Shown piece after piece: positions 1 through 34,239 of a DNA stretch of 34,239 bases. Location: IMG/VR virus record IMGVR_UViG_3300006752_000103, positions 1 to 34,239 of that record; one strand, given 5' to 3'. Below the pieces are notes generated by a model. The model was not told the origin of the DNA. It worked only from the letters and a program-made list of their open reading frames with translations, and made no database searches. A program made the translations under genes and the position numbers. The stretch's first letter is position 1, and each line of letters opens with the position of its first letter. The DNA comes from a virus.

Positions 1-1463
1 ACAAGGAACTGTGTCAAGGGGTCTTTGTTATCGCCGCGAACGGTTCTGATGAAGTAATCGTTGTGCCTTGCATGTATCCCGCTCGCTGCGTCCACCAGTT
101 GTGACACAGTACCCGACGGCTTTACACAAGTGATTGCAGCCGACTGCGGGATTCCAAGCATGTTCGCAAACTCCTTGTTCGTCTCCACTGCGACTTCGCG
201 CATTTCTTCTAACCAACGCTTGCTGTCTACATTTTTGGATAAAACGGGATGGTCCATGATACCAGTCAAGGACACGCCTAACAAACGCTCTTCCTCTGTA
301 TTGTCTCTCCATATCTTCCTCAAGTATTTAAAATCAATTAAGGTTGACTGCAAGGTTCCCAAGATTGTAGCTATACGAACCTTTGCCTTCAGGCTTTCCA
401 AAGAATCCGTTTCGCGAACCACTACTTCCGACAGGTTGCAAAACTGATATCCACGCAAGATAATCTCAGAACAAGGGTTGGTACCCCACATGTGTCCTGT
501 CTCACGGCGACCATTGCGAGCCACTTGCTTGTCAGCAGCCTCACGATTGAACATGCCGCGCTCACCAGACTTACTGTCGTACAAGGCAAGCCACTCACGC
601 ATGAATGTACCCATCTCAGGCTTTGTCTTGTAAGACACAGAATTGTTCGCCAACGCTCGCTGTGGTTCTGTTTCCCACCACATGCCTGACTTGGCGTGTG
701 CCATCTGGTCATCATTGAGGTTCGACAAACTGATGAGTGCGCTGCGACGAACTCCGCCAACAACCACAATCTCACCAATCTTACACATCAAGTCGTGGCA
801 CTCAATCGGGAACAGTCTGCGACCTCGTGCCTTCTTGAATATCTCAACAGTAAAGTTAAAGAGGTCAGCAAGGGGCTGTGGACCACTAGCACGTCCACCC
901 ATAACCTTTAGTCGCGCACCAGCTTCACGAACATCTGACATATCCCACGAAGGAACCTGACCAGCGTAGAGTAGTGCAATCAGTTCGCGGAGTGACTTCG
1001 CCCATCCGGGCTTGCTGTCACCCACCTTAATCACAGTATCTGAATCATTAAAGTTGTCGCTAACTACAGGTAGCTTGTCTACGTTTTCACGCTCTACAGA
1101 GAAACCAACACCTGTACCACACATCAAAATGTACATGCACTCATCAAAGGCACGAGGGCTATCTACAGGGATGTAGCTACAGTTGTAACCACAGACGTTA
1201 TCCCGTGCAAGGGCAGGGCCTGCAGTCATCATTGCCCTCATAGATGGCATAACCTTCAAGGACAGGATGCCGTCTTCAATCTCTTCGCGAACAGAAGGTG
1301 GTAGTTCGACACCGCACTTACCTTTAACCTGCTCTAGCATGAAGGATACATAACGGTCTACAGTTTCACCCCAGTTCTCACGACGCTGCTCGTCATCTAT
1401 CCAGCGGGCGTACCGTGACTTGTGAATGAATTGCTGATATGATGTTGGTAGTTGGTTGCTCAT
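1..1463 (-). CDS. nrdJ: B12-dependent ribonucleoside-triphosphate reductase (class II), C-terminus cut by window edge
   Basis: Reduces ribonucleotides to deoxyribonucleotides with an adenosylcobalamin radical, feeding phage DNA synthesis. About 487 residues are visible. The N-terminal Y-A-R-W and R-R-E-N-W-G-E-T region is typical of the monomeric triphosphate-reductase type. Cys95 (C-G-Y-N-C-S-Y) and Cys342 (F-C-N-L) fit the redox pair, and N-P-C-S-E-I with Cys331 fits the thiyl-radical loop. Near the truncated end, P-S-G-T-V-S-Q and G-I-H-A-R-H are also class II signatures. The start follows GAGGAG by 8 bases and overlaps the stop of the upstream gene as ATGA. It is the last gene seen of the minus-strand replication operon. 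Class II needs no oxygen-dependent partner subunit, so a single gene suffices, but the host must supply B12. Confidence 0.95.
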   Translation of the reverse strand, partial: MSNQLPTSYQQFIHKSRYARWIDDEQRRENWGETVDRYVSFMLEQVKGKCGVELPPSVREEIEDGILSLKVMPSMRAMMTAGPALARDNVCGYNCSYIPVDSPRAFDECMYILMCGTGVGFSVERENVDKLPVVSDNFNDSDTVIKVGDSKPGWAKSLRELIALLYAGQVPSWDMSDVREAGARLKVMGGRASGPQPLADLFNFTVEIFKKARGRRLFPIECHDLMCKIGEIVVVGGVRRSALISLSNLNDDQMAHAKSGMWWETEPQRALANNSVSYKTKPEMGTFMREWLALYDSKSGERGMFNREAADKQVARNGRRETGHMWGTNPCSEIILRGYQFCNLSEVVVRETDSLESLKAKVRIATILGTLQSTLIDFKYLRKIWRDNTEEERLLGVSLTGIMDHPVLSKNVDSKRWLEEMREVAVETNKEFANMLGIPQSAAITCVKPSGTVSQLVDAASGIHARHNDYFIRTVRGDNKDPLTQFL

Positions 1464-1747
1464 TTGTTCTCTCCTCGAACCTCTAATAATTTATCTAAAT
1501 ACCACTGCGCTTTCTTCAAATCCTCGTTACCATTTTTGTAACGATATCGCCAGAGATATTTCATTATGTTTCCTTGTAGGTAATACTCGAACCCATCAAG
1601 GGTTGCAGCTTGGATTGCATCTATGCACTCTGTTCCCGCTGCGTTGTAGTGAGGCGGACTGTTGACCATATCAACGCCGCCATAGGCCATCTTACCGGCC
1701 TGCTCATTTTCATCTTCCATACACTTCATGTATGCCTCGTGTCTCAT
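1460..1747 (-). CDS. DUF3310 family small protein
   Basis: A 95-residue protein. Its core has [27 protein letters not shown] and the end [12 protein letters not shown], the full pattern of DUF3310, a family found in many tailed phages and sometimes annotated as a nucleotide-kinase-like or SaV-like protein. The biochemical role is not established. It sits between MazG-like pyrophosphohydrolase and ribonucleotide reductase, which suggests nucleotide metabolism. It overlaps both neighbours by four bases. The first 25 residues precede the conserved part; the internal Met in M-A-Y-G-G is an alternative start, but the ATGA overlap favours the upstream one. Confidence 0.9.
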
Positions 1748-2064
1748 CTGTTGTCTCCGCTGCCCTGCAACATGTTGCGATTCTTGCGGTCCTCTAGCTT
1801 GTCTAGATTTCTCTGTGCTACTTCTTCTAAGCTATAGCCTAAGTCCCGTGCTAAGATTGCAACGTACCATAGCACATCCCCCAGTTCCTTTGCAATATCA
1901 TCTTTGTAAAAAAGGTGGGGTTCGCCATCACGAACCAGCTTCTTTACCTTGTCAGCAACTTCACCGGCTTCACCTGCTAAACCCAATGTCGGATACAGAA
2001 CATTATATTCTTGCGGATAAACTGCGGTGCTTTCCGCCCGCATCTGATACTCATCTAATTTCAT
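1744..2064 (-). CDS. MazG-like nucleotide pyrophosphohydrolase
   Basis: A 106-residue all-alpha NTP pyrophosphohydrolase-like protein. The metal-binding signature is visible as G-E-A-G-E (Glu32, Glu35) followed by K-E-L-G-D-V-L-W-Y (Glu60, Asp63). The family hydrolyses nucleoside triphosphates to monophosphates. Phage MazG homologues are thought to adjust nucleotide pools or alarmone levels, but the substrate cannot be told from sequence. The gene is coupled by four-base overlaps to the hypothetical gene before it and to the DUF3310 gene after it, within the dNTP-supply end of the replication operon. Confidence 0.88.
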
Positions 2065-2417
2065 TGCTTCGTTCCAAAATCTACTTTAACTATGTTTTCA
2101 TCACGACCTGTTATACGGTCAATACTGTCTAATTCTACGCCCTCTTCTTCTAGTTCCTTTAGCATAGTTTCTTTCATTTCCATAAAAGATATACGAGCCA
2201 GTCCTGCCTGTATGAGTCTGTCGAAATCATTCTCTAGCATCTCGACAATCCCCTGCTGCGCCACGAATCCGGCATCCATGTAGTCATCTTCATCGTCAGG
2301 TATAGCAGTTGTATCATAGGCTGACATTCTAAAACTTTCTTCGTCTGTCTTCTTTAGTATAATGTACCACCTGTCAGCCAGCAAGCTACCAACCTCATAA
2401 TCCCTGTCATCCGTCAT
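2061..2417 (-). CDS. Hypothetical acidic protein
   Basis: A 118-residue acidic protein that I do not recognise. The N-terminal part (W-Y-I-I-L-K-K) looks like a beta strand pair. An Asp/Glu-rich turn (D-D-E-D-D-Y) and a long predicted helix around residues 50-95 follow, ending in a positively charged tail. No metal or nucleotide motif is visible. Its start lies inside the 3' end of the endonuclease I gene (11-base overlap) and its end overlaps the MazG-like gene by four bases, so it is translated as part of the replication operon. It is likely real because the reading frame is packed between known genes. Confidence 0.75.
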
Positions 2418-2781
2418 TTTTTAACCACTCCTCTGGCACACTACCCTCTGCCCATGGGAAACCATATCGGTTTGCCCAGTCAGCATAACTGGTCTTGCTA
2501 CCCCTGTAAATCTTGTTCGTGGCCCGAACGAATACAAAGCGAATATCCAAGTCGGGGTATTGTTGTTTGATTAGCTGCATCTTTACCCTGTCACCCTTAT
2601 CCAAATGTCCCTTCGCTTCTATATAGATATTCTGTTCAGGAAGATAGAAGTCGGGCGTATATGTTCGCGGCTTGGGTATGTATTGTAGCTTTGCCTGTTC
2701 GTACTCGAAGTTAATCTTCTTGTCCGCAAGTGACCTTGCAAGGTTAATTTCGAACTGTGAACGATATCGTGTTTTTCTCAT
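2407..2781 (-). CDS. T7-type endonuclease I (Holliday junction resolvase)
   Basis: Cuts branched DNA such as Holliday junctions, acting in recombination and in clearing replication intermediates before packaging. With the start at 2781 the protein has 124 residues and aligns from memory with T7 gp3. The catalytic set is Glu11 (S-Q-F-E), Asp44 (Y-T-P-D-F), Glu55 and Lys57 (I-E-A-K-G), matching T7 Glu20, Asp55, Glu65 and Lys67. The end, K-T-S-Y-A-D-W and P-E-E-W-L-K, is also family-like. An upstream in-frame ATG at 2904 would add 41 residues, but they would overlap the previous gene by 127 bases; the 2781 start gives an ATGA overlap like the rest of the operon, so I prefer it. Confidence 0.92.
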   Translation of the reverse strand: MRKTRYRSQFEINLARSLADKKINFEYEQAKLQYIPKPRTYTPDFYLPEQNIYIEAKGHLDKGDRVKMQLIKQQYPDLDIRFVFVRATNKIYRGSKTSYADWANRYGFPWAEGSVPEEWLKNDG

Positions 2782-3173
2782 AATCCTTGCAGCGGAAATC
2801 CCGCCTTCACCCCTTCTAGCCTTTTTAATAGATACTGTCCTACTTTTGGGGACCGTTTTTCTAGATGCGATATTTCTTTTGAGATTTCCATTGTCGGTAG
2901 GCATACTACCAATCCTTGTCGCAGATGATGAACAATGTTTTGAAATTCCTCTTCTATGAGTTTTATATCACGTGCTTCCGTGTCAGACTTTAAGGAGCCT
3001 TCGGATGAATAGTTATCCCGCAGGGTCAGAGGCAATGCTATCTCCAAGCCACGAACCCTTACAGTAGAACGACCACCCCCACGACGTTCATGTGACTCTA
3101 CGAACACGCAGCGTAGTTCTGGATTCAAGTCGAACAGTTCGTGGGGATACTCTCGTGTGTACAAGACCGGCAT
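2778..3173 (-). CDS. Hypothetical protein of the replication operon
   Basis: A 131-residue protein of unknown function. The N-terminal half is beta-rich and contains R-C-V-F-V-E-S-H followed by G-G-G-R-S-T-V-R-V and G-L-E-I-A-L-P-L-T. The C-terminal half appears helical, with a cluster of acidic residues (E-E-E-F) followed by Lys/Arg-rich stretches. No known catalytic motif is evident. It overlaps the stop of the RecB/Cas4-like nuclease gene by one base and ends in an ATGA overlap with endonuclease I. Being sandwiched between two DNA nucleases, it may serve DNA processing, which is inference from position only. Confidence 0.75.
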   Translation of the reverse strand: MPVLYTREYPHELFDLNPELRCVFVESHERRGGGRSTVRVRGLEIALPLTLRDNYSSEGSLKSDTEARDIKLIEEEFQNIVHHLRQGLVVCLPTMEISKEISHLEKRSPKVGQYLLKRLEGVKAGFPLQGL

Positions 3174-4066
3174 CAGTCTAGTTCCCGCTTCACAAGCTTT
3201 GTGTACCAGACGTGAGGCTTGAACCGTGCCTTAGATGTTATCTTCGGGGCTAGTTCTGCGTTCTTCCAGCACTTTGTTTTGAAGGAACAGAAGGTACAGG
3301 TCTTGGGCATCAAGCGATTCCCTGTCTCTGTTTTCTGTCTGTCGATGGTGACTGTCTCAGGAACAGACTGGAATGGTACCTTGAACGGTGCATCATTGAC
3401 GATTGCTTCTACCCGCTTGTTCGCATCCTCAAGATATGCCTTGCGGTCTTCAGACTGTTCGCGGGGTGCCTCTACGAAATCCCACTCACCTGTTGACTTA
3501 TTGATTACAATCCAACCACCAAAGCGTTTACCTTCTGATTCACCATACAAGTGTCCCTGCATGACGTACCCAAAGGGGTCATCATCTTTGATAACATCGT
3601 AACCACCGCGTCCAGAAAACTTGTTGTCGAACGACCATGGACTTGCTGTCTTGATATCCCAGACTTCTTCTTCGCCATCAATGTTCAAGATGACATCTAG
3701 GGTTCCGTTGACGGTCTGTCCACCCAGTTCGAGGGAACACTTCTTCTGTTCCGCAACCACGTCTAATCCTGCAGCCCGCATCACAAGAATTGCAAAGGCT
3801 TCTAACAGGTCACCAGTTGCGAACCGCACGATATCATTGTAGGCAACATCTTGTTTGTTGCCCTGCTTCTCAAGTTGCTGTTGACACAAGGGGCGACCGA
3901 CACCGGACATACGAACCCGGTAGTCTCCCCTACTAGAGAACTGCTTTCGCATTGCTGCTTTGCAATCCTCGCCAAACTGTTCTATCAGATGTTCGAGGCG
4001 AGAGGAGTCAATCTCCCCCCGCCCCGCTTTCTGTAGGAAGTCTTGGACTTCTACGAGTTGTAACAT
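3173..4066 (-). CDS. PD-(D/E)XK nuclease of RecB/Cas4 type with four-cysteine cluster
   Basis: A probable exonuclease acting on DNA ends. The PD-(D/E)XK core is visible: Glu89 in G-D-L-L-E-A-F, Asp124 in G-T-L-D-V, Asp137-Ile-Lys139 in V-W-D-I-K-T, and Q-G-H-L-Y near 170. Cys61 in the N-terminal third pairs at a distance with Cys257, Cys260 and Cys266 (C-T-F-C-S-F-K-T-K-C), the spacing used for a 4Fe-4S cluster in Cas4, AddB and related nucleases. At 297 residues it is Cas4-like in layout, but no CRISPR array or cas genes are present. Its neighbours are endonuclease I (after a hypothetical gene) and the candidate ssDNA-binding protein, suggesting a recombination or replication-repair role. 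Confidence 0.85.
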   Translation of the reverse strand: MLQLVEVQDFLQKAGRGEIDSSRLEHLIEQFGEDCKAAMRKQFSSRGDYRVRMSGVGRPLCQQQLEKQGNKQDVAYNDIVRFATGDLLEAFAILVMRAAGLDVVAEQKKCSLELGGQTVNGTLDVILNIDGEEEVWDIKTASPWSFDNKFSGRGGYDVIKDDDPFGYVMQGHLYGESEGKRFGGWIVINKSTGEWDFVEAPREQSEDRKAYLEDANKRVEAIVNDAPFKVPFQSVPETVTIDRQKTETGNRLMPKTCTFCSFKTKCWKNAELAPKITSKARFKPHVWYTKLVKRELD

Positions 4067-4068
4067 GA

Positions 4069-4923
4069 TTAGCCAGCCAAACGCTCTGACAAATCAATGT
4101 CGTCTGACGATGCTGAAGCTTTTGTTGCTGACTTGTACTCTGCGAACACAGTCTCGTTGTGAGCCATCACAGTATCCGCAAAGTCTTTCATCAAGGCTTT
4201 GTCGCTATCCGAACCTGAAACCTCTTTCACCAAGGAAAGTTTCGGTGTCCAGTAGATTACGCCGCCATTCTTCTGCTTCTCTGTCGTGAACTCAATCAAC
4301 GCCTTGTGCATCAGAATCTTACGGTCTGTAAGCTGCTTCTGAATGAAGTCGTTAACCGGACGGTAGCCTGACCGCTTGAAGTACGCCATGAACGGCATCT
4401 GCTCAACAGGTGCAGAAGTACCATCTGCATATGCTGCTTCGGGTGCATCTATAAGGCCATAGATTACCTGATTACAGCTAACCGAACGGCTCAACAGAAC
4501 ACGAGGGTCATCTTGACCTAGTGCCTCTTCTTCTTGACGAGATAGCCGACCGCACTTGTTGCCGCCCAAAGTGTCAGGAAATTCACCGGCTAGTTTGCGC
4601 TTCTGTACAGACTTACAAGAGAACTTGCCTTCTTCTTGGTCCCATACAGACCACTCAAAGGTTCGCAGCAAGGGACGGATTTGTACCTTGTCTGCATACA
4701 CAGGGGCTGAACCGTTCCAGATACGCCACGAACCACGCCGCAGCAATGTACCATCATCAGTCTCTGTGTCATAATTAATATTTAGTCTAGGCAAACCAAT
4801 CTTGGGCTTGTTGTTCGGGTCTGCCTGTCCACTCATTTCCATGAGGGCTTCGTCGTTATCTGACTCGAATGCAGTCAGGAAGGTATTCATTTCATCATTC
4901 AACATTTGTAGTTCATTGCTCAT
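4069..4923 (-). CDS. Candidate single-stranded DNA-binding protein
   Basis: A 284-residue protein that I cannot assign firmly. A beta-rich central part (R-R-G-S-W-R-I-W-N, K-V-Q-I-R-P-L-L-R-T-F-E-W-S-V-W) could form an OB-like fold. The C-terminus is Ala/Ser-rich and acidic (S-S-D-D-I-D-L), the kind of tail SSB proteins use to touch polymerase and helicase. Cysteines occur in F-S-C-K and N-K-C-G-R-L but do not form a clear zinc motif. It starts after AAGGAG and has its own promoter in the end of the polymerase gene, so it may be made in higher amounts, as expected for an SSB. Existence is sure; function is inference. Confidence 0.7.
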   Translation of the reverse strand: MSNELQMLNDEMNTFLTAFESDNDEALMEMSGQADPNNKPKIGLPRLNINYDTETDDGTLLRRGSWRIWNGSAPVYADKVQIRPLLRTFEWSVWDQEEGKFSCKSVQKRKLAGEFPDTLGGNKCGRLSRQEEEALGQDDPRVLLSRSVSCNQVIYGLIDAPEAAYADGTSAPVEQMPFMAYFKRSGYRPVNDFIQKQLTDRKILMHKALIEFTTEKQKNGGVIYWTPKLSLVKEVSGSDSDKALMKDFADTVMAHNETVFAEYKSATKASASSDDIDLSERLAG

Positions 4924-4958
4924 GTCATTTCTCCTTAGATGAGCGTTAGCGTAAAGGG

Positions 4959-4988
4959 ATTATACAGTTAGTACCTCTTCCAAGTCAA
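4959..4988 (-). promoter_or_regulatory. Sigma70-like promoter in the 3' end of the polymerase gene
   Basis: On the minus strand TTGACT is followed after 18 bases by a perfect TATAAT. The -10 box overlaps the polymerase stop codon. It would start transcripts just ahead of the candidate ssDNA-binding protein and the nuclease/nucleotide genes, allowing more of these products than of polymerase and helicase. Confidence 0.6.
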
Positions 4989-6507
4989 GCCAGTTTTTAC
5001 CCATTTTTAACTCGATACCGACTGGCATGTCATAGGTAATCCCATACCTATTCTTTGATTCCAACGGGATAGCTAGCATACATTCAGCCATCACGTCAAT
5101 ACATTTTTTTTCTTCACTGGGGTATACATCCATGACGATGGAATCGTGAACCGTGTTGCAGATAACCGAACGCAAGTTCAGTTCGCGAACTCGTTTGTCT
5201 AACATAATCAAGGACATAGGCAGTAGGTCAGCAGTTGCGAACCCTTGAACAGGGTAGTTGCATATGGCGGTACGGTCTGTTGCCGCACCCCAATCAGTCC
5301 ACCTTGCGTGAGGGAAAGCGTATTGTCTACCTGAAGGAAGCTGAATGTATTTCTTTGTTACCGCGTGTTTCTGCAGGAACTCATGCCACTTGGTAACATT
5401 GTTATACTTTTCCTTAAACGCATTGTAATATCGTTTCTGGTCATCCGTACCCGACACACCGCCATACAATGGCTTGAAAGTGTGAGCCTTAGCATCTTGC
5501 CGCGAACATCCTATAACACTGGCAGTGTAGCTATGCACATCTGTACCGGCATCCACATCAGTCTTGATGCCCTCATCATCTGCAAGGAATCCGGCTACCC
5601 TAAACTCTAGCTGGGCATAATCACCCTCTAGGATTGACCCACCCTCGAACCGGCTTTCAACAGCCCGCCTGATGATAAAGGTAGTACCTCGTGGCATGTT
5701 CTGGAAGTTCGGGTTGCGGGATGACAGACGACCAGTAGCCGTGACACACTGCATGAACTCAGTATGGATAAACCCCTGCCCATCCATGTTGTTCTCCATG
5801 CCCTCAACAAAAGAACGCAGATAGGTTCGAACTGCACTGTACCGAATGTAAGCTTCTGCAAACTCACGGGCTTCACCCCGCAGGGATGTGAACATGCTTT
5901 CCAAGGTTTCTTTATCTGTCTTGAATCCTGCGGCAGCCACATCATAAGGGTCACGAGGGACCAACTTGAACCCCGCAACCTGACCTGTCGATGTATAGCG
6001 CACACCAGCCCCCTGACAGGGCTTACAGATGCGAATAGCCTTTCCTAGCGTTCCGTCCTTCTTGCGGGCTGTATAACGCCCCACGCCCCCGCAATCGGTA
6101 CACTGACTGCCACGTGTCTTGAACAGCACATCAGTCTCGTTTACAACGTTGCGTTTGAAGTCGGCACGGCTCATGCGGGTACGACGTTTTGGTTTGCGAC
6201 CAGCCCCGCGAATCTCGTGACCCAAGTTGAACACACCAGCCCAGCGGGACTTGTCCTTTACCTTACAAGAATAGAACAGCTTGGAACGGTCATCAGGGCT
6301 GTCTAGATTGATGGGCGTGTCCCCCATAGCTTCCGCAGCCAGTTCCTGTAGCCGCCGTTCGAGGGTAAACAGTTCATCTTCATACTCGCGGCGAATGTCC
6401 GCAAGTGTTTGTCTGTTAATCTTGATGCCGTTCCGTTCGATGCGAGACAGCACATCTGTCATCTCAAGCGACAGACGCAAAGTGGGCAAGAGTGTCTGGT
6501 TGTTCAT
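4960..6507 (-). CDS. polA: Family A DNA polymerase (polymerase domain) with DnaJ-type zinc insertion
   Basis: Replicative DNA polymerase of the phage, 515 residues from 6507. Two CxxCxGxG motifs (Cys136/Cys139 and Cys161/Cys164) form a DnaJ-like zinc module in the region before the thumb and palm. Motif A is L-E-G-D-Y-A-Q-L-E (Asp296). The O-helix has Arg336, Lys340, Phe344 and Tyr348, matching E. coli Arg754, Lys758, Phe762 and Tyr766. Motif C is V-H-D-S (His454, Asp455). The 3'-5' exonuclease domain is missing here and is encoded by the separate upstream gene. A longer frame opens at 6552, but ATG 6507 has GAGGAA seven bases ahead and is preferred, leaving a 44-base overlap with the exonuclease gene. 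The zinc module is, from memory, characteristic of HMO-2011-type phages. Confidence 0.95.
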   Translation of the reverse strand: MNNQTLLPTLRLSLEMTDVLSRIERNGIKINRQTLADIRREYEDELFTLERRLQELAAEAMGDTPINLDSPDDRSKLFYSCKVKDKSRWAGVFNLGHEIRGAGRKPKRRTRMSRADFKRNVVNETDVLFKTRGSQCTDCGGVGRYTARKKDGTLGKAIRICKPCQGAGVRYTSTGQVAGFKLVPRDPYDVAAAGFKTDKETLESMFTSLRGEAREFAEAYIRYSAVRTYLRSFVEGMENNMDGQGFIHTEFMQCVTATGRLSSRNPNFQNMPRGTTFIIRRAVESRFEGGSILEGDYAQLEFRVAGFLADDEGIKTDVDAGTDVHSYTASVIGCSRQDAKAHTFKPLYGGVSGTDDQKRYYNAFKEKYNNVTKWHEFLQKHAVTKKYIQLPSGRQYAFPHARWTDWGAATDRTAICNYPVQGFATADLLPMSLIMLDKRVRELNLRSVICNTVHDSIVMDVYPSEEKKCIDVMAECMLAIPLESKNRYGITYDMPVGIELKMGKNWLDLEEVLTV

Positions 6508-7051
6508 TGAATAGTTCCTCAAATGTAGTGCCAAAGGCTTCGAGTTGTGCAAGGGCTACTTGCTCTGTGGAAATGACATCAGCCTTTCCGTATGTTTCTA
6601 TTATTTCCCAAGGTATGTCGTAGAAGGTCTTGCCTTCCTTAAAGTACGGCGCAACGAGGTCTTTCTCTTTTTGCACATCACTATACTTTTCTGCAAGAGC
6701 AGCAAGTGAAAGAGGCCACCTTTGGGAGCGGGCAAGAATATATTCTGCAACCATTGTATCATAGACGTGTCCTTCATAAACGAACCCGCAGTCGCGAATC
6801 CAAGATAAATCAAACTTGATGTTTTGTCCCACAACCACATCAGCTTTGTCAAGAGCAGCTTGGAACAGTTCGAAGGCGAACTCATGTGGTTCGCGAACAC
6901 TGTGGTAATAGCAGTGGTAATGGACATGCTGTTCGCCAAGCCACTTGTAACCATTTGAAACCAAAGAGTTTCCGAAGTAGGGCAGGGCGGTTGTCGAACC
7001 ATTGGCTTTGGGTTTGTGGGTTGTCTCCACGTCGAAGGTCAAGACATTCAT
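6464..7051 (-). CDS. 3'-5' exonuclease (DnaQ-like, proofreading) as a separate protein
   Basis: A 195-residue DEDDy exonuclease that should proofread for the downstream polymerase. Exo I is F-D-V-E-T (Asp7, Glu9), Exo II is N-I-K-F-D (Asn77, Asp81), and Exo III has Tyr154 and Asp158 in T-Y-G-K-A-D. In most family A phage polymerases this domain is fused in front of the polymerase domain. Here it ends with its own stop 44 bases inside the polymerase gene, which has its own ribosome binding site. It overlaps the helicase stop by one base. The pair presumably acts as a complex. Confidence 0.93.
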   Translation of the reverse strand: MNVLTFDVETTHKPKANGSTTALPYFGNSLVSNGYKWLGEQHVHYHCYYHSVREPHEFAFELFQAALDKADVVVGQNIKFDLSWIRDCGFVYEGHVYDTMVAEYILARSQRWPLSLAALAEKYSDVQKEKDLVAPYFKEGKTFYDIPWEIIETYGKADVISTEQVALAQLEAFGTTFEELFNEQPDTLAHFASVA

Positions 7052-8292
7052 TAGTAATACACCCCCCGCTGCACATCAATGTGGCTGGTGAACATACCAT
7101 GCCAACCATTGAGTTTGTTCTTGGAAATGCAGATGTGCCGTGTGGTATTTTCTTCTTCTGATGTTCCGGTCTTGCCAATGCCGATGATGACATCTGCTTC
7201 ACCTGCCTTACCTGTTCGCGAACCGTCTAGCATAGCATAGTCGATGAACTGACGGTCATGTGCCTCGAAACTGGCCTGACTGACAGACCATATCAAAAGC
7301 TTGTTGCGCTTGGCAACCTCACGAGCCACGACATATGTTTCCTTCAGGCGTTCATCCCCACGGTTAAACTCACCCGCAACCCGAAACTTATCTAGCTGGT
7401 CACAGAACATAACGTCCGGTTCGTTTAGCTGGGCGAACTCGTTTAGTTCTTCCATAGATGTACCAACCGAATCCATCACGGTGAGGTATGGGGCAATCTC
7501 TTCTGCGTACCGTTGGGACAAAGCATCAGCCCCCGCCTTCATCTCTTCTCGTGTCAAACCAAAGAAGCTTTGAATAATTCGCAGCTTGATTTTCTCTGAC
7601 GGTTCTTCGTTAGCCCAGTAGACTACCTTATGTTTTTGCTTGATGTAGCTGGCGGCAACAAAGGCACAGAAGGTTGTCTTCCCCACTTCTGGGCGGGCAA
7701 AGATGATGCCAAGGTTGCCCCTGTCCATGCCCCCAAGGTGTTCGCTCATTAAATCCCAAGTGAATGGGAAGTCGGGTTCGCCAACTTCTTCTTCCATTAG
7801 CTGAACAAAGTCTTTGTCCATTTCACTGTAGGTTGTCTTGTCGGACATACGCCCATCTTCAACCATATCAATCAGGGTCTTGAGTTCACCAAAGTGTTCA
7901 GACTCTCCAGTGAAGATGGCAATGGCCTTCTCTCCAATCTGCCGCGCACGGTCACGAACCCAGAAGTTCTTGGTCACGTCTAACTCTAGGTCACCAGCTT
8001 CACTAATGTGTTCGCTAAGTTGTGTAATGATATCAAACACTTCCTGCTTTGCACTAGAGGGCATTGCAGGATTCCTATCCATGAACAAGGAATCCAACTG
8101 GTCACGCGACAGGTTCGTTCCGTAATTCTTGTGGGCATATGTTATCGTGTCGAACAAGGTTGCATAACGTCCCTCGAACATATCGCGAGTGACGATGTTC
8201 TTTACCCTGTTGTAAAAATCATTATTTAAAAGGAACCCCAGAACCTGTAGTTCAATAGAGGTATTTCTTGAAGGTTGTGATTCGTTCATCAT
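7051..8292 (-). CDS. Replicative DNA helicase, DnaB type
   Basis: Unwinds DNA at the phage replication fork and works with the upstream primase. The 413-residue protein has a helical N-terminal domain followed by a RecA-like ATPase. Walker A is A-R-P-E-V-G-K-T-T, close to the A-R-P-x-x-G-K-T form of DnaB. The Walker B strand is D-V-M-F-C-D-Q-L-D, and W-S-V-S-Q-A with D-G-S-R-T-G-K-A-G-E-A-D fits the later helicase motifs. Two adjacent ATG codons (8292 and 8289) are possible starts. The gene overlaps the end of primase by 41 bases and touches the exonuclease gene by one base. Confidence 0.93.
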   Translation of the reverse strand: MMNESQPSRNTSIELQVLGFLLNNDFYNRVKNIVTRDMFEGRYATLFDTITYAHKNYGTNLSRDQLDSLFMDRNPAMPSSAKQEVFDIITQLSEHISEAGDLELDVTKNFWVRDRARQIGEKAIAIFTGESEHFGELKTLIDMVEDGRMSDKTTYSEMDKDFVQLMEEEVGEPDFPFTWDLMSEHLGGMDRGNLGIIFARPEVGKTTFCAFVAASYIKQKHKVVYWANEEPSEKIKLRIIQSFFGLTREEMKAGADALSQRYAEEIAPYLTVMDSVGTSMEELNEFAQLNEPDVMFCDQLDKFRVAGEFNRGDERLKETYVVAREVAKRNKLLIWSVSQASFEAHDRQFIDYAMLDGSRTGKAGEADVIIGIGKTGTSEEENTTRHICISKNKLNGWHGMFTSHIDVQRGVYY

Positions 8293-9046
8293 CTGTCATA
8301 TCTTTCACATCTTTGTTTAAAACAACTAAACTTGTTGGCCTTATGGCCTGCATCCTGCGAACCAGTTCGAGGGCTTTCTTTGTAGCATCCTTGTCCAAGG
8401 CAACGAGCAATCTATCATAACGTCTCAAAGTTGACAAGTGGCTGTCCTGTAGGTTGGTTCCAAGAAGTGCTATCCCCGAAAGAAAACTAGATACACTGCA
8501 AGCACTAGCACAGTCTTCCAGAATAACACCGACACGGTTAGTTCCGCAGACGAAAGGATTACCTGATTTTCCATATCTCCACCATTTTGGTTTTTGGTTA
8601 ACAAGGCTACGACCAGCAGCATCAACAGTTCGCCTACCGTCTTTAATCAGGTAAACAACACGGTTCATTCTGAAGTCGTAACGAATATCGACACGCCCTG
8701 CAAGGTACGCATCATAGGCATTGACCCGCTTTAAGTATCGCACAGCTTCTTCACTGCGGGATATGGGGACAACAGTATCGGGAAGCTGGAACTCCGGTTC
8801 GCAAAGTGGTTCGCGAACTGGCGTTGTCTTTTTCAGCAAGGGGTGATATGGTGTGTCGGTTCGGATTCGGAATCCTGTTCGCCCACGAACCCCACAGTCT
8901 GCATGAAAGCAAAACCACAATCGTTCGCCGCTAGTATCCGAAACACTAAAGGTATTCTTCTTGCCGCAAGCAGGGCAGTCCATCCGCAGACGACCTTCCG
9001 ATGCTATTGACAAACCGTTCACATAATCTTTTAACCAAGCTGTCAT
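8252..9046 (-). CDS. DNA primase (zinc finger plus TOPRIM)
   Basis: Makes RNA primers for phage DNA replication. The N-terminal zinc finger has Cys24, Cys27, Cys46 and Cys51 (C-P-A-C then F-C-F-H-A-D-C-G). The TOPRIM part has Glu177 in V-I-L-E-D and the Asp218-x-Asp220 pair in V-A-L-D-K-D. At 264 residues it is much shorter than bacterial DnaG and lacks a helicase domain, which the next gene supplies as a separate protein. AGGAG precedes the start. It is the first gene of the leftward operon, driven by the promoter at 9067-9095. Confidence 0.92.
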   Translation of the reverse strand: MTAWLKDYVNGLSIASEGRLRMDCPACGKKNTFSVSDTSGERLWFCFHADCGVRGRTGFRIRTDTPYHPLLKKTTPVREPLCEPEFQLPDTVVPISRSEEAVRYLKRVNAYDAYLAGRVDIRYDFRMNRVVYLIKDGRRTVDAAGRSLVNQKPKWWRYGKSGNPFVCGTNRVGVILEDCASACSVSSFLSGIALLGTNLQDSHLSTLRRYDRLLVALDKDATKKALELVRRMQAIRPTSLVVLNKDVKDMTDDERITTFKKYLY

Positions 9047-9066
9047 GGGCTTCTCCTATGACCAGA

Positions 9067-9095
9067 CAAATAACCCACAATAAAAATTGTGTCAA
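9067..9095 (-). promoter_or_regulatory. Leftward promoter of the replication operon
   Basis: On the minus strand TTGACA is followed after exactly 17 bases by TATTTG, about 20 bases ahead of the primase start codon. The -35 box is perfect and the -10 box matches at three positions. It lies in the divergent region between the leftward replication genes and the rightward early genes. A second TTGACA at 9121 faces right, but its best -10 (TATGAA at 9141) has only a 14-base spacer, so the rightward promoter is uncertain. Confidence 0.6.
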
Positions 9096-9171
9096 CAGCA
9101 TTTTTTTAGTTGACGAACACTTGACAGCCGTGATACGCATTATGAACAGTAACCATACAGGTAAACCTAAT

Positions 9172-9321
9172 ATGTCTTTTACTATTAAAATAAACCCTAT
9201 AGCTAAACTATTAAGGGATAAAAAATACAAACATAAAACTGTTCCAGATAAAAAGAAATCTAAATTAAACAAACTTGCAAAGAAGGAAATGGATGATGGG
9301 AAGACCAGCAAAGATACCTGA
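9172..9321 (+). CDS. Small lysine-rich hypothetical protein
   Basis: A 49-residue, strongly basic protein (about one third Lys/Arg), with no recognisable family. The same frame opens farther upstream at 9142 and 9001, but the latter would run antisense through the primase gene, so an inner start is more likely. The ribosome binding site is weak (AGGT nine bases upstream). It is the first possible gene of the rightward early run and overlaps the next gene by 26 bases. It may be an early nucleic-acid-binding peptide; this is a guess from charge only. Confidence 0.4.
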   Translation: MSFTIKINPIAKLLRDKKYKHKTVPDKKKSKLNKLAKKEMDDGKTSKDT

Positions 9322-9505
9322 CCCAACAAAGACGTATAATCTGCTAATGTCTGTTGAACAATACGACAGCCTAGCAGGACACGCTGCACGATTGCAAAAG
9401 AAAAGCTTGGAGCAAGTTAGTGTAGGTGATTTAATGCGTGACGCGATTGAACTTTACATTGAAGCATTGGATGAAGATAATGACGCAAGCATCTCTACAA
9501 ACTAA
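9296..9505 (+). CDS. Small ribbon-helix-helix-like protein
   Basis: A 69-residue protein starting M-G-R-P-A-K-I-P. A strand-like piece (T-Y-N-L-L-M-S-V) is followed by two predicted helices (E-Q-Y-D-S-L-A-G-H-A-A-R-L and S-V-G-D-L-M-R-D-A-I-E-L-Y), which is the layout of ribbon-helix-helix regulators of the CopG/Arc kind. An early phage repressor or host-gene regulator is possible. ATG 9296 is chosen because AAGGAA lies seven bases ahead; upstream starts would extend into the lysine-rich gene. It overlaps the next gene by 26 bases. Confidence 0.7.
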   Translation: MGRPAKIPDPTKTYNLLMSVEQYDSLAGHAARLQKKSLEQVSVGDLMRDAIELYIEALDEDNDASISTN

Positions 9506-9746
9506 GAAACCTGCCATTGAAGTATGGAAACGCAAGGACGGTTCGTGGATTGTCAACGCACCTATCTCATCTGTTCGAATCGGTGAGACTGACCGCGAAC
9601 AGGTTAAGAAAAAGAATTGTGTTGATTATCTACTGGACATTTCCGTGTTCGTGGGAAAAAGTGAAAATGATTGCAGAAAGTGGCTTGACAGGAACCGTCA
9701 AGGCTTGGTAAAACTGGGGACACCTTACGAGGTGGCACAGTCCTGA
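9480..9746 (+). CDS. Hypothetical early protein
   Basis: An 88-residue protein without a recognised family. It begins M-T-Q-A-S and contains a beta-like stretch (E-V-W-K-R-K-D-G-S-W-I-V) and a basic segment near a single cysteine (K-K-K-N-C-V-D). The start at 9480 overlaps the end of the ribbon-helix-helix-like gene; a longer frame from 9438 is possible. The last 26 bases also form the first hairpin of the structured RNA described at 9721, so the coding 3' end and an RNA element appear to share sequence. Confidence 0.6.
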   Translation: MTQASLQTKKPAIEVWKRKDGSWIVNAPISSVRIGETDREQVKKKNCVDYLLDISVFVGKSENDCRKWLDRNRQGLVKLGTPYEVAQS

Positions 9747-9942
9747 AGTGGAGAATGTCGCTGAAAAGCGACCGAAACAGCAGGATTTTGAGTGTGGTAA
9801 CACACTGCATAAAAAGAGTTAGAACAGATTGCTTCATGGCGATTACTCTGGACTCTTAATAAAAGCAGGGGGAGTGGTTACCCTTTGTTTCCTTGGTTGG
9901 TTGGGAAGCGAGGTCAGATTTATTTCTGGCCTCGTTTTTTTT
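9721..9942 (+). ncRNA. Candidate structured RNA with tetraloop hairpins
   Basis: Five stems can be drawn by eye. A CACCT/AGGTG stem with TACG loop lies at 9721-9734. A stem of GTCGCT/AGCGAC with GAAA loop lies at 9757-9772. An AGTGTG/CACACT stem with GTAA loop lies at 9791-9806. An AAGAGTT/GACTCTT stem joins 9814-9820 to 9851-9857. The terminator hairpin closes the region at 9909-9942. TCCTG (9741-9745) can also pair with CAGGA (9781-9785) around the GAAA hairpin, and GGTAAC (9796-9801) could pair with GTTACC (9877-9882) as an alternative or pseudoknot. UNCG and GNRA loops are typical of selected RNA structure. No known RNA family was recognised. From 9747 on there is no convincing gene until 10003. 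Confidence 0.55.
9909..9942 (+). terminator. Rho-independent terminator
   Basis: A nine-pair stem (CGAGGTCAG with CTGGCCTCG, one G-T wobble) and an eight-base loop is followed directly by eight T. It ends transcripts from the first early genes and the structured RNA. A new promoter begins two bases after it. Confidence 0.88.
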
Positions 9943-9943
9943 G

Positions 9944-9972
9944 TTGACACCCCTTTTTGTTTCCGATATTGG
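9944..9972 (+). promoter_or_regulatory. Early rightward promoter
   Basis: TTGACA is followed after 17 bases by TATTGG. It lies immediately after the terminator and about 30 bases ahead of the next gene, so it restarts transcription for the block of small early genes. Confidence 0.55.
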
Positions 9973-10002
9973 TTATGTATCAACAGCCGATGGAGAAGTG
10001 AA

Positions 10003-10224
10003 ATGGCTAAGAATCAAAAGACTGAATGGGACATACTTAACGATAATCGTATCAATGTTTGGAAGACACTTTCCCTCGAACAGAAAAAAGCACTACACGG
10101 TTTGCAAACTGCATGGGAAGAATTGCAAGGTAGCTACAGAGAACTGTGCCATCCCACCTTTGATGACATCATAAAGATGGATGACGCTTATTATAGATTA
10201 CGCCGCGTATTGATTGAAGAGTAG
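10003..10224 (+). CDS. Hypothetical early protein
   Basis: A 73-residue, mostly helical protein (M-A-K-N-Q-K-T-E-W-D onward) with a Trp/Leu-rich first half and an acidic C-terminal end. No family recognised. GGAG lies seven bases before the start, and the gene follows directly on the promoter at 9944, making it the first gene of this early transcript. A much longer upstream frame from 9829 exists but would run through the terminator and is rejected. Confidence 0.75.
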   Translation: MAKNQKTEWDILNDNRINVWKTLSLEQKKALHGLQTAWEELQGSYRELCHPTFDDIIKMDDAYYRLRRVLIEE

Positions 10225-10234
10225 GAGAAAACCG

Positions 10235-10492
10235 ATGGCTAAAAAACTAACCCACGCAGAATATGCAGCTAAACACACAGAGATATTTGCTCGCATGTCT
10301 GCAAACTTTCTAGCCACCCCTTTGCCCAGTGATTGGGATACATGGGAAGAAGAAAAACTAGATAACTTCCTTAGTGACAACCACTGGCAACCGTTCGAGT
10401 ATTGGGATGTCAACGATGTCTATGAGTTGATTGACCAGCTAACGATTGACGTTATGAACCTGATGGGATTGGAGATGGGTAACGATGGCTAA
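10235..10492 (+). CDS. Hypothetical early protein
   Basis: An 85-residue acidic protein rich in Trp and Asp/Glu (D-W-D-T-W-E-E-E, Y-W-D-V-N-D-V-Y). No family recognised. AGGAG precedes the ATG at 10235, which is preferred over the in-frame start at 10214 inside the previous gene. It overlaps the next gene by eight bases. Small acidic early proteins of this kind often mimic DNA or bind host enzymes, but nothing here proves that. Confidence 0.75.
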   Translation: MAKKLTHAEYAAKHTEIFARMSANFLATPLPSDWDTWEEEKLDNFLSDNHWQPFEYWDVNDVYELIDQLTIDVMNLMGLEMGNDG

Positions 10493-10733
10493 TCCCTCAT
10501 GGTACGTTATCCAGCATCCGTTCACTCGACCAAACGTCAGCAACCCCTATCCATCCAGTTCGTTTGCCCTAGATGCAGCGGACAGGATACACGGTGAAAG
10601 CCTGCGCCGTGTTCGGATTGCAGACAACGAGGTTTGGATTGGTGGAGTTATTGTTTGCAGTCGTAGAAAAGCTATGGCATATAAGTTTAAGATAAAGGAT
10701 TGGGAAGGACGCTATTATGAGCAATCGCGGTGA
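10485..10733 (+). CDS. Hypothetical early protein
   Basis: An 82-residue protein that I do not recognise. The first half is Pro/Ser-rich (N-P-Y-P-S-S-S-F). The second half contains beta-like pieces (R-V-R-I-A-D-N-E-V-W-I-G-G-V-I-V-C) and a basic end. It overlaps the genes on both sides (8 and 17 bases), typical of translationally coupled phage genes. Confidence 0.7.
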   Translation: MANPSWYVIQHPFTRPNVSNPYPSSSFALDAADRIHGESLRRVRIADNEVWIGGVIVCSRRKAMAYKFKIKDWEGRYYEQSR

Positions 10734-10923
10734 TTATAAAGTCCGTGTTCGCGTTACTACTGAACGCGAGGTTATTGTTGAGGCAGACGGTTTTGATGAG
10801 GCTGAGATAAAGGCAATGGTAGAAGCAGTTACCCTAGTCGATGGATACGATGCTGAAGTTCTTTGGGCTGTAGAACATGGAAGCCTAAGTGATTGGGAGA
10901 AGAATGATGGCAACGATAACTAG
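10717..10923 (+). CDS. Hypothetical early protein
   Basis: A 68-residue acidic protein. A beta-strand pair (Y-K-V-R-V-R-V-T-T and R-E-V-I-V-E-A-D-G) precedes a helix (D-E-A-E-I-K-A-M-V-E-A-V), suggesting a small ferredoxin-like or MoaD-like alpha/beta fold; this is a guess. It overlaps the previous gene by 17 bases and the next by 17 bases. Confidence 0.7.
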   Translation: MSNRGDYKVRVRVTTEREVIVEADGFDEAEIKAMVEAVTLVDGYDAEVLWAVEHGSLSDWEKNDGNDN

Positions 10924-11233
10924 AACCTGTCTTGCTTGTGACGGTGGCGGCATTGCCGAATATGACAAACCGGTCACAGACTTTGCGAACGGCGGCTGGA
11001 TAACTAGCACCTATGGTAAGTGTGATGTTTGTGATGGTGAAGGTGACCTGCACGTTCTATCTGAATTTACTAGCTTGGATATCTTGGCGTTCCTAAATGA
11101 ATCAGCTAAAATTCTAGAGGATGCCGACATAGTTGACAGTACGTTGGATGACATATATGGTCACGTTAAGGACGCAAAAGATAAGGTGCGTGAATATATC
11201 AAATTTCATGGTTACGATGGAGATGACCGATGA
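10907..11233 (+). CDS. Small protein with DnaJ-type CxxCxGxG zinc motifs
   Basis: A 108-residue protein. Near the N-terminus it has C-L-A-C-D-G-G-G and then C-D-V-C-D-G-E-G, a pair of DnaJ-type cysteine motifs that should bind one zinc ion. The remaining two thirds are helical and acidic. There is no J domain. It is the second protein in the window with this motif, after the DNA polymerase. Starts at 10904 and 10907 are adjacent; the second is used. The gene overlaps the next by four bases (ATGA). It may mediate protein contacts with host chaperone or phage replication factors, which is inference. Confidence 0.72.
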   Translation: MATITRTCLACDGGGIAEYDKPVTDFANGGWITSTYGKCDVCDGEGDLHVLSEFTSLDILAFLNESAKILEDADIVDSTLDDIYGHVKDAKDKVREYIKFHGYDGDDR

Positions 11234-11454
11234 GCCAACCAAACAAACTACTCGACCCAAACAAAACATATTTAATCGGCGTATGGGATATGCCAATCTT
11301 TGTTATAGATAGTGAGACAGACGAACCTGTTACCAACCCCGATGGCACTGTTGCCTTGTTTAATATTTCAAACTATGATTATTCATATCTTTGCGATGGC
11401 GTAGATATAGATGAATTAGAATTGCGGGAAGAAGGAGACGACTATGATGACTAA
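11230..11454 (+). CDS. Hypothetical acidic protein
   Basis: A 74-residue, very acidic protein (C-terminus E-E-G-D-D-Y-D-D). The middle reads like a small beta sheet (T-Y-L-I-G-V-W-D and I-F-V-I-D-S). No known family. It begins in a four-base ATGA overlap and ends inside the start of the next gene, so it belongs to the coupled early block. Confidence 0.7.
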   Translation: MSQPNKLLDPNKTYLIGVWDMPIFVIDSETDEPVTNPDGTVALFNISNYDYSYLCDGVDIDELELREEGDDYDD

Positions 11455-11653
11455 AACCGACAAGATATGGCTGCAACTAACACACACAGAAGCCAATGCC
11501 CTGATGGTGATGCTAGACAGTGAGATAGAATCTTGTCACAACTACGGTGGTGGCATCGACCTAGATAACTGGGAAAACATAGACCTAGAAGCTTACAAGC
11601 TGCTGGCGTTTCACAAGTTCAAAACGTGGTACATGGAGAATTGCGATGGGTAA
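11447..11653 (+). CDS. Hypothetical early protein
   Basis: A 68-residue protein with no recognised family. It is rich in helices (L-T-H-T-E-A-N-A-L-M-V-M-L) and has two cysteines and several Trp. An adjacent ATG at 11444 is an alternative start. GGAG lies upstream, within the previous gene. The end overlaps the next gene by eight bases. Confidence 0.68.
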   Translation: MTKTDKIWLQLTHTEANALMVMLDSEIESCHNYGGGIDLDNWENIDLEAYKLLAFHKFKTWYMENCDG

Positions 11654-11849
11654 GGTCAAAGCTTGGGCGATGCAGCTAGAAGAAGACTTCTGGTATCTTG
11701 CTAACAGTAAGATAGGCAATTGCGAATATTTCGGTGAGTTTATGCAAGAGATGGAACAGCACCGCGATTTCTTGGGCTTGCGTGACGATAGAGAATATGC
11801 TGATATGTTGCGTGAAGCTTGGGACAATTACTGGAGTAAGTACATATGA
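11646..11849 (+). CDS. Hypothetical early protein
   Basis: A 67-residue, aromatic and acidic helical protein (E-E-D-F-W-Y-L-A-N, D-N-Y-W-S-K-Y). No family recognised. It overlaps the genes on both sides (8 and 4 bases), and ends in an ATGA junction. Probably one of the host-takeover peptides typical of this genome region, judged only by place and size. Confidence 0.68.
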   Translation: MGKVKAWAMQLEEDFWYLANSKIGNCEYFGEFMQEMEQHRDFLGLRDDREYADMLREAWDNYWSKYI

Positions 11850-12091
11850 GAACCGCTTATGAGTGCCGCCATACGCTAGCATACGCTTCGCCAAGCGCAA
11901 TCACCCCACGATACCCCAACGCGGCAAGCGACCCCCGCCTGACAAACACGGCTGACAAATACTTCACGCTAAGAAGACAAATCCGTGACAAAGAGTGGAG
12001 CCGCGAACCGGTGACAAACGCAGAACGTGACAAACTAGCCACACTAAAACAGGCATTGAACGATGACAAACACTACACGCCAAACTTCTGA
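11846..12091 (+). CDS. Hypothetical protein encoded across the TGACAAA repeats
   Basis: An 81-residue protein with no recognised family. The first half is Ala/Pro/Ser-rich. The second half is charged and helical (R-R-Q-I-R-D-K-E-W-S-R-E and A-T-L-K-Q-A-L-N-D-D). From about residue 32 its DNA contains the TGACAAA repeat cluster, which is read in more than one frame, so the repeats are not simply a protein repeat. The stop TGA is part of a repeat copy. It overlaps the next gene by 29 bases. The reading frame could be partly a by-product of the repeats. Confidence 0.5.
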   Translation: MRTAYECRHTLAYASPSAITPRYPNAASDPRLTNTADKYFTLRRQIRDKEWSREPVTNAERDKLATLKQALNDDKHYTPNF

Positions 12092-12133
12092 CAAATCGCC
12101 CACGCTAAAACGTGACAAATCAACCACGCTAAA
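11940..12133 (+). repeat. Cluster of TGACAAA direct repeats
   Basis: Eight exact TGACAAA copies start at 11940, 11953, 11986, 12012, 12028, 12064, 12089 and 12113, plus a degenerate AGACAAA at 11975. Several copies are followed by a second half of the form CACGCTAA (11965, 12101, 12126) or a close variant (CACACTAA at 12040). The best full unit is TGACAAATCAACCACGCTAA. Spacing varies from 13 to 36 bases and is not a multiple of three, so the repeat is a DNA or RNA signal rather than a peptide repeat. Confidence 0.85.
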
Positions 12134-12269
12134 TCCTGCGTATCGTTGCGATGATTGCGGGGAACCAGCGATGGTTCGCGAACCGGTGGGGCTGTCCTGT
12201 CCTAAATGTTATCTAAAAAAACAAGGGCAGCAAATAAAGGGGCTTGACCATGCCGGTTATTATCCTTAA
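12063..12269 (+). CDS. Small zinc-ribbon protein
   Basis: A 68-residue protein. After a Thr/Ser/Lys-rich leader encoded over the last TGACAAA copies, it has Y-R-C-D-D-C-G-E-P-A and then L-S-C-P-K-C-Y, a four-cysteine zinc ribbon. The start codon is itself part of a TGACAAA repeat (ATGACAAA). A later start is not obvious, so the leader may be real. The GTTCGCGAAC palindrome lies between the two cysteine pairs. Function unknown; such ribbons bind nucleic acid or act as assembly factors. Confidence 0.6.
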   Translation: MTNTTRQTSDKSPTLKRDKSTTLNPAYRCDDCGEPAMVREPVGLSCPKCYLKKQGQQIKGLDHAGYYP

Positions 12270-12308
12270 TGATAGGTAATTAACAAACCAACAAAGGAAC
12301 CCGAACCC

Positions 12309-12926
12309 ATGAACCATTCAGTTTTAAAAATATCCAAGATGACCGGCAAGCTTGCAGGCTTTCACGCAATCAGCACGAACACGCTAACAAATGATTTTTG
12401 TAAAAAGATGTATAGCAGCGGTAAGGAAAATTTAATCTGCACTAAATGCTATTCAATGGAAATGTTGCAGGGGTTGCGGAAAAATTGTGCGCCAGCTTGG
12501 CAGCATAACAGCGACATTTTATCAGGTGGAATAATCCCTGCCCATATGTTGCCAAATATTCTAGATGCCTTTTTCCGTTTTTCCGCCCATGGGGAATTGA
12601 TAAACGAAACGCATCTAGAAAACTTAAACCGGATTGCCGAATATAACCCGCATTGTACTTTTGCGCTTTGGACTAAACGAAAGGATATTGTTCAGAAATA
12701 TTATCGGCATAACCGCAAGCCTGAAAATATGATATTGATTTACAGCAACCCAACAATCAATCGCGTTATGGATAACGTGCCTGAGTTTTTCGACCGGACT
12801 TTCAATAATGTTGAAAAGCATTTTAAAGGAATAGAACAAAACTGCACTGGGCAGAAATGCCGCGATTGCCTGCTTTGTTATACAAAGGGTAACGGTGTGA
12901 CCCAAATTGTCGAAGCGGTCAAATGA
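12309..12926 (+). CDS. Cysteine-rich protein resembling the phage Gp88 family
   Basis: A 205-residue protein. The start K-M-T-G-K-L-A-G-F-H-A-I-S-T-N and the cysteines in D-F-C-K-K-M, I-C-T-K-C-Y-S and the C-terminal N-C-T-G-Q-K-C-R-D-C-L-L-C-Y resemble, from memory, the gene-product-88 family of phage proteins of unknown function. The clustered cysteines suggest zinc or an iron-sulfur cluster. A central A-L-W-T-K-R and I-L-I-Y-S-N-P could be core strands of an alpha/beta fold. AAAGGAA lies ahead of the ATG. Its stop codon is part of the distant repeat copy at 12924. Confidence 0.7.
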   Translation: MNHSVLKISKMTGKLAGFHAISTNTLTNDFCKKMYSSGKENLICTKCYSMEMLQGLRKNCAPAWQHNSDILSGGIIPAHMLPNILDAFFRFSAHGELINETHLENLNRIAEYNPHCTFALWTKRKDIVQKYYRHNRKPENMILIYSNPTINRVMDNVPEFFDRTFNNVEKHFKGIEQNCTGQKCRDCLLCYTKGNGVTQIVEAVK

Positions 12927-12944
12927 CAAATCAACCACGCTAAA
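12924..12944 (+). repeat. Distant exact copy of the TGACAAA repeat unit
   Basis: These 21 bases are identical to 12113-12133. The first three bases are the stop codon of the preceding gene. A partial third copy (TGACAAATCAAC) lies at 15257-15268, again overlapping an ATG. Confidence 0.9.
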
Positions 12945-13070
12945 CTTTTTGATTGGGGCTAGTATGTTACCTGCAATATCCTTGGTGGTTCGGGGGGATT
13001 GGGTGCGGTATTAGCAAAGGGTGTCGCGAGTCGCGGGGCGGCATCCATCTTTTTTATCTGAATTTTATTG

Positions 13071-13099
13071 TTGACCGATTCGGCGGCGGGTGGCATAAA
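13071..13099 (+). promoter_or_regulatory. Promoter ahead of the DUF932-like gene
   Basis: TTGACC is followed after 17 bases by CATAAA. It lies in the 230-base gap between the Gp88-like and DUF932-like genes. Apart from the repeat copy at its left end and this promoter I see nothing convincing in the gap; a 62-residue TTG-started frame across it is doubtful. Confidence 0.5.
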
Positions 13100-13156
13100 C
13101 AAATCAAGGCTGGTTGCAAAGACCATGCCAACAACCAATAGAAGGAATAACCAACC

Positions 13157-14155
13157 ATGTTTGATTTAATCCCAACCCAATCCCTTGATAATGCAAGGGC
13201 GAAAGGCAGCGACCTTTCATCTGTCCATCATGACGTTTTTGACGTTGCAGTGTATGAGCAGTTCGCCAGCTTCGAACCGGTGCCAGTTGAGGCCGTTGTC
13301 ACAAATGCCGATGGCATTGTTGAGCCGCAGCGCATGCCATACCATGCCTTGCGTAATACCCGAACGAACCGCGTTGTTGATGTGGTGCCGTTCAATCGTG
13401 AAACCTACAACCTGACACCCCATGCCGAACTTATGCTTGAACAATCCAGCATTTTGAACGGTTCCGGTTTGCGGGATTATCTGGGCAATGTTGAAGTTTG
13501 CGACCGTATCTATGAAGAGGGTTTGCGGGTTCATAGAACAATATATTTTCATGACCTAGTAGACCGCAGCCGGACAAGAACAGGCCAGCAGGATGATAGC
13601 CGGTGCCGCTTGGATATCTTTAACAGCGTAGATAAGACTTGGACGCTGCAAGTGTTCAGCGGTGCATATCGTGACCTTTGCCGCAATACGTTGGTTTTTG
13701 GCGGGGAAAAGGCATATCATCAGAAAGCCAAACATACTAAAAACATGAGTACAGGCGCACTTATAACTAAAGGCGTTTTGGGTCTCGAAATGTGGGATAA
13801 TCAGCGGGACACAATGCAAATGTATCGCGAAATCGGCATGACTGAAAAGCAGTTTAATGACGTTTTGATTGATTCCGGCATGATTGATAAGGCGGGAAAG
13901 GTTGCCGAAAATAACGATGAATTGAAGGTCAACCAAAAGAAGCTTGCCACCTTGCTTGACCTTTACAGCAAAGAAACCCGCGAACTAGGCCATACAATGT
14001 GGGCGGCATTTAATGCTTTGACCCACTGGTCAACACATTTGCCGGATGCCAATAAGGGCGGGCGGATTGAAAAGAAACAGCTTGATAAATCAATCGCGGT
14101 TCGTGACCTAATCCAGTCGGACGCATGGACAAGCTTCGGAAAGGTGGCAGCATGA
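13157..14155 (+). CDS. DUF932-like phage/plasmid protein
   Basis: A 332-residue protein resembling the DUF932 (phage/plasmid-like TIGR03299) family. The features are an N-terminal part ending in Y-H-A-L-R-N-T-R-T-N and V-V-P-F-N-R-E-T-Y, the central R-L-D-I-F-N-S-V, then V-F-S-G-A-Y-R-D-L-C-R-N-T-L-V-F-G, and helical C-terminal half. The function of the family is unknown; members occur on phages and plasmids near replication genes. GAAGGAA lies 12 bases before the ATG, a leader style shared with the neighbouring genes. It ends in an ATGA overlap with a tiny hydrophobic frame. Confidence 0.7.
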   Translation: MFDLIPTQSLDNARAKGSDLSSVHHDVFDVAVYEQFASFEPVPVEAVVTNADGIVEPQRMPYHALRNTRTNRVVDVVPFNRETYNLTPHAELMLEQSSILNGSGLRDYLGNVEVCDRIYEEGLRVHRTIYFHDLVDRSRTRTGQQDDSRCRLDIFNSVDKTWTLQVFSGAYRDLCRNTLVFGGEKAYHQKAKHTKNMSTGALITKGVLGLEMWDNQRDTMQMYREIGMTEKQFNDVLIDSGMIDKAGKVAENNDELKVNQKKLATLLDLYSKETRELGHTMWAAFNALTHWSTHLPDANKGGRIEKKQLDKSIAVRDLIQSDAWTSFGKVAA

Positions 14156-14199
14156 CCCCGCTTGAGTTTGTTTTGATGCTTTGGGTTTTGATAGGATAA
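14152..14199 (+). CDS. Possible 15-residue hydrophobic peptide
   Basis: A very short frame M-T-P-L-E-F-V-L-M-L-W-V-L-I-G begins in an ATGA overlap with the DUF932-like gene. It is almost wholly hydrophobic. It is followed six bases later by another small membrane-like frame. It may be a coupled membrane peptide or chance; length alone cannot decide. Confidence 0.3.
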   Translation: MTPLEFVLMLWVLIG

Positions 14200-14205
14200 T
14201 AAACC

Positions 14206-14283
14206 ATGGAAGCCTTGTATGTAATCTATCGCAGTCTGACCGTGCTGTTGATAATCGTGATAATAACAGCGGTCTATCTCTAA
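14206..14283 (+). CDS. Possible 25-residue membrane peptide
   Basis: The frame starts M-E-A-L-Y-V-I-Y-R-S and continues as one hydrophobic segment (L-T-V-L-L-I-I-V-I-I-T-A-V-Y-L), a clear single membrane helix with an N-terminal charged residue pair. The leader AATAAACC before the ATG resembles the other genes here but has no Shine-Dalgarno box. If real it is a single-pass membrane peptide of unknown role. Confidence 0.4.
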   Translation: MEALYVIYRSLTVLLIIVIITAVYL

Positions 14284-14321
14284 ACCAACCAACGCCCTGC
14301 GGGGCAGAAAGAACCACAAAA

Positions 14322-14675
14322 ATGACACAGTTTGATAATGATAAAGCCATCTTGGAACTTTGCGAACAACTGGTAGACACAATAAGAAGCCAAGAAAAGG
14401 CCAAGATTCGCGCCAGTCTCTACGAGGCTTGGAACAGCCAGCAGCCAGCGCAGCAGCCAGCCAAGCGCAGGTTTCATGCCGATTCATCCCTTGGGCGTTT
14501 GTTTCGTGTATTAGCAAGGCGTAAATATGGGGTGAATATCCGAACCCTTGTTAGAGAATCCGGCTTGAGTGAAAGAGGGGTTCAAAATGCTGTTCACCGG
14601 TTGCGAAAGCAGGGTTATAACATAGAATGTAATCGGGCGGGATATCTTCGCCCCAAATATCGGCTTGCATCCTAG
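14322..14675 (+). CDS. Helix-turn-helix DNA-binding protein
   Basis: A 117-residue protein. The N-terminal 40 residues are helical. A Gln/Ala-rich linker (S-Q-Q-P-A-Q-Q-P-A-K) leads to a C-terminal winged-helix-like domain: N-I-R-T-L-V-R-E-S-G-L-S-E-R-G-V-Q-N-A-V-H-R-L-style helix-turn-helix followed by a wing (Y-N-I-E-C-N-R-A-G-Y). Probably a phage transcription regulator. A GCCC/GGGC hairpin with a TGCG loop (14293-14304) sits 18 bases ahead of the ATG and could affect translation. Longer upstream starts from 14181 pass through the small membrane-peptide frame and are not used. Confidence 0.72.
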   Translation: MTQFDNDKAILELCEQLVDTIRSQEKAKIRASLYEAWNSQQPAQQPAKRRFHADSSLGRLFRVLARRKYGVNIRTLVRESGLSERGVQNAVHRLRKQGYNIECNRAGYLRPKYRLAS

Positions 14676-14696
14676 CCGCGAACATGTAATAACAAT

Positions 14697-14718
14697 GGGG
14701 ACAGGGCAGCTTGTCCCC
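14697..14718 (+). promoter_or_regulatory. Hairpin with G-rich loop, copy 1
   Basis: A seven-pair perfect stem GGGGACA/TGTCCCC with loop GGGCAGCT. It starts 22 bases after the stop of the helix-turn-helix gene and has no T run. Copy 2 at 27772 has the same loop with one change and a compensated base pair, so a conserved RNA hairpin is likely. Confidence 0.75.
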
Positions 14719-14745
14719 CTTACTTTAACCGAAAGGAACCGAACC

Positions 14746-15036
14746 ATGTCTTTTAAATCTTATCTTTTGAATGTTGGCGTTGTTGATACCCGCGCATTTG
14801 CTTTGCAATGTGCCGTTAAAAGTTTACACAACGCTGTTGCCTGCATGGATTTGAGCCAGCGGGCTATATTAGACGAACATTGCCCCGAACTGATGGCAGC
14901 CGCGAACCGCTTCGGGCAACTCGAACAGGGCATGGCTATCTTCGAGGGAACCCAGCCGGTAACCCAGCGAACCTTTGATGACCGCGACCCATTCAGCCAT
15001 GCAATGCAGCTTGTCGGGAACTCTGCGAACAACTAG
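14746..15036 (+). CDS. Hypothetical protein
   Basis: A 96-residue, mostly helical protein (F-A-L-Q-C-A-V-K-S-L-H-N-A-V) with two cysteines and a polar C-terminus. No family recognised. AAGGA lies ten bases before the start, and a hairpin (14697-14718) sits upstream. It is the last gene before the strong terminator at 15105. Several CGCGAAC motifs occur in it. Confidence 0.65.
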   Translation: MSFKSYLLNVGVVDTRAFALQCAVKSLHNAVACMDLSQRAILDEHCPELMAAANRFGQLEQGMAIFEGTQPVTQRTFDDRDPFSHAMQLVGNSANN

Positions 15037-15104
15037 GGGAAACCCTGCGAACCCATTGGGGCGGGGGTTGTTGCTATCCTCCCTATAACTCCGCCCCAAC
15101 CTTG

Positions 15105-15137
15105 CCCCCCTTGCCCTAGTCGGCGGGGGGGTTTTTT
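15105..15137 (+). terminator. Rho-independent terminator of the early region
   Basis: CCCCCC pairs with GGGGGG, continued inward by GCC with GGC, and is followed by six T. It closes the rightward early block before the late region. Confidence 0.8.
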
Positions 15138-15140
15138 ATT

Positions 15141-15169
15141 GCCGGTTATATATATGGGGGATAACCGGC
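15141..15169 (+). repeat. Perfect nine-base inverted repeat
   Basis: GCCGGTTAT and ATAACCGGC flank an 11-base AT/G loop. There is no T run after it and the terminator just before makes a second terminator needless. It may be an operator or a protein-binding site. Confidence 0.7.
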
Positions 15170-15518
15170 GGTAATCTCTCGGGGTTTTGGGTTTGTAATT
15201 GCAGCGAGATTGCTATCATTCCATAGACCGAAAGGCCACCCCCCAACTAACCATCATGACAAATCAACTACACGGGCGCGGGCGGGCGCGGGTTCGCTAT
15301 GGGGTTTCACATGTGTTCGCGGGGTTTGGTTGCCTGTTCGCGGGGTTACGGTATCGGCGATGTGACAAACAAGATAAAAATATGTGGCTCGTGCGCGGGT
15401 ACGCAAGGGACACCCCACCCCCCCGGCATTTGCCATGCAAACCCGACATATTTTTTCTACTTTTTAGGTTATCGGTATGGTTAATTTGCGAACCACTGGG
15501 GTACAAGAGAGTTGCCCC

Positions 15519-15656
15519 AAAGAAAAACCCCCGCTGGGCGAACCAACAGGGGTAACTTTGCGAACCTTTGGGGGGACTGTGGGGGACCGGGGGGGATATA
15601 GGGTTTACCCCGGCAGGACTTGGTCCTATGGTAGCGTTAAATTTCACATTTGTCAA
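15519..15656 (-). ncRNA. Candidate minus-strand small RNA with own promoter and terminator
   Basis: On the minus strand TTGACA (15656-15651) is followed after 17 bases by TACCAT (15633-15628). About 70 bases farther a stem (CCCC-T-GTTG with CAGC-GGGG, loop GTTCGCC) at 15552-15528 is followed by GTTTTTCTTT. A transcript of about 100 bases would result. No minus-strand gene lies downstream before 9046, so it would be a free small RNA rather than a leader. Confidence 0.4.
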
Positions 15657-15707
15657 CACCTTTTTTTCATTTTTAGTTATTTTTAGGTAAATCATGTGGA
15701 AAACGGG

Positions 15708-15736
15708 TTGACACCGGTTCCAAAACCCCCCATAAT
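15708..15736 (+). promoter_or_regulatory. Late promoter before the packaging genes
   Basis: A perfect TTGACA, a 17-base spacer and CATAAT (five of six). It lies about 35 bases ahead of the first late gene and should drive the terminase and structural genes. Confidence 0.75.
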
Positions 15737-15770
15737 ACAGGGGTGTGCCACATGTTCGCGGGAGAACACT

Positions 15771-15971
15771 ATGTTCGAAGCTGTCTTACTAATATGTTTA
15801 GCTGCAGCACCCCAAGAATGTGTTGAGTTGAGCGATACAAGAGGTCCCTACGCCAGTAAACCTGACTGTATGCGTCGTGTTGACGAAATGGCAAACTTTG
15901 CCACAGGTGCAAACCTCTTTGAATTAAACATAAAATGGAAGTGTACCAACCAAAAAGGTACACCAACGTAA
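15771..15971 (+). CDS. Small probable exported protein with four cysteines
   Basis: A 66-residue protein. The N-terminus M-F-E-A-V-L-L-I-C-L-A-A-A-P looks like a short signal or membrane sequence. Four cysteines, at about residues 9, 17, 33 and 61, are available for disulfides; the remainder is polar. It is the first gene after the late promoter. The gene at 30166 has the same plan (hydrophobic start, short polar body with cysteines). GGAGAA lies seven bases before the start. Function unknown. Confidence 0.7.
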   Translation: MFEAVLLICLAAAPQECVELSDTRGPYASKPDCMRRVDEMANFATGANLFELNIKWKCTNQKGTPT

Positions 15972-15977
15972 ATCCTC

Positions 15978-16379
15978 ATGAATTTACTACCCCAGACGAA
16001 TAAAAAAGCTGCCCTAACTGAAAAGCAGGAGCAGTTTCTAGATGCCTTGTTCGAAAACAACGGCAATATGACCGTTGCTGCTGAACTCGTGGGCTATTCC
16101 CCCAAGTCAGTCACATGGCTCAAGGAACGTCTAGCCGATGAAATCATCGAACGCACTAAAGTCATGTTAGCGGGCCACTCCTTGTCAGCCGCGAACAAGC
16201 TGGCAAGCCTTGTAACGGCCCCTGATATCGAACGTGGGGATGACCTGCGGATGAAAGCCGCTGAAAGCATCCTGAACCGCGTTGGTATCGCAAAACAGGA
16301 AACAATGAACCACAACGTACAGGCAATCCACGGGGTTGTCCTGTTGCCACCCAAGAAAGAGGTCGTCATAGACGGATAA
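15978..16379 (+). CDS. terS: Probable terminase small subunit
   Basis: A 133-residue protein. T-E-K-Q-E-Q-F-L-D-A-L-F followed by N-G-N-M-T-V-A-A-E-L-V-G-Y-S-P-K-S-V is the N-terminal helix-turn-helix typical of small terminase subunits, which bind phage DNA to start packaging. A long helical oligomerisation region follows (A-A-N-K-L-A-S-L-V and K-A-A-E-S-I-L-N-R-V-G-I). The C-terminal strand V-V-L-L-P-P-K-K-E could touch the large subunit. It lies 900 bases ahead of the large subunit, separated by two small genes. Confidence 0.8.
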   Translation: MNLLPQTNKKAALTEKQEQFLDALFENNGNMTVAAELVGYSPKSVTWLKERLADEIIERTKVMLAGHSLSAANKLASLVTAPDIERGDDLRMKAAESILNRVGIAKQETMNHNVQAIHGVVLLPPKKEVVIDG

Positions 16380-16383
16380 AGTT

Positions 16384-16641
16384 ATGGAACTAGCAAGAAA
16401 CGCAATGCGAAGCAACATTCAAGATATGAGCAATAAAGAGTATGACGCTTTTATAAAGAAGATGCTCAAAGAAGCTGATAGTGATGCTGAAGCTGGTAAG
16501 ATTAAGACCATGTACGATAAGATTCGCGCAGGTAAAGCCAAGGGCGGCGAGGTTCGCGGCTATCGCTATGGCACCCCCAAGGGTGGCGTGAAGAAGATGA
16601 AATCGTGTCGTGGGCGCAAAGCAACGGGCAACAAGGATTAA
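16384..16641 (+). CDS. Small basic hypothetical protein
   Basis: An 85-residue protein: a helical first half (E-Y-D-A-F-I-K-K-M-L-K-E-A) and a Gly/Lys/Arg-rich second half (K-A-K-G-G-E-V-R-G-Y-R-Y-G). The basic tail resembles those of several other small proteins in the late region. No known family. It is between the terminase subunits and follows the small subunit after four bases, with no strong ribosome binding site. Confidence 0.7.
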   Translation: MELARNAMRSNIQDMSNKEYDAFIKKMLKEADSDAEAGKIKTMYDKIRAGKAKGGEVRGYRYGTPKGGVKKMKSCRGRKATGNKD

Positions 16642-16645
16642 AGTC

Positions 16646-16876
16646 ATGTCAAAAAAAACACGCACACTCTTAAATAAAGACGGTACTGTCCCTTCTCGCA
16701 GTTATAAAGAGATTGCAACAGACCCCAATGCAGGTTCACCCCTTACATCTGCAATTATTTACGCTGCAGAAAAAGCAGGCTTGACCGGCAAAACTCGTAA
16801 AGCAGCAAAATCTGCGGAGACTACCATCGAAGAAATCGACGGTCTGAAAATCATTGTTCGCAAAGATGACGACTAA
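16646..16876 (+). CDS. Small hypothetical protein
   Basis: A 76-residue protein with a basic N-terminal part (M-S-K-K-T-R-T-L-L) and an acidic end. The middle, S-A-I-I-Y-A-A-E-K-A-G, is helical. A longer frame from 16610 overlaps the previous gene; ATG 16646 is preferred. No family recognised. Ends three bases before the GTG of the large terminase. Confidence 0.65.
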   Translation: MSKKTRTLLNKDGTVPSRSYKEIATDPNAGSPLTSAIIYAAEKAGLTGKTRKAAKSAETTIEEIDGLKIIVRKDDD

Positions 16877-16879
16877 CCT

Positions 16880-18601
16880 GTGGCCCCACGCAAAAGAGTC
16901 CTAGTCCCCCCGAACCCAGAAGACTTAGGCAAGGTCGGAAGACCTAAGAAAAGACCCGGTGAATCCAAAACCACGCACAACATAAGTGACCGTGACCGGG
17001 CAAGGCGTTCCGTACAGATGAAGTTGCGAAACGCCAAGAAGCAGCAGCAACGTGAAGAAACCCGTGTCGCTCGCAAGCGTAAGAAGGTCAAGGACCTAAC
17101 TGCCGCAGCCGCGAACATACAGGATGCCCTGAACGGCAACAAGACCCGCGTTGTAGATAAAGCTGATTTAGATGTATTACCCAAAGCCGTAACGGATTTA
17201 ATTGATGACACGCCTGTTATATTCAAGCCTAACGAAGGGCCTCAAGAAGACTTTCTATCTGCCCCTGAACAAGATGTACTATATGGGGGGGCCGCTGGCG
17301 GAGGCAAGTCGTTTGCTCTACTTGCTGACCCCTTACGTTATTGTCACAATGCTAATCATCGTGGACTTCTTCTCCGCCGCACGTTAGACGAACTAACAGA
17401 ACTCATCGACAAATCCAAACAGCTATACCCCAAGGCTTTTCCCGGAGCTATCTTCCGTGAGTCGAAGTCAACGTGGGTGTTCCCATCAGGGGCAACCATG
17501 TGGTTTACATATCTCGACAGAGATAAGGACGTTACCCGTTTTCAGGGACAGGCGTTTAACTGGATTGGCATAGATGAAATAACCCAGTACCCAACAAGCT
17601 ACGTCTGGGACTACCTGCGTTCTCGTCTTCGTTCGACAGACCCTGAACTACAGACAAACCTAACTATGCGCTGCACAGCTAACCCCGGCGGTGTTGGCGG
17701 CTGGTGGGTCAAGAAAATGTACATTGATGCCTACGAACCCAACAAGGCGTTCGGGGCAAAGGACCTAGAGACGGGCCGTACTTTTGTGTGGCCTGAAAAC
17801 CACCCTAAAGCGGGTCAGCCTCTGTTCTACCGCAAGTTTATCCCAGCGCGGCTGACTGACAACCCCTTCCTGATGGCAGATGGTCAATACGAGGCCATGC
17901 TTCGGTCACTCCCAGAAGTCGAGCGTAGACGGCTTCTCGAAGGGGATTGGGATGTTGCGGAGGGAGCCGCCTTCCCGGAATTTTCGAGGACACGACATGT
18001 GGTCGAACATTTTGACCTTCCCACGAACTGGCCCCGCATACGAGCCGCCGACTACGGCTACTCGTCGCCGTCGTGCGTTCTATGGGGTGCTATTGATTGG
18101 GATAACAATATTTGGGTTTATCGCGAATTATACGTAAAACACTTGACAGCAGAACAATTAGCTGATAAAATATTAGAATGTGAAGAGTTAGACCCTACAC
18201 CACATTACACGGTCTTGGACTCTTCATGTTGGAACAAAACCGGATTCGGACCTTCTATCGCAGAAACTATGATGAGGTCCGGGGTTAGGTGGACTCCCTC
18301 AGACCGCAACCGTCTTCAAGGAAAAATGGAATTACACAGGCGGCTTGCTGACGACCCGTACTCCAAAGAACCCCGTATGCGGATTTTTTCCAGTTGTAAG
18401 CATATCATTGCACAGCTATCAGGCATTCCACTCTCCAAAACTAACAGCGAAGATGTAGACACGCGAGCAGAGGACCATGCCTATGATGCGTTGCGATATA
18501 TGGTTATGACGCGAACATCTGGTTATCAATCAATACATAAAACGCTTCAGGGGATAAAGGACCAGACCTTCAAGCCCTATGATGCTACCTTTGGATACTA
18601 A
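16880..18601 (+). CDS. terL: Terminase large subunit
   Basis: The packaging motor ATPase and nuclease, 573 residues. Walker A is Y-G-G-A-A-G-G-G-K-S (Lys143), Walker B is W-I-G-I-D-E-I (Asp232, Glu233), and coupling motif T-A-N-P-G-G follows at 266-271. The C-terminal RNase H-like nuclease shows A-A-D-Y-G-Y, V-L-D-S-S and D-H-A-Y-D-A-L-R-Y. The start is GTG. The first 110 residues, before the ATPase, are highly basic (K-K-Q-Q-Q-R-E-E and R-K-R-K-K-V-K) and are not part of a usual terminase; they may bind DNA or the small subunit. The stop overlaps the next start (TAATG). Confidence 0.95.
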   Translation: MAPRKRVLVPPNPEDLGKVGRPKKRPGESKTTHNISDRDRARRSVQMKLRNAKKQQQREETRVARKRKKVKDLTAAAANIQDALNGNKTRVVDKADLDVLPKAVTDLIDDTPVIFKPNEGPQEDFLSAPEQDVLYGGAAGGGKSFALLADPLRYCHNANHRGLLLRRTLDELTELIDKSKQLYPKAFPGAIFRESKSTWVFPSGATMWFTYLDRDKDVTRFQGQAFNWIGIDEITQYPTSYVWDYLRSRLRSTDPELQTNLTMRCTANPGGVGGWWVKKMYIDAYEPNKAFGAKDLETGRTFVWPENHPKAGQPLFYRKFIPARLTDNPFLMADGQYEAMLRSLPEVERRRLLEGDWDVAEGAAFPEFSRTRHVVEHFDLPTNWPRIRAADYGYSSPSCVLWGAIDWDNNIWVYRELYVKHLTAEQLADKILECEELDPTPHYTVLDSSCWNKTGFGPSIAETMMRSGVRWTPSDRNRLQGKMELHRRLADDPYSKEPRMRIFSSCKHIIAQLSGIPLSKTNSEDVDTRAEDHAYDALRYMVMTRTSGYQSIHKTLQGIKDQTFKPYDATFGY

Positions 18602-20256
18602 TGGCTGACCTCGACCCCAAAACCGCTACTCTTCGTGAAGTTGCTGAAGCCTACGCTGAGAAGTCTAAGCGGGGCAAGGCGTTTGTCACGTCATCCCTAC
18701 AGTTCTTTAAAGACATTGCAGACGAACCCGGTTCTGCCTTACGGTTGTTCGAAAAGGATGCCGAAGGAAATACCCTTCTTTCAAAAACATTCAAGGGTAC
18801 AGAAGACACATCAACAGTCAAGACCGCGATGCAAAACCTTCGCCAAGTTGGTCTCACCCTCAAAGGTTCTCTTGGTCCTGACACACCAGAATATAAGTTG
18901 CTGCCAGACAAGGCTCCGAACACAGACGTAAACAATCGTATCTTTGGACGTAGCGAACCTGCCAAGGCCGTATCAGAGGTTGCTATTAACCCTGATAAAG
19001 CCAAGATGAGCCAGTTGTTCGCGGGTGTTTCTAAATATCTTGACAACCCTAACACTAAAGCTATTGCACAAGCAATCATCTTTAACCTCAATACTGGCCT
19101 TCGTCCTAACGCTGCTGCTGGTCTTCAAGTAACTGCATATAAACCTGACAGTGGTGCCATCTATATTGAGGCAGAAACTAAAGGTGCCAAGGGTCGAGCC
19201 GTGAACATCCCCTTGAACCCAATTGCAGATAGTATCCTGCAGGAAAACCTAGCTGCTGGCAACAAAGAAAACTTTTTTATTAAGCCGAACGGTAAGGTCG
19301 TCACATCTAACGACATGACAGACCTGCTAAGAGATGTCAAGGTAAAAGACATTGCTTTCGATGCAAGCACAGGCAAATACTTTGATAGTTTGACACCCAC
19401 AGGGTTCAAAGGAAAGAAGGGTTCGGCCCTGCTTCGCAACATTCATGCTACTGTAGGGCAGTCAATCGGCGTAGACCAAGACAGACTTGCTTATCTACAA
19501 GGTCGTAGCCTCAAATCAGCCGGTAAGAGCAGCACAGGCGAACTCACAACCTACCAACAAGCCTTTCCGGGTGCAGTCGGTGAAGTTGACCGCCAGAATG
19601 CCAACATGTTCGCAGAATTTTGGGGAACTGCCGCTAAAGACGCTGGTTTTGATATCCAATCCAAGATTCCAATGCCAGAGACACGCATCACAACCCAAAC
19701 CGCAGGATACGAAGGCTACTTTGACCTTCCGGTTCGCGAAGAGGTTCCAGAAGTATCGAAGCCTACCAGCACATCCCCTGAACCAAAGACATTTGACGAC
19801 TTGTCCGATACTACCAAAGGTTTTTTAGACCGTAATGGTATCGACTTCAATAATCTGATTAAAAACTTTGGCAAAGCAACAAAGAAGGTTGCAATTGGTG
19901 CCTTGGGTATCGAAACTGTTCGTCAAATTGTAGATGAACCAGCCGCTGTTGCTGCAGAAATAGGTTTAGAGACTGGCGCACGTGCTTTAGGTCTTGCCGC
20001 AGCCCCTGCAGCCGCTGTCCCAATGATGCTTGCCCCTAGCGAACTAGCTTCCGGCGAACTCCGCCCAGAAGACCAGCCCCTCGAACCCGCTGGCCCCTAC
20101 GCTGGACAAGACTTCATCCCAGCCCCCGAAGTAGAGCAGGGAACACCACGAACAGATATGGCACGTATTGCCAGAGAAGATGCGGGATTTATCCCAGAAC
20201 CTGACAGGGTTCCAGAAGCCGCCCCTGTTAGAGACGAAGGCTTTTTATCTAGATAA
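18601..20256 (+). CDS. Virion-module protein with tyrosine-recombinase-like domain
   Basis: A 551-residue protein between terminase and portal. Residues about 135-325 read like a tyrosine recombinase catalytic domain: F-N-L-N-T-G-L-R-P-N with Arg168, a beta-hairpin with K-G-A-K-G (Lys194/Lys197), A-L-L-R-N-I-H-A-T with Arg279, G-R-S-L with Arg302 and T-T-Y-Q-Q with Tyr318. The usual His of H-x-x-R and the H of L-G-H are not in place (Ala276 and Arg302). The C-terminal 200 residues are Pro/Ala/Glu-rich with one Ala-rich hydrophobic stretch. Active integrase, virion protein or captured fold are all possible; I favour a structural or DNA-handling role because of its location. Translation is coupled to terminase. 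Confidence 0.7.
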   Translation: MADLDPKTATLREVAEAYAEKSKRGKAFVTSSLQFFKDIADEPGSALRLFEKDAEGNTLLSKTFKGTEDTSTVKTAMQNLRQVGLTLKGSLGPDTPEYKLLPDKAPNTDVNNRIFGRSEPAKAVSEVAINPDKAKMSQLFAGVSKYLDNPNTKAIAQAIIFNLNTGLRPNAAAGLQVTAYKPDSGAIYIEAETKGAKGRAVNIPLNPIADSILQENLAAGNKENFFIKPNGKVVTSNDMTDLLRDVKVKDIAFDASTGKYFDSLTPTGFKGKKGSALLRNIHATVGQSIGVDQDRLAYLQGRSLKSAGKSSTGELTTYQQAFPGAVGEVDRQNANMFAEFWGTAAKDAGFDIQSKIPMPETRITTQTAGYEGYFDLPVREEVPEVSKPTSTSPEPKTFDDLSDTTKGFLDRNGIDFNNLIKNFGKATKKVAIGALGIETVRQIVDEPAAVAAEIGLETGARALGLAAAPAAAVPMMLAPSELASGELRPEDQPLEPAGPYAGQDFIPAPEVEQGTPRTDMARIAREDAGFIPEPDRVPEAAPVRDEGFLSR

Positions 20257-20266
20257 GGAGAGTACC

Positions 20267-20473
20267 ATGGATAAGATGGGTGCCGCTTACATTATGAACT
20301 CTGATACCACATCAGTTGACGACCAAGGTGGTGCAGCCAAGCTGTATCGTGAAGGTCTTGAGTTCAACACAATGGCAAAGCAAGGCGTTCTGACTGAGGA
20401 CATGCCGAAGAAGATGACTAAAACGGCAGTTGACCCCTCAGTTATGAAAATGGCTGAAGAACGCGACTATTAA
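20267..20473 (+). CDS. Small hypothetical protein before portal
   Basis: A 68-residue, methionine-rich, mildly basic protein (M-D-K-M-G-A-A-Y-I-M-N). AAGGAGAG lies just before the ATG. Met content is high (about eight). No family recognised. Small genes at this place in related genomes are also unassigned as far as I recall. Confidence 0.7.
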   Translation: MDKMGAAYIMNSDTTSVDDQGGAAKLYREGLEFNTMAKQGVLTEDMPKKMTKTAVDPSVMKMAEERDY

Positions 20474-20479
20474 AACCAG

Positions 20480-22606
20480 ATGTCAGAAGATAACTTTCTC
20501 CAACCTGCGGATGATACGTCTGTTTCGGTTCACGCTCCAGAGGAGCAGATGCCGGGACTTGCTGCGTATGTAAAGTCACGGTTCGAAGATGCTGAGAACG
20601 GGCGATACGCCCACGAACAGCGTTGGCTCCAAGCCTATAAGAACTTTCGCGGTATTTACGATTCTACTACCCAGTATCGTGAATCCGAACGGTCGAAGGT
20701 ATTTGTTCGCATTACCAAGACTAAGGTTCTTGCGGCGTTCGGTCAAATCATCGACATCCTGTTCGCAAACAAGAAGTTTCCCCTTGTTGTGGAAGCTACT
20801 CCCGTGCCGGAAGGTATCGCGGAGTTTGCTCACATGGAAACCCCCTTGGACCAGATGCAACCTCAAGACCCATATGGGTTCGAAGGCGATGGTCGCGAAC
20901 TGGCTCCGGGTGCTTTGCAAGCAAAACCGGGCGGTGATTTTTTAGGTGGACTAAAGCAAAAGTATGAAGGCGTTCCCTTGGCAGAGGGTCCGGCACGTAT
21001 GGGCGAACCTCAGATTAGCCCAGCCCAAGAAGCCGCTTTGCGTATGGAAAAAGTTATTCACGACCAGCTAACCGACACGAACGCAGTCAACGTTATGCGT
21101 AATTCTGTGTTTGAATCGGCCCTTTTGGGTACGGGTATCGTAAAAGGTCCGTTTAATTTCTATAAGCGTGTTCACAACTGGGAACGCGATGAGAACGGCG
21201 AACGTTTTTACAACCCCGAAGAAAAGACCGTTCCACGGATTGAAATGGTATCTGTGTGGGATTTCCACCCAGACCCATCTGCTACTAGCATCGAAGACTG
21301 CGAATATGTTATTCAACGTCACCGCATGAACCGCCAACAGCTTCGTGCGCTTATAAAGCGTCCTCACTTTATTTCTGAAGCTATTGAGGAGTGTCTTGCT
21401 AAAGGTCCTAATTATGAGGACAAGTATTATGAAGACACTATTCGGGAAGATGAAACCGAACCCTATTATCAGGGTAACCGTTACGAGGTCCTAGAGTATT
21501 GGGGTGTATTGGATTCCAAGATGGCCTACGAAGCCGGTCTTCCTGAAGCTGACGACATGTCAGAGTTCGACGAACTGCAGGTCAACGTTTGGGTTTGTGG
21601 AAACATGGTTATCCGATGCGTCCTAAACCCGTTCACACCAGCCCGCATTCCATTCCAAGTGTTTCCTTACGAAGTCAACCCGTATCAGCTTTGGGGTGTT
21701 GGCGTAGCAGAAAACATGGAAGATGCCCAGAAGTTGATGAACGGTCATGTTCGCATGGCAATTGACAACTTGGCTCTTGCCGGTAACTTGGTATTTGACG
21801 TGGATGAAGCCAGCTTGGTTCCCGGTCAAAACATGGACATCTTCCCCGGCAAAATCTTTCGTCGTCAATCTGGTGTTACTGGAACAGCCATCAACGGCTT
21901 GAAGTTTCCGAACACGGCGGGGGAAAACCTGCAGATGTACCAGATTAGTCGTCAGCTTGCTGATGAAGAGACAGGTATCCCATCCATCATGCACGGTCAG
22001 ACAGGCGTATCTGGAACTGGTCGGACCGCTGCTGGCCTTTCTATGCTCATGGGTTCCGCTGGTCTGTCAATGAAGACCGTCATCAAGAACATTGATGATA
22101 TGCTCTTGAAGCCTTTAGGCGAAGCTTACTTCCAGTGGAACATGCAGTTCAACGAAGAAGCTGAAGACATTAAAGGTGATTTGGAAATTAAACCTCGCGG
22201 TGTTGCAGCCGTGATGCAAAAAGAGGTTCGCACACAACGCCTCACATCCCTGTTGCAAACCGTTGCAAACCCGATGCTGGCACCGTTCATCAAGATACCA
22301 AACCTGATGCGGGAACTGGCTATTTCTCAAGATATCGACCCTGACAGCCTAGTAAACGATGCCAACCAAGCACAACTTTACGCACAGATGTTAAAAGGAA
22401 TGATGGCAAATGTACAGCAAGGAGCAGGCGAAGCTGCTGGGGCCGCTGCTGGCCCAGCCGCAGATATGGCAGGGGCTGGAGGAGTATCTCCTTCTCCTGA
22501 AGGAACAGACGCACAGGGGTCTGGTAACGGCACAATCGGAGTCGGAACTGCGCCAACTGCAGGGGAAAGCGGCTTTACTGGAAATGCTCCTTCAGTTGAA
22601 GGTTAA
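20480..22606 (+). CDS. Portal protein
   Basis: Forms the dodecameric ring through which DNA enters and leaves the head. At 708 residues it is in the range of podovirus portals. An N-terminal helical part (R-W-L-Q-A-Y-K-N-F-R-G-I-Y) leads to R-S-K-V-F-V-R-I-T-K-T-K-V, then the wing (V-W-D-F-H-P-D-P-S-A), the F-Q-V-F-P-Y-E region and the conserved helix region around E-E-T-G-I-P-S-I-M-H-G-Q-T-G. The C-terminal 80 residues are Ala/Gly-rich and disordered. Placement after terminase and before scaffold and capsid agrees. Confidence is high from motifs plus position. Confidence 0.92.
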   Translation: MSEDNFLQPADDTSVSVHAPEEQMPGLAAYVKSRFEDAENGRYAHEQRWLQAYKNFRGIYDSTTQYRESERSKVFVRITKTKVLAAFGQIIDILFANKKFPLVVEATPVPEGIAEFAHMETPLDQMQPQDPYGFEGDGRELAPGALQAKPGGDFLGGLKQKYEGVPLAEGPARMGEPQISPAQEAALRMEKVIHDQLTDTNAVNVMRNSVFESALLGTGIVKGPFNFYKRVHNWERDENGERFYNPEEKTVPRIEMVSVWDFHPDPSATSIEDCEYVIQRHRMNRQQLRALIKRPHFISEAIEECLAKGPNYEDKYYEDTIREDETEPYYQGNRYEVLEYWGVLDSKMAYEAGLPEADDMSEFDELQVNVWVCGNMVIRCVLNPFTPARIPFQVFPYEVNPYQLWGVGVAENMEDAQKLMNGHVRMAIDNLALAGNLVFDVDEASLVPGQNMDIFPGKIFRRQSGVTGTAINGLKFPNTAGENLQMYQISRQLADEETGIPSIMHGQTGVSGTGRTAAGLSMLMGSAGLSMKTVIKNIDDMLLKPLGEAYFQWNMQFNEEAEDIKGDLEIKPRGVAAVMQKEVRTQRLTSLLQTVANPMLAPFIKIPNLMRELAISQDIDPDSLVNDANQAQLYAQMLKGMMANVQQGAGEAAGAAAGPAADMAGAGGVSPSPEGTDAQGSGNGTIGVGTAPTAGESGFTGNAPSVEG

Positions 22607-22645
22607 TCACGAAGCTATAGGTAAGAATACTTAAAAGGAACGAAT

Positions 22646-25318
22646 ATGGCTGCAAGAACACCACCACGTAATGTAGAGATTAAAGGGCAGGAGCATATGC
22701 TTGCCTACATTACGCCAGCGGAAGGTGAGTTGCTCAAAGCGCATGGCGGTTCAGGTGAACCGGGTCCTATGGGTATTCCTGCGTTTGCGGATACTGGTGG
22801 GCCTGCTGGCGGGTCCCCCGGTAGTGGCCCCGGCGACCCGGATGGCGGCGGGGACGCAGGCGAAGGTCCCGCTTATTTAATGGACGCAATTCGAAGACCC
22901 GGATATTACTGGCATATGAGTGAACGCGGAGAAGGCGGTTCGCAGGTTCAAGTTCGCATAGGTTCAAAACAAGATACCACCCAAGCCCGAAAATACGCAA
23001 GTATGGATAATCCCGGCTGGAATCAAGGTGTGGAAGCCTATATTAACAAACTAGCACCAAAACCCTACGATGTACGTTTAGCAGAACGTGAGGCAGGAAC
23101 CACAGCCGGAACCGGAACCACAGCCGGAACCGGCTCTACACAATATGGCGTTTCTTCTTCTGGTATATCTTCAGAAACTGGGGCATTATCCTTCGATGTA
23201 GAAGGTATTCTAAATAGCTTTCAACAAGATGCACAGGCCGTAAAAGCTGCGTCAACAAGCAACTACGGTGAAACTGGTTTTGTTCCCCAGCAGGAAGCCT
23301 TAACAAAGCAAAGCTACACCAGCAAGTTTGTAGACTTTGGCAGTCAATATTACGGACTGAAGGGTCTGGGCGACTGGACATCCATTGGGGTTGACCCCGA
23401 ACTTACTCCGCCAGTAGATGAGGAAACTACCGCGCCTAGTGATGACGACCGTGGAGACGGTGTTGATGAGGGCATGGACACCTTGGGTTCTTTAATAGGT
23501 GACCCAGATACGCCGGGTCTTGGTGCGGGTGTTTCCTTCGGCCTAGATGCTGTTGATTTTGATGTTGCCGGTATGACCTACGCAGAATCTCTTGCGTCCT
23601 TGGGCCTCACAGATTTAATTGGCAGTGTCGGGATGGATATTTTAGGACCGGCTCTTTCGGGTAACTTTGACGATATAAGTTTTAAAGATGCCTTTGGTTC
23701 TGTGCCTGACAATTTAAAAGATTCAGCAGCATCTGTAGCCAAGAAAGAAGCTTGGTCTGTCGATAATATTGCAAAAAAGGGCCTTGGTCTGGCGTTTAGT
23801 GCAATGCCGATGGGTTCTATGATAGGCGGCATATTAAACGGTCAAACAGTCAAGAACGCCTTTGGTCACAACAGTCTTCGCCCCTCTGGTATTTTGGGAA
23901 TAGTTGCAGACGCAGTACACTACACTCAGTTTAATGATATGGCAGCAATGAAGGCCGCTAGTCAAGGAATCTCTTTTAGTTCTGACTTTACAGGGAACCT
24001 AAACGATTACGACACAGGCTTTGCTTTAGACTTCGGTATGGGCGGCATAACCCGCGCCCCCGGTTCGCGAACCTACACAGGAAATATGCGTGGTTTGAGC
24101 CACGGACAAGTAACAGCCCTAGAGGCAATTTCCAAGGGATACACATACGCTGGATATAACATGAACGACGGTACTGGCAAGGCCGTTGGAACCTCGATAG
24201 CTTCAACAGGCGGTCTGCAAATAGACCCATCAAACCCTTTTGCCGGATACATTTCAGCAAAGGGAAATCCTGTTAACGCTTTTGGTCAGGGTTCATACTA
24301 TGCTACTATGGACCAAGTTAACGCTTTTGCAAGCACTTATAATGTATCCTCCGCAGCCGTTCAAACTGCCTTGAACAATGCACGAAACAAACAGGGTACT
24401 TTCCAAGAAAATATTACTGCGGAAATAGAAGCTAATCTTTCGAACATAACTCAGTCACAACTAGCCGGTACTTATACACCGGGTACGACAGCAGGATTTG
24501 TCGGAACACCAAAAGGTGGCGCACCGGGGGCTGGAACTTACCAGTCGGGTATTACAGGATACGCCGGGTCAGGGAATTACGGTAATGTAACCAGTGGTGG
24601 TGCTGCCTTTGGTCCGGGTACTCCGGGATACTCTCCGTCTTACGATGAGGATGATTTAGGCACCGCTCCAACAACACCATCTACTCCAAGCGCACCTTCG
24701 GCACCCGCTGATGACCCATACGCTAATGAATCGGAGTTTGGTGCTGGCGACTTTGGTGGTGGTGATAATGATGGAGGTATGGGTCACGGCGGCGGCGGTA
24801 TGTCAGATAGAGGCGGTTTTGAAGGTTTTGAAGGTGACGCTCGCGGAGGTATGATTACCCACGGCAGACCTCAAAATAGGAACGCTTACGCTATGGGAAC
24901 CCCGCCAGCAGGGGTACAAGCCTCACAGAGCGGTTTTATCGACCGCCCGCCATCACAGGTCTCTGAAGCCGGTAAAGTCGCTGACAACCGCCCTATGAAG
25001 GCTAAAGAGGGTACTTATATCCTAAATGCTGCTGCCGTCGAGTTCGCGGGAGAAAAAGACATCCGAAAGATGATTATGGATGCCCAGAAGGAAGCGGTTC
25101 GCAGGGGTCTGTCCACAGATGACTTCGAACGTCACTCAAACCTGATTGACATTGCGGTGTCGAGCGGCGAAGTAACTATCGCCCCACACCTAGTAAAGAT
25201 TATTGGCGAAGACCGCCTAGAAAAGATTAATAAACGAGGCATTCGGAAAACCGAACAGCGCATTGCAGAAAATGGACAGCAGCCTGTCCAAGCAGCGCGA
25301 GGTGGTTTCCTAGCCTAA
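22646..25318 (+). CDS. Large glycine-rich virion protein
   Basis: An 890-residue protein between portal and scaffold. The first 60 and about 640-760 residues are low-complexity Gly/Pro/Ser/Thr segments, including a T-A-G-T-G repeat near 150-157. A middle domain (about 290-590) contains hydrophobic helices (G-L-A-F-S-A-M-P-M-G-S-M-I-G-G) and a repeat of F-G-Q-G-S and N-A-F. The C-terminal 100 residues (E-G-T-Y-I-L-N-A-A-A-V-E-F-A-G and I-D-I-A-V-S-S-G-E-V-T-I-A-P-H-L-V) form a compact domain that I have seen in other large phage virion proteins. It may be an internal or ejected protein; this is inference. AAAGGAA precedes the start. Confidence 0.8.
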   Translation: MAARTPPRNVEIKGQEHMLAYITPAEGELLKAHGGSGEPGPMGIPAFADTGGPAGGSPGSGPGDPDGGGDAGEGPAYLMDAIRRPGYYWHMSERGEGGSQVQVRIGSKQDTTQARKYASMDNPGWNQGVEAYINKLAPKPYDVRLAEREAGTTAGTGTTAGTGSTQYGVSSSGISSETGALSFDVEGILNSFQQDAQAVKAASTSNYGETGFVPQQEALTKQSYTSKFVDFGSQYYGLKGLGDWTSIGVDPELTPPVDEETTAPSDDDRGDGVDEGMDTLGSLIGDPDTPGLGAGVSFGLDAVDFDVAGMTYAESLASLGLTDLIGSVGMDILGPALSGNFDDISFKDAFGSVPDNLKDSAASVAKKEAWSVDNIAKKGLGLAFSAMPMGSMIGGILNGQTVKNAFGHNSLRPSGILGIVADAVHYTQFNDMAAMKAASQGISFSSDFTGNLNDYDTGFALDFGMGGITRAPGSRTYTGNMRGLSHGQVTALEAISKGYTYAGYNMNDGTGKAVGTSIASTGGLQIDPSNPFAGYISAKGNPVNAFGQGSYYATMDQVNAFASTYNVSSAAVQTALNNARNKQGTFQENITAEIEANLSNITQSQLAGTYTPGTTAGFVGTPKGGAPGAGTYQSGITGYAGSGNYGNVTSGGAAFGPGTPGYSPSYDEDDLGTAPTTPSTPSAPSAPADDPYANESEFGAGDFGGGDNDGGMGHGGGGMSDRGGFEGFEGDARGGMITHGRPQNRNAYAMGTPPAGVQASQSGFIDRPPSQVSEAGKVADNRPMKAKEGTYILNAAAVEFAGEKDIRKMIMDAQKEAVRRGLSTDDFERHSNLIDIAVSSGEVTIAPHLVKIIGEDRLEKINKRGIRKTEQRIAENGQQPVQAARGGFLA

Positions 25319-25328
25319 AGAATCCGCT

Positions 25329-25390
25329 GGCTACCCACGAGTTCGTGGCCCCAGCACAACCGGAGCGGCTACCCACAGCCATGTGGCCCC
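25329..25390 (+). repeat. Two tandem hairpin repeats ahead of scaffold gene
   Basis: Two 24-base units, 25329-25352 and 25367-25390, share GGCTACCCAC at the left and GTGGCCCC at the right. Inside, CCACG-AGTT-CGTGG and CCACA-GCCA-TGTGG are both perfect five-pair stems. The closing pair differs as G-C versus A-T, a compensatory change. They fill the 90-base gap between the glycine-rich protein and scaffold genes. Confidence 0.85.
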
Positions 25391-25408
25391 GCAAGTGAGG
25401 TAAATAAA

Positions 25409-26320
25409 ATGGCAAAAGCAAGAGGCCACCGTGCCAACAAAGCAAACGACTCTTTTGGAACCGTCAACAATGAAAGTCTCTATCGTGGAAAGTACCGCGA
25501 TGAAGTCTACAAGGACGAAGAAAATGAGGCGGGTGCAGAAGCCCAACAAGATGCTGACCCTGCAGAACAAGAAGCGGCTACTCAGCAAGATGGAACGGGC
25601 AGTAGTTTCGTGGAACAAAAGAAGGAAGCTTCAGACGACCACGACTACAAAAAACGGTATGATGACTTGAAGCGTCATTATGACGACAAGGTAAACGAGT
25701 TCAAAAGTGAAATCGAAAACCTTCGCCAGACAATGACAAATCATGCGGCGGAAATGCCACGAGGCGTAACTCCACCGCGAACAATGGAAGAACTGGAAGA
25801 GTTCAAGGAACGCTACCCAGATGTGTTCGAAGTTGTTCAAACAGTTTCAAGCATGCAAACCGAAACACAGGTTGCAAAACTTCGTGAAGAACTAGGTTCG
25901 ATTAAGGAACGGGAACAAGCCCTAGAGAAGAAAAACGCCTACGAGCAGCTTCTCAGATTGCATCCAGACTTTAATGAAATCAAAACGGACCAACAGTTCC
26001 TTTCATGGCTAGAAGAGCAGCCAAGCTCTATTGCAGAAGGTATCTACAAAAACAGTACCGATGTGAAATGGGCGGCACGGGTCATAGACCTCTACAAAGC
26101 CGACACAGGCTTAACGACTACAAAGAAGAAAACCAAGTCTGCATCTGCTGCAGAAGCCGTAACAAAAACCCCTGCACGGGAAGTTAAGGCTGAAAGCACA
26201 GACGGTAAACGGGTTTGGAAAGCTTCGCAAATCGCCAAGATGAAACCGCACGAGTTCGAAAAGCTGGAAAGCGAATTGGACGCGGCACGGTCTGAAGGGC
26301 GAATCGACTTCAACTCTTAA
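25409..26320 (+). CDS. Probable scaffolding protein
   Basis: A 303-residue, highly charged, mostly helical protein directly before the capsid gene. Residues 30-75 are acidic and Gln-rich; 80-110 and 140-180 form coiled coils (Y-D-D-L-K-R-H-Y-D-D-K-V and K-L-R-E-E-L-G-S-I-K-E-R-E-Q). The C-terminal third is basic (K-K-K-T-K-S), as expected for the capsid-binding end of a scaffold. The two hairpins and GTGAGG lie upstream. Made in large amounts and removed before DNA packaging in known systems. Confidence 0.85.
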   Translation: MAKARGHRANKANDSFGTVNNESLYRGKYRDEVYKDEENEAGAEAQQDADPAEQEAATQQDGTGSSFVEQKKEASDDHDYKKRYDDLKRHYDDKVNEFKSEIENLRQTMTNHAAEMPRGVTPPRTMEELEEFKERYPDVFEVVQTVSSMQTETQVAKLREELGSIKEREQALEKKNAYEQLLRLHPDFNEIKTDQQFLSWLEEQPSSIAEGIYKNSTDVKWAARVIDLYKADTGLTTTKKKTKSASAAEAVTKTPAREVKAESTDGKRVWKASQIAKMKPHEFEKLESELDAARSEGRIDFNS

Positions 26321-26351
26321 TACTTAAACCTCAAAATGGAAGGAAAAGCAA

Positions 26352-27332
26352 ATGGCTTTTAATTCGGCATCAGGTTACAATAACCTGCCTTCCGGTAACT
26401 TTACACCGGAAATCTTTAGCCAAAAAGTCCTCAAGTTTTTTCGTCGCGCTTCGGTTGCTGAAGACATCACGAATACTGATTACGCTGGCGAAATTGAGAA
26501 CTTTGGCGATACAGTACGTATCATTAAAGAACCAACAATCACAGTAAGTGCCTACTCACGTGGCTCTGTGGTTAACCCACAAGACTTGGCTGACGACCAG
26601 ACAACTATGGTTGTTGACCAAGCAAACGCATTTGCGTTCAAAATTGATGACATCGAAGAGCGTCAGTCTCATGTTAACTTTGAGGCACTGGCTACTTCTT
26701 CAGGTGCATACTCTTTGAAGCGCAAGTACGACTTCAACGTTCTGCAAGCAATTGCTAACGGTGCTGGCCTTGCCGGTGCTGATGACGCATCACTTGCCGG
26801 TGGTTTGTTGAACACCAACACTGCTCTGGGTACTGCTGGTACACCAATTGCAGTTCACACTGCTCCAGACAACGCTGTCAACCTGATGCTAGAAATGGCA
26901 AAAGAACTTGACGAGCAGTCTGTTCCAGAAGAGAATCGTTGGTTCGTTGCTTCTCCTGCTTTCTACTCAAAGCTGTTCTCAGCCGGTGCAAAGTTTGCAG
27001 AAGTACAGGTAACCGGCGACGGCACCTCACCACTGCGGAACGGTCTTGTAATGCAAGGTCAGATTGCTGGCTTCAACTGCTACAAGTCAACTGCTCTGGT
27101 AGCAGGCGGCACAGATGCAATTAGCATCTCGGGTGTTACTGCTGCTGCAGGTGAAGCTGTTGTTTTGGCTGGTCACATGTCAGCCGTTGCAACTGCATCT
27201 CACATTGCAAAAACCGAAGTAGTTCGGTCAACTGAAACTTTCTCCGACATCGTTCGTGGTCTTCATGTGTTTGGACGTAAAGTCCTTCGCCCAGAAGCAC
27301 TCGTTCGCGGTGTTGTAGACACTGTAGCATAG
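26352..27332 (+). CDS. Major capsid protein
   Basis: A 326-residue protein that builds the head shell. The N-terminal arm (N-L-P-S-G-N-F-T-P-E-I-F-S-Q-K-V), then T-V-R-I-I-K-E-P-T-I-T-V and V-V-D-Q-A-N-A-F-A-F-K-I-D-D-I are typical of HK97-fold capsids of this phage type. The C-terminal part ends with R-G-L-H-V-F-G-R-K-V-L-R-P-E-A-L. It lies between scaffold and a small beta protein. GGAAGGAAAAG precedes the ATG. Codons differ from its neighbours in favouring GCT, GTT and AAC, fitting high expression. Confidence 0.93.
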   Translation: MAFNSASGYNNLPSGNFTPEIFSQKVLKFFRRASVAEDITNTDYAGEIENFGDTVRIIKEPTITVSAYSRGSVVNPQDLADDQTTMVVDQANAFAFKIDDIEERQSHVNFEALATSSGAYSLKRKYDFNVLQAIANGAGLAGADDASLAGGLLNTNTALGTAGTPIAVHTAPDNAVNLMLEMAKELDEQSVPEENRWFVASPAFYSKLFSAGAKFAEVQVTGDGTSPLRNGLVMQGQIAGFNCYKSTALVAGGTDAISISGVTAAAGEAVVLAGHMSAVATASHIAKTEVVRSTETFSDIVRGLHVFGRKVLRPEALVRGVVDTVA

Positions 27333-27344
27333 GGAGGCTGACAC

Positions 27345-27761
27345 ATGGCTACTTACACTGTGACTGGTGCCGTTGCTGGCATCCCTGTCGGGCATAAAGC
27401 CCAAGTGATTGAGGTTGTTCTTGACTTCTCAACTACTGCTCTTGCAACCGGCGAAGACATCGACGTTTTCGAAATCCCTGCAAACACTCTCGTGTTAAAC
27501 GCAGGTATCGAAGTGTTGACTCTTGCTTCTACAGGTTCACCAACTCTTGACTTGGGTGATGGCACTGCTGCTGACACTTGGGTTACTGATGTAGCAGGTC
27601 ACACTGCTGTTGGTTACGAGATTGGCTCAACTCCAATCATGTACTCTGCTGCCGATAACATCGACATGAAAGCAATCACTGCTGATTTCGATGGTAAGGT
27701 TCGCGTGTTCGCAACTGTAGTTCCAATGGGTGCGGCAGAAACTGCTGCAGCATTTGCCTAA
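27345..27761 (+). CDS. Probable head decoration protein
   Basis: A 138-residue beta-rich, Ala/Thr-rich protein (E-V-V-L-D-F-S-T-T-A-L-A-T-G-E-D and N-T-L-V-L-N-A-G-I-E-V) directly after the capsid gene, with the same codon preference. Small proteins here are commonly capsid decoration proteins or fibers. GGGAGGCTG lies before the ATG. It has no cysteine. The exact role is inference from position and composition. Confidence 0.75.
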   Translation: MATYTVTGAVAGIPVGHKAQVIEVVLDFSTTALATGEDIDVFEIPANTLVLNAGIEVLTLASTGSPTLDLGDGTAADTWVTDVAGHTAVGYEIGSTPIMYSAADNIDMKAITADFDGKVRVFATVVPMGAAETAAAFA

Positions 27762-27771
27762 TTAACTGTCG

Positions 27772-27793
27772 GGGGGCAGGGCAACTTGCCCCC
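27772..27793 (+). promoter_or_regulatory. Hairpin with G-rich loop, copy 2
   Basis: GGGGGCA pairs with TGCCCCC, loop GGGCAACT, 11 bases after the stop of the decoration gene. It matches copy 1 at 14697 apart from a compensated G-C/A-T pair and one loop base. Six T follow eight bases after the stem, so it may also end part of the capsid transcripts. Confidence 0.75.
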
Positions 27794-27822
27794 TTGACAC
27801 CTTTTTTATTTTATGATATAAG
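27794..27822 (+). promoter_or_regulatory. Strong promoter of the lysis and tail block
   Basis: TTGACA, a 17-base T-rich spacer, then TATAAG. The -35 box abuts the hairpin stem. The next gene starts 30 bases downstream. Confidence 0.8.
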
Positions 27823-27851
27823 CAAGCAACCTTGCCGGGGGTAAACCCACT

Positions 27852-28148
27852 ATGCCACGTAAAAAAGAAACACCGATAAAGAAAACAACAACAGGCAAGG
27901 GCGCGAATTATCGTCCTACCAAGTCTGGTGCAGGAATGACTGCAAAAGGTGTAAAAGAGTATAGAAAAAAGAATCCCGGCAGTAAATTAAAGACTGCTGT
28001 TACTGGTAAAGTAAAACCCGGAAGCAAAGATGCCAAGCGTCGCAAGTCTTTTTGTGCAAGGTCTGCAGGACAAATGAAGAAGTTTCCTAAAGCAGCAAAA
28101 GACCCGAACAGTCGTTTGCGTCAAGCCCGTAAGAGGTGGAAATGTTAG
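27852..28148 (+). CDS. Small very basic protein
   Basis: A 98-residue protein with about 35 Lys/Arg. The pattern K-N-P-G-S-K-L-K-T-A-V-T-G then P-G-S-K-D-A-K-R-R-K-S-F-C-A-R-S belongs, from memory, to a family of small basic proteins common in marine phages (DUF6321-like). Such proteins may pack with DNA in the virion, but no role is shown. It is the first gene after the 27794 promoter and overlaps the holin gene by seven bases. Confidence 0.75.
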   Translation: MPRKKETPIKKTTTGKGANYRPTKSGAGMTAKGVKEYRKKNPGSKLKTAVTGKVKPGSKDAKRRKSFCARSAGQMKKFPKAAKDPNSRLRQARKRWKC

Positions 28149-28528
28149 CAGCCCTAATTGGACCAATCTCAAACCTAGCCGGAACATGGCTAGAAGGCAA
28201 GGTTGAAAAGACCAAAGCCGAAACTGGTGCGAAGGTAGCCAAAGCAAAAGCTGAAGCTGTCATCATGGAAAAGAAAGCTACCGGTGAAATCGACTGGGAC
28301 TTGAAGATGGCAGATGCTTCTGCATCCTCGTGGAAAGACGAGTGGCTGACAATTTTGTTTTCTGTGCCATTGATTTTAGCCTTTTGTGGTGAGTGGGGTC
28401 GGCAGATTGTTACTGATGGCTTTACAGCTTTAGAAACTATGCCCGAATACTATCGTTATACTCTTGGTGTTATTGTAAGTGCAAGCTTCGGAACACGAGC
28501 AGCAACAAAGTTTTTTGGTAAGAAATGA
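28142..28528 (+). CDS. Holin, three-helix GTA type
   Basis: A 128-residue membrane protein that should open the inner membrane for lysozyme release. The N-terminal helix (L-I-G-P-I-S-N-L-A-G-T-W-L) is followed by a charged coiled stretch, then S-S-W-K-D-E-W-L-T-I-L-F-S-V-P-L, a family signature, and a last helix Y-T-L-G-V-I-V-S-A-S-F-G. The layout fits the GTA_holin_3TM family. The in-frame GTG at 28136 is an alternative start; ATG 28142 has AGAGG in place. It ends as ATGA with a 35-residue gene. Confidence 0.85.
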   Translation: MLAALIGPISNLAGTWLEGKVEKTKAETGAKVAKAKAEAVIMEKKATGEIDWDLKMADASASSWKDEWLTILFSVPLILAFCGEWGRQIVTDGFTALETMPEYYRYTLGVIVSASFGTRAATKFFGKK

Positions 28529-28632
28529 AAACAATACTAAAACTACTAAGTAAATTATTGCCTAGTGTTGAAAGTGGTGACTTGTCAAAGCACCGTTTGT
28601 ATACGACTAGATATGAAGATTTGTGTAAATGA
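28525..28632 (+). CDS. 35-residue hypothetical peptide in the lysis block
   Basis: A short frame starting M-K-T-I-L-K-L-L-S-K-L-L and ending Y-E-D-L-C-K. It is joined to the holin before it and the membrane protein after it by ATGA overlaps on both sides, which is good evidence that it is translated. The N-terminus is an amphipathic basic helix. No family recognised. Confidence 0.65.
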   Translation: MKTILKLLSKLLPSVESGDLSKHRLYTTRYEDLCK

Positions 28633-28844
28633 TTACGGTAGAGCAATTCCTTGCTTGGAAGATACTGCCTCGTTGCATGATGCTGGCAAGCACAGTTATG
28701 TCTTGGCGATGTGCTGAGTGGTTCATGGGATTAGATACTCCCACCGCTGCTCAGAGTGCTTTTGTATCTGTAGTTATGGGTGTAATGACGGGTGTATTTG
28801 GGATTTGGATGGGTCATGAACACAAAGGTGACAACAAGAGTTAA
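28629..28844 (+). CDS. Small membrane protein of the lysis block
   Basis: A 71-residue protein with two hydrophobic segments (I-L-P-R-C-M-M-L-A-S-T-V-M and F-V-S-V-V-M-G-V-M-T-G-V-F-G-I-W) and a charged, histidine-containing C-terminus (H-E-H-K-G-D). It may be a second holin or antiholin-type protein; only place and topology support this. It overlaps the DUF1289 gene by 29 bases. Confidence 0.7.
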   Translation: MITVEQFLAWKILPRCMMLASTVMSWRCAEWFMGLDTPTAAQSAFVSVVMGVMTGVFGIWMGHEHKGDNKS

Positions 28845-28947
28845 AAGTCCGTGTGTCGGTATATGCACATTAGATTCTGCAGGAAAGTATTGTACTGGCT
28901 GTGGTAGAACTATAGAGCAGATAATCAGTCGAGGTAAAACTAGATGA
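28816..28947 (+). CDS. DUF1289-type small cysteine protein
   Basis: A 43-residue protein with S-P-C-V-G-I-C-T-L-D and Y-C-T-G-C-G-R-T-I-E, matching the four-cysteine pattern of DUF1289, a family found in proteobacteria and here carried by a phage. It probably binds zinc or iron-sulfur. The function is unknown. It overlaps the previous gene and ends in ATGA with lysozyme. Confidence 0.82.
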   Translation: MNTKVTTRVKSPCVGICTLDSAGKYCTGCGRTIEQIISRGKTR

Positions 28948-29429
28948 AATACAATACTTCACACTTCTTAGATAAACTCATTGAACACGAAGGTATGGTC
29001 CTGACTGTTTATGAAGATAGCTTGGGTATTGAAACTATCGGAATTGGTCGTAACCTCAAAGACCGGGGAATCACCAAAGAAGAACTAGAGTACATGGATA
29101 TCCCCAGCATAGCGGTTATCTACGAGCATGGTATTACGGAAGCTGATGCTCGTTACCTTGCCCTGAACGACATCCGCATTGTTGAAAACGAATTGTGCCG
29201 GGTGCATGAATGTGTGGAAAACCTAGATTCGGTTCGCCAGTTAATCCTCATGGACATGGCCTTTAACATGGGTGTCCCTCGCCTGTGCAAGTTCGTGAAG
29301 ATGTGGAATGGTATCCACGAGGGTCGGTTTGATATCGCCGGAATGGAGATGATGGATTCGCGGTGGGCAAAACAAGTAGGTTCGCGGGCCGTTAAACTTT
29401 CAGACGCTATGAAAGCAGGAGAATTTTAG
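28944..29429 (+). CDS. Endolysin, T4-type lysozyme (GH24)
   Basis: Cuts peptidoglycan at the end of infection. A 161-residue protein. The catalytic triad is Glu16 (E-H-E-G), Asp25 (Y-E-D) and Thr31 (E-T-I-G-I-G-R), matching Glu11, Asp20 and Thr26 of T4 lysozyme. M-A-F-N-M-G and S-R-W-A-K-Q-V-G-S-R-A complete the family pattern. There is no clear signal sequence, so release through the nearby holin is likely. Confidence 0.93.
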   Translation: MKYNTSHFLDKLIEHEGMVLTVYEDSLGIETIGIGRNLKDRGITKEELEYMDIPSIAVIYEHGITEADARYLALNDIRIVENELCRVHECVENLDSVRQLILMDMAFNMGVPRLCKFVKMWNGIHEGRFDIAGMEMMDSRWAKQVGSRAVKLSDAMKAGEF

Positions 29430-29430
29430 T

Positions 29431-29619
29431 ATGGCAAAGGGGAGAGAAGCATCCGCAAGCGCAGAGAAGCCTGCACGTGGAATACAAGCGGAAATTGACA
29501 ACTTTCGTAGCAAGCCTAAGAACTATGATGATTATTTTGAAGGTATAATCATACCTGAACGCCCCTCTAAGAAAGCTATCGAAGAGTTAAAAAAGGGCAA
29601 ACCTGTGGCGTTTACGTGA
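29431..29619 (+). CDS. Small hypothetical protein
   Basis: A 62-residue charged protein (S-A-S-A-E-K-P-A-R-G, Y-D-D-Y-F-E-G-I-I-I-P-E-R-P). It starts one base after lysozyme. No family recognised. It may be a capsid- or tail-associated peptide; only the position in the late block supports this. Confidence 0.65.
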   Translation: MAKGREASASAEKPARGIQAEIDNFRSKPKNYDDYFEGIIIPERPSKKAIEELKKGKPVAFT

Positions 29620-29981
29620 TGCCCCTAACATCCAAAGGTAAAGAAGTTATGAAATCCATGAAACGAACCTACGGGGGTAAAAAGGGTGAGCAAGTTTTCT
29701 ACGCAACCGCCAACGCCGGAAAACTTGAAGGCGTGGAGAAAGAACAAGAACTCAAGAAAGGTGGCAGGGTTAGAAAAGCTAGCAAATCGACGAAGTCTAA
29801 AACGAAGAGCAAAAGTAGAGTTAATGAGGCTGGCAACTATACTAAGCCCGAACTAAGAAAGCGTATCTTTAACAGAATAAAGGCTGGCAGCAAAGGTGGA
29901 AAACCCGGTCAGTGGTCTGCACGTAAAGCACAGATGTTAGCTGCAGCCTACAAAAAGGCTGGTGGCGGATACCGCGACTGA
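29619..29981 (+). CDS. Small basic protein with conserved C-terminal domain
   Basis: A 120-residue protein. The first part, P-L-T-S-K-G-K-E-V-M-K-S-M and K-G-E-Q-V-F-Y-A-T-A-N-A-G-K, is a motif seen in several marine phage proteins. A Lys/Ser-rich linker leads to V-N-E-A-G-N-Y-T-K-P-E-L-R-K-R and P-G-Q-W-S-A-R-K-A-Q-M-L, a second conserved part that I recall from phage and plankton metagenome proteins of unknown function. The start at 29619 overlaps the previous stop (TGATG); GTG 29616 is an alternative. Confidence 0.75.
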   Translation: MPLTSKGKEVMKSMKRTYGGKKGEQVFYATANAGKLEGVEKEQELKKGGRVRKASKSTKSKTKSKSRVNEAGNYTKPELRKRIFNRIKAGSKGGKPGQWSARKAQMLAAAYKKAGGGYRD

Positions 29982-30169
29982 TGGAAAAGCAAATCATTAC
30001 GGGCTTGATGGCTATTATGATTGGCCTTGCCGGTTGGAACCTTAAAACAACTCACGACCTGAGTATCACTGTCAGCAACATGCAGGTTAGCCACGCAGAC
30101 AAGGACGCTATTCAAGATATGAAGATGGCTATCCAGCGGCTAGAACTCCTGTTGTTACAGGACCAATGA
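29981..30169 (+). CDS. Small membrane-anchored protein, spanin-like
   Basis: A 62-residue protein with an N-terminal membrane helix (I-I-T-G-L-M-A-I-M-I-G-L-A-G-W) and a short helical body (M-K-M-A-I-Q-R-L-E-L-L-L-L). The topology would suit an inner-membrane spanin subunit, but it is shorter than known ones. It ends in ATGA with the next small gene. Confidence 0.65.
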   Translation: MEKQIITGLMAIMIGLAGWNLKTTHDLSITVSNMQVSHADKDAIQDMKMAIQRLELLLLQDQ

Positions 30170-30345
30170 TTGAGTTCGTCCTTACTGTTTACATGGGTGC
30201 AACCTTAATAGACCAAACCCAACGGTTCGCGGACATCGACAAATGCCTGTACTTTGCAGAACGGCTGTCTAACCAGCGACCAGTTCCCGTAGGAGATAAT
30301 AGACGACTTAAAATAACAGCGGTATGCAAACCAACCCCAAAATGA
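30166..30345 (+). CDS. 59-residue possible exported protein
   Basis: The frame M-I-E-F-V-L-T-V-Y-M-G-A-T-L-I-D begins in ATGA with the previous gene. A short hydrophobic start precedes a polar body with two cysteines (D-K-C-L-Y-F-A-E-R-L and A-V-C-K-P). The plan is like that of the gene at 15771. No lipobox is visible, so an outer-membrane spanin is not supported. Confidence 0.65.
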   Translation: MIEFVLTVYMGATLIDQTQRFADIDKCLYFAERLSNQRPVPVGDNRRLKITAVCKPTPK

Positions 30346-30352
30346 GGAAGCT

Positions 30353-30802
30353 ATGGACCCTATTACCGCTCTTACGGTTGCAACCACAGCCTATAATACA
30401 ATTAAAAAAGGCATACAGGTAGGCAAAGAAATCGAGTCGATGTCTGGTGATTTGGGTCGCTGGATGAACGCCATATCAGCCGTAAAGACCAGCCACAGCA
30501 AAGCAAAGGGTCGTAGGTTTGGTTCTGTTGAAGAAGAAGCCTTAGAAACGTTCGCAGCCAAGAAAAAGGCTGAACAGATGGAAAACGAACTTCGTAACTT
30601 TGTTATCGGTCAGCACGGCGTAAATGCGTGGCAAGAAATTATACGAATACAAGGCGAATTACGTAAGAAACAAAAACAAGCAGAAATTTTAGCAGCCCAG
30701 AAACGTGATGAGTTAATATATAATCTATGTATGCTAGGGCTGATTGTCCTTTTTATTTCTTTAGTTCTACCTATACTTTGGCTAATCATACAAAACGTTT
30801 GA
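30353..30802 (+). CDS. Coiled-coil protein with C-terminal membrane helix
   Basis: A 149-residue protein. The N-terminus (A-L-T-V-A-T-T-A-Y-N-T-I-K-K-G-I) and long middle are helical and charged, and the end has a strong membrane helix (L-C-M-L-G-L-I-V-L-F-I-S-L-V-L-P-I-L-W). GAGGAAG lies ahead of the ATG. It may be a lysis or internal virion protein; related forms in other marine phages are also unnamed as far as I recall. Its stop overlaps the -35 box of the next promoter. Confidence 0.75.
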   Translation: MDPITALTVATTAYNTIKKGIQVGKEIESMSGDLGRWMNAISAVKTSHSKAKGRRFGSVEEEALETFAAKKKAEQMENELRNFVIGQHGVNAWQEIIRIQGELRKKQKQAEILAAQKRDELIYNLCMLGLIVLFISLVLPILWLIIQNV

Positions 30803-30827
30803 CACAGACAGGTTTATCTTCTATAAT
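30799..30827 (+). promoter_or_regulatory. Perfect consensus sigma70 promoter
   Basis: TTGACA, a 17-base spacer and TATAAT, all consensus. It overlaps the stop codon of the previous gene and drives the following small genes and virion proteins. An AGAGGAG ribosome site lies before the next ATG. Confidence 0.88.
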
Positions 30828-30845
30828 AAGTCAAGAGGAGAAAAC

Positions 30846-31061
30846 ATGCGTCAGCTTGCTATAGAAGCCCTTAGACATAAATACGAGGCACAGAAAAAGA
30901 ATGCGGAATACACTTTTAAAAATTGTACAGCCGATTTGGAACGGCTCGATGCTGCTCTGGCAGAATGGGTTGGCGCAAATCAAAAGCTTGATGCACTTAG
31001 CGACATCGAAGATGATTACGATTTTACCGTCCACACAAGGCATGCAAGCCTGTATGGTTAG
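30846..31061 (+). CDS. Small coiled-coil protein
   Basis: A 71-residue charged helical protein (A-L-R-H-K-Y-E-A-Q-K-K-N-A-E and D-L-E-R-L-D-A-A-L-A-E-W) with an acidic end (D-I-E-D-D-Y-D). First gene after the perfect promoter, with AGAGGAG before the start. No family recognised. Confidence 0.72.
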   Translation: MRQLAIEALRHKYEAQKKNAEYTFKNCTADLERLDAALAEWVGANQKLDALSDIEDDYDFTVHTRHASLYG

Positions 31062-31161
31062 GTGCCTTGCATTGGGTTTGCTAAACACTGGCAAGCCCTT
31101 TACTCGTGTAGGCAACTGGTTTTGGAAGTTGCACCGCAAAGTTTTTGACTGGAATAAGTAA
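31042..31161 (+). CDS. 39-residue basic aromatic peptide
   Basis: The frame M-Q-A-C-M-V-R-C-L-A-L-G-L-L ends with a Trp/Lys-rich stretch (N-W-F-W-K-L-H-R-K-V-F). It overlaps the previous gene by 20 bases and the next by one base (TAATG). A second start at 31054 would give 35 residues. Coupling on both sides supports translation. Possibly membrane-associated. Confidence 0.55.
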   Translation: MQACMVRCLALGLLNTGKPFTRVGNWFWKLHRKVFDWNK

Positions 31162-31421
31162 TGGCACTTCGAGGACCTCAACGTAGCCTGAAGGCTTGGA
31201 CTAACCAAAAGTGGAGAACCAAAAGTGGAAAGCCATCCACACAAGGACCTAAAGCAACCGGAGAACGTTATTTACCGGCAAAAGCAATCAAAGCGTTGTC
31301 GAAGGAAGAGTATGCGAAAACCACTGCTGCTAAAAGGAGAGCAACTAAGGCTGGTAAGCAAGTCTCCAAACAACCCAAGAAAATCGCTAAAAAAGTACGT
31401 CCTCATAGAAAAGTAACTTAA
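31161..31421 (+). CDS. Small basic protein
   Basis: An 86-residue protein with about 28 Lys/Arg. The pattern A-L-R-G-P-Q-R-S-L-K-A-W-T and Q-K-W-R-T-K-S-G-K-P-S-T-Q-G-P-K-A-T-G is known to me from many marine phages as a conserved small protein of unknown function. With the genes at 27852 and 29619 it makes three such basic proteins in the late block, possibly virion DNA-associated. Confidence 0.78.
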   Translation: MALRGPQRSLKAWTNQKWRTKSGKPSTQGPKATGERYLPAKAIKALSKEEYAKTTAAKRRATKAGKQVSKQPKKIAKKVRPHRKVT

Positions 31422-32171
31422 ATGTCCATCACCTCGTATCCAAATGTAATGACGTTCAGCGGTGGTGTGGGTTCGTTTCCGTACTACCTACAGGTATCTC
31501 GTGGTTTAATTGCTGGACACAAACGTGTATTTAAGTTTGGCTTTAACGGGGATATAGACGCTGCTGTTGAAGATATTTGGGATGCGGGTGGCGTATATAC
31601 CTATCAAGGTAGCGCACTTGCTATGACAGCTACAAGTGGTGGCGGTGCTACAGATAATGGTGTAGAAGTTACTATTCAAGGTTTAGATGCTAGTTACAAT
31701 GAACTGTCTGAAACAGTAACATTGGCTGGTTCAGGTGCAGCAACAACCACTGGCACTTTTCTACGTACCTACCGTGCCTTTATATCTGGGTCACAAGAAC
31801 CTACAGGCGATATTGATATTGCTAATGGTGGTACAACCTATGCAAAAATAGCTGATGGGGAACACCAAACACTCATGGCCCTGTGGACTGTACCTGCGGG
31901 TTACACTGCATATCTTTTGCAAACAGATATAACAGCCTTTACAGAACAGAATAATAAGTTTGGTGTAGTATGGGTGCAAACTAGAGAACTAAATGGGGTG
32001 TTTAGAACACAAGATAAATTTGCACTAGTAGCAGCCACACATCATCAACAGTATCAAGTACCCCTTCCCATCCCAGAGAAAACAGATATTCGTATTCGTG
32101 CAACGGGGTCTAGTAGTAACGCAGATATACAACTTTCCGCAGGTCTTGATATTATTTATATAGAGAACTAG
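31422..32171 (+). CDS. Probable virion structural protein
   Basis: A 249-residue beta-rich, Gly/Thr/Ala-rich protein (T-F-S-G-G-V-G-S-F-P-Y-Y-L-Q-V-S and V-T-I-Q-G-L-D-A-S-Y-N-E-L-S-E-T). Similar proteins occur beside neck and tail genes of marine podoviruses. It may be a head-fiber or neck protein. Base composition is noticeably richer in A/T than the capsid region. Confidence 0.7.
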   Translation: MSITSYPNVMTFSGGVGSFPYYLQVSRGLIAGHKRVFKFGFNGDIDAAVEDIWDAGGVYTYQGSALAMTATSGGGATDNGVEVTIQGLDASYNELSETVTLAGSGAATTTGTFLRTYRAFISGSQEPTGDIDIANGGTTYAKIADGEHQTLMALWTVPAGYTAYLLQTDITAFTEQNNKFGVVWVQTRELNGVFRTQDKFALVAATHHQQYQVPLPIPEKTDIRIRATGSSSNADIQLSAGLDIIYIEN

Positions 32172-32173
32172 AG

Positions 32174-32512
32174 ATGCCAGAACGTAAAAGACGCACCCTT
32201 GCCCTCGAACTCACAACGGCAAATCAAGATGTGTATACAGTCCCTGCAAGATTTACCAGCGACGTAAACAGCATCTATATCAACAATGCCTCTAGTTCGT
32301 TAGTTACGTTTAGTTTGGATTGGTACGAGGCATCAACAACAACGTACCACACCCTTGCTGAAACAGTGGAACTTCCCGCGAACTCCCTGCTTCAAATCAC
32401 CGACTACCCCTTGTTCCTGAATCCCGGCGACAAGGTTCGCGGATTAGCCAGCGCAAATAGCGCAGTAAATATCTCAATTTCTCTGGAAGAATATTTCGAG
32501 ACATCACTTTAA
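32174..32512 (+). CDS. Probable small virion protein
   Basis: A 112-residue beta protein (N-S-I-Y-I-N-N-A-S-S-S-L-V-T-F-S-L and L-P-A-N-S-L-L-Q-I-T-D-Y-P-L-F-L). The plan of alternating hydrophobic strands suits a virion beta-sandwich. It lies two bases after the previous gene. Exact role unknown. Confidence 0.7.
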   Translation: MPERKRRTLALELTTANQDVYTVPARFTSDVNSIYINNASSSLVTFSLDWYEASTTTYHTLAETVELPANSLLQITDYPLFLNPGDKVRGLASANSAVNISISLEEYFETSL

Positions 32513-32527
32513 TAGGAGACACAAATC

Positions 32528-32965
32528 ATGGCAATTACAACTGCGATGTGTAATAGCTTCAAGCAAGAGATTCTTGGCGGTGTCCATGATTTGGATACCG
32601 ATTCCTTGAAGATTGCGCTTATCAAAGCAACCCCAACTGGCACTTATAATGCCAGCACAACCAACTATTCAGATGTAACCGGCAACAGTGACGAAGCCAG
32701 CGGAACCAACTACACAGCAGGCGGTCAGGTTCTAGACGGTGCAACTATCTCTCTAGACGGCTCCACCGCAATCGTCGACTTTACAGACGAAGTGTTCGCA
32801 GACGTTACTGTATCTGCAGATGGTTGTATCATCTATAACACAGCAGCTAGTAACGCAGCCATTGCTGTGATTGACTTCGGCGGCACTGTTAGTGCTACAG
32901 CCGGTGACTTAACTATTGAGTTCCCAGCAGCAGACGCGAGTAACGCTATCATTCGGATAGCCTAG
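32528..32965 (+). CDS. Probable virion structural protein
   Basis: A 145-residue beta-rich protein. M-A-I-T-T-A-M-C-N-S-F-K-Q-E and D-S-L-K-I-A-L-I-K-A are a recognisable start shared by a widespread set of phage virion proteins near the tail genes. The rest is Thr/Ala/Asp-rich strands with T-A-G-G-Q-V-L-D-G. AGGAGAC precedes the ATG. Probably a tail or fiber accessory protein. Confidence 0.72.
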   Translation: MAITTAMCNSFKQEILGGVHDLDTDSLKIALIKATPTGTYNASTTNYSDVTGNSDEASGTNYTAGGQVLDGATISLDGSTAIVDFTDEVFADVTVSADGCIIYNTAASNAAIAVIDFGGTVSATAGDLTIEFPAADASNAIIRIA

Positions 32966-32966
32966 T

Positions 32967-33800
32967 ATGTCTTTCTACGACTCCGCAGATGCTATCTATG
33001 GAGTTGCCCGATACGGTGCAGCTTCCTACGGAGTCGTAAGCCCCAACGTCTCTTTAACAGGCGTTTCTGCAACAGGTTCGATACAAACCGTAGCAGTAAC
33101 CGGATTTGAAATCGACATATCCGAAAAGGTTGGGGGCGTATCTGCTACCACTACTGCAGGTTCCGTAACTGTTAATGTAGTAGAGGTCTTGGGTTCCGTA
33201 TCTGCTACGGGTTCTGTCGGTAGCGTTGCTATAAGCAACACAGTCGCCCTAACAGGTGTACAGGCTACAGGTTCTGTCAATGCTGTAGAAGAAAAGCCGA
33301 CGGAAGTTCTAAACAGTATAGCCGCTACTGGCTCTATCGGAACACTAACCGTAAACTTGGTTGTTACGCCGACAGGTGTTCAGGCAACCGGTTCGGTAAA
33401 TACGGTAGAAGAAAAACCGACAGAGGTTTTGAACAGTGTTAGTGCCACAGGTTCTGTAGGCACGGTTCAAGCTAACATAGATGAGAAGCCTAGCGGCGTA
33501 TCTGCAACAGGCACTATCGGAACCCCACAACCCGTCGTTAGCTTCTCTGTATCTGTATCTGGTGTCGGTGCAGTAGCCACACTAGGAAACGCAGAGGCCC
33601 AGACTACTGAACCTCTGGGTGGTGTCAGCGCAACAGGCGCAGTTGGTACGCTAATCCTGTACACAACAGCAGGACTTTCAGGGGTTCAGGGGACGTTCTC
33701 CGTTGGGACTGGAACGTACTCAGGAGTGCAGTTTGATTACAACGCGGTTCGCGAACTCTATGATAGACGGCGTACCATCAATATTGATAGAGCAGCCTAA
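32967..33800 (+). CDS. Beta-repeat virion protein (tail or fiber)
   Basis: A 277-residue protein of about ten repeats of 20-30 residues built on G-V-x-A-T-G-S-V-x-T-V. Two longer neighbouring units share E-E-K-P-T-E-V-L-N-S almost unchanged, a recent duplication. The repeats suggest a beta-helix or fibrous shaft. The last 40 residues leave the pattern (V-R-E-L-Y-D-R-R-R-T). The start follows the previous stop after one base and its stop overlaps the next start (TAATG). Confidence 0.75.
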   Translation: MSFYDSADAIYGVARYGAASYGVVSPNVSLTGVSATGSIQTVAVTGFEIDISEKVGGVSATTTAGSVTVNVVEVLGSVSATGSVGSVAISNTVALTGVQATGSVNAVEEKPTEVLNSIAATGSIGTLTVNLVVTPTGVQATGSVNTVEEKPTEVLNSVSATGSVGTVQANIDEKPSGVSATGTIGTPQPVVSFSVSVSGVGAVATLGNAEAQTTEPLGGVSATGAVGTLILYTTAGLSGVQGTFSVGTGTYSGVQFDYNAVRELYDRRRTINIDRAA

Positions 33801-33973
33801 TGCCGCTAACCAGTTACGAACGAACCGTACACGTTGTTCTCGACCCGCGAACAGTTTTGGTTGAGGACGCAATCAACGCCTTTGAGCGAACAATATCTGT
33901 AGTGTTGGAACCGCGAGTTGTCCACATCGAAAGCATCGGCAACAGCTACACCCGCACAGTTTACGTGGAGTAA
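33800..33973 (+). CDS. 57-residue hypothetical virion-module protein
   Basis: A frame M-P-L-T-S-Y-E-R-T-V-H-V-V-L, composed of strand-like pieces with repeated V-V-L-D-P-R-T-V and V-V-L-E-P-R-V-V units, an internal duplication of about 35 residues. It is coupled to the previous gene by TAATG. No family recognised. May be a small tail or fiber piece. Confidence 0.65.
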   Translation: MPLTSYERTVHVVLDPRTVLVEDAINAFERTISVVLEPRVVHIESIGNSYTRTVYVE

Positions 33974-33976
33974 TTT

Positions 33977-34239
33977 ATGTCATACAAATGGCCCTTTAAA
34001 GACCCCGGAGAGACGCTCGACTATAGCATGGACTGGTCGCGGTTTCTTGGTGCCGCAACTATCTCCACAGTCGTGTGGTCTGTAGAAACTGACGCATATT
34101 CCACTCGTACAGTTTTGGCTTCGGGTCAGGACCTGACTACCGCATCAGGCGGAGCCGTAACTGACAGCATCCAGAATGTTTCCCAAACCCAAACCAACAC
34201 TGTTGCTACCATTAATATCGTCAGTGGAGTCAACACTCA
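33977..34239 (+). CDS. Probable fiber-tail adaptor protein, C-terminus cut by window edge
   Basis: The visible 87 residues start M-S-Y-K-W-P-F-K-D-P-G-E-T-L-D-Y-S-M-D-W, a pattern (K-D-P-x-E-x-L-D-Y, then W-S) that I recall from phage fiber-tail adaptor proteins, followed by beta strands (T-I-S-T-V-V-W-S-V). It would connect tail and fiber in the mature particle. The end is beyond the window. Confidence 0.65.
   Translation, partial: MSYKWPFKDPGETLDYSMDWSRFLGAATISTVVWSVETDAYSTRTVLASGQDLTTASGGAVTDSIQNVSQTQTNTVATINIVSGVNT

Follow-up and report, generated by a model that had tools for sequence, protein, structure and literature searches.

Bacterial small RNAs derived from 3' untranslated regions (UTRs) consist of an mRNA 3' end with an intrinsic terminator and with sequence that can base-pair to a ribosome-binding site, and the put antiterminator RNAs of phage HK022 promote the read-through of terminators in cis. 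The phage RNA element analysed in this work appears to resemble the first class, both in the presence of a terminator and in the complementarity to a ribosome-binding site, but here the target that we propose is the gene next downstream, and the hairpin straddles the stop codon. Like put, the hairpin insert described below is composed of several hairpins and lies ahead of a terminator within an early operon; in contrast to put, it is lineage-specific and is not conserved together with the terminator.

The DNA analysed is a 34,239-base virus record (IMG/VR IMGVR_UViG_3300006752_000103, positions 1 to 34,239), the whole of which we call the window. Its terminase and primase are closest to those of the HMO-2011-type marine phages (Roseobacter phages CRP-2, CRP-9 and CRP-13, Pelagibacter phage HTVC033P and HMO-2011 itself), a group reported to be dominant and widespread in the ocean (PMC9038755). 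That genome paper mentions RNA for tRNA detection only, and a full-text search of the open literature returned no paper linking HMO-2011-type phages with noncoding RNA. In the window, the primase, helicase and polymerase A genes run leftward from 9046, and a rightward early unit begins at ~9.1-9.3 kb with a small gene (weakly ribbon-helix-helix-like), followed by an 88-residue gene, p88. The RNA region is the 3' end of this unit and ends in its terminator (Table 1), which agrees with the location given in an earlier annotation made from the letters alone (the sequence-only reading).

The isolates HMO-2011, Roseobacter phage CRP-212 and Pelagibacter phage HTVC033P have the primase-helicase-polymerase A block and the terminase in common with the window, but their gene layout upstream of the primase is unlike the window's. 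In the examined stretches of these three genomes the RNA covariance model described below found no match, and a DNA similarity search of the region against annotated phages, both near and distant, gave nothing meaningful. The comparison set is formed by ~100 uncultivated HMO-2011-type phage loci, the related contigs having been obtained from IMG/VR via the primase; for p88, 189 homologous sequences were fetched (same-contig repeats counted). The window p88 protein has no Pfam or PHROG match, and AlphaFold2, applied to a 42-row homologue alignment, confidently predicts a beta-beta-beta-alpha arrangement (pLDDT 86.9) with weak structural resemblances of the AP2/integrase-arm type (Z about 3.5 or less).

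Table 1. Features at the 3' end of the early unit and around it (window coordinates)
Feature	Positions	Strand	Remarks
Small gene, first of the early unit	9293..9505	+	ORF; weak ribbon-helix-helix (CopG-type), Pfam RHH_1 E 0.018, below cut-off
p88, 88-aa gene	9480..9746	+	ORF; 3' end codes ..PYEV; stop TGA 9744-9746
Stem A 5' arm ACACCTTACGA	9720..9730	+	Supplied by the p88 3' end
Hairpin 1, CACCT-TACG-AGGTG	9721..9734	+	Five-pair, U-A closed; lineage-specific local fold of the p88 3' end
Structured insert, ~130 nt, hairpins 2-4	9738..9867	+	Boundaries uncertain by a few bases
Hairpin 2	9739..9787	+	Outer stem AGTCCTG/CAGGATT, internal loop, inner GTCGCT-GAAA-AGCGAC
Hairpin 3, GTGTG-GTAA-CACAC	9788..9809	+	z -2.6
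Hairpin 4	9814..9857	+	Long stem AAGAGTTAGA..GATTGCT-TCAT-GGCGATT..CTCTT; z -3.7
Hairpin module CAGGGGGAGTGGTTACCCTTTG	9866..9887	+	Also in some relatives, both carriers and non-carriers of the insert
Linker TTTCCTTGGTTGGTTGGGA	9888..9906	+	Complementarity with the next gene's Shine-Dalgarno region
Intrinsic terminator	9907..9942	+	Long GC-rich hairpin and T run; covaries in relatives
Promoter TTGACA-N17-TATTGG of the next transcription unit	9944..9972	+	From sequence
Shine-Dalgarno and start codon of the next gene (10003-10224)	9992..10005	+	Proposed linker pairing target

The sequence-only reading had proposed, for this place, a new structured RNA built from consecutive UNCG and GNRA tetraloop hairpins. 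Every stem that it listed is present, and the region 9700-9945 has a folding energy of -92.8 kcal/mol, compared with -66.1 +/- 4.4 in 200 dinucleotide shuffles (z -6.06, with 0/200 shuffles as good); the insert alone (9738-9865) gives z -5.43, also with 0/200 shuffles as good. The GNRA loops do sit on stable stems (GAAA at 9763-9766 and GTAA in hairpin 3), and the outer TCCTG/CAGGA stem around the GAAA hairpin is real (z -4.1). Hairpin 1 lies, as it had been described, inside the 3' end of a gene, where it is a local fold of p88 and unremarkable against shuffles (z -1.5). The UNCG label has to be dropped: since the closing pair of CACCU-UACG-AGGUG is U-A instead of C-G, this is not the classical ultra-stable cUNCGg loop. 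The pseudoknot or switch suggested for GGTAAC/GTTACC amounts to a single six-base complementarity without comparative support, which is explained by the hairpin module at 9866-9887, because the 3' half of the match (GGTTACC) is conserved in insert-free relatives. Rfam release 15 has nothing above the gathering score in the window, in L008 or in three carriers of the 88-nt domain described below (L036, L044 and L073); the best sub-threshold match in the window, to L20_leader (25.7 bits vs 58.7), extends over both the hairpin module and the terminator.

Covariation and position show that the 3' end of the early unit is a conserved structured RNA, formed by a hairpin at the stop codon (stem A), a linker and an intrinsic terminator, after which a new promoter follows. 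Nearly all relatives, L008 among them, have the p88 3' end ACCTTACGA (coding for PYE) paired with a downstream arm of the TCGTAAGGT type, around the stop codon. An automatic test found a strong stem in 43 of the 46 cluster representatives, a few of these calls (the window included) being longer-range pairings other than stem A; the stop codon is located in the loop in 28 cases and in the 3' arm in 14, and the loops measure mostly 3 to 90 nt. The two arms vary together (examples are CCGTACGAGG/CCTCGTACGG, ACACTGTAC/GTACGGTGT and CACTCTACG/CGTAGAGTG), and in L241, where the protein end has changed (PYKPRN), a stem-A-like hairpin of new sequence is still there. In a MAFFT alignment of 21 compact members, not fitted to any structure model, 97.2% of the cells are paired and 13 of 19 pairs show changes in both partners, with a covariation score of 0.607 (vs 0.256 when shuffled and 0.10-0.14 for slid structures). 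With 63 distinct rows, in an alignment fitted to the covariance model, 16 of 19 pairs are changed on both sides (162 double-changed cells) and the score is 0.548, against 0.229 when shuffled. Both helices, stem A and the terminator, covary strongly among the relatives, and the covariance model (R1) matches each phage once, invariably at this place; in the window the match covers 9871-9942 only, with 42.5 bits. A duplex test of stem A (combined p 2e-13), now superseded by the covariation counts, is weak for the short members, as in these the 3' arm and the stop codon overlap.

The window itself lacks stem A. Its 3' arm (TCGTAGGGT / TCGTAAGGT), which is present in L007-L009 and in nearly all relatives, is deleted, presumably through the insertion described below or through a later deletion, and hairpin 1 is the local fold left once this arm was lost. 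The linker, the terminator and the promoter at the end of p88 are all found in the window. Of the 46 representatives, 44 have a TTGA[CT] box after the T run, and 40 have a -10 box starting with TA 16-18 nt after the -35 box. In almost all relatives the promoter-like sequence comes immediately after the terminator, and the -10 boxes are unusual yet conserved (TATTGG or TATGGG, ~17 nt after TTGACA). The structure of the element is well supported; its function we infer.

The linkers between stem A and the terminator are pyrimidine/GU-rich, many of them with CCUUUC or GUUGGUUG, and they often mirror the ribosome-binding site of the gene that opens the next unit, ~70 nt past the terminator, as can be seen for UUUCCUUUCCUCCUAA with GGGGAAAGGAG in L050, GUUGUUUCCUUUC with GAAAGGAGAACAAC in L059 and CCUUUCGUA with UACGAAAGG in L147. 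The phages' own linker-target pairs reach a mean of -17.2 kcal/mol, against -15.4 +/- 0.45 for permuted pairs (0/5000 permutations). The Fisher combined p against shuffled linkers is 1e-10 for 43 representatives (12 of them individually with p<0.05), within single phages the next unit's first gene comes out above later ones with p 0.003, and an independent subset of 12 mutually dissimilar cases gives p 0.006 for linker and target, the linker p values being optimistic because the phages are related. In the window, the pairing amounts to -18.3 vs -12.7 for shuffled linkers (p 0.04); the complementarity is imperfect in the window's clade, and in the window one later gene scores better than the first and another about equal. 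Part of the linker signal is generic anti-Shine-Dalgarno complementarity. Read from sequence comparison, the linker-target complementarity is the best functional lead that we have, a lead and not a demonstration, and it hints at the masking of a ribosome-binding site, rather than a riboswitch, as the role of the element.

The explanation that we prefer, and to which we give about an even chance as a whole, is that in the p88 phages the linker masks the ribosome-binding site of the next gene, the insert being a separate module. In transcripts that read through the terminator, the linker would keep the first gene of the next unit untranslated or, alternatively, it could act in trans as a 3'-UTR-derived small RNA; free translation would then be obtained only from the transcripts of the internal promoter. 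The ribosome finishing p88 would melt stem A, and we propose that the element would therefore be coupled to p88 translation.

A simpler possibility, which we consider tenable but on the improbable side, is that stem A, the linker and the terminator act as an insulator that ends the early transcript and protects its 3' end, with the pyrimidine-rich sequence giving the complementarity as a by-product. Nearly all members of the group have the terminator-promoter arrangement, many linkers are generic anti-Shine-Dalgarno strings, and the linker accessibility is modest (the linker is predicted to be often partly paired, with a median motif unpaired probability of 0.44, about equal to that of the upstream coding sequence), all of which would suit an insulator. 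A by-product is more difficult to reconcile with linkers that fit their own downstream gene better than the genes of other phages, and that, within the same phage, fit the first gene better than the others.

Concerning the insert, its carriers are the window, L003/L094 (100% identical) and L007/L008/L009 (95%, coming from three other data sets) only, and they hold two sequence variants of it. It is absent from L002, whose primase is 99% identical to the window's, as well as from L004-L006 and L039; in close relatives, the sequence corresponding to 9700-9737 is followed by a short variable stretch and then by 9866 onward, with the intervening 130 nt missing. In the window, the insert contributes the p88 stop codon. 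Judged by these comparisons, hairpins 2-4 are a lineage-specific insert, a separate folded module between stem A and the terminator, and the tetraloops of the window hairpins are not conserved features. The proposal of a new structured RNA thus stands in that the place is folded and conserved with covariation, but the run of UNCG and GNRA hairpins is not the conserved part: hairpins 2-4 are absent in most close relatives, and the tetraloop hairpins are a local insert within a larger conserved element. In the related phages, for which a covariance search had been suggested as a check, stem A and the terminator covary; the insert hairpins are limited to the two variants.

These variants differ at eight positions, three of them unpaired. 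The paired changes include one G-C to G-U, one U-G to C-G and a compensatory pair in hairpin 3 (9793/9804, U-A in the window and C-G in L008), and the change at 9851 may cost a pair or shift it. Since the substitutions keep pairs, with at most one exception, selection on the insert structure is mildly favoured; because only two variants are known, no conserved riboswitch core is definable. Pattern scans yielded no further copies of the insert, either in viral contigs (three patterns) or in genome contigs (one pattern), the other matches being attributed to chance (several are evidently inside coding sequence). Hairpin 3 and its 3' flank (window 9797-9813) are complementary, in 15 of 17 positions, to the phage's own polymerase A mRNA (minus strand, within 5707-5796), and L008 8290-8306 has the same complementarity over 17 nt with one wobble; the chance expectation of such a match is not negligible.

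The insert probably shapes or stabilises the 3' UTR. It could instead be a passenger, that is, a mobile or recombination-derived fragment (possibly a former ribozyme or other folded RNA) that now has no role, as its sporadic distribution, the lack of another copy in the scans of viral and genome contigs and the lack of an Rfam match would suggest. We find this rather doubtful, given that the paired-site substitutions between the variants keep pairs (one by compensation, with at most one exception) and that the fold is far beyond chance.

Other lineages (L195, L073/L176, L036/L118, L044/L107 and L260) hold a different domain, of ~88 nt, in the loop of stem A (upstream of the primase, minus strand). 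The site therefore gains structured add-ons, and the window insert is one of several folded additions to this 3' UTR. The 88-nt domain is homologous among its carriers (GTGTCC..AAGTTRCGTTGATTCYGG..CCRGAARCAC), is predicted to form a three-way junction in 3 of the 4 members folded, and displays pair-preserving changes (from CCGG/CCGG to CTGG/CCAG and from CGTAAC/GTTACG to CGTGAC/GTTGCG). A hammerhead-like reading of this domain (GTGTC..TTGATT..GAAACAC), with a similar junction order, was rejected by eye, because the positions of the core G8/A9 hold other bases, which would form Watson-Crick pairs. Behind the 88-nt domain, L036 (~4117-4213) and L073 (~3924-4023) contain, on the minus strand, what appears to be a second, older copy of the PYE-coding hairpin, as if a gene end together with the 88-nt domain had been swapped in by recombination beside the old gene end. 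A further insert, of ~50 nt (AAATTATGGAGCGTGACAGTAATGTCTGTACTTTAAATTTAAG), is found nearly identical in the stem-A loop of L002, L006, L008 and L203; it is common to phages of two different subclades.

The insert, or the 88-nt domain elsewhere, might act on RNA polymerase in a put-like manner, so that it passes the terminator ~40 nt downstream. The position just ahead of a terminator in an early operon, the very stable multi-hairpin RNA and the acquisition, by different lineages, of distinct folded domains at this site are consistent with such antitermination, but we regard it as unlikely, as most relatives with the same terminator and promoter lack the insert, and read-through is unnecessary given the promoter that follows. 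Even though the p88 model is vaguely similar to AP2/integrase arm-binding domains and its neighbour is weakly ribbon-helix-helix-like, it is very improbable that the stem A inverted repeat is a DNA operator for the small DNA-binding proteins of the unit, an RNA hairpin being favoured because the spacer between the arms varies from 3 to 90 nt and G-U pairs are tolerated (they are common when the transcribed strand is read), and the repeat is always at the stop codon.

Returning to the masking of the next ribosome-binding site by the linker, this preferred reading can be extended, tentatively and with less than an even chance of being right, to a phage RNA family not described before. In such a family, the hairpin at the stop codon and the anti-Shine-Dalgarno linker would pair with the first gene of the next operon, control it and co-evolve with the gene at that position, the hairpin region being also a landing site for exchangeable folded domains. 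A covarying RNA across ~100 sequences, with targets that apparently co-vary, would make post-transcriptional control in HMO-2011-type phages testable, and a site at which different folded domains have been gained repeatedly provides a means of seeing how phage RNAs acquire modules.
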